From Verrucomicrobiia bacterium (GTDB lineage Bacteria; Verrucomicrobiota; Verrucomicrobiia; Verrucomicrobiales; DEV007), in the NCBI GenBank assembly GCA_030425385.1, contig JAUIAH010000009.1, positions 1 to 64,000 of the forward strand: a DNA stretch of 64,000 bases, read 5' to 3'. Below the pieces are notes generated by a model. It was not told where the DNA came from. It saw nothing but the letters and a program-made list of their open reading frames with translations, and made no database searches. Position numbers and translations under genes: made by a program. This document shows, piece after piece, positions 1 to 64,000 of this stretch. How positions within the stretch are numbered: the first letter of the stretch is position 1; each line of letters opens with the position of its first letter.

Positions 1-114
1 AGGGAGCATCAAACGATACTTCTCTCGAATTCTCTGGACTAATTCTTCATCTGCCACACTTTCACAGTAGCAAACTATTTAACCATTCCTAATTAAATTC
101 GGTAAGTTATTTCT

Positions 115-729
115 TTGCGCCGCCTAACGCCTCATTTATATGAAATCAGTCCGACCGGCGATGTCCGAGAGACTTCGATAATGCTTCCGCATATCACCTA
201 CGATGATGGATTGAAAGGCTTTATTGGCAAATGGTCGTGGGCGGGTAACGATGCTTTGATTGGCAGGGCTGGAATTACGGATGAGCCAGGGCATGAGATG
301 ATTGAACGTCGGCTCTATGTCTTCCATTTGGAAGAGCAAGCGCTTGCTCGGCTTGATCTGAGCGCCCTAAATCTATCCGATACAGCTGGATTGAAGATCG
401 TCGGAATTGGGAGTGATTTGAGTCATCTCCAATTACAGGTAAATGGTCAAGAGTTGTCTGTCAAAGCAGATCTAAAGTCTCCCCCTGAACTGCTAGCAAA
501 GAAGAAATCTGAATCGCCAAGTAGTGTGCATTCCGAAGAGATTCCCAGAGGTGAAGAATTGAGAAATGATGACGAAGCTACTCCTGTACGAGTCAGAAAG
601 CCTGGAGGTGACCGACATAAGTTTGCGTGGCCTCTTGTGCTTCTGGGAGGAATGGTGGTCTTAGGAGGTGGAATCATCGTCATACGCGCCTTCTTGCGAA
701 GGCGCACCAGCCGTTGCCACGCGCAATGA
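115..729 (+). CDS. Hypothetical protein with one C-terminal membrane segment
   Basis: I do not recognise this 204-residue protein. Residues 1-110 look globular and contain WSWAGNDALIGRAGI and EERRLYVFHLEE-like strands that could be the end of a beta-propeller. Residues 115-165 are polar and low-complexity, and residues 172-195 form one hydrophobic segment (WPLVLLGGMVVLGGGIIVI) followed by arginines, so the chain is probably tail-anchored. The only start is TTG at 115 (or ATT at 109), because in-frame stops lie at 94-96 and 103-105 and no Shine-Dalgarno sequence is visible. The protein could therefore be 5'-truncated. It ends in an ATGA overlap with the next ORF. Codon use looks genuine, with lower GC than its neighbours. 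Confidence 0.5.
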   Translation: MRRLTPHLYEISPTGDVRETSIMLPHITYDDGLKGFIGKWSWAGNDALIGRAGITDEPGHEMIERRLYVFHLEEQALARLDLSALNLSDTAGLKIVGIGSDLSHLQLQVNGQELSVKADLKSPPELLAKKKSESPSSVHSEEIPRGEELRNDDEATPVRVRKPGGDRHKFAWPLVLLGGMVVLGGGIIVIRAFLRRRTSRCHAQ

Positions 730-1112
730 AAAGTTCTGGTAACGTCCCAAAGTTCTTCGGCAAATCCACCTGCGCCATTGACGTCCCACCAAGCTTCGAC
801 AAGCAAGCCGTTCGGGTTGCGGACGCAAATGGAAATGTCCAATGGATCGATATCGAGCCCCAACAACCAGCCACCTCACTCGGATGGACTCAACCTGTGT
901 TCATCTGCGATATTTGTGGCCAACCTTTGGAAACCACGGATTTCACAGAGGGCACAGATAGACGATGGATCAGAAGTTTACCTAAAACCGAGTTTCGCAA
1001 CAGTAGTTCAAGTTGGAGTCAGTATTTCAAGGTATTTGGCGTCCGAAGAATGGCCAAAGGTTTGGTCATCCTCCGGTGGCGAAGCGCACGAAGAGGCGGA
1101 TGGCATCGTTGA
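726..1112 (+). CDS. Small hypothetical protein with a CxxC pair
   Basis: This 128-residue ORF starts at the ATG of an ATGA overlap with the upstream ORF, which suggests translational coupling. Codon use is normal, with C or G frequent at third positions, so I think at least the first 80 residues are coding. The visible motif is FICDICGQPLETTDF, a single CxxC knuckle that could bind a metal together with Cys16 or a partner protein. The last 15 codons run convergently into the 3' end of the SGNH gene on the other strand. The family is unknown. The C-terminus is basic and less convincing, so a frameshift near the end cannot be excluded. Confidence 0.4.
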   Translation: MKSSGNVPKFFGKSTCAIDVPPSFDKQAVRVADANGNVQWIDIEPQQPATSLGWTQPVFICDICGQPLETTDFTEGTDRRWIRSLPKTEFRNSSSSWSQYFKVFGVRRMAKGLVILRWRSARRGGWHR

Positions 1113-4100
1113 GGGGGATGGAGGCTTCTACTGCCTGAGCGGCGCCGTCGATGGTGCCTGGGGTGAGCGTGATGGGGCTGCGAAACCAGGTGTTCATGTC
1201 AGGGGAGTATTCCATCGGGACCCATCCAAGAGGTGCATCCGCGCGCTTAGTGAAGGTGATGCGAAAGACAGCACCATCGATCTCGCCTGCAAAGATGGGT
1301 TCATCCGCGGCGAGGGCATCTTGCAGAAGATAGAATTCGAATTCGTTCGCCCAACCATCGCCATCGGGGTCCGCACGGCGCCCCCACACGGTGGCTTCTT
1401 TGCTAGGATCGTTGAGATCGGCAGCGGCGAATTGATCGCTTTGCCAGTCGAGCCAGGCCTGAGGGAGCGTGCCAGAGCCGTTTCCTGCGTCGTTGATGTA
1501 GGCGGCGATGGCTTGACCGATCTTCTCATGACCAGCATCGGAGGGGTGTAGTCCATCGCGGAGGTCATCGACGGTGAGTCCGAGCTCGAGGAAATCGAAC
1601 GGAGATCCTTTGGACTCAACCAACGCTTGTACTTGGCTGTTGAAGGCAGGCACGGCGTTGGCAAGCGTGGCTTTGGCGCGATCAAATTGGTCATCAAATG
1701 ATTTGTTAGGATCGACCGGCGGGAGCCCGAGACAGAGGATGGTGGTGGAGGGAAAGGCGACGTGAAGGTCATTGAGAAAGGCTTCATAGCGCTCTATCAT
1801 GGGATCGACGGCGAAGTCCTGCGAGTTCATGCCATCACTGTGCGTGTAGGTGCCCCCGGAGGTGACATCTCCGGCGATGCTGGGCGCGAAGCTGTGTAAG
1901 AGGTTCCGCGGGGCGGCGAGTTGCATCATGTCATTGAGGCCAATCATGACCGTGATGTAGTCGAGGGCCACGAGGCCGTCCTTGATCTCGGCGAAGATTT
2001 GTTGAACCCCGTCGGCGGCGAAGACGGATGTGACGGGTGGGCCTCCAACCTGCGCTGACTGACTGAGAAATCGACCGTCGCCTCCCACCATGAGCGCTCC
2101 ACTATCCGCTTGGCTATCGGGATCCCCAATATAGACCGCTGGTGCGGGGAGATTGTGATCAATGAACAAATGATAGCTTTTGCCATCGTTGTGAGGGAGT
2201 CCGCTCGTGGTCGAGTCCCCGATGGTCATGATGGTGACGGGCTCGCCGATCACAGCGATGATGGTTTCTGAATCGGTGAGTGTTCCGGCACCATTGTCTG
2301 TCACAACGACATCGAAGGTGTAATTCCCCTCTTCGCGCGAGGCGGATGGGAGCCAATTAAAGACACCGTTAGACGAGATGGTGGCTCCGTTAGGCACGTT
2401 GCCAGCCAAGCTGAAGGTGAGGGCGTCGGCTGGGAGATCGGTGTCCATGGCGGTGGCGACGAAGGTGAGGGTTTCGTCGAGCCCAGCGATCTGATTCCCT
2501 ATGGGGTCGAGCACAGGAGGCGCATTGAAGTCGATAGCGGCGACGGTGATTTCTTCCGAGTCGCTGAGGTTGGGATTCCCATTGTCTGTCACGACGATGG
2601 TGAAAGTGAAGACGGTGCCGCCTTGTGATTCGGTGGGGGTCCATTCAAAGGCACCGGCCGCATTGAAGGAGGCGCCAGGTGGCAGCGAGCCCTCGATACT
2701 GAAAGTGAGTGTGTCGTCACTATCATTGTCATTGGCGATCGCGGTGAAGGCAAGTGTGGTGGTCTCGTCAATCTGGCGATCGCCGATGGCTGACAGGGTG
2801 GGGGGAGCATTCACGTTGCCTACGGTGACGGTGATGGTTTCGCTCGCGGACAGAGGAGGAACGCCATCGTCTGTGAGCACGACATCGAAGGTGTGGAGCT
2901 TGCTCCCTTGAGCGGCGGTGGGTGTCCAATTAAAGGTGCCCGTGGGGCTGATGGTGGCGCCAACGGGTGCTCCTGAGAGACTGAAACTGACATTATTTGC
3001 AGGCGTGTCGTTGGCATCTGATCCCGTGGCGGTGAAGGTGAGGAGAGTCTCGTCTGGAGTGGAGAAATTGCCGACGGGATCGAGGATCGGCGCACTGTTG
3101 CTCTCAGCGACCGTGATGGTGACCGTCTCTCGATCTGCTGGCTCTAACACCCCGCCATCATCCACGACCACGTCAATGCTGAAGCTCTGGCCTCCTTGAT
3201 CTTCAGTGGGCGTGAAGGTGAAGGCGCCGGTGGCGGAAATGGCCGCGCCGGTTGGGACGTCTCCCTCGAGGCGGAAGGTGAGAGGATCACCATCGTCATC
3301 GGTGGCAGTGGCGGTGAAGGAGAGAAGGGTGTGTTCGTCGACTGTTTGGGGCCCGATAGGATCGAGCACTGGGGGGACATTGTCCTCATCTACGGTAACG
3401 GTGATGACCTCTGCAGCAGAGAAAGTGCCAGGGCCATCATCGGTGACAACGACTGTGAAGGTATAAATGCCAGGGCTTTGCGCAGCGGATGGCGTCCAGC
3501 TGAAGTCGCCCCCGCCGTTGATAATCGCACCTTCGGGAACGTCTCCCGCAAGGCTGAACGTGAGGGCTTGCCCGGCATCAGGATCACTGGCCGTGGCGGT
3601 GAAGGTCAACAAGGTTTGTTCATCTGTCAGACGATCCCCAATGGGATCGAGGACGGGGGCGTTGTTCGCCGTGATGAAGCTGGCGAGAGCGGTCCCTATC
3701 TGTTCGTAGCCAGCCACCGTGGGATGGATGCCGTCGACAATGTCCGCGACAGTGAGACCGTGATCGACAAAGCTGAACTGGAGGCCTTTGCTAGCGATAA
3801 GCGCTTCGATCTGGGCATTGAAGGCTGGGATAGTAGTGGCTAGCGTCGCCTTGGCCCTATCAAATTGCGCATCGAAAGTCTCTTCGGGATCGATGGGTGG
3901 CAAGGGGAGGGCGATGATTTCTGTGGATGGTGGAAACTTGGCCGCAAGAGCGTCTAACAAGCTCTCGTATCGATCAATGAGAGGGTCGACAGGGTGGTCT
4001 TGAGCGTTTCCGAGGCCATCGGCGTCGGTGAACGTGCCGCCACTCGTGAAATCGCTAGCAATCATCGGGGTGAAGCTGTCCGTGACCTGCCTGGGAGCGA

Positions 4101-6687
4101 TCAACTGCATGAGATCATTGAGCCCAGCGAGCACGATGGCAAACTCTGGCTGCTCCACGGTGTCCATGACCGCTTCGAAACTTTCTTGAATGCCATTGGC
4201 GGGAAAGACGGCTGAGACGCGTCCTTCTCCCACTACGGGTGATCGGTTGATGTATCTGCCAGGGCCACCTACCATGATGGCTCCACTATCTGAGGCGTCA
4301 TCACTGGGACTTCCCAAATAGGTCGCGGGTTCAGGGAGATTGGCATCGATGAATGAGTGATAACTCATGCCATCAGTCGGCAGACCGGTCGTGAGGGAAT
4401 CTCCGAGCGTCATGATCGTGTAGAAATAATTCACCTCGACAGCAATGGTCTCGCGATCACTCAGTGCACCCTCTCCGTCATCCGTCACGACGACGTCAAA
4501 GGTGTAGGTGCCGACACCTTGAGAGGGGAGGAGTTTCCAGGAGAATACACCCTCTGAAGTGATGCTAGCGCCTTGAGGTACATCACCCTCAAGACTGAAT
4601 GCTAGCGTGTCGGTGGGGAGATCGGCATCGGATGCGGTGGCTGTGAAATGAAGCGAGGTGAGGAGTTCAACTTTCTGATCCCCTATGAAATCAAGCACAG
4701 GAGCGACGTTCACATCGGCTACCGTGACGGTGATGGTTTCGCTGTCTGAAGATGCGCTCGCGCTATCGTCTGTCACGATGACATCAAAGGTGTAACTGTC
4801 CCCGCCTTGATCTTCGGATGGGGTCCAGGTGAAGGCGCCATTGCCAGAAATGGAGGCTCCAGCGGGAGCATTCGCACTCAGCGAGAACGCTAGGCCCTCG
4901 GCGGGAATGTCGGCGTCGGTTGCCGTGGCCGTGAAGGCGAATGGCACCAATTCCGTGGCCATTTGGTCGCCAATGGAAGCGAGAACGGGTTCGGTGGCCA
5001 CTTCGTTCACCGTGATCGTGATCGTTTCCCGATCCGTCTCACTGCCAGGGCCGTCATCTGTGACCACCACGTCCACGGTGTAAGTGTCAGGCCCTTGGGT
5101 TTCCATGGGCGTCCACGAGAAGCTGCCATTGGGATTCATGGTGGCGCCCGCGGGAAGGTTTCCTTCCAGCGTGAAGGTGAGACCATGGGCGGGCACATCG
5201 AAGTCCGTGGCCGTGGCCGTGAAGGTGAGGGTGCTTCCTTCATCGATGCTCTGCGTCCCGATGGCATCGAGGACCGGTGGATGGTTCACTTCGTTCACGA
5301 TCACGTCGAAGGTTGTGCTGTCTGTGAGTTGACCGGGGCCGTCATCGGTCACGACTACCGTGATAGTGTAAGTGGCTCCGCCTTGAGATTCGGCCGGGGT
5401 CCAGGCGAAATGACCGCCGGGAGTGATGGTGGCTCCGGCAGGAGGATCCATGAGGGAGAATGTCAGAGTGTTGGCAGGAATGTCAGTGTCTGTGCCGCTT
5501 GCCGCGAGACTGAGAGGGGCAAGCTCGTCGACAGTTTGATTGGGAATAGCTGCTATGCTAGGCGGGGCGTTCACTTCGTTTACCGTGACGGTGATGGTCT
5601 CGCTCGCGCCGAGGGTGTTGGGACCGTTGTCTCGGACAACCACTTGGAACGTATAGGTGGATTCGGTGAGGTCTTCGGGTGGCGTCCAGGTGAATTCGCC
5701 GCCTGGCGTGATGGTGGCACCGGCAGGCACGTTGCCTCCAAGAGAGAACGTGAAACTATCGCCGTCGGGATCCGACGCGGTGGCGTCGAATGCTAGGAGC
5801 GTCTCTTCGTCCACGGACTGCGGCCCGATGGGATCCAACTGAGGTGCCGAGTTGGCATTGATGAAGTTGGCGAGCGCGGTGCCGATCTTGTTGTAGCCCG
5901 AGGGGTTGGGATGAAGCCCATCGATGATCTGCGCCACGCTGACATCAGCGTCAAGGTAGGAGAATTGTTCTCCCTTGGTGGCCACGAGATTCATGATGTT
6001 GGCTTCGAGCGCGCCTAGGTTCAGTCCCAACGAAAACCTTGCTCGGTGAAACTGCGAGCCTTCGCCACCGTAGGCACCGGTGGAATTGCTAGGGACGGGA
6101 GCGAGACAGATGATCTCGGAGCTCGGAAATTGTTCAGCCACGGCATCTAACAGGGCTTCATAGCGATCAATCAGCGGATCGACATCATATGATGTGGTGC
6201 CATCATCGGTGAAGACACCGGCCGTATTGAAATTGCGAGAGGCACTGGGGACAAAGGTGTCATTGGTGTCCAATGGCGCGATCAGCTCGATCAGATCGTA
6301 GGTGCCGGCAAGGATGACCACATAGTCTGGAGTGGCCACGCTGTCTTTGATCGCGTGGAAACTATCCAATAGATGATTGCTAGGGAAGACAGTGGCGTTG
6401 GTGCCACCACCGAGTGTTGCTTCCCCCGTCGTCACATGGTTGCTTCCACCAACAATGGCCGCACCACTATCGCAAACGCCATCGGCCGGGTTGCCTACAT
6501 AGATGGCGGGTGTGGTAAGATTGCTATCGAGGTAGGTATGATAGCTGATGCCATCGCCAGTGGGGAGCCCTTTCGTTAGGGTGTCTCCAATGGTCATGAT
6601 GGTCGTGTCCGCCGTGAGGACGGGAACGGTAGGCAGAAAGCAGAGGGCGCCAATCAACGCCATGCCTGCTCGGCAGAGGCTTGTCAT
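1066..6687 (-). CDS. Giant secreted protein: three SGNH hydrolase modules and ten Ig-like repeats
   Basis: The 1,873-residue product has an N-terminal signal peptide (about 1-26). The modules in order are SGNH/GDSL hydrolase 1 (about 28-285), five cadherin/He_PIG-type repeats (285-755), SGNH 2 (755-1010), five more repeats (1010-1480), SGNH 3 (1480-1735), and a C-terminal region with the calcium-binding motif DPDGDGWANEFEFYLL (about 1760-1873). SGNH 2 and 3 keep GDSLT/GDSTT, GLND and DGxHP. SGNH 1 has GDT in place of GDS and GTYD in place of GxND, so it is probably inactive. SGNH enzymes deacylate sugars or lipids, and the repeats should act as spacers or adhesion modules outside the cell. 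It is a paralogue of the protein at 36132-39053. The start codon has only CT-rich sequence upstream and no Shine-Dalgarno. Confidence 0.85.
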   Translation of the reverse strand: MTSLCRAGMALIGALCFLPTVPVLTADTTIMTIGDTLTKGLPTGDGISYHTYLDSNLTTPAIYVGNPADGVCDSGAAIVGGSNHVTTGEATLGGGTNATVFPSNHLLDSFHAIKDSVATPDYVVILAGTYDLIELIAPLDTNDTFVPSASRNFNTAGVFTDDGTTSYDVDPLIDRYEALLDAVAEQFPSSEIICLAPVPSNSTGAYGGEGSQFHRARFSLGLNLGALEANIMNLVATKGEQFSYLDADVSVAQIIDGLHPNPSGYNKIGTALANFINANSAPQLDPIGPQSVDEETLLAFDATASDPDGDSFTFSLGGNVPAGATITPGGEFTWTPPEDLTESTYTFQVVVRDNGPNTLGASETITVTVNEVNAPPSIAAIPNQTVDELAPLSLAASGTDTDIPANTLTFSLMDPPAGATITPGGHFAWTPAESQGGATYTITVVVTDDGPGQLTDSTTFDVIVNEVNHPPVLDAIGTQSIDEGSTLTFTATATDFDVPAHGLTFTLEGNLPAGATMNPNGSFSWTPMETQGPDTYTVDVVVTDDGPGSETDRETITITVNEVATEPVLASIGDQMATELVPFAFTATATDADIPAEGLAFSLSANAPAGASISGNGAFTWTPSEDQGGDSYTFDVIVTDDSASASSDSETITVTVADVNVAPVLDFIGDQKVELLTSLHFTATASDADLPTDTLAFSLEGDVPQGASITSEGVFSWKLLPSQGVGTYTFDVVVTDDGEGALSDRETIAVEVNYFYTIMTLGDSLTTGLPTDGMSYHSFIDANLPEPATYLGSPSDDASDSGAIMVGGPGRYINRSPVVGEGRVSAVFPANGIQESFEAVMDTVEQPEFAIVLAGLNDLMQLIAPRQVTDSFTPMIASDFTSGGTFTDADGLGNAQDHPVDPLIDRYESLLDALAAKFPPSTEIIALPLPPIDPEETFDAQFDRAKATLATTIPAFNAQIEALIASKGLQFSFVDHGLTVADIVDGIHPTVAGYEQIGTALASFITANNAPVLDPIGDRLTDEQTLLTFTATASDPDAGQALTFSLAGDVPEGAIINGGGDFSWTPSAAQSPGIYTFTVVVTDDGPGTFSAAEVITVTVDEDNVPPVLDPIGPQTVDEHTLLSFTATATDDDGDPLTFRLEGDVPTGAAISATGAFTFTPTEDQGGQSFSIDVVVDDGGVLEPADRETVTITVAESNSAPILDPVGNFSTPDETLLTFTATGSDANDTPANNVSFSLSGAPVGATISPTGTFNWTPTAAQGSKLHTFDVVLTDDGVPPLSASETITVTVGNVNAPPTLSAIGDRQIDETTTLAFTAIANDNDSDDTLTFSIEGSLPPGASFNAAGAFEWTPTESQGGTVFTFTIVVTDNGNPNLSDSEEITVAAIDFNAPPVLDPIGNQIAGLDETLTFVATAMDTDLPADALTFSLAGNVPNGATISSNGVFNWLPSASREEGNYTFDVVVTDNGAGTLTDSETIIAVIGEPVTIMTIGDSTTSGLPHNDGKSYHLFIDHNLPAPAVYIGDPDSQADSGALMVGGDGRFLSQSAQVGGPPVTSVFAADGVQQIFAEIKDGLVALDYITVMIGLNDMMQLAAPRNLLHSFAPSIAGDVTSGGTYTHSDGMNSQDFAVDPMIERYEAFLNDLHVAFPSTTILCLGLPPVDPNKSFDDQFDRAKATLANAVPAFNSQVQALVESKGSPFDFLELGLTVDDLRDGLHPSDAGHEKIGQAIAAYINDAGNGSGTLPQAWLDWQSDQFAAADLNDPSKEATVWGRRADPDGDGWANEFEFYLLQDALAADEPIFAGEIDGAVFRITFTKRADAPLGWVPMEYSPDMNTWFRSPITLTPGTIDGAAQAVEASIPLNDAIRLFVRFATGG

Positions 6688-6821
6688 AAGGGAGGGAGGG
6701 TGAGGGTGGTTAGGAATCGCAAATAGTTAGGAAATGCGACGCATTCTAACAGCTCACCTACTCTAGAATCGACATCGCGTTTCACGCAATCATCGATGCC
6801 TCCACAGATGGAGAAAGTTAC

Positions 6822-7406
6822 TTAGATCTGCAAGAAAGTCTCTAACGAAGCCATGCCTCCCTGAGTGTATAACCACGCGCCGACCGCGCCTGCAGTCCCC
6901 AGGCTGAGGGCAGCGATGAGGCTCCCTGTGCGGCCGAGGACATGTCGTCTGCTGATCCATCCGGTGGCGAGGGCGATGATCTGGCAACTGACGAGAATCA
7001 GCACCGCCGTCATGATACCCAACCGGAGATTATCTGTTTGCGAGACGACCGTGAGCAAGGTGATCGTGGATCCCGCGATGCCAGCCACGGCACTCACGAG
7101 TGACACAAATCCCAGTCCGTGGACAGGATCTTGTTTCGCCGCCTCTTCCTGAGCTGATAAGTATAGATTCAAGGTCTCGTCACTGGCGGGCAGGGCTTGG
7201 CGACCATGCTTCTGGCACCACCTCTGGAAATGCTCCCAATCCGTGATGGGCACCAATTCCTGGCTGCGAGGTGGATGAGCCGGCGCCCGGGAGGGCGCCG
7301 GATGAAGGGATGGGGTCTGCGTCGGCTGCAAGGTTTGCCGAGCGATGGGATTCAGCGTGTGTGGAGCCATGGGTTTGGGATGGGACGTCAATGGAGCCGT
7401 AGTCAT
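6822..7406 (-). CDS. Small membrane protein with integrase core-binding-like segment
   Basis: A 194-residue protein of unknown function. Residues 1-50 are proline-rich and disordered. Residues 53-90 (WEHFQRWCQKHGRQALPAS, then ETLNLYLS) closely resemble the start of the SAM-like core-binding domain of tyrosine recombinases, where the pattern is W..F..WC...G...LPAS.ETV..YL. Three hydrophobic segments follow at about 98-122, 130-153 and 163-182, with no recombinase catalytic domain. It is therefore a membrane protein whose cytoplasmic N-terminus may have been borrowed from, or converged on, an integrase fold. It stands alone between two transcription units, with an inverted-repeat region upstream at 7447-7499. 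Confidence 0.55.
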   Translation of the reverse strand: MTTAPLTSHPKPMAPHTLNPIARQTLQPTQTPSLHPAPSRAPAHPPRSQELVPITDWEHFQRWCQKHGRQALPASDETLNLYLSAQEEAAKQDPVHGLGFVSLVSAVAGIAGSTITLLTVVSQTDNLRLGIMTAVLILVSCQIIALATGWISRRHVLGRTGSLIAALSLGTAGAVGAWLYTQGGMASLETFLQI

Positions 7407-7446
7407 TCAGGTCACGATTGGATTTGTCCCAGGCTACCACCTGCTA

Positions 7447-7499
7447 CCATGCTGACGATTAGAATCATCAGCATGGAATGTAACGACTCAAACGAGTCG
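7447..7499 (-). terminator. Two stem-loops after the PmoA-like gene
   Basis: Two inverted repeats sit just 3' of the stop codon at 7504 on the minus strand. One is CGACTC-aaac-GAGTCG (7484-7499). The other is CCATGCTGA...TCAGCATGG (7447-7476), whose stem extends inward through GATT/AATC with one mismatch. There is no clear U-tract, so termination is an inference from position and symmetry. The second palindrome could instead be an operator for the membrane protein gene that starts at 7406. Confidence 0.45.
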
Positions 7500-7503
7500 A
7501 GGA

Positions 7504-8460
7504 TTACTCGATCTCGCCCCAGATCGTGGTCACTTGTTCTAGCAGTTCGACGTCGTGGCCACCGGAATGAAACAGGAATCCGTAGCGGAAGGTGATTGAT
7601 TCCCCATCCTTGACAGTCAATTTGCCGTCCTGGCCTTCACCTTTGAAGAAATAGGAATACCCGAAAGGATTGGCGGCGATCAGGCCATAATCACGGGCGT
7701 GCCAAGTGGTGGGATAGCGAGGATTTGATGGGTGGTCAAAGATGGCGATTCCGACTTCTTGGTTATCAATCTTTCCCCAGTAATTCACCCACTTAGCGGC
7801 CTTGCCCCAGAGATCTTTGTTCTTATCGCCAGTGCTATTCACAGCCTCACCATTGGCCACTTCGCCTTGGAGACGCAGATTTGGATGCGTGCGAATGGCC
7901 ATGGTACCCTCTTTCGTATCGCCAAAGACGATGTCACCGTTCGTGGCCTTGATCGTGACTTGGAAGGTCAGATAACGTGCTTCGCCCAGTTTGAGAAAGG
8001 TGAAGCGGCACTCATCCTGACAGACTTCCTCGTCGCCCTGTAAAGTCAGCCAGCGACTCGTTGTCTCCAGCACGCCCATGTCTTCCCCGTCGATCATCTT
8101 CACGACATCATCAAGCACGACCTTGCCGCCTTTCTCAGGATTCTTCCCACCACCGTGCCAGAAGTCGAGCCCATTCACGTCGCCGTGGGCATACCAAAGG
8201 GAGGTGTGATGAGGGTGATCCTTCGCTTCACCAGGGCGCGCGTCTTCGAGCGGATACTTACGCGTCATGGGCACCTCGTTAGGACCGTGGATAGGATAAA
8301 AGCAAGGGATGCGAAGGTCCTTATGCTTCAGTGCGGTGAAGAGCTTGCCGTCGATATGCACGTGATAGGAGCCGTCGACTTCTTTGATGGTCACTTCCCC
8401 AGGAGCCCAGGTCGTGAAGCTAAGGAGGGCGATGGCGGCGAGATGAAGAGTACGTTTCAT
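7504..8460 (-). CDS. PmoA-like family protein (DUF6807)
   Basis: A 318-residue exported protein with a signal peptide at residues 1-21 (cut near PGEV). Despite the database name methane oxygenase PmoA, family members in Verrucomicrobiota and Planctomycetota are beta-sandwich proteins found in carbohydrate-degradation loci, and their reaction is not established. Typical features are the HPHHTSLWYAHGDVNGLDFW block (about residues 82-101), the YPTTWHARDYGLIAANPFG block and the C-terminal FRYGFLFHSGG. It lies 16 bp after a sugar phosphate isomerase/epimerase-type gene and is very probably co-transcribed with it, which supports a role in sugar catabolism in the periplasm. Confidence 0.85.
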   Translation of the reverse strand: MKRTLHLAAIALLSFTTWAPGEVTIKEVDGSYHVHIDGKLFTALKHKDLRIPCFYPIHGPNEVPMTRKYPLEDARPGEAKDHPHHTSLWYAHGDVNGLDFWHGGGKNPEKGGKVVLDDVVKMIDGEDMGVLETTSRWLTLQGDEEVCQDECRFTFLKLGEARYLTFQVTIKATNGDIVFGDTKEGTMAIRTHPNLRLQGEVANGEAVNSTGDKNKDLWGKAAKWVNYWGKIDNQEVGIAIFDHPSNPRYPTTWHARDYGLIAANPFGYSYFFKGEGQDGKLTVKDGESITFRYGFLFHSGGHDVELLEQVTTIWGEIE

Positions 8461-8476
8461 GGTCGTGCGAATGGTG

Positions 8477-9301
8477 TTAGGAGGTTTCGAAGATGCGTTT
8501 TAAGTATGCCAAGCTTTCAGTGGCAATCGTTTCGGGATCGGGTGTGTAGTCAAACACTTCGACGGATATGTAGCCAGAATAGTCGATTTCATTCAAGGCT
8601 GCAGCAATGGGTTCGAACTGGACGTCGCCAAATCCGGGGCCTCGCAAGTTGGGATCATTGGCGTGGAAATGAACCACATGCTCGCGGCTATCACGGATAA
8701 TGTCAGGAATAGATTTGCTCTCGTCGCTCATGGCTTTCACGTCGAGGTGCAATTGGCAATTCGGGTGATCCACACGCTGGATGAGCTCGATTGTCTCCGC
8801 GGCCGTGGTGAGGAAATTGGTCTCCTTGCGGGCGAGGGGCTCCATGGCCAGGGTCACGCCGTGCTCTCCCGCGACTTCGCTGATCGCTCGCAGGGTTTCC
8901 GCCGCGCGTTTGGCCGCGTCTTCGTAGGCCCAGTCGTCTTCCAAATTGCGCTGTTTGGGACTGCCCCACACCATGATCGTTCCTCCCATGGCCCCACAGA
9001 AGCGCACTAGATGCTGCCCAAAGGCAATCGTGTCTTTCTGCAAGAGCGTATCGGGCGTCGTGAGATGCAGCCACGCCGGTTTCACTAGCAGCCAGTGCAG
9101 GCCGACCACATCCAAGCCGGCATCGCGTGCGATCTTTGCGTGTTCTGCCGCGTCCGAATCCGTCAACTCTCGGGGATCGTCTTTCAGCGTGAAGGGAGCG
9201 ATCTCAATGCCGTGATACCCGGTCTTGGCCATGTGGGCACAGGTATCCGCGAAGGACCAGTTCTGATAAGTCTCGTTGCAGAGCGCGTATTTGGGAGTCA
9301 T
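8477..9301 (-). CDS. Sugar phosphate isomerase/epimerase family protein
   Basis: A TIM-barrel protein of the xylose isomerase-like / AP endonuclease 2 superfamily, 274 residues from the ATG at 9301. A TTG at 9337 would add 12 residues of poor sequence. Recognisable parts are GYHGIEIAPFTLKDD near the N-terminus, VTLAMEPLARKETNFLTT (metal-ligand Glu), NCQLHLDVKAM, VVHFHANDPN and GYISVEVFDY. The ordered Glu, Asp, His and Glu residues fit a divalent-metal site. The substrate cannot be told from sequence. Its position between an amidase and a PmoA-like gene suggests catabolism of an imported sugar. No signal peptide is seen, so it should be cytoplasmic. Confidence 0.8.
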   Translation of the reverse strand: MTPKYALCNETYQNWSFADTCAHMAKTGYHGIEIAPFTLKDDPRELTDSDAAEHAKIARDAGLDVVGLHWLLVKPAWLHLTTPDTLLQKDTIAFGQHLVRFCGAMGGTIMVWGSPKQRNLEDDWAYEDAAKRAAETLRAISEVAGEHGVTLAMEPLARKETNFLTTAAETIELIQRVDHPNCQLHLDVKAMSDESKSIPDIIRDSREHVVHFHANDPNLRGPGFGDVQFEPIAAALNEIDYSGYISVEVFDYTPDPETIATESLAYLKRIFETS

Positions 9302-9352
9302 ACGCCCGGAGCGTAGGGGAAATGCCTCTGATGACAAGTTGCAACCTGAATC

Positions 9353-10021
9353 CTACAGCTGACGATGATAGTGTTGTGTCGCTGCGAGGAAACGACGCCA
9401 CTTGGAGCCCAGTTGATTGTTCTCCAAGAGCATGCCCGGGCAGTTCTTGAAACCGAGATCCTTCTTGTCGGCGAAACGGATCCGTCGCCAGTGTTGATGG
9501 GGCACCACACGGTCGATGGGAATTCGGTGGCGCTTCATGAGAACGGCCGTCAGCTTGGCTGTTCGATCAATGGTCCTGTTAGTGTCATTCCCCGCATTCT
9601 CACACATCTCGATGCCAATGGACTCGCGGTTTCCCTGGCCTTCGTAGTCGGCATGCTGACCTTGCTCCGTATCAGGTAGGCTTTGATAGACGGATCCTTG
9701 ATCGACCGTGAAGTGCCAGCTGAGAAAGCCGAGAGAATTGTGGGTGGACTTGAACGAGCCGTTTCGTTGCCCGCGAGCGTGCGTTCTAGCATCCGCACCT
9801 TTGGCCTTGTTGGCGGTGGAATGGATGGTGATGAACTTCGGACGCATGCGGCGCATGCGATGGCGAGCCTTGGACCCGGTCTCGACCATCAGACTGTCAT
9901 CAATGCGAAAGTCTCCCCATCCTGCGGGATAGGGAGAACGATGGGATGTTTGCGACCAGCCTAGAAGGCTGGTTAGGATGAGTGGGCCCAACGCTAGCAT
10001 CCACGGGAAGGAACGGTTCAT
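9353..10021 (-). CDS. N-acetylmuramoyl-L-alanine amidase (amidase_2 family)
   Basis: A 222-residue exported enzyme with a signal peptide at about 1-23. The zinc amidase fold is shown by KFITIHSTANK (first His ligand, about residue 67), SWHFTVDQGSVYQSLPD, ESIGIEMCEN, the HQHW block near residue 174 (second His) and KNCPGMLL (Cys ligand). It should cleave the bond between N-acetylmuramic acid and L-alanine in peptidoglycan. It starts 3 bp after the stop codon of the PDZ protein gene, so it belongs to the ECF sigma factor operon. This links the operon to cell-wall remodelling or recycling. Confidence 0.88.
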   Translation of the reverse strand: MNRSFPWMLALGPLILTSLLGWSQTSHRSPYPAGWGDFRIDDSLMVETGSKARHRMRRMRPKFITIHSTANKAKGADARTHARGQRNGSFKSTHNSLGFLSWHFTVDQGSVYQSLPDTEQGQHADYEGQGNRESIGIEMCENAGNDTNRTIDRTAKLTAVLMKRHRIPIDRVVPHQHWRRIRFADKKDLGFKNCPGMLLENNQLGSKWRRFLAATQHYHRQL

Positions 10022-10024
10022 CTA

Positions 10025-11011
10025 TCAATGATGATCGTCGTCGGCCGAATGATCAATCCGTTCTTTCAGGTCACCGATCGTCTCTTTGAGTTCGGCAATC
10101 GTCTCTTCCAAGTCCTCGACGGTCTCGTGACGACTGTCGCTCCCAAACAGGGCATCTGCTCGTGGAGGCTTGGGAAGGGAAGGGGGAACTGGCTGAGGGG
10201 CCAAGCCTCCAGGCAAGTGAAGCTCGCCGCCTCCGAAGCCTCCGAAGATGTCTTGCGGAGTCATCGGGGCTTCTTTCTGAGGCTTGGGGGTCACGCGGAG
10301 GGTGTGTTCCTCGCCTTGACGAAGCAAGGTCAGGGTGAGCGTCGCGTCTTCCGTGCCAGAGGCCTGAACGGCATCCACGAGATCATTGACAGACCTCAGG
10401 GCTTCGTCATCGACTTTAAGGAGAATGTCATGCTTCTTCACGCCCGCTTCCTTCGCGGGGGAATCTTCATAGACTTTCTGCACCGCCAGGCCGCTCTCAA
10501 GACCAAGCTGCGAGCGAACAACACCGCTGAGTTTCTCACATTGCACTCCAATCATGTGGCGCTTGTGAGGATCGGCATACGCCTTGGCAAGAGAGCGGAC
10601 CCGAGCGATGGTCTCTTCATCGATACCGGAGCGCTTGAGAGCCTTGGCAACGTGTCTCCAATGGTCATCGAAGGATGATGGCTTGGGGAAGCTCCCACTT
10701 CCAAAGTTTGAGAATCCGGGAAATCGAGAATCTTCTGACGCGAGGTTGAGATCGATATCGATATCGTCGAGCCCGTCTTGAGCCCAAAGGGCGGCAAGAT
10801 CCGTGGCTTGTATTCGCTTGTCAATCTGTTGGAGGACGTCGTGGGCGTCTTTCCCATCGGCTTCGATCACCATTTCATCTTCATCGCCATTGTTATGGGT
10901 GCGGATGATGATCTTTGCTTTGCTCTTGGAGGCGGATTCGTGGTCCTGTGCGAATCCCAAGTTTAGCGAGGCAATCGCGAGGGCAGTGAGTGTGAGTGTG
11001 GTTACGTTCAT
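10025..11011 (-). CDS. Exported PDZ-domain protein
   Basis: A 328-residue protein with a signal peptide (1-21, cut after FAQ). Residues about 30-130 are acidic and of unknown fold. A PDZ domain covers about 155-245, with GVQCEKLSGVVRSQLGLE, the AGVKKHDILLKVDDEAL hairpin and TLTLLRQGEEHTLRV. The C-terminus has a proline-rich linker and a predicted coiled coil built from LEETIAELKETIGDLKERI (about 300-320). There is no protease domain, so this is a stand-alone PDZ adaptor rather than a DegP or RseP enzyme. It lies 24 bp downstream of the anti-sigma-like gene and 3 bp upstream of the amidase. A role in sensing or scaffolding envelope proteins is inferred from this context. Confidence 0.82.
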   Translation of the reverse strand: MNVTTLTLTALAIASLNLGFAQDHESASKSKAKIIIRTHNNGDEDEMVIEADGKDAHDVLQQIDKRIQATDLAALWAQDGLDDIDIDLNLASEDSRFPGFSNFGSGSFPKPSSFDDHWRHVAKALKRSGIDEETIARVRSLAKAYADPHKRHMIGVQCEKLSGVVRSQLGLESGLAVQKVYEDSPAKEAGVKKHDILLKVDDEALRSVNDLVDAVQASGTEDATLTLTLLRQGEEHTLRVTPKPQKEAPMTPQDIFGGFGGGELHLPGGLAPQPVPPSLPKPPRADALFGSDSRHETVEDLEETIAELKETIGDLKERIDHSADDDHH

Positions 11012-11035
11012 GATGATTGAGTTTTGAGGGTGAAT

Positions 11036-11548
11036 CTATTGTCCCTGATAGCGTGGTGCGGGTAGGCTGACCGGCACGACGACTCGGCGCCCGTCTGGGA
11101 GTTTCGCTCGCAGGACTTCTGTCCGCCAGTTCAGGGTCCAGCCGTCGTCAAGTTGAGGCTCTTCGTAGACAGGCAGAGAAATGCTAGGCGATGCCGATTG
11201 AGATGGTGCCAGGGCTGGTGGTGCTTGAGGGGATCGCGTGCGGCCCACGAGGAAGGTCGCTGTCATGATGGCGACAATGCCTGCTGCCAGGGTCCAGGTG
11301 CGCACGGGGCGCGATTGGCTAGGGGAGGGGGGTGATGTGCTTTTGTGAGGGAGAGCCGTTGGGGTAGCAACCTCAGCGTCGAAGAGATGTCCTATCTCGG
11401 CTTCCAAAGTTTGCGCCTCCACATAGGCGAGGGCAATTTCCCGCCACCGGAGGGGATCGCCTTCGGCTTCTTGGAGGAATGCGAGGCGTTCTTCTGAGGC
11501 CATTTCTCCATCGACGAGTCGTTGCAGGCTGCGTTCGTAGGCATTCAT
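11036..11548 (-). CDS. Anti-sigma factor-like single-span membrane protein
   Basis: A 170-residue protein that overlaps the ECF sigma factor gene by 4 bp (ATGA), the classic arrangement for a cognate anti-sigma factor. Residues 1-60 form an acidic, helical N-terminus (YERSLQRLVDGEMASEERLA) like the sigma-binding region of such proteins, though I see no HxxxCxxC zinc motif. One membrane segment lies at about 88-105 (LAAGIVAIMTATFLVG). Residues 110-170 would be periplasmic and contain an LNWRTEVLRAKLPDGRRVVVPVS stretch. The function is inferred from gene order and topology. Confidence 0.75.
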   Translation of the reverse strand: MNAYERSLQRLVDGEMASEERLAFLQEAEGDPLRWREIALAYVEAQTLEAEIGHLFDAEVATPTALPHKSTSPPSPSQSRPVRTWTLAAGIVAIMTATFLVGRTRSPQAPPALAPSQSASPSISLPVYEEPQLDDGWTLNWRTEVLRAKLPDGRRVVVPVSLPAPRYQGQ

Positions 11549-12081
11549 GAGGGTGTTTGCTGGAGTTGAAATCGGAGGGCCTGGCGGGCCTTGAGGAGTC
11601 GGTGCTCGATCACTTTCTCAGTCACCCCTAACAAAGTGGCGAGTTGGCCGTAAGTGAGGTCTTCAGTGTATTTCAGGAGGAGCAGTTCACGGGATGCTTC
11701 AGGGAGTTCTTCCAAGGCGCGGTGGACGGACCGCGCGTCCTCGTGACGCATGACCCAATCGCGTGGATTGGCGAGATCATCGGGCGCTTCACGACGAGCA
11801 GCGTAATCGGCCTGGAGACGCTCTTGCCGACCTTCCTTGCGGAGGAACTGGCTCGTCTGCCGCGTGGCCACGCCATAGAGCCAGGGAGCCACGCGTTTGG
11901 GATCCTCAGGGCGCGCCCCTTGGCGGAGCACGGCGGCAGAGATCTCTTGAACGACGTCCTCGACGTCTTGAGTCCGTCGCAAGCGCGCTTGCACGACTTT
12001 GCGAATCCACGAGCCGTGGTCACGAAGAGCCTGAGGCCAATCGATGGCGGCTACGGGAGCGTTGAAAGGAGAGGCGTCCAT
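11545..12081 (-). CDS. ECF-family RNA polymerase sigma factor
   Basis: A 178-residue sigma-70 family protein with only regions 2 and 4, as in extracytoplasmic function sigma factors. Region 2 includes RLRRTQDVEDVVQEI and APWLYGVATRQTSQFLRKE (about 33-85). Region 4 has LPEASRELLLLKYTEDLTYGQLATLLGVTE with a helix-turn-helix ending in HRLLKARQ (about 123-170). It begins an operon with an anti-sigma-like protein, a PDZ protein and a peptidoglycan amidase, so it probably controls a cell-envelope response and its own operon. A recognition promoter is not obvious to me in the 57-bp gap upstream of 12081. Confidence 0.9.
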   Translation of the reverse strand: MDASPFNAPVAAIDWPQALRDHGSWIRKVVQARLRRTQDVEDVVQEISAAVLRQGARPEDPKRVAPWLYGVATRQTSQFLRKEGRQERLQADYAARREAPDDLANPRDWVMRHEDARSVHRALEELPEASRELLLLKYTEDLTYGQLATLLGVTEKVIEHRLLKARQALRFQLQQTPS

Positions 12082-12138
12082 CCTTGCCTACGACGTCGCT
12101 TCTCAAAGGCGTTTCCCCTGAAGAAATGGCTGCTTTCT

Positions 12139-13539
12139 TTAAAAATGCACGGTTTGACCGTGCTGAGCCACGTGGGTGGCTTGGGGATCGCGCCGGTCAC
12201 CGAGCGCTTCACAAAAGGCCTCGCTACGGGATTGCTCCCCGTGCACGAGCCAGACGCGCTCCTTCTTTCCACCGATCCTTTCGTAGTAGTCGAGCAGTTC
12301 GGAGTGATCGGCGTGTCCTGAGAAAGAATCGATCGCATCCACATGGGCACGAAGCTTGTATTCTTCACCAAAGATCCGCACTTCATCCCACTGCTCGCGA
12401 ATCTTCCATCCGAGGGTGTTCTCAGCACAGTAGCCGACGAAGAGGACGGTATTCTTCTGATCCTCAATCGTGTTCTTGAGATGATGAAGCACGCGCCCAG
12501 CCTCACACATGCCCGAAGCCGAGATAATGATGGCAGGCTCGTTGCGCTCGTTCAGTTCCTTGGACTGACGCACGGAACGGATCAGGGTGAGGTTCTCGAA
12601 ACCAAAGGGATTGCGTTTCTCGAAGAGGAATTCATAGACCTCTTCATTGAAGCATTCGGGGTGGAGGCGGAAGATCTCCGTTGCATTCACTGCTAAGGGG
12701 CTGTCGACGTAGATGGGAATGTCAGGGATCTCGCCGGACTCTAACAATTCGTTGAAAGTGTAGAGCAGTTGTTGCGTGCGCTCGACGGCAAACGCTGGAA
12801 TGATGATCTTGCCGCGACGCTCAAGGGCTTCCTTGACGAGGCGGGCGAAGTGATGGGAAGCATCGGCGGGGAGCTCGTGTTCGCGTCCCCCATAAGTGCT
12901 CTCCATGAGAACGTAGTCGACGTCTTGAGCTGCCACGGGATCGCGGAGCAAGGTGTTGTCTCCCCGGCCGACATCGCCGGAGAAGAGAAAGCGCTTCTCC
13001 TGCTTCGTCTCGTGATCCTCGATTTCCAAGAGGACTTGCGCCGAACCCAGGATGTGGCCGGCATCAATGAAGGTGACGCGCACGCCATTGGCGATGATGA
13101 GAGAGCGATCATAGCCTACATTCACAAACTGACGAAGGCATGATTCCGCATCGCGTTCGTCATAGAAGGGCTCGACAGGTTCCAAATCCTGCTTCTTGCG
13201 CTTCTTGTTGAGGTATTTGATATCGCCCACCTGGATCCTAGCGGAATCCTGCAGCATGACAGAGCACAGGTCGCGTGTGGCGAAAGTTGTGTAGATGGGT
13301 CCCTGATAGCCTTGCTTTGTCAGGTTGGGTAGATTTCCACTGTGATCGATGTGGGCATGTGAGAGCACCACAGCGTCGACCTCCGCGGGATCAAATAGGA
13401 AATGCTTGTTCCGTTCGTAGGCGTCTTTGCGGCGACCTTGATAGAGCCCGCAATCGAGCAGGATCTTCTGTCCGTTGACCTCGAGGAGATGTTGAGAGCC
13501 AGTGGTGGTGCCGGCCGCACCGCAGAATTTGAGCTTCAT
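12139..13539 (-). CDS. MBL-fold / beta-CASP RNA-processing exonuclease family protein
   Basis: A 466-residue protein starting at MKLKFCGAAGTTTGSQ. An upstream in-frame extension to 13608 reads as unrelated sequence overlapping ispH. The metallo-beta-lactamase motif SHAHIDHSGNLP (HxHxDH, about 55-66) binds zinc, followed by STYGG, GKIIIPAFAVERTQ (beta-CASP motif) and the C-terminal FSGHADHSELLDYYE block of the RMMBL domain. Family members of the YSH1/CPSF type cleave or trim RNA, although bacterial relatives are poorly characterised. The gene follows ispH by 25 bp on the same strand. I assign the family but not the substrate. Confidence 0.88.
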   Translation of the reverse strand: MKLKFCGAAGTTTGSQHLLEVNGQKILLDCGLYQGRRKDAYERNKHFLFDPAEVDAVVLSHAHIDHSGNLPNLTKQGYQGPIYTTFATRDLCSVMLQDSARIQVGDIKYLNKKRKKQDLEPVEPFYDERDAESCLRQFVNVGYDRSLIIANGVRVTFIDAGHILGSAQVLLEIEDHETKQEKRFLFSGDVGRGDNTLLRDPVAAQDVDYVLMESTYGGREHELPADASHHFARLVKEALERRGKIIIPAFAVERTQQLLYTFNELLESGEIPDIPIYVDSPLAVNATEIFRLHPECFNEEVYEFLFEKRNPFGFENLTLIRSVRQSKELNERNEPAIIISASGMCEAGRVLHHLKNTIEDQKNTVLFVGYCAENTLGWKIREQWDEVRIFGEEYKLRAHVDAIDSFSGHADHSELLDYYERIGGKKERVWLVHGEQSRSEAFCEALGDRRDPQATHVAQHGQTVHF

Positions 13540-13564
13540 GAAGAGAAGGTGGAGGGGGTTCGAG

Positions 13565-14797
13565 CTAGGCCGCGAGGATGTCTTCCTCGGAGACGTTGCG
13601 CAATTCAAAGGCGCGCAGGATAGTGGCCTCTATGAGATTATTGGGACACGAAGCCCCTGCGGTGATGCCAATGGTCACGGGACCCTCGCCGAGGAGGCTC
13701 TGCGAATAGGTGCTGGTGACTTCTTTCCCTTGATGCAAATCAAAGTGCACGAGCTCCTCAAATGACTTCAAGCAATCTGCATCTCGGATGAAGAAAGTGG
13801 GCAGTTCGCGTTCGCCAATCTCAACCAAATGGCTAGTGTTGGAGCTGTTGTATCCACCGACGACTAACAAGACATCCATGGGTTTCTTGAGCATGTCGAA
13901 GAGGGCGTCTTGCCTTTCTTGAGTCGCTCCGCAGATGGTGTCGAAGAATTGAAAGTTCTCGGACTGCTCATCCTTGTCGCGCTCGCGGATGGCGGTTGCA
14001 ATACGGCGTTGGAGTTCTTCCGTTTCCGATTTGAGCATCGTGGTTTGGTTGGCCACGCCGACACGTTCGAGGTGGTTGTCAGGATCGAAACCCTCAGAAT
14101 AGCCACCTTCGAACCGTTTCAGGAAGGCTTCGCGATCACCTCCATGCCGGATGTAGTCGCAGAGGTAGTCGGTTTCTTCCAAGGTGAGGATGACGAGGTA
14201 ATGGCCTGAACCATCGCCCATGGCGCGCGAGGCGGTGGCGCGCGTTTCCTCGTGGGAAGCCTTACCGTGAATGATGGAGGTCGCCTTTGTCTTGGCATAC
14301 TTGCGCACGCGCTTCCACACACTCATCACGTCTCCACAAGTGGTGTCCACAATCTGGCAACCGCGCGCTTTGATGCGCTCCATCATAGAGGTCTCCGCGC
14401 CGAAGGCAGGGACAATGACGACATCTTCGGGGGACAGGTCCTCTACCTTGGCATCAGGGTCAGGGCCCGCGAGGTTGAGAATTCCCATCTCTTTCAGTTG
14501 GCGATTCACCTCCGGATTGTGGATGATTTCACCAATGAGGTAGATGTTCTGTTCTGGGAAAACACGACGGGAAGCGTAAGCGAGATCAATGGCTCGCTCC
14601 ACGCCATAACAGAATCCAAACTGCTTGGCGAGGCGCACGGTGGTATCCCCAATGGTGAGGACACCACCGCGCTCGCGAAGCTTCTCCACGATCCGACTGC
14701 GGTAGTGGTCCTCTACCTCCGCCTTCACACGGTCCATCACCTCGGGGGTGCGGACATTGACTCGTTTCGGACGAGGGGGAGAAGAAGCGCCAGCCAT
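13565..14797 (-). CDS. ispH: 4-hydroxy-3-methylbut-2-enyl diphosphate reductase
   Basis: The last enzyme of the methylerythritol phosphate pathway, which converts HMBPP to IPP and DMAPP using a [4Fe-4S] cluster. The 410-residue length and the N-terminal extension match the long plant/cyanobacterial-type IspH rather than the roughly 315-residue E. coli enzyme. The three cluster cysteines are in KQFGFCYGVERA, IVDTTCGDVMS and TAGASCPNNLIEA. GYNSSNTSHLVEI is the typical substrate-binding stretch. It works upstream of undecaprenyl diphosphate synthase, which is encoded at 50105-50857. Confidence 0.95.
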   Translation of the reverse strand: MAGASSPPRPKRVNVRTPEVMDRVKAEVEDHYRSRIVEKLRERGGVLTIGDTTVRLAKQFGFCYGVERAIDLAYASRRVFPEQNIYLIGEIIHNPEVNRQLKEMGILNLAGPDPDAKVEDLSPEDVVIVPAFGAETSMMERIKARGCQIVDTTCGDVMSVWKRVRKYAKTKATSIIHGKASHEETRATASRAMGDGSGHYLVILTLEETDYLCDYIRHGGDREAFLKRFEGGYSEGFDPDNHLERVGVANQTTMLKSETEELQRRIATAIRERDKDEQSENFQFFDTICGATQERQDALFDMLKKPMDVLLVVGGYNSSNTSHLVEIGERELPTFFIRDADCLKSFEELVHFDLHQGKEVTSTYSQSLLGEGPVTIGITAGASCPNNLIEATILRAFELRNVSEEDILAA

Positions 14798-14836
14798 GAG
14801 AGAGATCGTAGGGAACTCAACGAGTGATCGCGGGGA

Positions 14837-15481
14837 TCAATCGTCGAAGAGAGGGCCTTTGTAGAGATTGAAGACCTCGTTGCTGTTGAGAATGCTGGAA
14901 GGGAATTCAGGGGCAGAGGCATCGCGCGGACGCGGCACGTTCTGACCGATGGTGGCATCCTCGGGCTGCGAGTAGGCGATGTTCAGAGGCGTGCCCACCC
15001 GCACGAGGTTGAAGAATTTGGGCGCCGCATTGAAGTGGAGGCGAATGCACCCGGCCGAACGTGGCCCGGGGTGGACCCAACCGGCATGGATGCCATAGGC
15101 GGACTTGAACTCGCACCAGTAACCCATCGGGTAGCCAGCGGAGGGCTGCGAGATGCGCCGGCGATGCTTCTGCTTGCTGTAGATCTTGAAATTGCCTCGT
15201 GGCGTGGGCGAGCTCGGTTTGCCAATGGTGCAGGCCGCCACCATGAGAGGGCGATCGCCTTCCATGACGTAAAGCGTTTGGTTGGCGATGCTGACTTTCA
15301 CGCGGACGTTCGCGGGATTGTTCGGCCGATAAGCTTTCACGTAGTAGCTGGAGTCAAATCCAGGCGTGGGATAGCCCGTGGCGAGCCCTTGCGGCTTGCG
15401 TTCGTATTTCTTGGTCGTTTCACAGCTGACACCAGTAAAGAGTGCCAAGCCCGCGAAGAGGAGAAGGTTGATGGATTTCAT
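14837..15481 (-). CDS. L,D-transpeptidase (YkuD) lipoprotein
   Basis: A 214-residue protein from the ATG at 15481, with a lipoprotein signal ending in LFTGVSC. The YkuD domain covers about 60-185: VKVSIANQTLYVMEGDRPL at its start, IGKPSSPTPRGNF, then GIHAGWVHPGPRSAGCIRL with the catalytic Cys. The usual SHGC motif reads SAGC here, so the histidine next to the cysteine is replaced by alanine, while the general-base-type histidine in GIHAG is kept. The enzyme should form 3-3 cross-links in peptidoglycan or attach proteins to it. A second homologue with an intact SHGC lies at 27069-27689. Confidence 0.88.
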   Translation of the reverse strand: MKSINLLLFAGLALFTGVSCETTKKYERKPQGLATGYPTPGFDSSYYVKAYRPNNPANVRVKVSIANQTLYVMEGDRPLMVAACTIGKPSSPTPRGNFKIYSKQKHRRRISQPSAGYPMGYWCEFKSAYGIHAGWVHPGPRSAGCIRLHFNAAPKFFNLVRVGTPLNIAYSQPEDATIGQNVPRPRDASAPEFPSSILNSNEVFNLYKGPLFDD

Positions 15482-15549
15482 AGGACCTATTTGGAAGGTG
15501 AGTGAAGGGGGCATCCGGTAGCATGTAAAGTGGCAACGGGCAACCGGAG

Positions 15550-16161
15550 TCAGGCTGAAGCCGGGGGAGGACTCGCCCGCAGACCTGCTTCATTCTGGGC
15601 CACTTCGCCAAAGATCCGCTGCTCAAGCTGATCCTTCACCTCCATGGGGTCATGGACATTCTCCATAATGAAATCGACGTTGTCCCCTGAGGTCACAATC
15701 TGAATCTTGCCGCAGTTGAAGAACCAGACATCAAGCCAGCAATTGCTGTAGCATTTGATCTGCTTGATCTCGTTGAGCTTCACCGTGTTATTCCGCGCAC
15801 CGAGGAATTTGAAGAGGTAGGAGGACTCCTGCACCTGGCGCGGGTAGACCGCGTATTCCGTGTTGCGGATGCGAAGCCAGTTGAGAAGGGCCTTCAGAAT
15901 GAGCCCGGCAGCGATGAGGGCGCAACCTGCGAGGAGGAGATTGGCAAACTCGCGCGAGGCGTGGCTCCGAAGATAGAGTGCCAGCAAGACCACTCCCAGG
16001 AGGAGGAGGACAGGAAAGGCAAACTTTCCCAGGAGGGAACGCGCGGACGACTCGATGATGAGAGGATCACGAGGCCTTTCCGCCACTGCCGATGGATCCG
16101 TGCCGTCTGCCTTGGACTCAGAAATGGCGGGTTGAGGCGTTTGCGGCGCGTTGGCTTCCAT
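15550..16161 (-). CDS. bPH-domain membrane protein
   Basis: A 203-residue protein from the ATG at 16161 (MEANAPQTPQ). After a polar N-terminus there are two membrane segments at about 43-62 and 72-92. A bacterial PH-like domain follows, recognisable from NTEYAVYPRQVQESSYLFKF, the NTVKLNEIKQIKC strand pair, and FFNCGKIQIVTSGDNVDFIM. Proteins of this type occur widely in membranes and their partners are mostly unknown. The last 60 residues are acidic and end in a proline-rich tail. It stands 68 bp upstream of the L,D-transpeptidase gene and may share its transcript. Confidence 0.72.
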   Translation of the reverse strand: MEANAPQTPQPAISESKADGTDPSAVAERPRDPLIIESSARSLLGKFAFPVLLLLGVVLLALYLRSHASREFANLLLAGCALIAAGLILKALLNWLRIRNTEYAVYPRQVQESSYLFKFLGARNNTVKLNEIKQIKCYSNCWLDVWFFNCGKIQIVTSGDNVDFIMENVHDPMEVKDQLEQRIFGEVAQNEAGLRASPPPASA

Positions 16162-16269
16162 AATGAATCTTAAGAATGAGGCATCGTTCACTCTCCGCAA
16201 GTCAGCGTGCGCTGAATCGCACCTGCAGGCGAAGACCCAGATTTGAAGACACCGTAACTTTTAGTCTTG

Positions 16270-16297
16270 TTGACAAATTCAAGGAGGGTATTAGTAT
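16270..16297 (+). promoter_or_regulatory. Sigma-70-like promoter of the histidine kinase operon
   Basis: A perfect -35 hexamer TTGACA at 16270-16275 is followed after 16 bp by TAGTAT at 16292-16297 as the -10 element. The region is AT-rich compared with its surroundings. It lies 35 bp upstream of the kinase start codon, which is preceded by GAAAGG as a ribosome binding site. Confidence 0.55.
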
Positions 16298-16332
16298 GGA
16301 AATTCTTATAGTTGTAGTTATCGTGAAAGGGC

Positions 16333-17748
16333 ATGTCTAGTCAGGGAACGAGTCGTCAGCGTCCACGCAGTGGGAGTCTCTTCCTGCGGACCGCCGCCTA
16401 CTCCGCTTTGGTGACGATCCTCACGCTTTGTGCGTTTGGATTGCGGTTCTTTCTTTATGAGAAGGAAAGTCTCTATCGGCACTTGCAAGATCGGGCGGAG
16501 ACCCTCGCGCTGGCGTTGGAATCGGCGAGTGGGCCTGGAGGGATTGATGCCGAGAAAGTGATGGCTCAGTCAGCCCGATTACTAGCTAAGGATCAACAAC
16601 TTCTCTACGTCGTCTACACGCCCTACGAAGGGGATTCTTCCATTCGAACCGCTCGTGGCCAGCACGAGGAGTCTCTGCAAACCCGCTGGCGCACGGGAGA
16701 TGACATGGAGGGCATTCGCACGAGTGACTGGAGTGGCAATCAACCCTTGGAGGTATTCCACCACACCCGGACCCTGGTGACGGCCGAGGGTGAGAAGGCT
16801 TGGTTACACGTGGGCATTTCCCCGGCCCCGTATCGGGAAGGGGTGCGGTCGCTCTATCAGATCCTCTTTGATCTCGTGGGACCGGGATTGCTCATTGGCT
16901 TCCTGACATCGTTCCTGTTTGCAAACCGCCTCACGCGTCCCATTGGCGATCTCAAACGTTTCGCGAAACGCATCGCCTCGGGCGATCTCGAGTCGAGGGT
17001 GGATATCCCATCGAATACCGAGCTGGGTCTCCTCGGGGATACCATGAATCAAATGGTCGAGGACCTTCAGCAGTCGCAGAGCAATGAGAAGGAGGCGATG
17101 GAGAAAGAGGGGCGGCTTCGTGAGCAGGAGATCTTGCTGAAAGAGATCCACCACCGCGTGAAGAACAATCTGCAGATCCTTTCAAGTCTCCTGCGTATGC
17201 AAGCGCGCAAGGCGCAGAGTGAGGATATGAAAGGGATGCTGAAAGAGAGTGAGGCTCGTATCCGCTCCATGGGCTTGATTCATGAGAAACTCTATCAATC
17301 CAACAGCCTTTCGACTGTCGATCTGAAGAGCTATGTGGATACCCTTTCCGGGCAATTGCTGCGAATGCACGCGGCCACGGACCAGAAATTGAATGTGGCG
17401 GTCGATATCGATGATGTGGAGTTGCCACTCGATACGGCCATGCCTTGTGGGCTCATTATCAATGAACTGGTTTCGAATAGTCTCAAATACGCCTTCAATG
17501 ATGGACGTGATGGACGGATCGATATCGCCGTGAAACCGCAGGGCGAGCGGTCCTATCGCATGACGGTGAAAGACAACGGTGTGGGTATGAAGAAGCTGCC
17601 AGTCGCGGGAGAGCGCCGGTCCTCTCTGGGGATGAATTTGATCGAGATGCTAGTCGATCAACTCAATGGAACGCTGGAATACCGAAACGGTGATGGGACC
17701 ACCGCAGAGATCGAATTCCGGGAGACTGTCTACACCAACCGCATGTGA
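16333..17748 (+). CDS. HisKA_2-type sensor histidine kinase with HAMP domain
   Basis: A 471-residue membrane kinase. Membrane segment 1 spans about 17-38. A periplasmic sensor region of about 140 residues follows, then membrane segment 2 (about 176-200) and a HAMP linker with LTRPIGDLKRFAKRIASGDL. The dimerisation and phosphorylation block is EILLKEIHHRVKNNLQILSS (about 271-290), diagnostic of the HisKA_2/HWE-related class with phospho-acceptor His in HHRVKNN. An HATPase domain follows (NELVSNSLKYAF, DNGVGM, SLGMNLIEML). The gene immediately downstream, 15 bp away, encodes a receiver-first hybrid kinase, which is the likely partner. The sensed signal is unknown. Confidence 0.9.
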   Translation: MSSQGTSRQRPRSGSLFLRTAAYSALVTILTLCAFGLRFFLYEKESLYRHLQDRAETLALALESASGPGGIDAEKVMAQSARLLAKDQQLLYVVYTPYEGDSSIRTARGQHEESLQTRWRTGDDMEGIRTSDWSGNQPLEVFHHTRTLVTAEGEKAWLHVGISPAPYREGVRSLYQILFDLVGPGLLIGFLTSFLFANRLTRPIGDLKRFAKRIASGDLESRVDIPSNTELGLLGDTMNQMVEDLQQSQSNEKEAMEKEGRLREQEILLKEIHHRVKNNLQILSSLLRMQARKAQSEDMKGMLKESEARIRSMGLIHEKLYQSNSLSTVDLKSYVDTLSGQLLRMHAATDQKLNVAVDIDDVELPLDTAMPCGLIINELVSNSLKYAFNDGRDGRIDIAVKPQGERSYRMTVKDNGVGMKKLPVAGERRSSLGMNLIEMLVDQLNGTLEYRNGDGTTAEIEFRETVYTNRM

Positions 17749-17763
17749 TTGATTTGATTTGAT

Positions 17764-20349
17764 ATGAGTAAACGAGTACTAATCGTCGAGGACGAACGCA
17801 TCGTTGCCGAGGACATTGCGCAATGCTTGGAGGATCGCGGCTACGAGATCGTCGGGTTTGCCAACAATGGTGATCGGGCGATCACGCTGGCCGAGACGCA
17901 CCGCCCGGATCTCGTGCTCATGGATATCGTGATTCAAGGGGAGAAGGATGGTGTGGATACCGCGCACATTCTGAAGGAGCGCTTTGATATCTCTGTGGTC
18001 TATCTCACGGCCTATTCCCATGAGAAAGTGATCGAGCGGGCCAAGCAAACGGATCCGTTAGGTTATGTGGTCAAACCCTTCGAAGAAGCCACCTTGCTCA
18101 GTACGGTGGAAATTGCTCTGCACAAACAGCGTCTTTATAAGCAATTGGCTGCCGGGCGCGAGTGGTTCTACGCCACGCTGAGATGCGTGGGCGATGGCGT
18201 CATCGCCACCGATAACGAGGGAAATATCGTCTTCATGAACCCGGTAGCGGAGACATTGACTGGGTGGACCATGACAGATGCCGAGGGACGTCCTGTCTCG
18301 GAGGTCTATCATTCGATTGACGAACAAGGTGAGCGGGCTACGAATCCGGCGCTGGAAGCGCTGCGGACGCAAGAGAGCGTGCATTTGGCGGACAATACGG
18401 TCTTGGTTTCGCGAGATAATTCGGGACGGTGTGTGGAAGACTCCGGATCGTTGATTCGCAATGCCGATGGCGTCGCATTGGGAGCTATCTTGGCTTTTCG
18501 CGATATCACCGAGAAGAAAGCCAAGGCCAAGCAATTGATCAAATACCAGCGGCACCTGGAAGAATTGGTCGATGAGCGCACAGTGGCGTTACGCAGTCGC
18601 ATTGATCTTGAAAGTTTGATCTCCGCGTCGTGTGTCACCCTAACAAAGTGTGATCCGGAGCGCCTGGAAGATGCGATTTCCGAAGCCTTGGAGAACTTGG
18701 CACGGTTCCTCAAAGTGAAGCATTACCTGGTGACGCAGGATGATTCGGAGGATATCCTGACACGGCCATTGCATGATTTGGGGGAGGATTGCGAAGAGAC
18801 GTTGACCATCCTGCAGGACGTTTATTGGAATGAACGGGATTGGATCAATGAGCAGATCGCGAATCACGGCCATGTGGTGCTATCAGATATCGATGATCTC
18901 GTCGAGAAATCGCCCAATACCGCCGCAGCCCTGGCCTCGCTCGATATTGAGGCATTGGTGGCGCTTCCGTTAGGGCATGATGCCGAAGGGCGCACCTGGG
19001 GAATGATCACCTTCATGAGTGATGAGCCGTTGGCATTCTCCATTCATGATGTTCGGATCCTCGTCGTGCTGACGGAAATTGTGCACAATCTGCTGAAGCG
19101 GCGACAAAGTGAGAATGAGCGCTTGGCTTTGGTGGAATCACTCAATCAGTCCCAGAAGTTGGAGGCAATTGGGAAACTTTCTGGAGGCATTGCCCACGAC
19201 TTCAATAACATGCTGGTGCCCATTATTGGCTACAGTGATGTGATCTTGCAGAACCAGGAACTCCCATCGGATCACCGCGATGAAGTTATTGAAATCCGAA
19301 AAGCTGCTGAAAGTGCGGCCTCTCTCACGAAGCAACTTCTCGCGTTCTCCCGGAAACAAATCTTACAGAAAGACCGCCTGAATTTGAACGACTCAGTGGT
19401 TCATCTGAAGAATATGCTTCAACGGATTCTCGGGGAGGACGTGATTCTTGAGCAGGATCTCGAGAAAGATCTTTGGGGTGTCGAGGCGGACCGTGGGCAG
19501 ATCGATCAAGTGATCATGAATCTGTGTGTGAATGCCAGGCATGCGATGCCCGATGGAGGCGTGATCCGAGTGACAACCACTAATCTGACATTGGAAGAAG
19601 ATGGGCCCGATAGGCCGTCTGGCGCCTTCGTCAAAGTGACGGTTGAGGACCAAGGGTGTGGCATGAGCAAGGAGTTGATGGATAAAATCTTTGATCCTTT
19701 CTACACTACCAAAGGTCAGGATGGGACGGGGCTCGGATTATCGGTGGTTCTCGGGATCATCGATCAGCACGGAGGGTGGATCAATGTTGAGAGTGAGGTG
19801 GGGAAAGGATCCACCTTTGAGATCTTCCTTCCAGCCGATGAGAAAGTCTGTCGGCCAGAGAAGGCGGCGAATGCCGTCACCGGTTCGTTGGAAGATCGCC
19901 GCGGCATCGATCGCATTCTCCTGATTGAGGATGAGCCCAGCGTGCTTGCCTTCGTGCGTCAGGCGCTCAAGAAAGCAGGGTTCCAGGTCACGGCAGCGGC
20001 CTCGGCCAAGGCTGCTTTGCAAGCTTACAAGGACAATGACGGCGAGTTTGACATGATCTTCACGGATGCGGTGCTCCCCGACGGAACAGGCATGGAAGTG
20101 TTAGAAGTGATTCTGGAACACAACCCGAACTTGAAAGCCCTACTTAGCAGTGGTTACACGGATGCAAGGGCATTGTTAGACAAAGCCATGGAGCGGCGCA
20201 TCCCGTTTCTGCACAAGCCATATTCGCTAGCGGAACTCTATGAGAAGTTGCGCGACGTCATCCACGGAACGGATGGCGAGGAAAGTGCGGCTAGCGAATC
20301 CCCGCAAGCGCCTCAAGATGCGCTTGAACCGCTTGAGCAAGGCCAGTGA
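17764..20349 (+). CDS. Hybrid histidine kinase: REC-PAS-GAF-HisKA-HATPase-REC
   Basis: An 861-residue cytoplasmic protein. Domains in order are an N-terminal receiver (1-120, phospho-acceptor Asp in DLVLMDIVIQG, Lys in VVKPFEE), PAS (about 132-255), a coiled coil, a GAF domain (about 280-440), HisKA (SQKLEAIGKLSGGIAHDFNN, about 461-480, His in GGIAHDFNN), HATPase (DQVIMNLCVNARHAMPDGG, DPFYTTKGQDGTGLGLSV) and a C-terminal receiver (about 717-835, Asp in FDMIFTDAVLPDGTG). It probably receives phosphate from the HisKA_2 kinase encoded 15 bp upstream and passes it on. No DNA-binding output is encoded nearby. Its last 59 bp overlap the convergent HDAC-like gene. Confidence 0.9.
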   Translation: MSKRVLIVEDERIVAEDIAQCLEDRGYEIVGFANNGDRAITLAETHRPDLVLMDIVIQGEKDGVDTAHILKERFDISVVYLTAYSHEKVIERAKQTDPLGYVVKPFEEATLLSTVEIALHKQRLYKQLAAGREWFYATLRCVGDGVIATDNEGNIVFMNPVAETLTGWTMTDAEGRPVSEVYHSIDEQGERATNPALEALRTQESVHLADNTVLVSRDNSGRCVEDSGSLIRNADGVALGAILAFRDITEKKAKAKQLIKYQRHLEELVDERTVALRSRIDLESLISASCVTLTKCDPERLEDAISEALENLARFLKVKHYLVTQDDSEDILTRPLHDLGEDCEETLTILQDVYWNERDWINEQIANHGHVVLSDIDDLVEKSPNTAAALASLDIEALVALPLGHDAEGRTWGMITFMSDEPLAFSIHDVRILVVLTEIVHNLLKRRQSENERLALVESLNQSQKLEAIGKLSGGIAHDFNNMLVPIIGYSDVILQNQELPSDHRDEVIEIRKAAESAASLTKQLLAFSRKQILQKDRLNLNDSVVHLKNMLQRILGEDVILEQDLEKDLWGVEADRGQIDQVIMNLCVNARHAMPDGGVIRVTTTNLTLEEDGPDRPSGAFVKVTVEDQGCGMSKELMDKIFDPFYTTKGQDGTGLGLSVVLGIIDQHGGWINVESEVGKGSTFEIFLPADEKVCRPEKAANAVTGSLEDRRGIDRILLIEDEPSVLAFVRQALKKAGFQVTAAASAKAALQAYKDNDGEFDMIFTDAVLPDGTGMEVLEVILEHNPNLKALLSSGYTDARALLDKAMERRIPFLHKPYSLAELYEKLRDVIHGTDGEESAASESPQAPQDALEPLEQGQ

Positions 20350-21250
20350 CATGGTAGCCGCCTTCAAGGCATGAGATGATGCGACCGTCGGCATGTTTGT
20401 TAGCGACAGCCGCGACGAGATGAGTCAGCGCTTGGAAGTGATCGTCTGTCAGGGTAAAGGAGCCTAACGGATCGCCCACACGGCTGTCGAATCCGGCAGA
20501 AATCACGACGAGTTGAGGGCGAAACGTGTCCATTGCCGATTGCCAGTCATCTCGGAAGGCGCCGCCAATCTCGCGCATGCCGCTACCAGCAGGAAAGGGG
20601 CGATTCATGGTGAAGCCCTCGCCGGCACCGCGCCCCGTTTCTTCCAAGGCTCCCGTGCCGGGGTAGAGGGGTGCCTGGTGCGTGCTGAAGAAATGTACGC
20701 TGGCATCCTCATAGAAGATATCTTGGGTGCCATTGCCGTGATGGACGTCCCAATCAACCACTGCCACCCGGTCGATCCCGTGTTCCCGCTGGGCGTAGCG
20801 GGCGGCAAGAGCCGCGTTGTTGAAGACGCAGAATCCCATGCCACGAGAGGGAGTGGCATGATGCCCGGGAGGGCGTAACGCACAGAATACCTGTTTGAGG
20901 TCGCCTTTGAAGATCGCATCGACTGCTGCACAGGCAGCGCCCGCAGCGCGCAGAGCGACGTCTAGGCTATCGGCGCAAACGGTCGTGTCCCCCGTGCTCA
21001 GTTGGGTCATGCCAGATCGGATCTCTTCGAAGGCCAATCGGATGTAGGCAGGCGCGTGGATGAGCTGCAATTCCGCATCCGTCGCCTCGCGCGTTGGGAT
21101 GGTTGTCAATTGCTCTGTTAGTCCACTCTCCGTCAGTACTTTGGTGATGGCTTCGTAGCGCGCGACCTGCTCTGGATGCCCAGGACCAGGATCGTGCCGT
21201 GTGAAGATGGGATCGAGGACAAGGCCGGTGGCGGAAGCGGACGCTGGCAT
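20291..21250 (-). CDS. Histone deacetylase family protein (class II-like amidohydrolase)
   Basis: A 319-residue zinc hydrolase of the arginase/deacetylase superfamily. Typical motifs are GPGHPEQVARYEAI at the N-terminus, ALRPPGHHATPSRGMGFCVF (tandem catalytic His), VAVVDWDVHHGNGTQDIFY (zinc-binding Asp and His), LVVISAGFDSRVGDPLG (second zinc Asp) and SCLEGGYH (transition-state Tyr). Bacterial members hydrolyse acetylpolyamines or acetylated small molecules, or deacetylate proteins, and the sequence does not say which. The ATG at 21250 is preferred over 21271 because the family starts near this point. The 3' end overlaps the convergent kinase gene by 59 bp. Confidence 0.9.
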   Translation of the reverse strand: MPASASATGLVLDPIFTRHDPGPGHPEQVARYEAITKVLTESGLTEQLTTIPTREATDAELQLIHAPAYIRLAFEEIRSGMTQLSTGDTTVCADSLDVALRAAGAACAAVDAIFKGDLKQVFCALRPPGHHATPSRGMGFCVFNNAALAARYAQREHGIDRVAVVDWDVHHGNGTQDIFYEDASVHFFSTHQAPLYPGTGALEETGRGAGEGFTMNRPFPAGSGMREIGGAFRDDWQSAMDTFRPQLVVISAGFDSRVGDPLGSFTLTDDHFQALTHLVAAVANKHADGRIISCLEGGYHVTGLAQAVQAHLEALAGIR

Positions 21251-21350
21251 GGCGAGAGGGTGGCGAACCAAGCGGGCGGAGTCAACATCCCGCCGAATTC
21301 CCCATTGATTTCCAGAGGGGAATCCCTAGGCTCGGCCCACTCTTCGAAAC

Positions 21351-22238
21351 ATGAAAGAACAGAATATCGCATTTGTCGGAATTGGCCGCATGGGCTCAAA
21401 CATGGCGCGCCATCTCAAGGATCAGGGCTACACCGTATCGGCGGTCTCTGACGTGAACGCAGACCTCACAGCGAGCGTGGCGGAGGAATTGGGAGCGAAG
21501 GCGTGCCGCACCTTGAGTGAGGTCACCGCTGCCGCGGATGTCATCATCACGGTGGTATCGGATGACCAAGCCATGTATGACATTTTTACGAATGATGGAG
21601 ATAACTTGCTGCAGGGCGCCTCTGGTAAAGTGTTTATCAACTGTGCGACCATCAGCCCGCAGACGCACATCGATCTCGCTGCCAAGACCAAGGAGGCCGG
21701 AGCCGAGTATTTGGAAGGCTGCATGGCCTCGAGCATCAGCCAGGCCCGCGAAGGGACTCTCTATCTCATGGTCGCCGGCGCGGAGGACACGTTTAAAAAG
21801 TGTGAGAGCCTGCTCAATGAGCTGAGCGTGAACATGCGCTACACTGGGGAAACGGGCACGGCCGCCAGAGTGAAGGCCCTGGTCAATATGGTCATGAATA
21901 TCAACACCGCGGGACTGGCCGAAGGCTTGGGTCTCGGGCACGCCCTCGGATTGGATCTGAAGATGCTGCAGGAAGTCTTTTCCCAGACGGGTGCCAATTC
22001 CCGCGTCTTGGAAACGGATGGCGAAGACATGGAAGCTCGCGACCACGAGTGCTGGTTCTCCGCTGCTCACGCTGCGAAGGATTCTGGCATTGCGGCGAAG
22101 CTTGCAGACGAAGCCGGCTTGAATTTGCCACTCAACGCGGCCACCCAGGCCCAGTACGAGAAGATGATCGAGAAAGGTCTCGGCGAACTCGACAAGTCAG
22201 GCATCGCTGAATTGACCTTCAAAGGGCGCAACGCCTAA
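21351..22238 (+). CDS. NAD(P)-dependent beta-hydroxyacid dehydrogenase
   Basis: A 295-residue enzyme of the 3-hydroxyisobutyrate/6-phosphogluconate dehydrogenase superfamily. The N-terminal Rossmann domain begins with FVGIGRMGSNMARHL. The substrate-binding motif appears as EGCMASSISQAREGTLYLMV. The catalytic lysine is in KALVNMVMNINTAGLAEGLG (about residue 170), and an all-alpha C-terminal domain ends the chain. Possible substrates include tartronate semialdehyde, glyoxylate or succinic semialdehyde, and sequence alone does not decide. It is monocistronic, and its start is 100 bp from the divergent HDAC-like gene. Confidence 0.9.
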   Translation: MKEQNIAFVGIGRMGSNMARHLKDQGYTVSAVSDVNADLTASVAEELGAKACRTLSEVTAAADVIITVVSDDQAMYDIFTNDGDNLLQGASGKVFINCATISPQTHIDLAAKTKEAGAEYLEGCMASSISQAREGTLYLMVAGAEDTFKKCESLLNELSVNMRYTGETGTAARVKALVNMVMNINTAGLAEGLGLGHALGLDLKMLQEVFSQTGANSRVLETDGEDMEARDHECWFSAAHAAKDSGIAAKLADEAGLNLPLNAATQAQYEKMIEKGLGELDKSGIAELTFKGRNA

Positions 22239-22252
22239 CGGTTATAGACGAA

Positions 22253-23251
22253 TCACGCCGGGTTGGCCAAGACCCGGATCAAGGTTGCCAGGGCACGGGT
22301 CACTTCGGTGAGCCGTGCCCCATCTATTTGTGGGGGTGCCGCGTCGAAGCGCCCATTGCCAGCGACGAGCAGGGTAGGGAAATCGGCCTTTTGAAAGGGG
22401 GCCGCATCGCGCGTGGTCCAGGCCTCCCCACTCGCTGCTTCTAACAGAGTGCCCTGATGCACTGTGAAGGAGAGCGCCGACGAGAGGACTTCCGTGGCCT
22501 GATTGAGAAGGGGAATGGGCTCCGCACACAACAAAGTCAGGTAGGGGCCTTTGTCAGGCAGATAGTTAGCCAACGCATGGTCTTTGAAAGTGGCACTGTC
22601 AGGAAAGGCCCCCAAGCCTTCGAGGGTGAGCACCGCCTGGATCTGGTCACCGCGACTTTCGAGGAACGACGCAAAGTGAGCGGCTCCGGAATCAGGCGTC
22701 CCGGCGTGCGGTGCGGTGCTGTTGGTGAGAAAAGCGAGCACGATCGTCCGCTTGGGGCGTTCCAAGCGGAAATTCTCTGCCAGTCCCATCAACGCGGCCA
22801 CCGCGCTCGCATTCACATTGTGCCCCGAGGTTCCGGCCGCGGCATCGTAAGCCGCCGTGATGACCACGTACTCATTTCGGCGTTTGCCGCCAGGGATCTC
22901 CAGCCAGAGATTGCGCACCACTTGGCCATCGATCGCATACTCCCGCCGGGCGACCTCATAGCCCACGTTGCGAGGCCCCAGGGTCGATTCCACATAGTTT
23001 GCCGCGCGATTCAACGTCTTGGGATCAGAGATATGGCGTGGGCCAATGACATCCGCCAAGTTGCGGACATAGCTCTCCAATTCTTCTGCCTCGATTTCAG
23101 CAGCGAGATTGCGGAAGATCGGCGGCGCGGCAGGCTTCTCCGGTTTGCGATAGTGCCAGACGAGCGAGAAGGCTCCTGTCAGGATCAATCCGATCGGGAG
23201 CCCCAGAATCAAGATGCGGAGAACGGTCGCTTGTTGCATGCCCCTACCCAT
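22253..23251 (-). CDS. M28-like peptidase homologue lacking zinc ligands
   Basis: A 332-residue, membrane-anchored protein (hydrophobic segment about 10-30) with the overall pattern of M28 aminopeptidases: a helical prelude, the strand VVITAAYDAAAGTSGHNVN, ASAVAALMGLAENF, RTIVLAFLTNS and AVLTLEGLGAF. The residues that bind the two zincs in this family are altered at every position I can align. HxD reads AYD, the first Asp of GADDN reads Asn, the Glu-Glu motif reads NSTAP, the later Asp reads Glu, and the final DH reads RDAAPF. I therefore infer a pseudopeptidase. It shares no operon with its neighbours. Confidence 0.78.
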   Translation of the reverse strand: MGRGMQQATVLRILILGLPIGLILTGAFSLVWHYRKPEKPAAPPIFRNLAAEIEAEELESYVRNLADVIGPRHISDPKTLNRAANYVESTLGPRNVGYEVARREYAIDGQVVRNLWLEIPGGKRRNEYVVITAAYDAAAGTSGHNVNASAVAALMGLAENFRLERPKRTIVLAFLTNSTAPHAGTPDSGAAHFASFLESRGDQIQAVLTLEGLGAFPDSATFKDHALANYLPDKGPYLTLLCAEPIPLLNQATEVLSSALSFTVHQGTLLEAASGEAWTTRDAAPFQKADFPTLLVAGNGRFDAAPPQIDGARLTEVTRALATLIRVLANPA

Positions 23252-23278
23252 GAAACGCCCGGCACGCTTGTCCAGCGA

Positions 23279-23926
23279 TCATGGTGAGGATGGCGACAAC
23301 TCCTCAATGGTGATGTCTTTATACCAAGCCTCGCTCGGATCACCGCTGTGGATCTGTAAGCCTATGAGTCCGTGCTGCTCTAACGTTTCGTCAGGCTCCG
23401 TGTAGTCAACGGTCACCTGACCATTGAGCTTGAGGATGACCCGCCGGCCCACGCAGCGGATTTCATAGGTGTTCCAATCATCTTCGTTCACGATCTGCTT
23501 CAACAGCGCAGCATCCGGCTGTGCCAAGATCTTGCGGCGACGAGACTCGTCATAGAGACAGCCCCAATACTTTTGCCCCATGTCCGCCTGATACCCAATC
23601 ATCTCGTGGTGATCAGGAATGCGCTGCGAGCGAATCTGCACGCCCGCATTGGGCGATTTCCCTTTCAGTTTGAATGTCAGCCGGAGGACGAAGTCTTTGT
23701 AAGACTTGGTTGTCGTCAGGAAGGCATTGTGCGGAATCTTCTCTGACATAGTCCCTCCCACGATCGCTCCATCTTCGATCCGGAACATCTTCTCGGTATC
23801 ACCCTCCCAACCGGAGAAAGACTTGCCATCAAAGAGCGAGACAGGCGCCGAGGTGGGCTCTTCCTCAGCTGTGGCGAGAGGGAGGCAGCCGAGGCAAAGC
23901 GAGAGAATGAACAAGGTGCATTTCAT
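23279..23926 (-). CDS. DUF1080 family exported protein (3-keto-disaccharide hydrolase fold)
   Basis: A 215-residue protein with a signal peptide (1-20, cut after ATA). The DUF1080 concanavalin-like fold is recognisable from VSLFDGKSFSGWEGD, FRIEDGAIVGGTMS, FVLRLTFKLKGKSPNAGVQI, the DDWNTYEIRCVGRRVILKLN block and GLIGLQIHSGDPSEAWYKDI. Some members hydrolyse 3-ketoglycosides, and many in Planctomycetota and Verrucomicrobiota are annotated only by domain. The single-domain length is normal. It lies 27 bp upstream of the degenerate M28 gene on the same strand, so a common transcript is possible. Confidence 0.9.
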   Translation of the reverse strand: MKCTLFILSLCLGCLPLATAEEEPTSAPVSLFDGKSFSGWEGDTEKMFRIEDGAIVGGTMSEKIPHNAFLTTTKSYKDFVLRLTFKLKGKSPNAGVQIRSQRIPDHHEMIGYQADMGQKYWGCLYDESRRRKILAQPDAALLKQIVNEDDWNTYEIRCVGRRVILKLNGQVTVDYTEPDETLEQHGLIGLQIHSGDPSEAWYKDITIEELSPSSP

Positions 23927-24029
23927 GGGGAAAGCTTGGCGCGGCGTCCGGTCGCTCGTCCAGTGTGAAATGGCCCAGCATGGATTTCAATTCGACCTCC
24001 TATTCCTCGCGCGCATACTGATACGTCCC

Positions 24030-24119
24030 ATGAGAACCAATGTCCCAGAGAATCTCGAAGAGATCATCACCGAGCAAGGGCAAGCTACAAGACCTGCAGC
24101 GCTTCGCGATAAATCTTGA
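24030..24119 (+). other. Short ORF or decayed gene remnant in a 243-bp gap
   Basis: The gap 23927-24169 between two minus-strand genes contains a 29-codon plus-strand ORF (MRTNVPENLEEIITEQGQ...). The next frame then reads KLQDLQRFAINLEALEDVRV to a TAG at about 24148. Joined by one frameshift, the two pieces give a plausible helical peptide of about 38 residues, so this may be a decayed small gene. There is no ribosome binding site. Nothing else is seen in the gap. Confidence 0.2.
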
Positions 24120-24169
24120 AGCCTTAGAAGATGTTCGAGTTTCCTAGATGTCCAATTTATGGAGATGTG

Positions 24170-25456
24170 TTAGATGTTCTCCGGAAGTCCTCTCTCCTTG
24201 AGCTGCAGTTGGCGCCGTAAGTCGTCAATGAAGGGGCGCGTTTGGTCTTCGCGGCGCCAGCGAAAGAGAGGGAGGCAGCGATCCTTCGTGATGAGGGCAC
24301 CACTATAGCGTGCTTCCTGATTGGAAGCTCCCGCGGGGTAGTAGGCCACCCGAAGAAGGTCCTCGACGGGAACGGATTCTTTCGTGGATGGATGTCGGCC
24401 ATGCTCTTTGCTCACGGTGACGCGCTCGCCATCGTAGAGAACTCGTACGGTCATCCGACGGCGCCTCCATCCCCACACGATTCCACCGAGCATCACGAGA
24501 AGAAAGAGAAGGCTGAATCCAATCCACAGCACTCTGAAGAATCCCGCGTCTGCCATGAGCGGGCTGAACCCAAGAATTAGGAAGCCTCCAACGACAAGAA
24601 ATCCAATGGTGGTGGTAATGAAATCCGAGAGCCGATTGCGCTCGGGAGCGAGGATGCGTTCAAATCCATGGCGTGGGCGGCTTCTGGGGCGTTCATCAGT
24701 GGCGCGCTCTTGGAAGGCTGGCTTGGGAAAGACGAGGGCGTTGCACTCCGCCACGAGCCAGCCCTTCTCAGCATCGGTGAGGCTCGTTCCAAAGCGAACC
24801 TTCTTCTTCATTCCACGAATCTCAATGCCAATCACGGGTTGGTAATTCCGTTCATAGAACGCTTTGGCAGCAATCGACTCGACGTCCTCGAACGGAAATT
24901 GAGTGTGGTGGCGGCGGCCCGCGAATCCTCTCACATAATCAATCTTGCCGTGCTCTAGCCGAATGACATGAACGGCGTGTTTCGCCCGCAGGCCAAAGTA
25001 GAGCATCCCCAAACCGATGCCCCAGAAGAGGCCGAAGAAGAGTATCGTGCCAAGGGTGGCGAGCCACGGTGGCCCACTGAAATCCATGGTGGCTTTGCCA
25101 GAGAGTGTGGTGATGAGAAATGGAATCGTGGCCAGCGCGGTGATCGCAGTCCACAGGATGCCGAAAGGTAAGAGCCCTCCTGACCGTCCGCTCGCTGGAA
25201 TAGTGAATGCGATGCCGCCTGTGGGAAGCTTCCGGCGGACAATCTTCGTTTCTGCAGGTGGGTGGCCCACCTTCCCGGTCGGCGCTGACGACGTCGACAT
25301 GACAAACTCGCTAAACGCACCGACGAAACCACACCCGCGGCAGGTGTAGGTTTCCCCCGTGTGAAGGGCGGACTCCTGACAATGCGGGCATTTCGCGGCT
25401 CCCGCCATCTTCGCTTGGGCCCGCTCGCTGATTCGTTGCACAAGCTGCTTGAGCAT
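24170..25456 (-). CDS. Zinc-ribbon membrane protein of unknown function
   Basis: A 428-residue protein. It begins with a short amphipathic helix and a zinc ribbon (CPHCQES...TCRGCGF, about residues 23-43, four cysteines). Two pairs of membrane segments are visible, at about 100-120 and 134-157 and at about 285-308 and 316-338. The cytoplasmic stretches between them (HAVHVIRLEHGKIDYVRGF; VRFGTSLTDAEKGWLVAEC) and at the end (VRVLYDGERVTVSKEH) look like two copies of a bPH-like or DUF3592-like beta module. No catalytic motif is seen. It is divergent from the BatC-like gene. Confidence 0.65.
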   Translation of the reverse strand: MLKQLVQRISERAQAKMAGAAKCPHCQESALHTGETYTCRGCGFVGAFSEFVMSTSSAPTGKVGHPPAETKIVRRKLPTGGIAFTIPASGRSGGLLPFGILWTAITALATIPFLITTLSGKATMDFSGPPWLATLGTILFFGLFWGIGLGMLYFGLRAKHAVHVIRLEHGKIDYVRGFAGRRHHTQFPFEDVESIAAKAFYERNYQPVIGIEIRGMKKKVRFGTSLTDAEKGWLVAECNALVFPKPAFQERATDERPRSRPRHGFERILAPERNRLSDFITTTIGFLVVGGFLILGFSPLMADAGFFRVLWIGFSLLFLLVMLGGIVWGWRRRRMTVRVLYDGERVTVSKEHGRHPSTKESVPVEDLLRVAYYPAGASNQEARYSGALITKDRCLPLFRWRREDQTRPFIDDLRRQLQLKERGLPENI

Positions 25457-25511
25457 GGATTAAGCTATACCAGGGACGAGTAATCTCTAGGCAAAGCGGC
25501 AAGCGCGGCAC

Positions 25512-25540
25512 TTGCAGAGAAAGGGCTTGTTTCGTATGAT
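25512..25540 (+). promoter_or_regulatory. Promoter of the BatC-like gene, predicting a leaderless mRNA
   Basis: TTGCAG at 25512-25517 and TATGAT at 25535-25540 are separated by exactly 17 bp. Only six bases (GTTTCC) separate the -10 element from the ATG at 25547, so transcription should start at or next to the start codon. No Shine-Dalgarno sequence is present, which agrees with a leaderless transcript. Confidence 0.55.
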
Positions 25541-25546
25541 GTTTCC

Positions 25547-26533
25547 ATGCGTCTCTCGATCCCCACGGCAGTCCTGACGCTCGTGTCGATCCCGTCCCTT
25601 TCGTGGGCGGCCGATCCATCGCAGCTCTATCTTGAAGAGAAAGACTACGAAGGCGCCTATGAGGCCTATGGCGAACGGCTTGAGAAGGCAGAGGTCTACC
25701 GTGATCGGTTAGAGTACGGCGCGGGCACAGCTGCTTACAAAGCGGGCTACTACGGGCAAGCGGCGGCCCATTTGGGCAGAGCCATCCTTTCGGACGACGA
25801 TGCCCTTCAGGGCAAGGCCTACTACAATCTGGGAAACACCCTCTTTCAGTTAGGCAAGGCAAGCGATGATCCAGAAGAGAAAGTGGATCAATGGGAAGCG
25901 GCGATCGATCACTATCGGGAAGCGGAGGCTCTGGCGGATCCTTCTACCGCGTCGAATGCATCTTACAATCGCGATGTCGTGCAGAAGTATCTCGATCAGT
26001 TGAAGCAGCAAGATCAGCAGCAGCAGAACCAAGATCAGCAGCAGAACCAAGATCAGCAGCAGAACCAAGATCAGCAGCAGAACCAAGATCAGCAGCAGAA
26101 CCAAGATCAGCAGCAGAACCAAGATCAGCAGCAGAACCAAGATCAGCAGCAGAACCAAGATCAGCAGCAGCAAGGCCAGCAGGGCGAGGAACAGCAGCAA
26201 CAACAACAGGAAGCCCAAGATCAGCAAAGCGAGTCACCGCAGGAAGCGTCACCCCAAGACCAAGGCAAGGGAGAGCAGCAGCCATCGGAATCGCAATCGA
26301 CTGAGGGAGATGGAGAGAAGAAAGAAGGGGAACTGCAACGGGCCGGGGAAGCGTCCGAGGGGGGAGAGGATGAGGGCGAGGAGAGTGAATTGAGTGCCTA
26401 CGAACTGACCCCAGACGGCAAGCTCAGCGAAGCGGCTGCGAGAGCCTTGTTAGAGAGCTTGGAGGCAGAAGAAGTGAAGGGACCCTTGCAGATGCAGAAA
26501 GGGCAGCGCCGGCGTGTTCTCCGCGACTGGTAA
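25547..26533 (+). CDS. BatC-like TPR protein with glutamine-rich repeat region
   Basis: A 328-residue exported protein with a signal peptide (1-21, cut after SWA). Residues 25-145 contain tetratricopeptide repeats (LYLEEKDYEGAYEAYGERLE; GKAYYNLGNTLFQLGKA; AIDHYREAEALADPS) as in BatC/BatE proteins of Bat (aerotolerance-type) operons. Residues about 155-205 are eight copies of QQQNQD, followed by a long Gln/Glu/Ser-rich acidic stretch. The C-terminal 45 residues are ordered again (LSEAAARALLESLEAEEVKG, then QRRRVLRDW), and this RDW-type end is common in BatC proteins. The MoxR and von Willebrand partners of Bat operons are absent from the window. Confidence 0.72.
   Translation: MRLSIPTAVLTLVSIPSLSWAADPSQLYLEEKDYEGAYEAYGERLEKAEVYRDRLEYGAGTAAYKAGYYGQAAAHLGRAILSDDDALQGKAYYNLGNTLFQLGKASDDPEEKVDQWEAAIDHYREAEALADPSTASNASYNRDVVQKYLDQLKQQDQQQQNQDQQQNQDQQQNQDQQQNQDQQQNQDQQQNQDQQQNQDQQQNQDQQQQGQQGEEQQQQQQEAQDQQSESPQEASPQDQGKGEQQPSESQSTEGDGEKKEGELQRAGEASEGGEDEGEESELSAYELTPDGKLSEAAARALLESLEAEEVKGPLQMQKGQRRRVLRDW
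26018..26161 (+). repeat. Eight tandem 18-bp units within the BatC-like gene
   Basis: Eight consecutive copies of CAGCAGCAGAACCAAGAT, apparently without base differences, encode QQQNQD. Being a multiple of three, copy-number change by slippage would alter linker length without breaking the frame. The repeat produces long Leu/Ile-rich and Ala/Ser-rich open frames on both strands, which are artefacts. It is not a CRISPR array, because there are no spacers. Confidence 0.95.
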
Positions 26534-26554
26534 TCGCTTCCCCTTAAGCGGATA

Positions 26555-27025
26555 CTAACAAACTTTCTTCAGCTTGCACGTCATTGTGAGGCTGGAGGTG
26601 CCTTCTCTTTCGTGGTCGGCGAGGATGCATGGAATGAGTGCTAGGAAATGGCCGCTGATCTCCTGTGCGCGGATTGCCGCGGGCGACGCCATTGCCATCG
26701 CGTCTTCGGCCAGGGTTTTCGCAGCCACCTTGCACTGCGAGGCTAGCCTCTGGCAGAGCTCGCTGCGAGAGAGGTCACTCCAAAGCTCCTCAGCCATCCC
26801 GGCTTCATGTGTCAGGGCGAGAAGGTGATCCCCCATGCACCGTCCCAATGCCTGCAGGTCGGGATGCGATTCCATTGCGAGGCCGGAGGCCTCTCGACCG
26901 AGCAGACGACATTGCCGGCGAAACGCATGGAGAGGGTTGCTCCCACGAGTCTGCTCAGCGATCGCGATCTGTTCCGATAGATGAAGGCTGTTTCGTGGAG
27001 GCATGGGAAAGGCGAGCGTGTTCAC
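26555..27025 (-). CDS. Hypothetical helical protein
   Basis: I do not recognise this 156-residue protein. It is predicted mostly alpha-helical, with no signal peptide and no membrane segment, and it has four cysteines spread along the chain. HLSEQIAIAEQTRGSNPLH, HPDLQALGRCMGDHLLALTH and MASPAAIRAQEISGHFLALI look like amphipathic helices. It ends 22 bp from the convergent BatC-like gene and begins 43 bp downstream of the L,D-transpeptidase gene on the same strand, so it may be co-transcribed with that gene. Codon use fits the genome, so I believe it is real. Confidence 0.55.
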   Translation of the reverse strand: MNTLAFPMPPRNSLHLSEQIAIAEQTRGSNPLHAFRRQCRLLGREASGLAMESHPDLQALGRCMGDHLLALTHEAGMAEELWSDLSRSELCQRLASQCKVAAKTLAEDAMAMASPAAIRAQEISGHFLALIPCILADHEREGTSSLTMTCKLKKVC

Positions 27026-27068
27026 GGAGGATTAAAACATGAAATCAAAGACATGCAACTAGAAACAA

Positions 27069-27689
27069 TTAGTGCTGAACGATTACGGGCGTGCCCAGAG
27101 GCGCATTCTCAAAGTATGCCTTGGCCATCGTTTCGGGAAGGCGTACGCAGCCATGGGAGGCAGGGTATCCGGGGAGAAAGCCCCGGTGCATGCCGATGGG
27201 TCCATTGAAGCGCATGAAGTACCCCATGTCCGCTCCGAGATAACGGGTCCCGGGAGGGCGAGGATCTTTGCGATTGTCGATGTCCTTCTTCACCACATTG
27301 CCAGCCGCATCCACGTAGTCTCCGTAGCAACTGGAGCGATGATCGATATTCTTCTGTGTGACCTTGAAATGACCCGTCGGCGTGGGGTGAGACGATGTTC
27401 CCGTCGAGACGGGGCTGACCCCCACCAATTGGCCCGACTTGTAGAACGACGCCATCTGATCACTGAGATCGATCACAATCTTCGGGCTTCCCGGCACGCC
27501 GTCGCCGTCCCAGTGGGCATCAGCCATGGCAGGATTCACCACGGAAGGTGGCGGCGTGGGATCCACACCGATCCCTGCGAGATAGGGGATATCGCCAGGT
27601 GCGTCGAGCCCTGTCTTGGTAGCGCAGTTTGTCAGGAATAAGAGGGAGAGAGCCGTTCCCAGGAGAGAGCGAAGGATGCGATTGATCAT
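27069..27689 (-). CDS. L,D-transpeptidase (YkuD) lipoprotein
   Basis: A 206-residue lipoprotein with signal and lipobox LLFLTNC (Cys22). The YkuD domain occupies about 75-205, beginning with KIVIDLSDQMASFYKSGQLV. VSTGTSSHPTPTGHFKV precedes the active site. GMHRGFLPGYPASHGCVRLP contains the complete His...SHGC catalytic set. It should form L,D-cross-links in peptidoglycan from the outer face of the inner membrane or attach envelope components. The 5' end faces a divergent winged-helix regulator with only 67 bp between the start codons, which suggests coordinated control. Confidence 0.9.
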   Translation of the reverse strand: MINRILRSLLGTALSLLFLTNCATKTGLDAPGDIPYLAGIGVDPTPPPSVVNPAMADAHWDGDGVPGSPKIVIDLSDQMASFYKSGQLVGVSPVSTGTSSHPTPTGHFKVTQKNIDHRSSCYGDYVDAAGNVVKKDIDNRKDPRPPGTRYLGADMGYFMRFNGPIGMHRGFLPGYPASHGCVRLPETMAKAYFENAPLGTPVIVQH

Positions 27690-27756
27690 ACGATACCTGT
27701 TTTATATTGCATGTTTCAGTTCGCAAGCGAAGTTGGGAAGAATTTGCTTCCCTATC

Positions 27757-28137
27757 ATGAAAACTGATGCATGCACTGATAGCACCATGCCTGTTCCAGC
27801 CAAGAAGACTGTCGTCAATCGAGCACCACGCAAAGCACCGCTGCGTCGGCGGCCGGATCCGGAGCCTGCGGTTGGGTGGACCTACCTCACCAATCACGCG
27901 CACACCATCATCACGCTCCTAAGGGAGCCCGACATCCGCGTGCGTGAACTCGCCTTGGAAGTCGGCATTACCGAGCGCGCCGTTCTTCGGATTCTTGGAG
28001 AATTGGAAAGTGATGGGGTGGTCGTAAAGACGCGCGAGGGGCGTCGCAACCATTACGATGTGAATTTGGACACTCCCTTACGCCACCCGCTCGAAGCGCA
28101 CTGCACCTTGAGAGATCTCGTGCGGGGGTTGCAGTGA
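27757..28137 (+). CDS. Winged-helix transcriptional regulator
   Basis: A 126-residue protein from the ATG at 27757; an alternative ATG is at 27787. A basic N-terminal tail of about 35 residues precedes a winged-helix domain: HAHTIITLLREPDIRVRELA, LEVGITERAVLRILGELES (recognition helix region) and the wing DGVVVKTREGRRNHYDV. This layout matches MarR/ArsR-like regulators. No ligand domain is present. It is divergent from the L,D-transpeptidase lipoprotein gene and ends 6 bp before the convergent 3' end of the giant M56 gene. Its targets are unknown, and the shared 67-bp intergenic region is the obvious candidate site. Confidence 0.75.
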   Translation: MKTDACTDSTMPVPAKKTVVNRAPRKAPLRRRPDPEPAVGWTYLTNHAHTIITLLREPDIRVRELALEVGITERAVLRILGELESDGVVVKTREGRRNHYDVNLDTPLRHPLEAHCTLRDLVRGLQ

Positions 28138-28143
28138 ATACGA

Positions 28144-31100
28144 TCAAGCGTCTTGTGACCGGTTGACGATCTTGGTGTTCCGATAGTCCTGCCCGTAGGC
28201 TCCGGTTGCGGGATCGCGGAGTTGGATCCTCATGTGGAGCCGGAACGTGTTCGATTTGGTGGTCAATCTCGGATACAGGTTACCGTAGGGTCGTTCTAGA
28301 CTGTTGTCCCCCGTGAGGCGGTGCGCGTCCCAGAAGGCGCGAACCGTCAGGCCGCCTTCGTCCCAGGAGACTCCTTTGGGAAGGAGGAAATGTTCGCAGA
28401 TTTCGGACTCTGTGAGGAAGACTTCGCCGCGGGCGAATTTCTCCTCAAACTGTTTCAAGGTCTCGTGGGCATCAATGGCGTGCCGATACGTAGGCCGCGT
28501 CTCCGTCTTGTAGACAGGGCCTGCCTCGGTGGGAATGGCGAGGAGGCGCTCTGACTTGAAGACGGCGTGAAGGGCGGTGCTGCGATGAATGTGAGGGAAT
28601 GGCATCATCTGATAGTTCAGGTTCACCTTGCCGCGGGTCACGCCATCGGCATGCAGGTGCTGAGGTTCAAGGGCTGGCATCCAGAAGAGATCTAGCCATA
28701 GGTGGTCGGGCGGCAGCGAGGCCTGCCCGGTGACCGACCCGAAACGTGGCAAACGAAAGCCGTCGACGGTCTCGCGATAGCCTAAGAAGGTGAGCCCATT
28801 GCCTGCTTCTCCTAAATGAGGATGAGTGTCAGGGTTGTGCGCCACATTGGGGCGAAAGAGGAGCGTCGTCCATGGGGCGTGGGCCTGCAAGGCACTGGGG
28901 AGCGATCCAAAGGCGACGGGAGAATTGATCATGCGCAATAGTGGTAGTTTCGCCTGTGTGAGAGAGTCCCTAACAAGGCCAGGCACATCGAAGTAGGGCA
29001 CGGCTCCTTCATCATCGATGGGGGCCCCTTCGTCGGGTTTGTTGATATAGGCCCCATCAGGAGCGTTGCCAAAGCCGTTGTCGAAATCACGCGTGATGGT
29101 TGGGTCGATGGGGAAGTGATAGTTCTCATCTAGAAGGGGAGCAAAGGCTTGGCGATCCGACACATTGCTAGGGAAATCGGGACGAACGTCTTCATGGTAG
29201 GTCACGCCCTCGACCAATCCGCGGCCATGGAGGTCCTCCGCGAAGGTCGCTCCAGGCGTCACTTGCCACGTCTTGGCCCCACTCTCCGTGAGGGCGTGCG
29301 CGGTGCGGGTCTCGGAATCTTGGGCAGCGTGGCGCGTGAAGAGTTCACTGGGCACGTGTCGTTTCATGGCCGCGTGCCGATAGTCACCGTGGCTCACGTG
29401 AAGACTCACAATGGTCTCGTGAAATTCAGGCTCTAGCACCGGAATAGGTCTCAGCCGTGCATTCACGGATGCCGCGTTGCGGAATCGCCGCGTCCAACCG
29501 GCAAAGCTCTGGTGGTTCCGCAACGGCTTGGCGAGCGGCACGGATTCGTGGGGCGCGGCCCACCGCAGGCGGAACTGCTGCACCGCGTTGTGAAGGTGCA
29601 CGTCTTCTCCCACAGCATCGTAGACCAGAAGTTCCATGGGGTTTTCCTGGGTAAGTGTGAGCGTTTCGTCGTCCCGGAGAATGACTGCGGTCTGGCAGTA
29701 GAAGTGCGAGAGGGGACCGAGGCCGTTGGGGAGGAAACGATTGTCATAGAATCCAGGCGCTTGCTCATCAAATCTAAAGGTGCCAAACCGCATCAAGCGT
29801 ATGCCTCCGCTACCTCCCCATGGATACCATCCCGCAGGCAAGTCTTCCCATGCCCGTCGGCTTAGCGGGTCTGATGACATGACGGCAGGGCCGTAGACGT
29901 CTTTGGGGATCCCGACGGCGTTTCCCCAGAGAGTGAGGGGAATACCATTCAGTTTCAGGTTGGCACCTTCATAGAGTAAGCGCATGGATTGCCGCGGAAT
30001 GATAGGATCATGCCCGTGACTTGGGCAGAAGACTTCGGGAATGAGCCCCACTTCAATGTAGGCGAAGCGGTGTCCGATATCGTCAGGCCCAAAGGTCTTG
30101 CCCAATTGCTGATAGAGTGGATGGCGATTGGAGAGGATCTGTTGAATGATGTCAGTGTCCGGGCCCACGCGTTGAGACACCACCGCTCGACCGTCTTTCC
30201 ATCCATCGAGTTGGAGTTCTCCAGTCTGATAGATCACGAGGGCGGCCTCAGACAATGTATAGATTCTCCCGGCGCCTTGTGGGTGCGATTGAGTATCGGA
30301 CCAGTTCTCCAGATGATTCTCTACTCCGTGGCCTTTGCTAGAGAAAGGAGTGATTTGCCCATAGCCACGGACGAAGTCACTAGCAAAGTCGCCACGATTT
30401 CCTTGATGAAGACCAATCTGCCGGACATAGTCGGCGATTGAGGTGAGGATCTGCAAATGATCGTGTTCGCGGGCGATCACCAAGTCTTGTAGAGCCTCAG
30501 GGCGGACGCCCAGCTTATCGGCCAAGGACCCGCCATAGCCTGGAATCCTCTTGTGGGTCTCGGTTCGAAGGGGCACGTCGCCATCGTAGGAAGAATGAGA
30601 GAGGACGCGTCGGAATCGGTGATAGCCTGCGACTTTACGGAAGCGCTCCTCTTGCTCGTGAGTGAGTAATCCGGGTGGGAGGATGGGCATTCTCGAGCCA
30701 CCGTGAACAGTGATCTCGGGGGATTCGCTATTGGCCGTTAGAAAGCCACGAAGATGATCGCTTCCCAGGTCGCCTGCTGCTTGGAGGTAGGCGTCCACGG
30801 AGGAGTAGGGAGACGTTTCATCCAAAGGTTGTTCATGGGTGAGCGCCTCTGGGGCTATACGATGGCGTGGATGCCAGACAATGCTAGGAGCCAACCCGTA
30901 GATGCGTTTCAGTTCGGCTTCTGTCAGGCGCTTGTCGGATTCGGCAGAATGATAGGAACGATTCGGAAAGAGCACGCTGCTCAGGCAGGTGGTTGCAGGA
31001 TGGCCGGGATGCCTTTGGTGTTCGGTGAGGCCCGGTTGATACGAGGCGTAGTCGCGATCCTCTTCCGTGTCCACCTTGGGTACATCCCATGGGATGCCTT

Positions 31101-32922
31101 CGGAGGCGGTGTTCACATTGATCTTACAACTTTCGTCATCCGCCCAGTAAGCGACCCGGGCGACAATAGGATTGGCATCCGTGGCTTCATCGGCCGTCCC
31201 GAGAGTCCCATCTTCCAAGGCGTAGAGCCATGGCACGGGCATGGGTAAATGGCCTTCTTCGCCAGAGATCGACTCGTTGTCGAAATGAAAGCCTTCCACC
31301 CTGTGCTCCGTTGCGGCGCGTGGATCCAAGATGGGGAAACGGCCCTCCACGGGTTCATTCAGATCCGTGTAGCGTTCGGGCGTGGCTTTCCAGTCCACGG
31401 CAGCAATGACCGAGGTCTCAAGTTCTTCCTGTGAAGTAAAGGCTTTGTGAGGAGAGGAGTAAAGCGGGTAGGCCTGAATGAAGTCGTGCTCTGCGCCAAA
31501 GGTCCGGATCATGCCGGGCTGAGAGATCCACGTGAAGACGGCATCGGTTTCCGATGGCCTCGTAGTGGCTTCCAGCAAGGTGCTTTCCACACGCTTGGTC
31601 ACGGCTGCCTCGATCTCGCGTAATCGCGGATTTGTGGGGGGCGCAGAAGGTAACTGGGCAGGCGTGAGGGTAGGGGAGATAAGGGCGCTGTGTTGGGATT
31701 GTGCGAGGGCGCGTTTGTCCGTGGCACCAATGAGCATCAGGGCGCCAATTGCCAACGCCATGAGCAGTGATTGCCAGGGGCCGCGCTTCGGCTGACGAGA
31801 ACAAAGGGCTCGCACGCGTCGAGAAACTTCGCTCACGCGGTGGGCCATGGTCAAATGATAGGTGGATACGAAGGGGGCTTGAGAGCGATGGTGTTCCACT
31901 ACCTTCAAGAGAGTGCGTCCGTACGCTTGGGCGTGTGATGGTGATAGGTGTCGCACGGCAAAAGCATCACTCGCCAATTCGCGATCGACAAACAGTTGAC
32001 GACGCATGAGCCAAACTAATGGATTGAACCAGTGGAGCCAGCACCCCAATTCCATTACCCAACCCACCAGGCTATCGCGACGTTTGAGATGCGCGAGTTC
32101 GTGATAAGCAATGTGCTTCCAATCGCGCTCAGTTAGCTCGGGGAGCAGAGGCTCTGGCATGAGAAGCGTGGGGCGGCCGATGGTGGACAGGGCGGGCGCC
32201 GAGACCGTCGACGAACTCCTGAGGGCGACGGGCTTCAGCCCAAGATGTTGGCACGCCTGCTGGACGATCAAACCGCCCTCTTCGTGCTCCAGTTCTGGTA
32301 GCCCTTGAATGACGCGATGCTGGCGATAGGCCCGGCAGAGGACGCGTCCGATGCCTAATGCGAACCCAAGTGTCCAGATGCCGGGCAAGAGAAATCGTGG
32401 CCACTTCGGCCCGAGATCGTCTTCTGGCAATGAGGCAACTGCGCCTATCGGAGGTGACGGCGTTTCCGTTATTGGCGTTGCTTGATTGATTGCAGCCTGA
32501 TCGCCAGAATGTGGGTTTGTGAGCCTTTCGTCAGCGTTATTGATAGATCTCGCAATTGTTGGTGTTTCTCCTTCCGAAGCAGTTTGTTGGGTGGTATCTC
32601 TAGCGGGAATACCTGATGGGCTTTTCGTTGTCTCAAGCGCATGATGCCAGTCAGGGCTAGGAAATGCCGGGGCCAGAGCGTCGGGCGTCTTGCCTAAGCG
32701 GTGCTGGAGATTGAAGAAGCTCACAGAAGATTCTGGGACCGTTGGAAGAAAGAGGCGAACCATCGGAATTAGCCACAGCCAAGCGAGCCATTCCCTGGAG
32801 ATGTGTTTCCTTAACAGGATGTGTAAGAGGAATGTCAGGGCAATCAAGATCGTGACCTGCCACGTATGTTCCCAGATCCAAGCGTGAAATGTGTTTGCGA
32901 ATGGCGTGATCATCTCCTTCAT
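28144..32922 (-). CDS. BlaR1-type M56 peptidase fused to a Verru_Chthon cassette protein A-like region
   Basis: A 1,592-residue single ORF. Residues 1-400 are a BlaR1/MecR1-type M56 membrane metallopeptidase. Hydrophobic segments lie near 20-37, 43-60, 170-190 and 385-403; the zinc motif is HIAYHELAHLKRRD (about 269-282) and the third-ligand region is DRELASDAFAVRHL. In BlaR1 the last helix leads to an extracellular penicillin-binding sensor. Here it leads to about 1,180 residues that match my knowledge of Verru_Chthon cassette protein A: ISQPGMIRTFG, VARVAYWADDESCKINVNTA, HPGHPATTCLSSVLFP, GKVNLNYQMMPFPHIHRST, then TGDNSLERPYGNLYPRL. It overlaps blaI by 4 bp, so it probably inactivates BlaI by proteolysis on an unknown cue. 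No cassette B, C or D genes are nearby. Confidence 0.85.
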   Translation of the reverse strand: MKEMITPFANTFHAWIWEHTWQVTILIALTFLLHILLRKHISREWLAWLWLIPMVRLFLPTVPESSVSFFNLQHRLGKTPDALAPAFPSPDWHHALETTKSPSGIPARDTTQQTASEGETPTIARSINNADERLTNPHSGDQAAINQATPITETPSPPIGAVASLPEDDLGPKWPRFLLPGIWTLGFALGIGRVLCRAYRQHRVIQGLPELEHEEGGLIVQQACQHLGLKPVALRSSSTVSAPALSTIGRPTLLMPEPLLPELTERDWKHIAYHELAHLKRRDSLVGWVMELGCWLHWFNPLVWLMRRQLFVDRELASDAFAVRHLSPSHAQAYGRTLLKVVEHHRSQAPFVSTYHLTMAHRVSEVSRRVRALCSRQPKRGPWQSLLMALAIGALMLIGATDKRALAQSQHSALISPTLTPAQLPSAPPTNPRLREIEAAVTKRVESTLLEATTRPSETDAVFTWISQPGMIRTFGAEHDFIQAYPLYSSPHKAFTSQEELETSVIAAVDWKATPERYTDLNEPVEGRFPILDPRAATEHRVEGFHFDNESISGEEGHLPMPVPWLYALEDGTLGTADEATDANPIVARVAYWADDESCKINVNTASEGIPWDVPKVDTEEDRDYASYQPGLTEHQRHPGHPATTCLSSVLFPNRSYHSAESDKRLTEAELKRIYGLAPSIVWHPRHRIAPEALTHEQPLDETSPYSSVDAYLQAAGDLGSDHLRGFLTANSESPEITVHGGSRMPILPPGLLTHEQEERFRKVAGYHRFRRVLSHSSYDGDVPLRTETHKRIPGYGGSLADKLGVRPEALQDLVIAREHDHLQILTSIADYVRQIGLHQGNRGDFASDFVRGYGQITPFSSKGHGVENHLENWSDTQSHPQGAGRIYTLSEAALVIYQTGELQLDGWKDGRAVVSQRVGPDTDIIQQILSNRHPLYQQLGKTFGPDDIGHRFAYIEVGLIPEVFCPSHGHDPIIPRQSMRLLYEGANLKLNGIPLTLWGNAVGIPKDVYGPAVMSSDPLSRRAWEDLPAGWYPWGGSGGIRLMRFGTFRFDEQAPGFYDNRFLPNGLGPLSHFYCQTAVILRDDETLTLTQENPMELLVYDAVGEDVHLHNAVQQFRLRWAAPHESVPLAKPLRNHQSFAGWTRRFRNAASVNARLRPIPVLEPEFHETIVSLHVSHGDYRHAAMKRHVPSELFTRHAAQDSETRTAHALTESGAKTWQVTPGATFAEDLHGRGLVEGVTYHEDVRPDFPSNVSDRQAFAPLLDENYHFPIDPTITRDFDNGFGNAPDGAYINKPDEGAPIDDEGAVPYFDVPGLVRDSLTQAKLPLLRMINSPVAFGSLPSALQAHAPWTTLLFRPNVAHNPDTHPHLGEAGNGLTFLGYRETVDGFRLPRFGSVTGQASLPPDHLWLDLFWMPALEPQHLHADGVTRGKVNLNYQMMPFPHIHRSTALHAVFKSERLLAIPTEAGPVYKTETRPTYRHAIDAHETLKQFEEKFARGEVFLTESEICEHFLLPKGVSWDEGGLTVRAFWDAHRLTGDNSLERPYGNLYPRLTTKSNTFRLHMRIQLRDPATGAYGQDYRNTKIVNRSQDA

Positions 32923-33317
32923 CCTTGTTTGTCTTCTAACATTGCTTTGAGTTGGCGGATTTCCTCTTCGGAGAGGGATTCATTCTCAATGAAGTGCATG
33001 AGCATCGGCCCTGACGCTCCGCGAAACACTCGGCGTGCGAAGTCGGAAACCGCTTCACGAATGCAGTCCTCGCGAGCGATGGCGGCACGGTAGACGTTGC
33101 TGCGCCCTTCCCGTTTCACCTTGAGAGCCCCTTTCTCCACTAGCCGAGCGAGAAAGGTATTCACCGTCTTCTGAGCCCATTGGCGTTCCCGGGGCAAGCG
33201 CTCACAAATGGCACTTGCTTTCATGGGGCCTCCGCCTTCCCACAGGATGTTCATCACTTCCCATTCCGCATCAGAAATGCGTGGTCCTGCTTGGGTGATT
33301 CGCTTCTTTGCTTTCAT
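32919..33317 (-). CDS. blaI: BlaI/MecI/CopY family transcriptional repressor
   Basis: A 132-residue winged-helix repressor. The DNA-binding domain covers about 10-80: RISDAEWEVMNILWEGGG, ASAICERLPRERQWAQKTVN and TFLARLVEKGALKVKREGRS. The C-terminal dimerisation helices include FIENESLSEEEIRQLKAML. In known systems the BlaR1-type peptidase triggers cleavage of BlaI and release of the operon. The stop codon overlaps the start of the M56 fusion gene (ATGA), so both proteins are made together. Two TACA-N2-TGTA boxes overlap its own promoter, which supports autorepression. Confidence 0.92.
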   Translation of the reverse strand: MKAKKRITQAGPRISDAEWEVMNILWEGGGPMKASAICERLPRERQWAQKTVNTFLARLVEKGALKVKREGRSNVYRAAIAREDCIREAVSDFARRVFRGASGPMLMHFIENESLSEEEIRQLKAMLEDKQG

Positions 33318-33321
33318 TGAT

Positions 33322-33370
33322 TACAGTTGTAGTCCGTCGACAAGTTAGGACTACACTTGTAGGAGATCAA
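33322..33370 (-). promoter_or_regulatory. blaI promoter with two BlaI operator boxes
   Basis: Reading on the minus strand, TTGATC (33365-33370) and TAACTT (33342-33347) are separated by 17 bp and form a sigma-70-like promoter. Box 1, TACAGTTGTA (33322-33331), lies between the -10 element and the start codon. Box 2, TACACTTGTA (33352-33361), lies inside the spacer. Both match the TACA-N2-TGTA core recognised by BlaI/MecI repressors. Their centres are 30 bp apart, about three helical turns, and together they form a larger near-perfect dyad (GTAGTCC...GGACTAC). Confidence 0.75.
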
Positions 33371-33456
33371 GGCGAAACACAAATATTGTCGAATGTGGCG
33401 ACTTCTTAGAGGAAGAGGCACGGATTCTGCCTGTCTTTCTGGTAGCCACCACTTCC

Positions 33457-34923
33457 ATGAGACCAATCGTTTCCCGTGCCGACACCCGTGCTGAGTATAA
33501 GCGCATCTTGGGTCACTTGGAGTTCCATTCGGGAAGGGCGCTGATCAAGTTTCTGCTGTGTTTGATGGGGGCTGCGGGAGTGAGCTTCATGCCGCCGTAT
33601 GAGGGGCTCGCCCCTGCCGCCCAGTGGTCATTGGCGATCGTTTCCTTTTGTGGGCTGCTCTGGATGACAGAAGCCATTCCGGCGTTCGCCGTGGCGCTCC
33701 TTGGCATAGGGCTGCAGATCTTGATCCTCGGAGCGCCAGGTGGAGTGCTCTACCCGGAGGAGGCTGTCGATGCCTGGGAGGCGTTCGTGCGTCCGTGGGC
33801 CAGCTCCTCAATGTGGCTCTTCTTTGGTGGTTTCGTCCTGGCAAAGGCCGCCGCACGAACGGGGTTGGATCGACAGATTGCCGTGAGGTTATTGTCAGTC
33901 GCGGGAGATCGCCCCGAACGCGTTCTCCTCACAGCGATGGCGACAACGTTCTTCTTCTCCATGTTTCTCTCCAATACGGCGACTGCTGCCATGATGATCG
34001 CCATCCTTGGGCCGATGGTGGCGAAAGAGGGCACGCCAGCGGCGGCGCGCGCCTTGATCCTTGGAGTGGCCTTCTCTGCGAATTTGGGAGGGACGGGCAC
34101 TATCATTGGGACGCCGCCGAACGCCATCGCGGCTGGTCTATTGACGTCCGTCTACCCGATCGATTTCTTGCGCTGGATGCTCTTTGGTCTGCCACCTGCG
34201 CTGGTAATGGTGTGTGGGCTGTGGTTCTTCCTAGCCAAACGAGTGCGTTCCGCAGATTTCTCCTTGGGGTCGCCCCCCGTGGAGTCTGCAGCAGATGGGG
34301 GGTCCGATGATGATGTCCCGCGGTGGCAGCGATGGCTGGTTCTTGCTGTCTTCGCCCTCACGATTTCACTATGGTTGACTGGGAGTGTGCACGCCTTGCC
34401 CACAGCGGTGGTTTCGTTCGTCCCTATCGTCGTCTTCTCCATCACCGGAGTTATCCGCGCGGTCGAGATTCGCAGCCTGGACTGGGACATACTCATCCTT
34501 CTGGCGGGTGGCCTTTCACTCGGTGTCGGTGTGAAAGAGAGTGGTCTTGCTGAATGGCTTGCTAGTGGGATTGGAACTCTAGCAATCCCTTCTTGGGCCA
34601 TGGCCTTGTTCTTCTGTTTTCTCACATTGATCTTCTCGAATTTCATGAGCAATACGGCGGCGGCAAACATCCTGATCCCGATTGGGATTGCCACGGGACT
34701 TGCCAGTGGCGTGGGAAAAGATGCTGCAGCCTTTGCCATTCCCATGGCTCTCAGTGCCTCCGCGGCCATGTGCTTGCCTATTTCCACGCCGCCCAACGCG
34801 ATCGCTTACGCCAGTGGGAAGCTGCGCTCGCAGGACTTCCTCCTGCCCGGACTCGTCATCGGTTTATTGGCATTCCCCCTGTCTTCGCTCTGGACCCGCC
34901 TGCTTTTGCAGTGGATGGGTTGA
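33457..34923 (+). CDS. DASS (SLC13) family sodium/anion symporter
   Basis: A 488-residue inner-membrane transporter with about 11-12 hydrophobic segments. The two signature SNT motifs, FLSNTATAAMMIAILGPMVA (about 168-187) and NFMSNTAAANILIPIGIA (about 394-411), together with GTIIGTPPNAIAAG and LPISTPPNAIAYASG, identify the divalent anion:Na+ symporter family, which imports dicarboxylates, citrate or sulfate. The substrate cannot be told here. It is divergent from blaI with 139 bp between the start codons. The BlaI boxes lie on the blaI side, so control of this gene by BlaI is possible but not shown. Confidence 0.9.
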   Translation: MRPIVSRADTRAEYKRILGHLEFHSGRALIKFLLCLMGAAGVSFMPPYEGLAPAAQWSLAIVSFCGLLWMTEAIPAFAVALLGIGLQILILGAPGGVLYPEEAVDAWEAFVRPWASSSMWLFFGGFVLAKAAARTGLDRQIAVRLLSVAGDRPERVLLTAMATTFFFSMFLSNTATAAMMIAILGPMVAKEGTPAAARALILGVAFSANLGGTGTIIGTPPNAIAAGLLTSVYPIDFLRWMLFGLPPALVMVCGLWFFLAKRVRSADFSLGSPPVESAADGGSDDDVPRWQRWLVLAVFALTISLWLTGSVHALPTAVVSFVPIVVFSITGVIRAVEIRSLDWDILILLAGGLSLGVGVKESGLAEWLASGIGTLAIPSWAMALFFCFLTLIFSNFMSNTAAANILIPIGIATGLASGVGKDAAAFAIPMALSASAAMCLPISTPPNAIAYASGKLRSQDFLLPGLVIGLLAFPLSSLWTRLLLQWMG

Positions 34924-34953
34924 TGAGTGGACGACGTGATGGAACGTTAGCGG

Positions 34954-36081
34954 CTATCGAAGTCTAGCGGAAAGGCGACCATCGTAGCCGGTGAGTTCGA
35001 CGTAGGCGCGGCCGACTCGTTGGCCTCCCTGGTCGTAGACATCGCAGGCGCCTTCCCAGTAGGCGACGTTGTCAAGTTTGCCGATGACTTCTTGAGCCTC
35101 CTGCAGGGGCTTGAGGCGAAGTTGGAGGGTGGCTCCCAATTCCGGGTCCTGTGTTTCCAGGTCGAAGTCGATGGGGTAGGTGGCCTTGGTTTCAGGACTC
35201 GTCCATTGACGGCGTGCGGACCATGTCCACTGGCCGGACTTCAGTTCGGTCAATGCTCCTTCTCGGCTGATCCAGGTGAGCTTGGAGAAGGGATCGGATT
35301 GATTGTTGGCTTGACGCAATTGATAGAGCATCAATTCTCGTCCATCGTCGAGTTGGATGCTTGCCCAATCCCATCCGGTTTGATTGGGACCTAACTGACT
35401 GCTGCTGAATTCGTGATCCATCCAGGCCTGCCCTTCGACGCGGTGCGTCTCTCCTAACAATTGGAGGGTGCCATCGACTTGTAGGCGTGTGAACGTGATG
35501 TAGTGGCTGGCAGAGTCACTTGTGGCGGATTTCTTGGAGACACCATCTTTTCCAAAGATGACCTTTGGCTTAGTTGGGACCAAGGTGAGGTCGATCAGGG
35601 CATCGGCAAGGATCGACGTTCGGAGGCGCAGGCGTTCGGTCTGGTCGCCCTGGGGCTCTCGGTAAAGTCGCCAATTACCATTGCGCACAACCAGATCATC
35701 CTCGGCCGCAGAGGCATCCCACCCCGCACGATTGATCCGCTCTTCGACGTGAAAGGTCCCAGTCGTGGCATCGAGAAGACCAATGTGGGCGAGGAATCCT
35801 TGCCCGTTTCGGAATAGTGGTAGGTCTTGTTCCGAGACCTCCCCGATGGCAGAGCGGAAGAAGGTTGCGAGGAATCCGAAACGACGTCCTGTTGTGGTCC
35901 AGAGGTGCCCCGTGAGGTACCACCACTCAATTTGAAAGTCAGGGTGACTCCCGTGGTCTCGAGGAAACGAGAATTCGTAACCGGCCTGTGCTTTACGGTA
36001 GGCTGCCGATGCCGGCAGCCTGGGACCGAGGGCGGCCCCCAAGAGGAGTGTCAGGCATTTGCGGCGGGAGGGAATCACCAT
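34954..36081 (-). CDS. Lipocalin-like / CrtC-AttH family protein
   Basis: A 375-residue exported protein with a Tat-like or Sec N-terminus (RRKCLTLLLGAALG, processed near SAA). It contains the two-domain beta-barrel of the carotenoid 1,2-hydratase/AttH family, seen in PDFQIEWWYLTGHLWTTTGR, RFGFLATFFRS, GQAWMDHEFSSSQLGPNQTG, WDWASIQLDDGRELMLYQLR and VAYWEGACDVYDQGGQRVGR. Many bacterial members are lipoprotein-like proteins encoded with an ABC exporter and are not true hydratases. No transporter genes and no carotenoid genes lie nearby, so I assign the fold only. It is followed 30 bp away by the convergent symporter gene. Confidence 0.82.
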   Translation of the reverse strand: MVIPSRRKCLTLLLGAALGPRLPASAAYRKAQAGYEFSFPRDHGSHPDFQIEWWYLTGHLWTTTGRRFGFLATFFRSAIGEVSEQDLPLFRNGQGFLAHIGLLDATTGTFHVEERINRAGWDASAAEDDLVVRNGNWRLYREPQGDQTERLRLRTSILADALIDLTLVPTKPKVIFGKDGVSKKSATSDSASHYITFTRLQVDGTLQLLGETHRVEGQAWMDHEFSSSQLGPNQTGWDWASIQLDDGRELMLYQLRQANNQSDPFSKLTWISREGALTELKSGQWTWSARRQWTSPETKATYPIDFDLETQDPELGATLQLRLKPLQEAQEVIGKLDNVAYWEGACDVYDQGGQRVGRAYVELTGYDGRLSARLR

Positions 36082-36131
36082 GGCTCGTGCTGACCGATGG
36101 TGGCGAGGCCGTACCCGGACGCAAGCGGAGA

Positions 36132-39053
36132 TCAGGGCGTGCTCTCAGCAAAGCGGACAAAGATGCGGTCCTCCCCTGAGACTGGGAGACGCGCTTCCAC
36201 GGTTTGCATGCCATTGACGGCTTCGCTTTCGTCGAACTGGAAATCCATGGAATCCCACCCGGTCATGTTTCTGGAGTATTCCAGATCAACCCAATTCAAA
36301 GGAGCTTCAGCGGTCTTGGTGAAGGTCACCACATATTCGTCATCGTCCATGGTTCCGGTGAGATCAGATTCGTCGAATTGTGAGGGATCGAGGAGTAGAT
36401 AGAACTCAAATTCATTCGCCCAGCCATCTTGATCGGGATCGGCATGTGGTCCCCAAACCGTGTCTTCCTTGGTAGGATCGGCGAGGTCGCCAGTATCAAA
36501 GACGGTCGCTGCCCAGGCAGCATAGAGATCGCCCTCGGTGTCTCCCGTGACCGTGACGGTGATGGTTTCACTGCCAGAACGCGGTTGCGCGGCATCATCG
36601 GTGGCCACGAGGTCAAAGGTATACGTGCCAGGACCCTGGGGCGCCGTGGGCGTCCAGGTGAATACTCCTGTGTCGGCGTCAATGCTTGCGCCATCGGGAG
36701 CGCCATTGAGACTGTAACTCACATCATCACCATCCGGGTCTTCGGCCGTGACGGTGAATGTGAGGGTCTCAAGTTCCTCCACAGATTGATCTCCAATGGC
36801 TGGCGCAATCTTCGGAGGCAAGTTGCCCACCATAAAGCCTGCGATGGCTTGAGCGACTTTCTCATGCCCCTCGTTGGTGGGATGAATGCCATCGGATCGG
36901 ATGTCGTTCAGAGTGAGTGCGGGGTCGAGAAAGGCGAATCGGTTTCCTTTCTCACTAACTAATTCCTCAATATCATCGTTGAAATCGGGGACGGTGGTTG
37001 AAAGTTCCCCTTTGGCATTCTGAAACTGATCTTGGGGAAACGTTCCTTCGGGATCCACAGGTGGCAGAGCGACACAGATCACCTTGGTGGAGGGAGGGAA
37101 TTGAGCCGCTATGGCATCCATCAACGCTCCGTAGCGATCTTTGATCGCGTCCACAGGACGATCGACTTCGTTGCCTCCTCCGTCTCTATCCGTGTAGGTG
37201 CCCGCTGCAGTGAAATCATCCGTGATGTCTGGCTCAAAGGTGTCGAGTGTATCGCTCGGGCTGATCAATTGCATCAAGTCATTGAAGCCCACCTTCAGAA
37301 CCACAAAGTCAGGCGTCTGCGTGATCTGCCCGGCCGGGTCAAAGAGGGATTCGAAGGCATTCAGGAGCCCGGGATTGGGAAACACGCTACCCACGGCGGA
37401 CTGTCCCACTTCGGGGTTGCGGCTAATGTAGTAGCCAGGGCCACCCACCATTTCATCACCTGAGTCACTGAATGTATCGGGATCGGGATCGCCTTCATAG
37501 ATGGGGGCGATGGGAAGAAGCGTGTCGAGGAAGGTGTGGTAACTCACGCCATCGTTGGGAAAACCAGAGGTCATGGTGTCTCCCATGGTCATGATGACGA
37601 GGGGGAGGTCATCGGTTTCATTCACCGTGATGGTGATGGTGATGGTGTCAGACTCAACTCCGTCGGAGACGATGAGGTCAACGGTATAGTCGGTGCCTCC
37701 TTGGTCCTCGCTTGGCGTCCAGGTGAAGACGCCCTCTTCCGTGATGCTGGCACCTTCTGGCTCGTCTTGTAAGCTGAATGTCAGGGTTTGCGCGGGCTCA
37801 TCAGCGTCGCTTGCTTGGGCGGAGAAATCTCGGGTCTCCTGGAGCAACTCGTCGATGGCAAATGGGGCGATAGTGTCCCACTCGGGCGCCACGTTCACTT
37901 CGTTGACTGTTAGGGTGATCTTGGCGCTGGTGGCGAGAGTCTCCGCGCTGTCATCTTCTAGCACAATGTCGAACGTGTAGGTGCCCGGGCCTTGGGCTTC
38001 GCTGGGCGTCCAGCTAAACTCTCCGCCGCCAGTGATGGCAGCACCGGCCGGGGCATTGGCAAGACTAAAGGTGATCTCGTCGCTATCCGGGTCGCTGCCC
38101 GTTGCCGTGAATGTGTGTTCCGTGCCTTCATCAATGGTGGCATCATCGATTGAGTTGCTGTCGATCTCGGGAGGCGAGCCAGCATTGATGTAAGGGGCAA
38201 GCGCATTGCCGATCTTCTCATACCCTCCCGGAGTGGGATGCAAGCCGTCGGTGAGATCGTCGACGAGAAGACCGTGATCGATGAAATGAAAGCGGTCGCC
38301 TTTGGTGGCGATGAGGTCCTCGATCTCCTCATTGAAGTCGGGGATGACGGTGGCGAGCGTGGCTTTGGCCAACTCAAACTGCGCGTCTCCAGATGCCTCG
38401 GTATCGACGGGGGGCAGGGGCATGCAGATAATCTCCGCTCCGGGGAAGGCGGCGTTCAGCATGTCTAACACTTCATTGTATCGGTCGATCAGTTTGCTCG
38501 ACGGATAGGTGAAGACGTCCATCCCCGCGGTCACTTCAAAGGTCCCAGTGGTGAGGAAATCATCCATCGTATCTGGAATGTAGGTCACCGTGGTGCCAGC
38601 GGCACCGGCGGGCTCAATCATTTGAATGAGGTCGTTCGTCCCTCCCATGAAGATGATGAATTGGGGCGCCGGTGTCACCGTGTCCTTGATATCCTCAAAG
38701 CGCTCTAACATGCCGTTGGAGCGAAAGACGGAGGGCTGGGATGGCCCGCTTATGAGCGGTCGCTGGCTGATAAAATTGCCATCGCCGCCGACCATGGGTG
38801 CGGGGGCACCGGCGGGACCATCAGCAGGATCGTCGAGAGGATTGCCCACGAAGACCAGGGTGTCCGTCACTTCAGTATCGAGGGTGGAGTGATAGCTGAT
38901 GCCGTCTCCATGGGGAAAGCCCCGGGTAACGGAATCTCCGATCGTCATGAGCACCGTATCTGCAGGCGCCGAGGACCAAGCCGTCCAGAAGAGGAGCGCT
39001 GCGAAGGAGCATCGCAAGCAGCGGGGAAAGCCGAAGGAGAGATGATTAATCAT
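36132..39053 (-). CDS. Large secreted protein with two SGNH hydrolase modules and Ig-like repeats
   Basis: 973 residues from the ATG at 39053, with a signal peptide of about 30 residues ending in APA. Module order is SGNH 1, two cadherin/He_PIG-like repeats, SGNH 2, one repeat, and a C-terminal region with DPDQDGWANEFEFYLLLDPS. SGNH 1 has GDSVT, GTND and DGLHP, the full set. SGNH 2 has GDTMT (Ser to Thr at the nucleophile) but keeps GFND and DGIHP. It is clearly a paralogue of the three-module protein at 1066-6687, including the same C-terminal domain. It is likely exported and acts on acyl or acetyl esters of polysaccharides, though this is inferred. It is divergent from the metzincin gene. 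Confidence 0.85.
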   Translation of the reverse strand: MINHLSFGFPRCLRCSFAALLFWTAWSSAPADTVLMTIGDSVTRGFPHGDGISYHSTLDTEVTDTLVFVGNPLDDPADGPAGAPAPMVGGDGNFISQRPLISGPSQPSVFRSNGMLERFEDIKDTVTPAPQFIIFMGGTNDLIQMIEPAGAAGTTVTYIPDTMDDFLTTGTFEVTAGMDVFTYPSSKLIDRYNEVLDMLNAAFPGAEIICMPLPPVDTEASGDAQFELAKATLATVIPDFNEEIEDLIATKGDRFHFIDHGLLVDDLTDGLHPTPGGYEKIGNALAPYINAGSPPEIDSNSIDDATIDEGTEHTFTATGSDPDSDEITFSLANAPAGAAITGGGEFSWTPSEAQGPGTYTFDIVLEDDSAETLATSAKITLTVNEVNVAPEWDTIAPFAIDELLQETRDFSAQASDADEPAQTLTFSLQDEPEGASITEEGVFTWTPSEDQGGTDYTVDLIVSDGVESDTITITITVNETDDLPLVIMTMGDTMTSGFPNDGVSYHTFLDTLLPIAPIYEGDPDPDTFSDSGDEMVGGPGYYISRNPEVGQSAVGSVFPNPGLLNAFESLFDPAGQITQTPDFVVLKVGFNDLMQLISPSDTLDTFEPDITDDFTAAGTYTDRDGGGNEVDRPVDAIKDRYGALMDAIAAQFPPSTKVICVALPPVDPEGTFPQDQFQNAKGELSTTVPDFNDDIEELVSEKGNRFAFLDPALTLNDIRSDGIHPTNEGHEKVAQAIAGFMVGNLPPKIAPAIGDQSVEELETLTFTVTAEDPDGDDVSYSLNGAPDGASIDADTGVFTWTPTAPQGPGTYTFDLVATDDAAQPRSGSETITVTVTGDTEGDLYAAWAATVFDTGDLADPTKEDTVWGPHADPDQDGWANEFEFYLLLDPSQFDESDLTGTMDDDEYVVTFTKTAEAPLNWVDLEYSRNMTGWDSMDFQFDESEAVNGMQTVEARLPVSGEDRIFVRFAESTP

Positions 39054-39302
39054 AATCTTTATTGATTCACAAATTGTCATAATTGGGGCGGCTCGCAACT
39101 ACGATTGTCATCGAAGGCGAATCGGTCGCAGAGGTGAGAGCAAACCGTCCACAGCGTTCTCACCGCACCAATTTCCTCTCCTAGCAGATTCTCGACGGTG
39201 ATAGCCGATGTGCCACTCAAATTTCATGGAGGCGGCATCCAGCCAAGGAATGATGATGGTTATAGAAATGAGGGCACGGGCAATCCTGAGAAGCTCAAAT
39301 GC

Positions 39303-39331
39303 TTGATAAATCTTAAAATTATGGATAATTA
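39303..39331 (+). promoter_or_regulatory. Promoter of the metzincin gene, nearly leaderless
   Basis: TTGATA (39303-39308) and TAATTA (39326-39331) are spaced by 17 bp in an AT-rich block. The ATG follows only 10 bp after the -10 element, giving a predicted 5' leader of about 3-4 bases and no ribosome binding site. The 243-bp gap 39099-39341 also holds the divergent upstream region of the SGNH gene, and I see no other feature in it. Confidence 0.5.
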
Positions 39332-39341
39332 ACTCAATCGA

Positions 39342-42300
39342 ATGCTCTACAGTTCCCCAGTAGTACTCGTTGCCCTCCTGATCGTCGGCACCACGTGGAC
39401 GCCGTCGGTCTCGGCGGATGAGCACTGTGCTGCTTGTCGGTCGTTGACGGCCGCTGCAACCGTCGCTGCGCTGACCCAGACGCACGGGACGCACTCGGTC
39501 TTGGTGGTCCGCGTCGACTTTGAGGATCTCCCCGGGCCGCCGCGGAGTCGCTCTGGGGAGGAAATCACAGCGACATCTGTGCACCAGTTGATCAATGGAC
39601 CGGTGAACGGCTACTACCAGAAGGTGTCGAAAGGGCGTCATGGCTTAGGGATCCAGTCAGACAGCATCACAGAAATTCTTCGCCTGCCGAATCCTGCGTC
39701 GTCCTATGCGAGCGAGCCCACGCTTCAGGCGATGCAGGCGGACGCCATTCAAGCGGCTGAGGCTGCGGGCTATGCTCCCTGGGAGCACGATCGCGTGATG
39801 GTGCTGTTAGGATCGCTCGGTGATGTGCCTAACAATGCAGTCACCTTTTCGGGTTACGCGGCGATCGGAGGCCGTACCAGTTGGTTCCAGGGGCAGTTCT
39901 CAGCGGGTCTCGTCATTCACGAACTCGGGCACAATCTTGGGCTCGGTCATGCCTCGCGGTGGCTCGTGCCGGAGGGATCCACGGACCCGCTCGATCCCGA
40001 CGGGACGCGTGATGAGTACGGCGATCCCTACGACATCATGGGGCCGCAATTTCACGAGACATCGCATCGAAATGTCTTCCACGTGTCTGCCATGCGTCAG
40101 TTAGGTTGGTTGCCCGAAGATGCTGTTCAAGTGGTGAGCGTGGATGGGCGCTACCGCGTCTATCCATACGATCTCGCTGAGGAAGAAACTGGGCGAGTGT
40201 TAGCGCTTGAGCTTCCCTTAGAAGATGAGCGTTCTTATTGGTTCAGTCATCGTGCCGCCTATGATCTGATGCGGCACGGCCTGCATGTCGCCCGCGCCGA
40301 TTCGGTGACAAGGTCGACGACGTTGTTAGACATGAGACCGGGAGCGTCGAACTACCGCGATGTGGGGTTGAAGACCGGAGATACCTTCCAAGAGCGCGTG
40401 GTAGGGTTTGATGCGGTGGCACACGCGGCCGGAGGAGAAGGAAAGGATGCCTGGGTCGAGGTCGACATCACTTTCCAGCCCGAGGTCAGCCTCCGAAAGG
40501 TCGATATCACTGTTCTGGAAACAGCAGGATCGGTTGAGCTTGTGTTAGAGCGGCGACGATCGTCCGAGGGCGCGGTCGAGGTGGATTGGGCGACCGCTCC
40601 AGACACGGCGATCAGTGGGCTCGACTATGCGGAGACTGGGGGGACGGTGACATGGGCGGATGGTGAAATGGGGGTGCGCGCGATCAGCGTTCCGTTAGTC
40701 GTCGATGGCGCGGCTGAACCGGTTGAGTCCTTTCACGTGGCCCTAACCAATGTGCGAGGAGGCGTCCTTCGAGATGACCAGGCAGCGATTCACATCGTCG
40801 AGCCAGGAGTGCAGGATCCCACCTTTCAAACGGCAGAGATCTTGGGAGCGATTCGCGATCTTGAAAGCCGCCCTAACGGAAGTCTACTTCTCGCGGGCGA
40901 CTTTCGGCAGATTGGTAATCACTTTGCGCGTGGAGTGGCGCAATTGCTAGAATCTGGGAAGGTCGATCCGGCGTTCGATTTGGGATCGGGCGCCGACCGT
41001 GTGCCCGTGAGCCGTGTTGTCCTCGATGGAGAAGACACCTACTTCACCGGTGCCTTTGATCGCTTCGATGGTCAGTCTGCTCTGGGCGTGGTGCGCCTGA
41101 AGGCTGGCGGAGGAGTGGATGCGACCTTTGCTAGTCAACTTTCGGGGCCTGTGACGGCCATGGTTGCCTTTCCGAGCGGCGGTTGGTTGGTGGGCGGAGC
41201 GTTTGATGCCGTCGCCGGGCACCCGTCGCCAGGCGTGGTGCGCCTGGACGCCTCAGGAGCCGTGGATGAACGTTGGGCCAGTCATCTCCCCTTGGGGGCG
41301 CGTGTGACGGCATTGTGGATGCGTGAGGACGATGTCCTGGTTGCCGGACAGATCTTGGAGGGGCTCGACTGGGGTGTCGTAGCCCTGGATCATGAAGGGC
41401 AACTGGTAGAAGAATGGGGTGCCGTGGATGGTGAAGGAGCGACCGTCACCGGCCCGCTGGCCATCACGCGGCTCCTGGAATCGCCGGAAGGCGCGATCTT
41501 TGTGGTAGGCAATTTCGCCCGGTTCGCAGAACACCCCGCCCGCAGCCTCGTGCGATTGAGCGCTGAGGGCACTGTGGACGCTTCTTACATGGCGGCACGC
41601 GGAGCCGGTGCCAACGGTGCCATTGCCGATCTCGCTCTGGGGGCCGATGGGCGGTTGATCGTGGTGGGCGCCTTTGATTGGATAGACGGTCAGACGCGTC
41701 ACGGCGTGGCACGTTTGCGAGAGGATGGTGTGCTTGACGACTGGGACCCCGCTGTCCGTTTGAGGGAGGCGCGTCCAGAGTGGCAACGGCTTCATGGAAC
41801 CGCCGTGCTCTTACGGGCGAATGGAACGGTCTGTCTGGCATTGTCCGATCAGTTTGAGCGCGAGGGTTGGTTGGTCCGTGTGGCTTCTGGAATCGTGGAT
41901 CTCCCGGGCGTGATCGAGTTTGCATCGCCATCGGATACGGCTGATCCAGGGGATGAGATTGCGCTGCCGGTGCGGCGGCAGTTTGGCAACCACGGGACCG
42001 TGGCCGTGCGGTATCAATTGGCCATGGAGAACCCGAATACGGCGGGACCGGTAGCCTTTCCCGCAGGAGAGCTTCTCTGGGCAGATGGGGAAACCCAAAC
42101 GAAATTCATTCATGTGCATGTGCCATCATCGACAAATGACAGGGCCATTCTCGTGCAATTGACAGACGTGGATGGCGGGGCCCAACTGGGAGCACAACAC
42201 ACGGCGCGCATTGTCTTGCGCGAGGCCCTGCCCCGAGAAGCTTGGGTGGCCCAACACTTTGGCGAGACCGGCCCAGAACCTGTCTTTCGTGCCAATGCCG

Positions 42301-42707
42301 ATGCGGACGCGGATGGGGTGAGCAATCTCCTCGAATACGCGCTCGGTCGCGACCCCATGAATGGCGAGCACGACCAGGGCCTTGGGGCCTTACCGCTCGC
42401 GGTTCTGGCACAGTTGGGGCCCACCTCGGAACACTGCTTGGAACTGCTGGTCAATCTTCCGCAGGCCTTGCCGAAAGACATCCGCTACGAAGTGCTCGTC
42501 AACAACGGTGAGGCAGAGGGGCAACTCCTCGCCTATCGGGACGGCGATGCTGGTCGCTGGGTGGTGTTCAATCCCGAGAGCCCCGCCCCTCAAGTCTTTC
42601 CGGGAAGCGCCGGTCGCCAGTGGGTACGCTTCCAGGACATCGTGCCCGCCGCCGAGTCATCCGGTCGCTTCATGCGCCTCCGCGTGGTCCTCGAAGACGG
42701 GTCGTAG
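39342..42707 (+). CDS. Secreted metzincin-like metalloprotease with Calx-beta and delta-60 repeats
   Basis: A 1,121-residue protein with a signal peptide (1-25). The protease domain has HELGHNLGLGHAS (about 191-203, the HExxHxxGxxH zinc motif) and a Met-turn-like YGDPYDIMGP about 30 residues later, as in gametolysin/M11-type metzincins. A Calx-beta repeat follows (about 390-485), then a run of delta-60-type propeller repeats (RPNGSLLLAGDFRQIGNHFA and similar, about 505-840), a second Calx-beta-like repeat (about 860-960) and a C-terminal region with DADADGVSNLLEYALGRDP, the calcium-binding and anchoring-type end usual in this phylum. It probably digests extracellular protein. There is no obvious propeptide cysteine switch, although CAAC near residue 30 could act as one. 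Confidence 0.85.
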   Translation: MLYSSPVVLVALLIVGTTWTPSVSADEHCAACRSLTAAATVAALTQTHGTHSVLVVRVDFEDLPGPPRSRSGEEITATSVHQLINGPVNGYYQKVSKGRHGLGIQSDSITEILRLPNPASSYASEPTLQAMQADAIQAAEAAGYAPWEHDRVMVLLGSLGDVPNNAVTFSGYAAIGGRTSWFQGQFSAGLVIHELGHNLGLGHASRWLVPEGSTDPLDPDGTRDEYGDPYDIMGPQFHETSHRNVFHVSAMRQLGWLPEDAVQVVSVDGRYRVYPYDLAEEETGRVLALELPLEDERSYWFSHRAAYDLMRHGLHVARADSVTRSTTLLDMRPGASNYRDVGLKTGDTFQERVVGFDAVAHAAGGEGKDAWVEVDITFQPEVSLRKVDITVLETAGSVELVLERRRSSEGAVEVDWATAPDTAISGLDYAETGGTVTWADGEMGVRAISVPLVVDGAAEPVESFHVALTNVRGGVLRDDQAAIHIVEPGVQDPTFQTAEILGAIRDLESRPNGSLLLAGDFRQIGNHFARGVAQLLESGKVDPAFDLGSGADRVPVSRVVLDGEDTYFTGAFDRFDGQSALGVVRLKAGGGVDATFASQLSGPVTAMVAFPSGGWLVGGAFDAVAGHPSPGVVRLDASGAVDERWASHLPLGARVTALWMREDDVLVAGQILEGLDWGVVALDHEGQLVEEWGAVDGEGATVTGPLAITRLLESPEGAIFVVGNFARFAEHPARSLVRLSAEGTVDASYMAARGAGANGAIADLALGADGRLIVVGAFDWIDGQTRHGVARLREDGVLDDWDPAVRLREARPEWQRLHGTAVLLRANGTVCLALSDQFEREGWLVRVASGIVDLPGVIEFASPSDTADPGDEIALPVRRQFGNHGTVAVRYQLAMENPNTAGPVAFPAGELLWADGETQTKFIHVHVPSSTNDRAILVQLTDVDGGAQLGAQHTARIVLREALPREAWVAQHFGETGPEPVFRANADADADGVSNLLEYALGRDPMNGEHDQGLGALPLAVLAQLGPTSEHCLELLVNLPQALPKDIRYEVLVNNGEAEGQLLAYRDGDAGRWVVFNPESPAPQVFPGSAGRQWVRFQDIVPAAESSGRFMRLRVVLEDGS

Positions 42708-42760
42708 TTTGAGCACGCAAATCAGTGACTTTTCCTTCGGTTTGGGGTTAAAACGGCCCA

Positions 42761-45055
42761 ATGCCGCGTGTTACCCTCATCATCCTGTTGGTCCTCTCGC
42801 CTTTGGTGTCGGGGGCGACGGATGCACGTGAGGCATACTTTGAGAAACACATTCGCCCGTTGTTGGTGGAACGCTGTTATGAGTGCCACTCGGCGTCTGC
42901 GGGGAAATCCAAGGGCGGGCTGCTCTTGGACTCGAAAGCGGGGTGGGCTCTTGGTGGCGATAGCGGCCCCGCGATCGTGCCGGGTGATCCGGAGAAGAGC
43001 CTCTTGCTGCGCGCGGTGTCCTATCAAGATCGCGAATTGCAGATGCCTCCAAAGAAGCGGCTGGCAATGGAAGAGATCGCCTATTTGAAAGAGTGGATCG
43101 CCGACGGTGCCTACGATCCGAGAGAAGGAAAGGTGGTACGGGAGGAATCGCCTGACATCGATGCGAAAGATCACTGGTCCTATCAGCCGATGAAACGACA
43201 GGCTGTCCCGCAGTCAGCGTGGGCCCGGACGCCGGAAGATGCGTTTGTGGACGCGAAGCGGACGTCCGAAGGGCTTGCGCCTTCTTCAGACGCAGACCCT
43301 TACACTTTGTTGCGTCGGCTCTATGTGACCCTCACAGGTTTGCCACCTTCCGTTGATGTGGTGCGTGCCTTTGTTAGTGATGCATCTCCCAATGCCCTCG
43401 GGCGGGAGGCGGATCGCCTGTTGGCTTCGCCACGCTTTGGAGAGCATTGGGGAAGGCATTGGTTAGACGTGGCGCGCTTTGCCGAGTCGAGCGGCGGTGG
43501 GCGGAGCCTGATGTTCAAGAATGCCTGGCGCTTTCGTGATTATGTGATTCGGGCGTTCAATGCTGATGTGCCTTTCGATGTCTTGGTGAAAGAGCATTTG
43601 GCGGGGGACTTGCTCTTTCATCAAGAACGGTTGGAGGCACCGCGACAACGCGAACGCATCATCGGTTCAGGCTTCCTCGCTTTAGGGCCGACGAACTATG
43701 AATTGCAGGACAAGGAACTGCTGCGGATGGAGGTGGTGGATGAACAGGTCGATACGATGGGCCGGACATTCATGGGAATGACGTTAGGCTGCGCGCGCTG
43801 TCATGATCACAAATTCGATCCAGTGTCCATGGACGAGTACTATGGGCTCGCAGGGATCTTTCGCAGCACGAAGACGCTGGTGCCAGGCAATGTCTCGGGT
43901 TATGTCGAGACTGCCTTGCCAGGTCCAGGATATGCCAAACGGGTGGCCTTTGATCGCGAAGTAGAGAAGCGTGCCGGGGAGTTGCGGTTGGCGGAACGGC
44001 GCGATAAGAAACAGGCGCAAGCGTTAAAGAAAGCGTTAGCCGCATTCAAGAAGGAGGCTCCGCCGGCATTGGATCAGGCTATGTCCGTGCGAGACGAGGA
44101 AGGGGATGAAGTGGGAGATTGTCATAAGCTGATTCGTGGCGTGATTCGCAATCTTGGCGAGCAGGTGCCCCGAAGTTTCCTAGCCGCGGCCACTCCCGCA
44201 GGCAGAGAGGTTTATCCGCAGTTGGCTCCTGGGGAAAGTGGGAGGCTAGCCCTGGCAGAATGGTTAACTGATCCCCAACATTCCTTGACCGCACGGGTGT
44301 ACGTGAATCGCCTTTGGCATCATGTCTTTGGGGTGGGGTTGGTGCGCACGGTGGACAACTTTGGCCTCACGGGCGAGGCGCCATCGCATCCCGAATTGTT
44401 AGACGCCTTAGCTTTGGACTTCGTCGGGGCAGGGGAGTGGTCTACGAAACGCTTGCTGCGCCGTTTGGTCGAAGGGCGCACCTTTCAGTTAGGCCATGGC
44501 TGCGCTCCGCAAGCGAGCGATCCAGGGAATCGATTTCTCTGGCGTGCGCATGGCCGTCCCCTGACCGCAGAGAGCTTGCGGGACAGCATGATGCACATTT
44601 CGGGAGCGCTCGATCTCGGTATCGCAGGTCTGACGATCGAGAAATTCAGTGCTTACGACAATGGTTACCAGTTCGGTCCCTTCGCGGGACGGACCGTCTA
44701 CGCACCCGCCTTTCGTAATGCGCGATTAGAAATCCTCACACTCTTCGATGCAGCCAATCCTAACATGGTGGAAGGTCGTCGATCGGAAACGACGCTCGCC
44801 ACGCAGGCGCTCTATTTCCTCAACAATCCTTTCGTCATCGCTCAGGCCACGCGTGTGGCTGAAAGCATCCTCGCAAACGCCTCGTCGGATCGTGAGCGCC
44901 TGGAGCACAGCTATCTCGCCATCCTCGGGCGACCGCCTTCGCCTGAAGAAGTGGAGCTGGCTCGCACCCATCTCGATGCGGGCAATGAACGCGATGCTTG
45001 GGTCACGCTCGTACAGAGTCTCTGGGCATCCGTGGATTTCCGTCGACTTCACTAA
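42761..45055 (+). CDS. PSD1 domain protein (cytochrome c-like, DUF1549/DUF1553)
   Basis: A 764-residue exported protein with a signal peptide (1-18). A Planctomycete-type cytochrome C domain at about 25-115 contains the heme-attachment motif CYECH. DUF1549 follows (about 160-360; SPRFGEHWGRHWLDVARFAES) and DUF1553 (about 485-755; NRLWHHVFGVGLVRTVDNFG). Such proteins are abundant in Planctomycetota and Verrucomicrobiota, are almost always paired with a DUF1501 protein, and their biochemical activity is not established. The partner DUF1501 gene starts 9 bp downstream, so the two surely form an operon. Length is at the low end for the family. Confidence 0.92.
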   Translation: MPRVTLIILLVLSPLVSGATDAREAYFEKHIRPLLVERCYECHSASAGKSKGGLLLDSKAGWALGGDSGPAIVPGDPEKSLLLRAVSYQDRELQMPPKKRLAMEEIAYLKEWIADGAYDPREGKVVREESPDIDAKDHWSYQPMKRQAVPQSAWARTPEDAFVDAKRTSEGLAPSSDADPYTLLRRLYVTLTGLPPSVDVVRAFVSDASPNALGREADRLLASPRFGEHWGRHWLDVARFAESSGGGRSLMFKNAWRFRDYVIRAFNADVPFDVLVKEHLAGDLLFHQERLEAPRQRERIIGSGFLALGPTNYELQDKELLRMEVVDEQVDTMGRTFMGMTLGCARCHDHKFDPVSMDEYYGLAGIFRSTKTLVPGNVSGYVETALPGPGYAKRVAFDREVEKRAGELRLAERRDKKQAQALKKALAAFKKEAPPALDQAMSVRDEEGDEVGDCHKLIRGVIRNLGEQVPRSFLAAATPAGREVYPQLAPGESGRLALAEWLTDPQHSLTARVYVNRLWHHVFGVGLVRTVDNFGLTGEAPSHPELLDALALDFVGAGEWSTKRLLRRLVEGRTFQLGHGCAPQASDPGNRFLWRAHGRPLTAESLRDSMMHISGALDLGIAGLTIEKFSAYDNGYQFGPFAGRTVYAPAFRNARLEILTLFDAANPNMVEGRRSETTLATQALYFLNNPFVIAQATRVAESILANASSDRERLEHSYLAILGRPPSPEEVELARTHLDAGNERDAWVTLVQSLWASVDFRRLH

Positions 45056-45064
45056 CCTTTGCTC

Positions 45065-46498
45065 ATGAACGCAACGCCTCTCATGAACCCTTATCTCTCT
45101 CGCCGTCAGCTTCTCCAGCAGGTATCCTGTGGATTCGGAGGCCTGGCACTGGCAGGCCTAACAGCTGCCCAGGGGAAGCAGAATCCTCTCTCTGCAAGAG
45201 CGGGCTTACACCGCGCGGCTGCGAAGCGGGTCATCTTTATCTTCATGCAAGGGGGGCCCAGTCAGGTGGATTCCTTCGATTGGAAACCTGAACTGCAGCG
45301 TGCCCATGGCAAGGGCTATGATTTCACGGGGGTGCGCTTCGGCACCTTCGGGGAGAAGAGCCAACGCAAGCTGATGCGCCCCCTCTGGGACTTTCGCCAA
45401 ATGGGACGCACGGGGCAGTGGGTGTCCGACCTCTTTCCAGAGATCGGCAAGCATGTGGATGATCTGTGTTTCCTTCACGGCATGCACACAGAAGGGGTCG
45501 CGCATGGGCCGTCGACGCTCTTTCTCCACACGGGAGCGACCAATCTCGTTCGCCCATCGATGGGGAGTTGGGTGAGCTATGGGTTAGGGACCGAGAATCA
45601 GAATGTTCCTGGCTTTATCACCATCAACCCGGCTGACAGCAAAGGCGGTCCTCGCAATTATTCGAACGCGTTTCTTCCAGCGGTGCACCAGGGCACGGCC
45701 ATCGGGAGCGCGGGAATCAGCGCCAAGAAAGCGCGCTTCCGAAACATCAGCAATCAGCATTGGGAATCGAGCGAGCGGGAACGGCAATTCGCTCTCCTGC
45801 AAGCCATGAATCGGACCCAGCAGGCGCAGCGTCCGACGTTCGGGGCCGACGATCCAGTCGATGCGATGATCGAGTCTTATGAGTTGGCCTGGCGCATGCA
45901 GATGAATGCTCCTGAATTGACCGACCTGAGCGGAGAAGCTGATCACATCAAAGCCATGTACGGCATCGGCGAGAAGGTGACCGATGACTTTGGTCGGCAA
46001 TGCTTGCTGGCAAGGCGCATGGCCGAGGCAGGTGTTCGCTTCATTCAGGTCAATTACTCGGATGAATCGCCCAATCCCAAGTGGGATCAGCATAGCAATA
46101 TGCCCAAACACGAAGAGCATGCCCGTGCCACAGATAAACCTGTGGCTGGTCTGTTAGCCGATCTCAAAGCGCGCGGTTTGTTAGAGGACACGCTCGTGTG
46201 GTGGGGTGGGGAATTTGGCAGGACACCTTTCTCGCAGAACAATGATGGGCGCGATCACAATCCGCGGGGCTTCACTGTGTGGCTGGCCGGTGGAGGGGTG
46301 AAACCTGGCTTTGCCTACGGTCGCACCGATGCGTTGGGGGATACGGCCATTGATGGCCGTGTGCACATGCATGACCTTCACGCCACCATTCTGCATCAAC
46401 TCGGGTTGGATCATGAACAACTCACCTACCGCTACGCCGGACGCGATTTCCGTCTCACCGACGTCCACGGGCGCGTCGTACACGAGATTCTCGTGTGA
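45065..46498 (+). CDS. DUF1501 family protein
   Basis: A 477-residue protein with a twin-arginine-type signal (LSRRQLLQQVSCGFGGLALAG), so it is probably exported folded. It belongs to the alkaline phosphatase/sulfatase-like superfamily. Recognisable parts are IFIFMQGGPSQVDSFDWKP (metal-binding Asp), LCFLHGMHTEGVAHGPSTLF, LVWWGGEFGRTPFSQNNDGR, DHNPRGFTVWLAGGGVKPG and HMHDLHATILHQLGLDHEQL. The family is the constant partner of PSD1-domain proteins, as here, where the genes are 9 bp apart. The ATG at 45065 is preferred over TTG at 45059. An imperfect hairpin overlaps its stop codon (ACACGAG-att-CTCGTGT, 46480-46496). Confidence 0.92.
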   Translation: MNATPLMNPYLSRRQLLQQVSCGFGGLALAGLTAAQGKQNPLSARAGLHRAAAKRVIFIFMQGGPSQVDSFDWKPELQRAHGKGYDFTGVRFGTFGEKSQRKLMRPLWDFRQMGRTGQWVSDLFPEIGKHVDDLCFLHGMHTEGVAHGPSTLFLHTGATNLVRPSMGSWVSYGLGTENQNVPGFITINPADSKGGPRNYSNAFLPAVHQGTAIGSAGISAKKARFRNISNQHWESSERERQFALLQAMNRTQQAQRPTFGADDPVDAMIESYELAWRMQMNAPELTDLSGEADHIKAMYGIGEKVTDDFGRQCLLARRMAEAGVRFIQVNYSDESPNPKWDQHSNMPKHEEHARATDKPVAGLLADLKARGLLEDTLVWWGGEFGRTPFSQNNDGRDHNPRGFTVWLAGGGVKPGFAYGRTDALGDTAIDGRVHMHDLHATILHQLGLDHEQLTYRYAGRDFRLTDVHGRVVHEILV

Positions 46499-46553
46499 GG
46501 CATTGGGGCAAGCTTTCACTTGTCGAGTGGCCTGGTCTGGATTGTGATGCCTC

Positions 46554-47006
46554 ATGATCAAGCCTCCTCTTCTCGTCTGGGTTCTCTTGCTATTCGGTAT
46601 CACGTGCTCGCCCACGAGAGTGCACGCGCAGCAACAAGGGGTGCGTGAGAATCGCTGGCTGGAGAAGCGGAGCGCCGCGGATCGCCCCAAAGAGGGGTTG
46701 CTCAGCGGCCTGATGACTCGGCGTCAGGCTGTTCGGGAAGCTCGGAGAAGCGCTGTGAAGCCTTCCGCACCACCGGCGTCGGCCCACACGCCCGCGTCAC
46801 CGGCGAAGAAAGCGCCCTCACCAACACCAGGCAAGGTTTCTTCCAAGCGTCCAAAAGCTGAGCCGACCGCGCCCGTCCATGCAGAACAACAAGAGTCGAC
46901 CTCGCATGGGGGAAAGGAAGTGAAACGGAATCCCGGTCGTCCTGGGAAAGGTACCGGCATGGCGAAACAACGTCGCCGTTTCCTCAAACCCCTCTTCGGC
47001 CGGTAA
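46554..47006 (+). CDS. Small basic exported protein of unknown function
   Basis: A 150-residue protein with a signal peptide (1-25, cut after VHA). The mature part is disordered and strongly basic, rich in Lys, Arg, Pro and Ala. RENRWLEKRSAADRPKEGLL and RRQAVREARRS are possible helices, and the chain ends in KQRRRFLKPLFGR. No family is recognised. It starts 55 bp after the DUF1501 stop codon on the same strand. TGAGGCAT at that stop codon and ATGCCTCA at this start codon form an 8-bp inverted repeat that could influence coupling. Binding to a polyanion such as nucleic acid or cell wall is only a guess from charge. Confidence 0.6.
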   Translation: MIKPPLLVWVLLLFGITCSPTRVHAQQQGVRENRWLEKRSAADRPKEGLLSGLMTRRQAVREARRSAVKPSAPPASAHTPASPAKKAPSPTPGKVSSKRPKAEPTAPVHAEQQESTSHGGKEVKRNPGRPGKGTGMAKQRRRFLKPLFGR

Positions 47007-47062
47007 AGGGCTAGCATCATCCCATCGATGAACGTGAGAGGATTTCTTCGGAATGGAAGGCT

Positions 47063-47464
47063 TTATCCGAAGACGCCCGCCGCCCATAGAAAGAGCAGGG
47101 TCATGCATAGCCATAGGAAAGCGAACCCCACGTGGATGGCGGTTTCGAATGGCTTGCCCCTCCAAAGTTCCGGCGAATACCACGCGAATTGGATCACCAA
47201 TCGCGTCCCCCAGAAGATGGCGAACCCCAGTGATACGCGTTGGCCTAACGTTGTGGTGAGCAATAGGTCTGCCGATGTGATGCATAGCAGGCCCATGAGA
47301 CACACCGTGAGGGCGACGAAGAACATGTGAACCTCAGCCATCTGTCGATTGATGAGCGAAAGACGGGGAAGCTCGGACTTCCATTGGAAATACCTTGGAA
47401 AGAAAGCGTGAACGAGGCCGAGCAATACCATGCCCCACCCAGCGATCTTCAGGAGTGGGATCAT
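47063..47464 (-). CDS. Four-helix membrane protein of unknown function
   Basis: A 133-residue protein with four hydrophobic segments at about 7-22, 46-68, 76-96 and 108-130. Sequence features include FFPRYFQWKSELPRLSLINR after the first helix and FWGTRLVIQFAWYSPELWRG before the last. Its start overlaps the methyltransferase gene stop by 4 bp (ATGA), and it is the last gene of a four-gene operon with DoxX-like, DUF2071 and methyltransferase proteins. I cannot name a family. Its placement suggests that it works with the membrane-bound methyltransferase. Confidence 0.7.
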   Translation of the reverse strand: MIPLLKIAGWGMVLLGLVHAFFPRYFQWKSELPRLSLINRQMAEVHMFFVALTVCLMGLLCITSADLLLTTTLGQRVSLGFAIFWGTRLVIQFAWYSPELWRGKPFETAIHVGFAFLWLCMTLLFLWAAGVFG

Positions 47465-48204
47465 GCGGGTGATAAAATAAAGGTTGAGATGAAGGGCGTG
47501 GTCTTTGTTTCCCGAACCAAATGGAATCCAGAACTCCGAAACGTTTCCATCCAGGTGGCGCGGGAGTGAAAGTGATAGAATCCCATGGTATAGGCCATGA
47601 AATTGGGGAGATCCCGAAGATGCTCGGTGACGAAGACGGTTCCTTCGGCTCTAAGAATTCGATGTATTTCGCGGAAGCAGTCGATGCGCTCGTGAGGATC
47701 TCGGATCTCGTGGGCAGAAAGCATCAGGACGACGCAATCGACGGAATCATCCGGCGCGGGGAGCGTTCTCGTCGAAATCGACTGAGTGTCAGGATAGGCG
47801 GGGTATCGAACCCGCGCGCGTGCGATTGACGGTTCGGTGTGTGCAGAGGGATCGTAGAAATCCCAGACTTGAAGGCTTGCCTGCGGGAAGGATTGGCTGA
47901 GGAAAGTGGAGGTTTCATCGAAGCCTGCATTGATATTGACCAATGTTCGCGGAGAAATGCCCGTAAGCCAGGGCATCTGATAGAGAGAGGAGCGGTCGTA
48001 GATCAGATAGGAGATGCCTAGGGAGATCAGCAAGGGAAGCGTGCCAAGAGCGGCGGCGATCCAGCAGATGTGGTTCCAAGGAGTCGAGAGCACGAAGCCA
48101 CCGGCACAAAGCATCCCGATGGCAACGAGGGTAACGCCAAAGAAAGGCCAATTGAACCGAACGATATTCGTTACGCCTTCCAGGGGTTGTCTCAGGGTCG
48201 CCAT
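47461..48204 (-). CDS. Membrane-anchored class I SAM-dependent methyltransferase
   Basis: A 247-residue protein. Two membrane segments lie at about 22-42 and 46-68. The cytoplasmic domain has a class I methyltransferase pattern: TLVNINAGFDETS in place of the usual glycine-rich motif I, LQVWDFYDP (acidic ribose-binding residue), DDSVDCVVLMLSAHEIRD (motif IV region) and REIHRILRAEGTVFVTEHLR (motif VI-like). It overlaps the DUF2071 gene upstream by 13 bp and the membrane protein gene downstream by 4 bp. The substrate is unknown; a hydrophobic or membrane-associated acceptor is plausible because of the anchor. Confidence 0.8.
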   Translation of the reverse strand: MATLRQPLEGVTNIVRFNWPFFGVTLVAIGMLCAGGFVLSTPWNHICWIAAALGTLPLLISLGISYLIYDRSSLYQMPWLTGISPRTLVNINAGFDETSTFLSQSFPQASLQVWDFYDPSAHTEPSIARARVRYPAYPDTQSISTRTLPAPDDSVDCVVLMLSAHEIRDPHERIDCFREIHRILRAEGTVFVTEHLRDLPNFMAYTMGFYHFHSRATWMETFRSSGFHLVRETKTTPFISTFILSPA

Positions 48205-48926
48205 TTCTCCACCTTTCCTTTGCGCCAGTGATAGGGCACTTGTTCCACCAAGAATGCATTGGCAAGGGTGAGGTCGCGCAATCCAACGGAATCGAAGAAT
48301 GGAACGTGATTGGCTTCAACTATCATGGGACGTGGTGTCCATTGGGAGCGACAGCCCTCGACCAGAATGACCTCATTGGTGCTCGCATCGAATGAGAAAG
48401 TGAAAGGCATGGGACCTGCGAAACGGCGGGCTTCACGCCAGTTGGCAAAGGGCGACTGCTTCGGGAGAATCGGGTCGCTTTCCACCTGGCGAGCGCTCAC
48501 CTGGAGCCCAGTGGACGAGTTTATCGTATCACAGTCATTCGCCGTATCCCAGTGGATGTCGGTGAGGGAATAGTCGTAGCTGGTGAAGAGCTTTCCGAGA
48601 ACCTTCATGGAACGGCGATTGGTTTCCGATCCCAGAATGTAGAGTCCTCGTAGGCGCCTTCCACTAGCATTGGTGTAGCGGACGAAGATGCGATAACCAA
48701 TCAGGAGGAAATCTCTTCCTAATGCTGAGGGCAATCGATGCGGGCGGAGGTGACGAGTGTCTACCAAAGCCACTGCGGCAAAAGCCCAGGTGTTGTCGAC
48801 CAAATCGAGGGCGAGGCAGGGTGGAATCAATGGCTGGAAATCTTCCGGGCGCCCAGCGTATCCCAATACCAGGGATTTATGGAAATAGGCGTCGACCGGG
48901 AACGGGTGCTTGCGCAGGCATTTCAT
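48192..48926 (-). CDS. DUF2071 family protein (acetoacetate decarboxylase-like fold)
   Basis: A 244-residue cytoplasmic protein. Family features include GYAGRPEDFQPLIPPCLALD, WAFAAVALVDTRHLRP, LIGYRIFVRYTNASGRRLRG and the final EQVPYHWRKGKVEKW. The DUF2071/YqjF family shares the fold of acetoacetate decarboxylase but its reaction is not known. The start codon directly abuts the stop codon of the DoxX-like gene (TGAATG), and the 3' end overlaps the methyltransferase gene by 13 bp. DoxX and DUF2071 genes are often neighbours in bacteria, which supports a joint role, perhaps in a membrane redox or thiol process. Confidence 0.83.
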   Translation of the reverse strand: MKCLRKHPFPVDAYFHKSLVLGYAGRPEDFQPLIPPCLALDLVDNTWAFAAVALVDTRHLRPHRLPSALGRDFLLIGYRIFVRYTNASGRRLRGLYILGSETNRRSMKVLGKLFTSYDYSLTDIHWDTANDCDTINSSTGLQVSARQVESDPILPKQSPFANWREARRFAGPMPFTFSFDASTNEVILVEGCRSQWTPRPMIVEANHVPFFDSVGLRDLTLANAFLVEQVPYHWRKGKVEKWRP

Positions 48927-49316
48927 TCATTCTGCAGGGGTGCGGGAAGACGTCATCACGAAGGCATTCCACCAGACCAAGAGAATGAATAGCAAGGCGA
49001 ACAGGGCATTTCCGCTGCCCCAAAGCAGGAGATCTTTCGCCAGGAAGAACTCGAGTATGTTCATGGCCGCCACGAGGAGCCCTTGCACAAAAGCACAGAA
49101 CTTTGCCCGGATCCCGGACCAAACCCACACGGCGAGCGCCATTTCTCCTAGGCCGATTGCCCGGGTGATGAGGGGGGCGTGCGCGTCGCCGAGAATTGTG
49201 GCAACAATGTCATGGTGCCTGGGGACGAGCATCATGACTTTGCAGACGAGACCGTTGATGAACCACACAGAGCCGATGGCGAATCGCAAGATAAGATGCC
49301 ATCGCATGGCGGTCAT
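48927..49316 (-). CDS. DoxX-like membrane protein
   Basis: 129 residues from the ATG at 49316 (MTAMRWHLIL); an ATG at 49307 is also possible. The long upstream open frame is a shadow of the pgl gene. Four hydrophobic segments fit the DoxX-like family: RFAIGSVWFINGLVCKVMML, AIGLGEMALAVWVWSG, VQGLLVAAMNILEFFL and GNALFALLFILLVWWNAFVM. It is the first gene of the overlapping operon that continues with DUF2071, and it follows pgl by 28 bp. The function is not established for this subfamily. Confidence 0.8.
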   Translation of the reverse strand: MTAMRWHLILRFAIGSVWFINGLVCKVMMLVPRHHDIVATILGDAHAPLITRAIGLGEMALAVWVWSGIRAKFCAFVQGLLVAAMNILEFFLAKDLLLWGSGNALFALLFILLVWWNAFVMTSSRTPAE

Positions 49317-49344
49317 TGAGACGGTTCTTGAAGAAGGGGGCTCG

Positions 49345-50043
49345 TCAGTCGGTCCCGATGATCCAGGTGACATCGCCATCTTGCGGACGCACCTTGCCGG
49401 CAGGGTGATTGCCTTCTTGCCGGAAGATCTCTTCGTAGACCGGGCGCTTAGCCTCGCCCCGAAGGAGGAAGGCGACGTGGCGCGCGGCATTGATGAGGGG
49501 ATACGTGAACGTAAGGCGGTCCTCGTCGAATTTGGCCACGTGATTAGCGACGATCCAGCGATCCTCCACCTCAAGTGCGGGCGTGCCAGGGAAGAGGGAG
49601 GCGGTGTGGCCATCGTCGCCCAGCCCGAGAAGGATGAGATCATGGCGAAAGGTCGTTTCGCCTTCGGTGAGGTGTTCGCGCAGGGCGGCCTCATAGCGTT
49701 CCGCGGCTTCGGAGGGCGGGCGTTCGCCTTCCATCCGTATCACGTTCTCTTGTGGGATCACGAGGTGGTCTAACAAAGCTTCCTTCACCATGCGATAATT
49801 GCTACGCTCGTGGGTGGGTGGGAAACAGCGTTCGTCTCCAAAGGTGAGGACCACGTCTGCCCAGGGAAGCGCTTTCTTGGCGAGGGCTTCATAGATAGGG
49901 CGAGGCGTGCCACCCCCGCAGAGGGAAAGCCGAAATTTGCCCCGTGCCGAAAGGGCATTCTGAGCCGCGTCTGCAATGAAGGCCACCGCATCCTCTATGA
50001 AAGTGTCAGTACGGTGGATCTTGTCGGATGGTGAATCTGTCAT
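49345..50043 (-). CDS. pgl: 6-phosphogluconolactonase
   Basis: 232 residues from the ATG at 50043; a longer open frame to 50229 overlaps uppS and reads as shadow. The enzyme hydrolyses 6-phosphogluconolactone in the oxidative pentose phosphate pathway. Typical family blocks are FRLSLCGGGTPRPIYEALAK, WADVVLTFGDERCFPPTHER, SNYRMVKEALLDH, LILLGLGDDGHTASLFPGT and RHVAFLLRGEAKR. Glucose-6-phosphate dehydrogenase is not in the window. It sits in a same-strand run between uppS and the DoxX-like gene. Confidence 0.92.
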   Translation of the reverse strand: MTDSPSDKIHRTDTFIEDAVAFIADAAQNALSARGKFRLSLCGGGTPRPIYEALAKKALPWADVVLTFGDERCFPPTHERSNYRMVKEALLDHLVIPQENVIRMEGERPPSEAAERYEAALREHLTEGETTFRHDLILLGLGDDGHTASLFPGTPALEVEDRWIVANHVAKFDEDRLTFTYPLINAARHVAFLLRGEAKRPVYEEIFRQEGNHPAGKVRPQDGDVTWIIGTD

Positions 50044-50104
50044 GGGATGCGTTTCTGTCAGGATGAAGCTCGGTAAGAACGGAGAATGATCAATGAACGC
50101 CTTC

Positions 50105-50857
50105 TTAGCTGGTCTCTTCGTTGACCCCTCCGAAGCGCCGTTGGCGGCGGGCGTATTCTTCGATGGCGGCAAAGAAATCTTCTCGAGTGAACTCAGGCCA
50201 AAGTTTGTCCGTGATGACGATCTCGGCATAGCTGATTTGCCAGAGGAGGAAATTGGAAATGCGCATCTCGCCCGAGGTGCGGATCAGCAGATCGGGATCA
50301 GGGTAGTATCGCGTGTAGAGGTGTTTTCCGAACACTTCGGGGTCGAGCATGGCGACATCGAGGAGACCCTCTTGCACGTGACGGATCACACTGCGAATAC
50401 CGTCGAGGATTTCTTCTCGTCCACCGTAGTTGAGGGCGAGGATCAGGGTGAGGCCGTCGTTGTCTTTCGTCGCTTGAATCGATTCATGCAGCGCCTTCTG
50501 ACAGCGCTTTGGCAGATCTGAAAGGCGACCGATTGCTTGCAAACGAATGTTGTTCGTCTGCATCTCAGAGGTGCGGCTTTTGAGAAACCGCTCTAGCAAC
50601 GTCATCAGAGCAGTGATCTCGGACTTGGGCCGCTTCCAGTTTTCGGAGGAGAAGGCGTAAAGGGTGAGGTAGTCGATGCCGAGGTCGCCACAAGCTTCCG
50701 TCACCGTGCGAACGGTCTGTGCGCCTTCGCGGTGCCCTGCCGTGCGCGGCTTGCCCTTGCTTTGTGCCCAACGCCCGTTGCCGTCCATGATCACGGCTAC
50801 GTGCTGTGGGATCTTGGCGATCTTGGGAGGCGGGCTGCGATCGGCGTCCGAGGCCAT
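50105..50857 (-). CDS. uppS: Isoprenyl transferase (di-trans,poly-cis-undecaprenyl diphosphate synthase)
   Basis: A 250-residue cis-prenyltransferase that extends farnesyl diphosphate with isopentenyl diphosphate to make the undecaprenyl carrier for peptidoglycan synthesis. Diagnostic motifs are VAVIMDGNGRWAQSKG (catalytic Asp), GHREGAQTVRTVTEAC, LTLYAFSSENWKRPKSE, ALNYGGREEI and DLLIRTSGEMRISNFLLWQ. The length and all motifs are normal. It uses the product of the MEP pathway, to which the ispH gene in this window belongs. It starts 32 bp after purA on the same strand. Confidence 0.95.
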   Translation of the reverse strand: MASDADRSPPPKIAKIPQHVAVIMDGNGRWAQSKGKPRTAGHREGAQTVRTVTEACGDLGIDYLTLYAFSSENWKRPKSEITALMTLLERFLKSRTSEMQTNNIRLQAIGRLSDLPKRCQKALHESIQATKDNDGLTLILALNYGGREEILDGIRSVIRHVQEGLLDVAMLDPEVFGKHLYTRYYPDPDLLIRTSGEMRISNFLLWQISYAEIVITDKLWPEFTREDFFAAIEEYARRQRRFGGVNEETS

Positions 50858-50889
50858 GGAGCGCTGGTGAGGTTAGGCGTTCTGCCAGG

Positions 50890-52155
50890 CTAAACCACGA
50901 TGGTTTGCTGGCGATCTGGACCGACGCTGATGATGCCGACTGGAGTCTCGATATCAGCGGCGATGCGGTCGAGGTAAGCCCTGGCATTGGCAGGAAGATC
51001 ATCGACCGTCTTGGCCGCGGTGATGTCTTCCGACCACCCTGGCATTTCTTCATAAATGGGCGTGCACCGTTCCCAGTCTTCGGCATCGATCGGAGGCAGC
51101 TGAAGCCGCTCCCCATCCAACTCATAGGCCACACACAATTTCACCGTGTCGATGCCATCGAGACCATCGAGGTTCGTGATCGCCACGCTGGTGAGGCCAT
51201 TGACCATCGTCGTGAACCGCAGCATGACGAGATCGAGCCAACCACAGCGGCGTTTGCGGCCGGTCGTGGCTCCAAATTCCCGGCCCATGCCATGCAAACG
51301 GTCTGAGAATTCCGCATTCTCTGTCACGCAGGGCCCAGCGCCCACGCGGGTGGTGTAGGCTTTGCAGACACCGATAATCTCGTCGATCCGTGAGGGGGCC
51401 ACTCCAGAGCCCGTGCAGGCTCCGCCCGCAGTGGTATTGGACGAGGTCACGAAGGGATAGGTCCCGTGATCGATGTCGAGATACGCACCCTGCGCCCCTT
51501 CGAAGAGGAGCTGTTTGCCTTCTTTCAATGCATGGTGGAGGTAGGCGACCGTGTTGGTCACGTGCGGCGCGAGGCGTTCTCCCGCCTTGGCATACGATTC
51601 CAAGGTCTCCTCAACGCTGGGCAAATCGAAGCCGTCCAACTGAGAACCCAATCGGGCATGACGCGCCTCGAACTTCGCCTTGAGGCGATCCGGACGAATG
51701 AGATCGCTCACTCGGATGCCGGACCGGTCAATCTTGTCACCGTAGGCAGGACCGATCCCGCGACCGGTGGTGCCCAGCTTCCCTTTGCCACGGCGTTGTT
51801 CCCGTGCCTGATCGAGTCCCCGATGATGGGGGAAGACGACGTGGGCAGCATTGCTGATCTTGAGCTGTTCCGCCGTGACGGGGATGCCTTTGGCCTCTAA
51901 ATCGTCAATCTCTTTGAGGAATCCCAGGGGATCGATCACGACTCCATTGCCGAGCACGCAGGGCTTCCCTGGCCAAAGCATGCCGGATGGCATGAGGTGG
52001 AGGACATATTTCTGTCCGTTGTTGTAGACGGTGTGGCCAGCATTGGCACCGCCTTGGGCACGAACGACCACATCACGGTGTTCCGTGAGGAAATCGACGA
52101 CCTTGCCTTTGCCTTCGTCACCCCATTGGGTGCCAACGATGATGGTATTGGGCAT
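50890..52155 (-). CDS. purA: Adenylosuccinate synthetase
   Basis: 421 residues from the ATG at 52155 (MPNTIIVGTQWGDEGKGK), the usual length. The enzyme makes adenylosuccinate from IMP, aspartate and GTP, the first committed step to AMP. The P-loop GTQWGDEGKGK, AGHTVYNNGQKYVLHLMPSG, TTGRGIGPAYGDKIDRSGIR, LFEGAQGAYLDIDHGTYPFV and the VGAGPCVTE segment are all present. A 7-bp stem-loop lies 23 bp upstream of the start codon. Confidence 0.97.
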   Translation of the reverse strand: MPNTIIVGTQWGDEGKGKVVDFLTEHRDVVVRAQGGANAGHTVYNNGQKYVLHLMPSGMLWPGKPCVLGNGVVIDPLGFLKEIDDLEAKGIPVTAEQLKISNAAHVVFPHHRGLDQAREQRRGKGKLGTTGRGIGPAYGDKIDRSGIRVSDLIRPDRLKAKFEARHARLGSQLDGFDLPSVEETLESYAKAGERLAPHVTNTVAYLHHALKEGKQLLFEGAQGAYLDIDHGTYPFVTSSNTTAGGACTGSGVAPSRIDEIIGVCKAYTTRVGAGPCVTENAEFSDRLHGMGREFGATTGRKRRCGWLDLVMLRFTTMVNGLTSVAITNLDGLDGIDTVKLCVAYELDGERLQLPPIDAEDWERCTPIYEEMPGWSEDITAAKTVDDLPANARAYLDRIAADIETPVGIISVGPDRQQTIVV

Positions 52156-52177
52156 GAAACAGTCGAAGGAATAACGG

Positions 52178-52195
52178 GTCGCCAATCATGGCGAC
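52178..52195 (-). promoter_or_regulatory. Stem-loop in the purA leader
   Basis: GTCGCCA-atca-TGGCGAC is a perfect 7-bp inverted repeat located 23 bp upstream of the purA start codon in the 109-bp gap after the 54-residue membrane protein gene. It lacks a U-tract. It could be a weak terminator of the carA transcript or a structured 5' leader of purA, and sequence alone does not decide. Confidence 0.35.
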
Positions 52196-52264
52196 GAGCA
52201 GATGCCAGACCGCTCCCGGACAGGAACGGAGATCGTGGGGGAATCTTGAGTGATGGGGGATCCG

Positions 52265-52429
52265 CTAGGAACCAGCTGTGAGGGTCAGCGTCACAAAGAC
52301 CAGCGCGGCCAATGCGAGCAAGCCCAAGACGCCGAGGATCAGGAGCCCTTTGCTTCCACTATCACCGCCGCTGGATTTCTTACTATCGGCAAAGGGGGAG
52401 AGATTCTTGAAATCAGATGTATTCGCCAT
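52265..52429 (-). CDS. Small single-span membrane protein (54 residues)
   Basis: Starts at the ATG 52429 (MANTSDFKNLSPFADSKKSS). The N-terminal half is polar, with Ser, Gly and Lys. One membrane helix covers about residues 29-52 (GLLILGVLGLLALAALVFVT), and two residues follow it. It lies 19 bp downstream of carA on the same strand, with a compatible spacing for co-transcription. No family is recognised. It is easily missed because the open frame extends upstream into carA. Confidence 0.65.
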   Translation of the reverse strand: MANTSDFKNLSPFADSKKSSGGDSGSKGLLILGVLGLLALAALVFVTLTLTAGS

Positions 52430-52448
52430 AACAGGACCCGTGTTTAGC

Positions 52449-53624
52449 CTAAACCTGAGCCTGATCAATAAGATTGGCGAATTCTTTGAAGAAATATCGG
52501 GCGTCGTGCGGGCCGGGGGCGGCCTCCGGATGGTACTGCACACTGAAGACAGGCATCTCCTTGTGTCGGAGGCCCTCCACGGTGTTGTCGTTCAGATTGA
52601 TGTGGGTCACCTCGACCTCTGGCGGAAGGCTGTCGGCATCCACGGCGTAGCCATGGTTCTGGGAGGTGATAGCGATCTTACCGGAGCGCAGGTCTTTGAC
52701 CGGTTGGTTCCCGCCGCGATGTCCAAACTTGAGCTTGAATGTCTTGCCGCCGAAGGCATGCCCGAGCACCTGATGGCCCAAGCAGATGGCAAAGATGGGT
52801 TTCTTCCCTAGCAACTGGGCGATTTCCTGATGCACGTAGTCGAGGGCGCTCGGATCACCTGGCCCATTGGAGAGGAAGATCCCATCGGGATCGCGCGCGA
52901 GCACTTCGCTGGCGGGCGTCTTGGCATTCACCACCTCCACGCCGAAGCCGTTCTGACGCAATCGCCGCAGGATGTTGCGCTTGATCCCGAGATCATAGGC
53001 CACGATCCGATGCTTCACTGGCGGCAGAGGCTCGAAGACATCGGCCGTGTCACTGATGGTCTCATGATTCTCAAGGAGACGGGGATCACGTTGCACCCAG
53101 CATCGGCTTTCCGTGCTGTCAGGATCCCATTGATAATCCGGCTGTGACACTTCCTGCACGAAATCCATGCCCACGGTGCCCTCCGAGGCCTTGGCTTTCT
53201 CAACGGCTTCCGCATCGGAGACGTCTTCGGTCGTCACCATCGCCTTCATGGCGCCGCGCGTCCGAAGATGTTTCGTCAGGGCACGCGTATCAATGCCCTG
53301 AATGCCAGGGATATCCCAACGCTTCAAGTAGTCTTCAAGCGACTCCTCACAGCGCCAGTTGCTCGTGACCTCGGCCAGCTCTTCGATGACGAACCCACGC
53401 ACATGGGGCTCGTGACTTTCGGCATCAAGGGCATTCACGCCGTAGTTACCGATCAGAGGATACGTCATGGCCACGATCTGTCCGCGATAGGAAGGATCGG
53501 TGAGCACTTCTTGATATCCTGTCATGGAGGTGTTGAAGCACACCTCCCCGAATCGCGTGCCGGAGGCTCCAAAGGCCTTTCCGTGGAAGACGCGGCCATC
53601 TTCGAGGACTAACTTTGCCGTCAT
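52449..53624 (-). CDS. carA: Carbamoyl-phosphate synthase small subunit
   Basis: 391 residues from the ATG at 53624 ([19 protein letters not shown]), a normal length. It is the glutaminase subunit that supplies ammonia for carbamoyl phosphate, feeding pyrimidines and arginine. The class I glutamine amidotransferase triad is visible: Cys in [16 protein letters not shown], and His and Glu in [15 protein letters not shown]. The N-terminal domain has [17 protein letters not shown] and [12 protein letters not shown]. The carB gene is not in this window. Confidence 0.97.
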
Positions 53625-53691
53625 AGGGTGAGGTGCTAGCAGCATTGAACGGGAGAAAGAGAACGCAAGCCCTGAGAGTGGGAAAGCCGCC

Positions 53692-55947
53692 TCAATCAAT
53701 CCAGGGACGCGCCTGCTTGATCACCAACTGCTCGTTCTGATCGATCTTGAACTCGATCTCCATGCCGAAATCCGCGTTGCCCCGATAGAGCCGACGAAAG
53801 TGTTTCTGGATCAACTGCATGCGCCCAGCGAGTTCAAAGACCTGATCCGCAGCAAGAATGGGCTCGTCATTCACTCGGCGGTTGGATTTGCGGACATACT
53901 GGACCTCATACTCGTAGTTGCCGATCTCGGGATCAGCCAGGAGGAGGGAAACGAGGAATTCCTCCGGGATGGCGTCTTCCGTTGGATTCGTCACCAGGTC
54001 CTCACCCACTTGCACATTCACATAGTAACCAATCCAATTCGGATCGATGATATTCTTGGTCACGGCCACGCCATTCGAACGTTCCTCTTGATAGCTGGGG
54101 TGCACGATGACCGCCATCGCTGTGTGGAAATGATTGATCCGATAAAACTCACGTTCCTCAAAGGCACGGTAATTCCACGTGCTCGCCCAGACCTGTTTCA
54201 CCGTCTCTTCCAACAATCCCTCATGAAGATAGTGTGTGCGGGAGTCATAGAGCCCAGCACCATTGAAGTCTGGCAAGTCCTCATTGTTGGTGCTCGAACG
54301 GCACCGCAGGCCTTCAGGGGCGGGATGGCGTTGGTAGAGGGCGGTGATCGCCTCGGAAAGCTCGGAAGGAACGGGGGCGTCTTTGATACGGTCCCTGAGC
54401 TTGGCTAGCTCCGCCTCGCGGAGATCAGGATCCTGATAGAATCCATCGATCGCTAACATGCGTGCTAGCACATCGTAGAGGCCATTGACCCTCATGAACT
54501 GATCGTAATAGGCGAACGGGATGACCTCGCCCGCAGGGGTCATGCTGTCAGGGAGAATGCGGCGCAATTCACTCAGATTCACCGCTTTGGCTCCGTAAAC
54601 ATCGCGCTCCTCAAATCCAATCTCTCCTAACGGTTTGATCGCCGTTTCGGTCAAGTTGCGCAATGGCGTCTGAGATTCTCGAGGGCGGATGCTTTCTAAA
54701 TACTGGTCCACCTGTTCCGCGGTGGCCTCCCGCAGGAGATAGCGATCCGCGGTCGCCTCAAAGAGGACGTATTTGCCGATCATGTCCTGAATTTCGGGTA
54801 GGGTAGAGGCGTCCTTTAGATAGACGTTAGGGGTATTGTTCTGGCGGGCCTTCAGATTGACATGGGACAGTGGCGTTTGCGGCACCTCCGTGATGATCCC
54901 CGCCACATGGGTGAGGTCGTTAGGCAGATGACGGAAGATCACAATGTCGCGCGCCGTGAGGGAAGAAGCGGTGCCGTCTGCCACGATCAAGCGCCCAAAG
55001 GTCACCCCAGGATTGAGCGCTTCATAGGTCTTGCTGCCGAACAATTCTTCGGTCGAAATCGTGCGGATCATGGAGCGGTCAAAGGCCTCGCGCTCTTCTG
55101 CAAATACCGTCCGCTGTGTTTCGCCAGCGGGATGGTAGGCTAACTGGCCATCGATGAAGGGCAGGCATGCGGAAAGCATCTCATAAGCGGTTTCGACAAA
55201 GTGAAAGGTTACAGGATCGGTGGGCCAGAACTCCATCGTGTAGAGACCGGTGCGTCCATCGGCGCCTTCGTAACTATCGTGCGCTAACACGCTCCCCGCG
55301 AGGTTCTTGCGGTTGGTGTTTGTGAAATAGGTTTGGCTATTGAAGACCCTGCCATCGACATCGGTCCGCCCAAGCCCATACCAGTAGAAGTAGACATGGT
55401 AGGGATGCCGCTTCGTGTTGATCAGAAAGAGCTTCGGCTTGTCGGTATCCACGTCCGTCATGAGAAATTTCATCTCGCGGATGCCATTCGCGCCCGGGAC
55501 GCTGTCGCGACGCGCCATCGATTCGAAGTCCTCCCGGTGACGCACGACGGCGGCTCCGTGATGCGCTTCCACAATGGCCGGATTCAGAGGATGTTGCCGA
55601 TCATAGAAACGCAATTCTTCGACATCTGTCAGGCCATCGCCGTCCGAGTCGCGAGCTTTGTCGAGCGGGATCGCTTCCACGCGGTAATAGGCCTCCCGTT
55701 TCATGGGCACGGTGTCGCGCATCATCCCCACCTCTCCATCGGCCAACGCCATCCGAACCGGGCGGTCCATTCCCTCCAGAGTCGCTCCCCGATAGAGAAC
55801 ATAATAGTGCCCGTCGTCTGTCGGATAGTGGACCGGAAACTTGCTGGGCTCGGCGTCCTCGAGGGGCGGCAGCACGGGCTCGGGAGGAACCGCCCACATT
55901 GCCCCGACCGCTAGCAAGAGCAAGGTGAGGGCAAGGGAGGCGTGCAT
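53692..55947 (-). CDS. Exported PEP synthase/PPDK-like protein
   Basis: A 751-residue protein with a clear signal peptide (1-19, cut after WAV). A calcium-binding loop [17 protein letters not shown] lies at about 99-115. Next comes a region of unknown fold, then a swivelling phosphohistidine-like domain ([20 protein letters not shown], about 362-381), and a C-terminal ATP-grasp domain of the PEP/pyruvate-binding type ([40 protein letters not shown]; ending [11 protein letters not shown]). Its relatives act in the cytoplasm with ATP, so the signal peptide is odd. The lone histidine in PLSHVN suggests that phosphotransfer chemistry may be retained. It lies 67 bp upstream of carA but is not obviously related to it. 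Confidence 0.78.
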
Positions 55948-56049
55948 GAGACGGAGAAGACAAGAGACCGACCGGACACCATAAGAGAGGCTCCAATCGA
56001 CGTCAATATTCCCTCATGTAACGAGTTTGAACTCAAGAATGGTCGGACG

Positions 56050-58128
56050 TCACTGTGAATTCTCGATTTCTCCTTTCTGCGGCTCCAGGACCTCCGCAGT
56101 GGCAGCCCGATGACAGAGGAGCACGAGACGTTGGGCGGCACGGGTCATGGCCATGTAAAGCTGACGCGTGTGATCGCGCACAAGGCCATGGCGTTCTTCT
56201 TCTGATAGGGAAGGATCGCCTTCCTTTTCGAAAAGGTCGTCAATCCCTAGCACAAAGACAATAGGAGCTTCCAGACCCGTGCCCGCATTGAGCGTGGTGA
56301 GTCCAACCAGGGTGTCCGGATCCGGGCGACGGCAATCTTGAAGCTTCTGTGAGGCTTTCTCCCCCAGAACCTTGATGAGACGGTCGTGGATGGATTCCAA
56401 GGCTGGAAAGGTGCGATGGAGCACCAGGATCGCGCCAGGACGTAGTCCTCGTCCGGCAAGTTCCACGATCTCATTCATCAATCGTGTCTCCATGTCCTGC
56501 GGACTGCCACAACGCATCACCAAGGGGAATTGACCGACTGTGGGCGCCTCTGCAATCTGGTCGAGTGAGGGTAAATTGACAGCCTCTTCTTGAGTTTCAT
56601 TGCCGAGTCGTCTGCGATAGAACGCGGAGGCGAAGGTGAGGATCTCACGGCTGTTGCGATAGGACTGGCCCAATTTGACTGACCGACCTCTAACATCGAT
56701 ACCACTAGCAAGCCACGATTGGCGTCGGCGCAAGAATCCTTGGGTGGGATCAGCGCAGAGAAATAGCTGACCCCCTGGGCGGAGCGCAGCTTTCACGCAA
56801 TCAAACCAAGCGGGCGCAAAGAACTGCGCTTCGTCCACGAAGATCCCGTCATAGCGGGGAAGGGGAAGAGCCCCTTGAATGGCTTGTTTCCAGAAGCGCA
56901 TGGCCACACCGCTCCAGTCGGTGGCGCCTTCCGACTCCAACGCCTGCTGGAATTCGCGAAAGAGATCCCACACAGCTTCCCGTTGCCCTCCTGACAAAGG
57001 CACCTCGCGCCCTTGTCGGCGCGATTCCAGGTAGGCGCGCCGTTCATGCAAGCGATGATCCTTGATCCAGGTAAGCTCGTCCAAGAGAAAGGGGACATTG
57101 AAGACTAACAAGCGCGGGTGTCGCGGATGCAACCGGCGGATGAGCTCTTCCAGTGCGCGTCCTGACAGAATGCGATCAGGCCATTGATCGTCCGGCAGGC
57201 AGTGGCGTACCCATTGGAAATAGGTCATCCACTCGAAGCTCGGCCAGTGCCCCGCAAGTTGACGGAAACGCTGGCGCAGTTCACCGTTGAGGGGGCGATT
57301 GTGGGTCAGGACCAGAAGACGGGCCCCTGCGTGTAGCCTTGCCATGAGGAGGGCGCGGATGATGAGAATGAGTGATTTCCCACTACCAGCGACTCCCGTG
57401 ACGAGGCGGGCTTTGACATCTTCTAACAACGCCTCCCCCTCAGGCGAGAGATTGAGATCTGCCTTCGCCACCGCTTCTTGATCGTAGTCGATTAGGCATT
57501 CTGTCAGTGATGCCTCCACATTCCGTTCGGGCGGGGCGAGTGGGCTGAATCCTCGGGGGAGACGGGTCTCCGGCGCAAAGTGCTTCCGGATGACGGTCAA
57601 GGATAGCTCGGGCATGGCGTCGACGGCTGCCTGCCGCAGTCGCTCGGTAAAGGCGCGTTCGCCTAACTGATGGCACCCCAGAAAAGTGGTTTGAGTGGCT
57701 TCCGAACGGTGCAGCACAATCTCGTCGATCGTATTCTGAGCCACATTGGGAAAGACGACGAACCGCCGGATGGGCACGCGTACGCCCGGGGCCAGACCAA
57801 GGGTGTCTTGCACGCGCTTGGCAAACGTTTCTAACACATCACTTTCAGCGCGACCAAGGCTTTCCGCCGTGAGTGTCTCGTCTCCCATGGTGAGGAAGTC
57901 TTCCTGCAAGGCTGTTTCCGCCAGTTGCTGGCTCGTTTCCGCCACTTGCATGAGGAATCCATAACGCTCTTGCCAAACGACAAAGAAGTGAGGACGCGTT
58001 TCCTGCTCGGCCTGGGCGAGAGCGAACCACGCCGTGAAGTCGTCCGGTAGGCCGCGAACCAAACGGAAGAATCGTGCCACCGCTGGCGTGACCGATCCTG
58101 CGGGTTCATTGGGAATGACTCTAGCCAT
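56050..58128 (-). CDS. UvrD-like superfamily 1A DNA helicase
   Basis: A 692-residue helicase. Residues 1-220 are of unknown fold (contains VPIRRFVVFPNVAQNTIDEI). The motor starts with Walker A VTGVAGSGKSLILIIRALLM (about 243-262), motif Ia VLTHNRPLNGELRQR, Walker B GIFVDEAQFFAPAW (about 425), motif III FLCADPTQGFLRRRQSW, motif IV LGQSYRNSREIL and motif VI LYMAMTRAAQRLVLL. No nuclease domain is visible. It overlaps the upstream SF1B helicase gene by 8 bp, so the two are translated together. Proteins of this kind act in DNA repair or in phage defence, and which applies here is not known. Confidence 0.85.
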   Translation of the reverse strand: MARVIPNEPAGSVTPAVARFFRLVRGLPDDFTAWFALAQAEQETRPHFFVVWQERYGFLMQVAETSQQLAETALQEDFLTMGDETLTAESLGRAESDVLETFAKRVQDTLGLAPGVRVPIRRFVVFPNVAQNTIDEIVLHRSEATQTTFLGCHQLGERAFTERLRQAAVDAMPELSLTVIRKHFAPETRLPRGFSPLAPPERNVEASLTECLIDYDQEAVAKADLNLSPEGEALLEDVKARLVTGVAGSGKSLILIIRALLMARLHAGARLLVLTHNRPLNGELRQRFRQLAGHWPSFEWMTYFQWVRHCLPDDQWPDRILSGRALEELIRRLHPRHPRLLVFNVPFLLDELTWIKDHRLHERRAYLESRRQGREVPLSGGQREAVWDLFREFQQALESEGATDWSGVAMRFWKQAIQGALPLPRYDGIFVDEAQFFAPAWFDCVKAALRPGGQLFLCADPTQGFLRRRQSWLASGIDVRGRSVKLGQSYRNSREILTFASAFYRRRLGNETQEEAVNLPSLDQIAEAPTVGQFPLVMRCGSPQDMETRLMNEIVELAGRGLRPGAILVLHRTFPALESIHDRLIKVLGEKASQKLQDCRRPDPDTLVGLTTLNAGTGLEAPIVFVLGIDDLFEKEGDPSLSEEERHGLVRDHTRQLYMAMTRAAQRLVLLCHRAATAEVLEPQKGEIENSQ

Positions 58129-60019
58129 GCACCGTTTCCGATTGATGAATGAGTGTCAGGAAGAGGCTGGCGGGTTCGTCTCCGCCATCTGCGAGGCGCT
58201 CAGCGACCTCCACCAGGCTCTTGGCCACGAGCAGGATCCGCTTGGATCGTGCGCGCGTCGCAGCGACATTGAGGCGTTGTGGCTGCAAGAGAAACGCCGC
58301 TTGTTCCTCGATGAATACCGGGTCCGATGCAGTGAAGGGTAGGATCATGGCCTCACGCTCACTTCCCTGGAAACGATCGACCGTATCGACCGTCAACTGG
58401 CGCGCCGCTCCAGAACCAAATCGCTCGCGGTTGCGAAGAAATGCTCGAATGCGATTGGCTTGCCGCCGATAAGGAACCACCACTCCAAGGTCGTCTAACG
58501 TTTGTCCGCCTGCCTGCCATTCTTCCACGAGCTTGGCGACCTGTTCTGCCTCCTCGCGCGATTCGGTGAAGCGTTCGTCATGCTCGAGCAGGACCACGAC
58601 AGAGGCTGCCGAGCATCGCCAGGCTTGTGATAGTGAGCCCGTGGTGCCCGGCCATTGAAGGACCCGTTGTGCATTCGCATCGGCCGCTTGCAGACGGCCC
58701 TGATAGAACTGGGCGCTCGACCACTCGCAGAGAGGCGCGTTCATCCGATAACACGTTTCCAAGAGGGTCGAGGAGGCGTGATCGCGCAAGCGTGAGAAGA
58801 TGCTAGTGACCTCCGGTCGATCAATGTCGCCCACGGGAGAGAGGGGGAGGTGAGCCATCACGGGCGGGAGTTGCTGATGATCGCCCACGAAGACATAGCG
58901 ATTCGCTTTCAACATCGCCATCACGGCCAGAGGGGGCGTCACCTGGCTAGATTCATCCACGATGACCGTGTCAAAAGCCACTTCGGCAAGGCGTCGACTC
59001 CACAGCGTGAACGGTGTGGCCCCGATGACATAGCCAGACGCGGCATCGGCTAGGGGACAGTCTTTGAAAGAAGCATAGTCCTTGGCGATCAAGCCCGGAT
59101 CGTAAACGGGCATGCCAATCTTGGCCACGACATCATGGCTAAGTTCCCCACACACCTTATTCAAAGCTTCATGAATGGCGCGATGAGTGAGGGCCGTCAC
59201 GAGCACGCGTTCGCCACGATCGACCAGTTCACGGACGATCATCGCCAGCGTGCGCGTCTTGCCAGTGCCAGGGGGGCCCTGAATCAAGGCATAAGGATGC
59301 GCTGCCAAGGCCATCGCGGCGGCCTCCTGCTGGGTGGGATTCATCGAGCGCTCTGACAGAGAGGCACTAGCCTGTTCAAAGGCAGCCAGATCCACTTCCG
59401 GCTTCAGTTCACCGGCGAGGATCGGAACCACCTGGTCGCGACCGATCACCGATTCGCTCAGGGCCTGGAACGCTTTCTCATAGAGCCCTTGCAGATCCAC
59501 ATACGATTCATCGAGGGTCCACTCACCCTCGGAGGCTTCTGTGAGGAAATGCTTCAATTGGTGAGGGCGATAGAAGACCACACCTACCCAATCATCGTCC
59601 TCGCCATACCACGTCACTTCGTAGCCATGGCCAGCTGGGTTGTTCCGGCTCAAGCGCAACAGATCGCCAGCGCGAAACCGGGATTCGTTCACCGGAGCGT
59701 GCAGCTTCACCACGCCACGCTTCCGATGAGTGACGGCATCAAAGGTGAGTCGATCCACCGCCCGCCCCTGTTTCACCCGCTTTGCGAGCGGTTGCCGCCA
59801 GAGCAGTTCGTAGAACTGGCGTAAGTACTGATACTCACGGCTCACCAATTGAGTGAGCTCGCTTCGCACCCATTGGGTATCGCCGCCAGAAAGATTCACG
59901 GCGCTACCCAACGGGAAAACGCTTACCGGCGCAATCTCTGTTACGTTATGCTGACAGAACGGCGACCGTTTCGCGGAGTTTCGCAGCGAGGTCGGGATCG
60001 GTGATGCCTTCGTCGGCAT
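58121..60019 (-). CDS. Superfamily 1B (Upf1/Dna2-like) AAA helicase
   Basis: About 632 residues. An N-terminal beta-barrel-like region (about 1-200; KRGVVKLHAPVNESRFRAGD) is followed by the motor: NPTQQEAAAMALAAHPYALI, Walker A QGPPGTGKTRTLAMI (about 245-259), TALTHRAIHEALNK, Walker B FDTVIVDESSQVTPPLAVM, motif III FVGDHQQLPPV, ETCYRMNAPLCEWSS and motif V/VI VDRFQGSEREAMIL...LNVAATRARSKRILL. No nuclease domain is seen. The ATG at 60019 overlaps the FMN reductase gene by 74 bp; a TTG or GTG about 110-130 bp further in is possible. The UvrD-like gene follows with an 8-bp overlap. Confidence 0.85.
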   Translation of the reverse strand: MPTKASPIPTSLRNSAKRSPFCQHNVTEIAPVSVFPLGSAVNLSGGDTQWVRSELTQLVSREYQYLRQFYELLWRQPLAKRVKQGRAVDRLTFDAVTHRKRGVVKLHAPVNESRFRAGDLLRLSRNNPAGHGYEVTWYGEDDDWVGVVFYRPHQLKHFLTEASEGEWTLDESYVDLQGLYEKAFQALSESVIGRDQVVPILAGELKPEVDLAAFEQASASLSERSMNPTQQEAAAMALAAHPYALIQGPPGTGKTRTLAMIVRELVDRGERVLVTALTHRAIHEALNKVCGELSHDVVAKIGMPVYDPGLIAKDYASFKDCPLADAASGYVIGATPFTLWSRRLAEVAFDTVIVDESSQVTPPLAVMAMLKANRYVFVGDHQQLPPVMAHLPLSPVGDIDRPEVTSIFSRLRDHASSTLLETCYRMNAPLCEWSSAQFYQGRLQAADANAQRVLQWPGTTGSLSQAWRCSAASVVVLLEHDERFTESREEAEQVAKLVEEWQAGGQTLDDLGVVVPYRRQANRIRAFLRNRERFGSGAARQLTVDTVDRFQGSEREAMILPFTASDPVFIEEQAAFLLQPQRLNVAATRARSKRILLVAKSLVEVAERLADGGDEPASLFLTLIHQSETVHG

Positions 60020-60470
60020 CAAAGTTGTCGTTGAACGAAGGCAAACTGAAGGTGCCTTTCAAGTCCGCTCCCATGCGTGGGAAGGTCGCTTCGGCAGCCG
60101 CCAGGACATTCGCGCCGCCGCGCTCTCCGGGCGAGGTCGCTAACAGAAGCATTGCCTTGTCACTCCAGACGGCATACTCAATGCGCGAGGTCCAATCGTA
60201 GAGATTCTTGAAGGCTGCCGCGTAAGACCCGTTGTGTTCTGCGAGAGACACGATGATGGCGTCATGCGCCCGGATGGTGTCGAGAAATCGTTGCGCATCG
60301 GCGGGAATGCCATCCGACGCTTCGGTATCGACGCTAAACATGGGCAGATCAAAGTCGCGTAAGTCGAGTTCCGTCACGGTGGCCCCAGCCACCAAGCTGG
60401 CGGTGTGATGGGCCAATTGACGATTGATGGATTGTGAGCTCGTGGAAGCTCCGAAGGCGAGTATCTTCAT
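59946..60470 (-). CDS. NADPH-dependent FMN reductase family protein
   Basis: A 174-residue flavodoxin-like protein. KILAFGASTSSQSINRQLA at the N-terminus is the FMN phosphate-binding loop, VTELDLRDFDLPMFSVD follows, and VSLAEHNGSYAAAFKNLYDW is the family signature around the flavin ring. MLLLATSPGERGGANVL closes the site. Members reduce FMN, quinones, azo dyes or chromate with NADPH. The long 3' overlap with the helicase gene (74 bp if ATG 60019 is used) suggests one transcript, though a functional link is doubtful. Confidence 0.88.
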   Translation of the reverse strand: MKILAFGASTSSQSINRQLAHHTASLVAGATVTELDLRDFDLPMFSVDTEASDGIPADAQRFLDTIRAHDAIIVSLAEHNGSYAAAFKNLYDWTSRIEYAVWSDKAMLLLATSPGERGGANVLAAAEATFPRMGADLKGTFSLPSFNDNFDADEGITDPDLAAKLRETVAVLSA

Positions 60471-60510
60471 GAGAATAGAATTGAGTTAGAATGGACGTTG
60501 TGGTGATTGG

Positions 60511-61242
60511 TTAGGATAGACGGAAAAGGAGAAAGCGGCTCAATTCTGAAACGCCCGTGATCGGGAAGGCCTCGGGTGCTCCCTCCATCGCCAAGCCATC
60601 ACCGCTTTGCAAGGATTCTCCGAAGACGGATACCTGACCCGAAACGACCTGGATCCAGGCGTGTGGCATCGAAGCGGACTCGGGAACAGACAGCTCCTGA
60701 CCAGCCTCCGCGTGGCCAAAGAAGATCTCCGCATCTTGCCGAATCGCGGTGGAACCGTCTCGCCCATTGCCCGAGAAGAGTAATGTGAGGGCGTTGCCAG
60801 GCGCTTCATCGCCCAAGGGCTTCTCGGCATAGCGTGGAGCGCCGCCCGGCTTTCTCGGATGCAACCAGATCTGATAAAGATGGGTTTCGTCTGTCTGTGA
60901 GGGATTAAATTCACTGTGCGTGACACCGCTTCCCGCGCTCATGTATTGCAGATTCCCTGCCTCAATGACCGCGCCGTTGCCCATGCTATCCCGATGCTGC
61001 AGTTGACCCTCAACGATGTAGGTGAAGATCTCCATGTCCGCATGTGGATGTGTGGGGAAACCGCCGTCCGGTTGCACCGTATCGTTGTTGATCACGCGCA
61101 GCGCTTTGAATCCCATGTGATCGGGGTCAAAGTACTGGCCAAAGGAGAACGTGAACCGCGCTTGCAGCCACCCGTGGTTGGCCGTGCCGCGTTCGCTTGC
61201 TGGACGTTTGGTGAGGATCGGTGAAGGAGTCATTGTCTTCAT
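60511..61242 (-). CDS. Pirin family protein (YhhW-like)
   Basis: 243 residues from the ATG at 61242; the ATG at 61233 (MTPSPILTKRP) is equally good and better spaced from the GGTGAGG sequence. The open frame beyond 61242 is a shadow of the lysR gene. The bicupin fold is identified by GFPTHPHADMEIFTYIVEGQ (two metal-binding His), GNLQYMSAGSGVTHSEFNPS (third His and Glu) and HLYQIWLHP. YhhW-type pirins can show quercetin 2,3-dioxygenase activity, but the physiological role is unclear. It is divergent from the LysR regulator, which most likely controls it through the dyad at 61296-61318. Confidence 0.92.
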   Translation of the reverse strand: MKTMTPSPILTKRPASERGTANHGWLQARFTFSFGQYFDPDHMGFKALRVINNDTVQPDGGFPTHPHADMEIFTYIVEGQLQHRDSMGNGAVIEAGNLQYMSAGSGVTHSEFNPSQTDETHLYQIWLHPRKPGGAPRYAEKPLGDEAPGNALTLLFSGNGRDGSTAIRQDAEIFFGHAEAGQELSVPESASMPHAWIQVVSGQVSVFGESLQSGDGLAMEGAPEAFPITGVSELSRFLLFRLS

Positions 61243-61295
61243 GGCCTCACCGTGCATCGCCTGGGCGAACGTGACCAATACCTTGTGATTGCGTC

Positions 61296-61318
61296 TGGTA
61301 TGCGTCAACGTTATACCA
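61296..61318. promoter_or_regulatory. LysR-type operator between pirin and lysR genes
   Basis: TGGTAT-N11-ATACCA is a perfect 6-bp dyad with the T-N11-A core expected for LysR-family binding. The spacer GCGTCAACGTT itself contains ACGTT/AACGT symmetry. It ends 2 bp before the lysR start codon and lies 54 bp upstream of the pirin gene, so it could serve both autoregulation and activation. Confidence 0.7.
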
Positions 61319-61320
61319 CC

Positions 61321-62199
61321 ATGGAACTGCGACACCTGCGCTACTTCGTGATGGCCGCGGAAGAAGGCACCATCAGCCGTGCCGCGGCCCGCCTGCACGT
61401 GTCTCAGCCGGCCGTGTCGCGCCAGATCCGCGATTTGGAAGAAGCCTTCGGGGTGACCTTGTTCGAACGCAAACATGATGGCCTGGAGTTGACCGACGAT
61501 GGTCAAACCGCGCTGAGCCACGCACGCGCCGTCCTGCGGCAGGCCAACGCCTTGGTGGAAACCATGCAGGCACTCCGCCAGGGAGAGGCTCACAAGAGCC
61601 TGCGGATCGGCTACATTCCCACCGCCCTCCCGGGATTCCTAGCCGATGGGATGCGGCAGTTTCGGCAAGATCAGCCTCACATCTGTGTGCAGATCTTCGA
61701 GATGTCGCCAAGCCAACAGGTGGACGCCTTGCGTGAAGACGAAATCGATATTGCTTTGTTAGGTCACGCCTGCCCCGAATTGAAGAAAGCCTATCGAGTG
61801 AAACCCATTCGCAAAGTCGCCATGGCCGTGGTCCTGCCGTCGGACCATCCCCTCGCACATCGCAAAGGAATCGATCTTGCCGAATTGGGAGAAGAAACTT
61901 TCCTCAGTCTGCACGAGAAGCATTTCCCGGGACGTCCCGAACTCCTCCGGACCCTGTTTGGCAAAGCGGGCATCACCCCGCGCGTGTCCTTGAAGGTCGA
62001 TGGCTTATCAGCCTTGTTAGGCCAAGTGGGCACCGGCGCAGGCGTGGCCCTCATTCCCGCCGACGCCGCGGTGCTCCCTCACAGCGGCGTGCGATTCATG
62101 CAACTCCGCAAGCCCAAGACAAACCTCATTTCCTCAGCCGTCTGGCGCCCCGAAAGCGAATCGCCCGAGTTGCTCGCCTTCCTCGATCAGCTGACATGA
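61321..62199 (+). CDS. LysR family transcriptional regulator
   Basis: 292 residues from the ATG at 61321 (MELRHLRYFVMAAEEGTIS). The N-terminal winged helix contains RAAARLHVSQPAVSRQIRDL as the helix-turn-helix (about 17-36). A linker helix follows, and then a periplasmic-binding-protein-like effector domain (about 90-290) with SLRIGYIPTALPGFLADGMR, EDEIDIALLGHACPELKK and GTGAGVALIPADAAVLP. It diverges from the pirin gene, a common arrangement in which the regulator activates the pirin gene in response to a small molecule. The effector is unknown. Confidence 0.93.
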   Translation: MELRHLRYFVMAAEEGTISRAAARLHVSQPAVSRQIRDLEEAFGVTLFERKHDGLELTDDGQTALSHARAVLRQANALVETMQALRQGEAHKSLRIGYIPTALPGFLADGMRQFRQDQPHICVQIFEMSPSQQVDALREDEIDIALLGHACPELKKAYRVKPIRKVAMAVVLPSDHPLAHRKGIDLAELGEETFLSLHEKHFPGRPELLRTLFGKAGITPRVSLKVDGLSALLGQVGTGAGVALIPADAAVLPHSGVRFMQLRKPKTNLISSAVWRPESESPELLAFLDQLT

Positions 62200-62288
62200 G
62201 TCTTTGCGTAAACTCTAAAGCTCTGATTTAAGCCTGCTTGATTCACGGATTGCAAGCCACGGCACACACAACATGCCAACCTCAGAAC

Positions 62289-62318
62289 TGGCCAACGGCT
62301 ATCTCTAGCCGCTGGCCA
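62289..62318. terminator. Strong hairpin between lysR and the Ig-repeat gene
   Basis: TGGCCA-a-CGGCTA-tctc-TAGCCG-c-TGGCCA forms a 12-bp stem with one mismatch and a four-base loop. It lies between two convergent genes, so it probably ends transcription in both directions, although no run of T follows on either strand. Confidence 0.5.
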
Positions 62319-62379
62319 GCATCGTGAGGTCACGGCTGCGATCCAAGCATCCGCATCATGCAGAAAGCTTAATTGAGAT

Positions 62380-64000
62380 TCATTCCTTCATAAGCCGGTA
62401 ATAGCGTGCTTGATCATCTGGTCGATCAATCTCGAATATCATCGGAGACGCTCCTAGAGTGAATTGGGTGAATGCCGTCCAATCACGCAAATCAAGCGAA
62501 GTCTCCAGCACCAGTGTCTGCCCCTCCGGTCCTACACTGATTAAAGAAAGCTTCTTTGGCGCCTTCTGCGTGATGTCCAACCGGACTGGCTCCTCTTCAG
62601 GCTCGACCAGCGTAAGCTGGAAGCTTGAGCTGGCTCGTGCAGGAGGATTGCCGTCATCCGTGACCTGAACGGTGACCGCCAGGGAGGTGTTGGCTAGGCT
62701 CGCATCTGGCGTCCAGGTGATCAGACCCGTAGTGCTTATCTCCATGCCACCAGGAGCGGCTGTTAAGGAATACAATAAAGCATTGGCGGGCTCATCGGTA
62801 TCAGTCGCATTGACCTGCAACGACAACGGCGATCCTGCGGTATGGATCACATCTTCGATTGGCGTGATCTCGGGGGCCCCATTCACTAGACCGCGAATGG
62901 TGAATTGCTGGCTTGCCGACATCGACGGCTCTCCATTGTCCGTGACGCTTACGATCACCAGAACGCTGTTTCCTAACAAGTCCTCACCAGGCATCCATGT
63001 GAGGAGCCCCTCATCGCTAACCGTCATTCCCTCCGGAGCTGCGGTGAGCACATAATCCAACTCGTCGGCGGGAAGATCATTGTCCGTGGATTGCACTTGA
63101 AGCTGAAACAATTCTCCTGGCGGATGCGCCTGGTCTTCGATGGCAGTGATGCTTGGCGCACGGTTCACTTCGTCCACAGTTATCGAAATCATCTGTGTGG
63201 CAGACAGAACGGGATCACCGTCGTCGAGGACAGTGACAGTGACATCGTAAGTGTCACCGCCTTGCATTTCGGATGGCGTCCACGTGATGACACCTGCAGG
63301 GCTGATGCTCATTCCTACAGGGGCGTCGCCAAGCTGAAACGTTAGGCTATTGGCTGGAAGATCGGCGTCCCTCGCAGTGACCTGAAGCGTGCTGGTTGCT
63401 TCTTCTTGCCATGAAAGCCTCGTCATCTCATTCGCTATTACAGGAGCCACATTAGTTTCAAATACAGTGACTGGAAACTGTGTACTTGCCGTTTGGCCGC
63501 CGTTATCGCTCACCTGCACGGCAAACAACACCGTCTCTCCACCCAAATCTTCCGTCGGCCTCCAGGAAAATTCACCTGAACTGGGATCAATCGAGGCACC
63601 GGTTGGACCGCTCACAAGCGTGTAAGTCAACATGTTGGCAGGCAAATCTGGATCACTCCCCAATACGGTGAGTGTCAGGAGTTCACCTTCATCGATGGTT
63701 TGAGCCGAAACATCTTGGAGCGCGGGCATCCGATTCACTTCTGCGACTTCCAGGTTGAACGAGTGCGTCGTGTTGAACTGCGTGTCATTGACGGCAACGG
63801 GATTGTCGTCCGTCACGGTGACCGAAATCGGATAGCTCCCCGGCCCATCGTCCTCAGTCGGCGTCCACGAAAGCGCCCCTGTTGCGGGATCGATACTCAT
63901 GCCATTGGGTCCTGATTCCAAGGCATAGGTGAGCCCGTTCGTCGGAGCGTCAGGATCCTGAGCATCAATAGAGAGATTGATCGGCGTCCCCTCATCGACG
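62380..64000 (-). CDS. Ig-like (cadherin/He_PIG) repeat surface protein, 5' end outside the window
   Basis: At least 540 residues; the reading frame stays open to the window edge, so the start is missing. Visible are a partial repeat (VDEGTPINLSIDAQDPDAPT), four full repeats with the SxDPxTGxxxWTPTEDxGGxxY pattern and about 100 residues each, and a C-terminal domain with LVLETSLDLRDWTAFTQF and ending YYRLMKE. This last module (LExSxDLxxWTxxx...RYYRL) is the common C-terminal domain of secreted Verrucomicrobiota proteins. It is probably a long extracellular adhesin or enzyme scaffold. Its repeats are more diverged than those of the two SGNH proteins. The catalytic part, if any, lies upstream. 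Confidence 0.85.
   Translation of the reverse strand, partial: VDEGTPINLSIDAQDPDAPTNGLTYALESGPNGMSIDPATGALSWTPTEDDGPGSYPISVTVTDDNPVAVNDTQFNTTHSFNLEVAEVNRMPALQDVSAQTIDEGELLTLTVLGSDPDLPANMLTYTLVSGPTGASIDPSSGEFSWRPTEDLGGETVLFAVQVSDNGGQTASTQFPVTVFETNVAPVIANEMTRLSWQEEATSTLQVTARDADLPANSLTFQLGDAPVGMSISPAGVITWTPSEMQGGDTYDVTVTVLDDGDPVLSATQMISITVDEVNRAPSITAIEDQAHPPGELFQLQVQSTDNDLPADELDYVLTAAPEGMTVSDEGLLTWMPGEDLLGNSVLVIVSVTDNGEPSMSASQQFTIRGLVNGAPEITPIEDVIHTAGSPLSLQVNATDTDEPANALLYSLTAAPGGMEISTTGLITWTPDASLANTSLAVTVQVTDDGNPPARASSSFQLTLVEPEEEPVRLDITQKAPKKLSLISVGPEGQTLVLETSLDLRDWTAFTQFTLGASPMIFEIDRPDDQARYYRLMKE

Follow-up and report, generated by a model that had tools for sequence, protein, structure and literature searches.

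A BlaI/M56 regulatory pair in a Verrucomicrobiales genome, with a peptidase that carries a Verru_Chthon cassette protein A-like outer region

Switches composed of a BlaI-type repressor and an M56 peptidase are best known from beta-lactam resistance. In the BlaR1/BlaI and MecR1/MecI systems of staphylococci and bacilli, an M56 gluzincin peptidase that bears HExxH and ExxxD motifs is encoded adjacent to a BlaI-type repressor, the operators have the form TACAnnTGTA, and a penicillin-binding (class D beta-lactamase-like) sensor lies outside the membrane as a C-terminal domain behind the last transmembrane helix. BlaI is cleaved between Asn101 and Phe102, the P1' Phe being described as almost invariant, and the sensor of BlaR1 is cleaved off by SpsB in S. 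aureus (PMC9834060). One locus in a genome of 8.0 Mb has the same peptidase motifs, an adjacent repressor in which the cleaved Phe aligns, operators of the same form and a presumably outer C-terminal domain, but no penicillin-binding sensor; instead, its outer domain of about 1,150 amino acids belongs to another family, Verru_Chthon cassette protein A (VCA, TIGR02600). The features of this locus (Table 1) lie within the window, which is the whole stretch of 64,000 nucleotides that was analysed (positions 1-64000 of a contig of 198.7 kb).

Table 1. Coordinates in the window of the features at the M56-VCA locus, with the basis of each assignment
Feature	Residues	Position	Strand	Basis
M56-VCA fusion gene, 1,592 aa		28144-32922	-	ORF
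Verru_Chthon cassette protein A-like outer region	about 445-1592	28147-31590	-	TIGR02600 528 bits; AlphaFold2 (AF2)
GspK-like motif VARVAYWADDESCKINVNTAS	587-607	31102-31164	-	family-conserved; weak local hhalign match to GspK
ALA-Q, putative signal-peptidase-like site right after the last transmembrane helix	405-408	31699-31710	-	sequence
Last transmembrane helix, bridging peptidase and outer domain	383-401	31720-31776	-	hydropathy
M56 (BlaR1-type) membrane metallopeptidase domain	20-371	31810-32865	-	PF05569 E=3.8e-38; BlaR1 8exs/8exp E=3e-10
ELASD (ExxxD), third zinc ligand motif	315-319	31966-31980	-	corresponds to BlaR1 E242xxxD
HELAH, zinc-binding motif	274-278	32089-32103	-	aligns with BlaR1 HExxH (H201EXXH, S. 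aureus)
blaI, winged-helix BlaI/MecI-type repressor, 132 aa		32919-33317	-	PF03965 E=1.3e-34
BlaI box 1 (predicted), TACAGTTGTA, 4 bp upstream of the blaI start codon		33322-33331	.	perfect TACAnnTGTA dyad
BlaI box 2 (predicted), TACACTTGTA, 30 bp from box 1		33352-33361	.	perfect TACAnnTGTA dyad
Divergent DASS/CitMHS-type anion symporter, 488 aa		33457-34923	+	PF03600 E=5.4e-50, PF00939 E=2.1e-43

The fusion protein is encoded by a single frame of 1,592 codons that no stop interrupts, as the initial annotation had described. Its N-terminal part matches PF05569 with 131.8 bits against a cut-off of 31, and its C-terminal part matches TIGR02600 with 528.4 bits (E=4.6e-158; curated cut-off 332.3). 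The latter match falls into two stretches, which comprise about 1,120 aligned residues and reach residue 1567. The VCA-like region had been put at about 1,180 residues; the resemblance is borne out by the profile match, but the extent is nearer 1,150 residues, beginning at approximately residue 440. Hydropathy defines three clear segments (centres 28-32, 186 and 392) and a further segment near residues 43-60 that is below the threshold. Tyr334 occupies the position of Tyr261 of BlaR1 in the alignment. No transpeptidase or beta-lactamase domain was found in the fusion protein by Pfam, and the curated BlaR1 model NF000326 scores 103.8 of the 400 bits required.

The alignment of the repressor with MecI (1okr, E=3.3e-19) covers almost the full length, with LMH-F109 standing against the cleaved LN-F of MecI, so that the P1' Phe is in register and P1 is His (His108) rather than Asn. 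Because the HELAH and ELASD motifs match those of BlaR1 and His108-Phe109 is located at the BlaI cleavage site, the peptidase and its BlaI substrate look competent. The two genes share 4 bp (ATGA, 32919-32922), and the two boxes that had been noticed in the promoter were both found to be perfect dyads: the window contains two TACAnnTGTA sequences where 0.07 are expected, the twin arrangement (spacing of 10-40 bp) occurs once in the 8.0 Mb genome, and the reversed control gives no match. The genome has three copies of the 12-bp form YTACAnnTGTAG, two of which are the boxes upstream of blaI. The third (C58:19939-19950) is flanked by a CYTH-CHAD gene and by a gene whose product of 237 amino acids is membrane-anchored, and is possibly a further BlaI target, but a single site may be due to chance. 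No sigma-70-like promoter was found near the boxes.

The genes that flank the locus encode HTH, YkuD and DASS proteins. The DASS gene starts approximately 95 bp beyond box 2, and from this position the symporter may be a target of the same boxes. No close orthologue of the symporter was found in relatives of the genus (best 34%), and for this reason no synteny or empty site can be defined there. No gene for cassette protein B, C or D and no pilin gene was found near the window, so the four-gene cassette in which the family is usually found does not surround the fusion. Two other frames of the window were noticed: that at 25547-26533 contains a long QDQQQNQ repeat, which is open in several frames and on both strands, and that at 36132-39098 encodes a protein of 988 amino acids in which Ig-like repeats accompany two stretches of GDSL lipase.

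In an alignment with 14 relatives, the VCA region of the fusion keeps the conserved positions of its family. It retains 87 of the 94 near-invariant columns, the seven changes being more than are seen in most homologues, and it ends 30-60 residues short of other family members. The prepilin-like N-terminus with which the initial annotation expected this family to begin is also absent, its place being taken by the fourth transmembrane helix (TM4) of M56 and a linker. The outer region is predicted by AlphaFold2 from 62 homologues to be one compact unit (pLDDT 86, pTM 0.90), a model in which the VCA fold appears intact; residues 425-870 modelled alone fold poorly (pLDDT 65). Neither a Foldseek search of the PDB with the outer-region model (E<=0.001) nor a profile search of PDB sequences with VCA gave a match, and no mention of Verru_Chthon was found in the papers searched.

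A complete Verru_Chthon cassette is present elsewhere in the genome (C35, L068:3047-9900), with A on the opposite strand and divergent from B-C-D. The scores of its A, B, C and D proteins are 832, 99.9, 318.6 and 139.7 bits, and their second-best curated matches are GspK, GspI, GspJ and GspH, respectively, which suggests that the cassette is a verrucomicrobial set of minor (tip) pseudopilins with A in the place of GspK, an assignment that for the body of A we infer. Canonical VCAs share the prepilin N-terminus of GspK, the minor pseudopilin of type II secretion (hhalign probability 95%), and the body contains a short DDExxKxNxN motif in common with GspK, but the motif match is weak, the VCA body is 3-4 times larger, and no PDB fold match accompanies it. 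Single pairwise hhalign tests of the VCA body against GspK gave E values of about 0.0007-0.009 with a probability of 5-27%, and because of these probabilities homology of the body is at most suggested. The GspK model NF037980 does not match the protein of the window, and matches the prepilin-type VCA paralogues at their N-terminus only, with 22-24 of 130 bits. It can be proposed tentatively that a domain derived from a giant, GspK-like protein of a pilus or secretion tip was recruited as the outer sensor of an M56 peptidase that cleaves BlaI, in which a pseudopilin-derived fold would read an extracellular or periplasmic ligand (a secreted protein, a pilin partner or a polymer) and control transcription via proteolysis of a repressor.

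In a maximum-likelihood tree, the VCA half of the fusion is sister (100/99) to a group of stand-alone VCAs with Sec signals from the same genus, the two together nest within the prepilin-type VCAs, and the terminal branch of the fusion is long (0.86). The prepilin anchor was probably lost before, or together with, capture by M56. The stand-alone VCAs (L067:3853-7998, L072:8933-13135, L076, L078) resemble the fusion in having neither a prepilin N-terminus nor pilin neighbours, but differ from it in that a signal peptide and a small N-terminal domain replace the prepilin helix instead of M56, and no BlaI accompanies those of L067 and L072. Another VCA, of 2,074 amino acids (L099:5458-11682), has a long, repeat-rich, autotransporter-like N-terminal region.

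The fusion is very probably genuine and, so far, a one-off. A survey of Verrucomicrobiota for the same fusion beside blaI, which the initial annotation had envisaged, yielded no second case, either among 57 relatives searched with the whole protein or in samples of 388 genomes of the phylum and 387 of the order searched with the M56 half. M56 was absent from 112 other VCA ORFs of at least 700 amino acids (some of them repeats of one record), VCA was absent from 46 loci taken from M56 matches (including 20 picked for long frames), and no relative of the fusion was found in viral contigs. These surveys are samples, in which a fusion that arose independently on a strongly divergent M56 domain might escape notice. 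By comparison, exchange of C-terminal modules on M56 is common in the order. The genome has 14 M56 matches, several of which adjoin a BlaI gene, and their C-termini vary (PBP dimer plus transpeptidase, CarboxypepD_reg, HEAT, OEP-like); in other genomes of the order they include PBP plus MreC, PSCyt2, arrays of CarboxypepD_reg, and thioredoxin. Other Verrucomicrobiales proteins such as L083 (PBP), L285 (PBP plus MreC) and L071 (CarboxypepD_reg plus thioredoxin) likewise combine the M56 platform with C-terminal modules that vary, and several lie beside blaI, but none of those examined carries VCA. Since these C-termini differ across the genome and the order, the VCA module is new whereas the platform that carries it is known, and since nearby M56 proteins bear so many unrelated modules, the swapping of outer domains is a general principle in the order and not peculiar to the fusion. 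The outer module need not be a sensor; the PSCyt2-type modules do not look like sensors.

The gene fusion, the catalytic motifs, the apparently cognate repressor with a scissile Phe, the unique twin operator and the outer fold predicted to be intact, all read from sequence, may be combined in a BlaR1-type switch of regulated proteolysis that has the VCA domain as its input and controls the operon that encodes it and, probably, the divergent DASS gene; we give this reading about an even chance. BlaI dimers on the twin boxes would keep expression of the blaI-M56-VCA operon, and probably also of the DASS transporter, low. The VCA domain would bind a ligand or partner outside the inner membrane, upon which the last transmembrane helix would move and the cytoplasmic zinc peptidase would become active, cutting BlaI before Phe109 and opening the promoter. 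Cleavage by signal peptidase at ALA-Q may then release the outer domain and return the system to its resting state, which is plausible because this site follows TM4 and SpsB of S. aureus removes the sensor of BlaR1. The switch is supported by matches of M56 and VCA far above chance, by the presence of HELAH and ELASD and the alignment of Tyr334 with Tyr261, by the similarity of BlaI to MecI from end to end with a P1' Phe, by the 4-bp overlap and the unique twin boxes, by the predicted VCA fold with its conserved columns, and by the slot after M56, which holds PBP modules in the same order, as in BlaR1. It is weakened by the chance that the outer module is cargo or an enzyme, as the PSCyt2-like modules of other M56 proteins indicate, and by the finding of the fusion in a single genome, the long branch, the changed columns and the lack of a sigma-70-like promoter near the boxes.

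The main rival is that VCA is cargo and not a sensor, i.e., that BlaI/M56 regulates a surface or periplasmic VCA that is translated with the peptidase and released at ALA-Q by signal peptidase, like the Sec-exported VCAs of the same genus. Sisterhood with those VCAs, the A-x-A-Q-like sites that follow the last transmembrane helix in several other M56 proteins as well as in the fusion, the cleavage of the BlaR1 sensor by SpsB (PMC9834060), and the non-sensor-like modules of other M56 proteins are all in its favour, but a BlaI partner with its own operator best fits a peptidase whose activity is modulated, and VCA need not stay attached to M56 in order to be released, so we consider cargo unlikely. 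It is improbable that the fusion is a gene accident, perhaps non-functional, in which an orphan VCA that had lost both its N-terminus and the tail at its C-terminus became joined to an M56 protein that signals independently of it: the occurrence in one genome among those sampled, the long end branch, the missing tail and the seven changed columns would be expected of such an accident, but 1,592 codons have remained open, the predicted fold is intact with pLDDT 86, the catalytic motifs, repressor and operator are all retained along with 87 of 94 near-invariant columns, and 49% identity of the VCA half to the nearest relative sampled is not that of a fresh duplicate.

The initial annotation had proposed that the cassette-A-like domain is the input of a proteolytic switch and that the cue might be a pilus, secretion or envelope state. 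What stands is the arrangement, a BlaI/M56 pair with its operator and with VCA in the slot of the BlaR1 penicillin sensor, and VCA may be the input; for a cue from a pilus or from secretion, which is possible, there is no specific support, because the VCA half groups with the Sec-exported, stand-alone VCAs rather than with those of cassettes, and B-C-D neighbours are lacking. Such sensing, by a VCA domain that has kept the ability to dock with minor pseudopilins or secreted substrates, is therefore quite improbable; the complete cassette at C35, with its Gsp-like second-best matches, means that potential docking partners exist in the cell, but the prepilin helix is absent from the fusion and the VCA body resembles GspK only weakly. 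Chimeric assembly of separate M56 and VCA genes, which could account for a fusion from a single genome with no orthologue found, was rejected as very unlikely, because the intact, in-frame join is interior to a 198.7 kb contig, GC3 is alike along the gene on either side of it (0.59-0.69), and no separate, near-identical copy of either half was found in the genome or the sampled relatives, the VCA half being only 49% identical to the nearest of them.

If the switch operates as proposed, the VCA fusion would offer a readout for the Verru_Chthon A family, which has no assigned function, as cleavage of the repressor could be measured while candidate ligands are offered. Because 14 M56 matches with different outer modules occur in one genome, the M56 class may be a general platform for proteolytic signalling across the membrane in Verrucomicrobiota. 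Among its other members, a protein of the same genome (L083:3016-5751, C40) joins M56 to a complete class-B-like PBP (PBP_dimer plus transpeptidase) and adjoins a blaI-like gene; an M56-transpeptidase-MreC fusion of 1,476 amino acids (L285:3124-7554) combines a BlaR1-like module with a cell-shape protein; and giant M56 proteins of 3,100-3,500 amino acids are encoded in Verrucomicrobiales at L273:590-11071, L276:1846-11211 and L279:1-10321.
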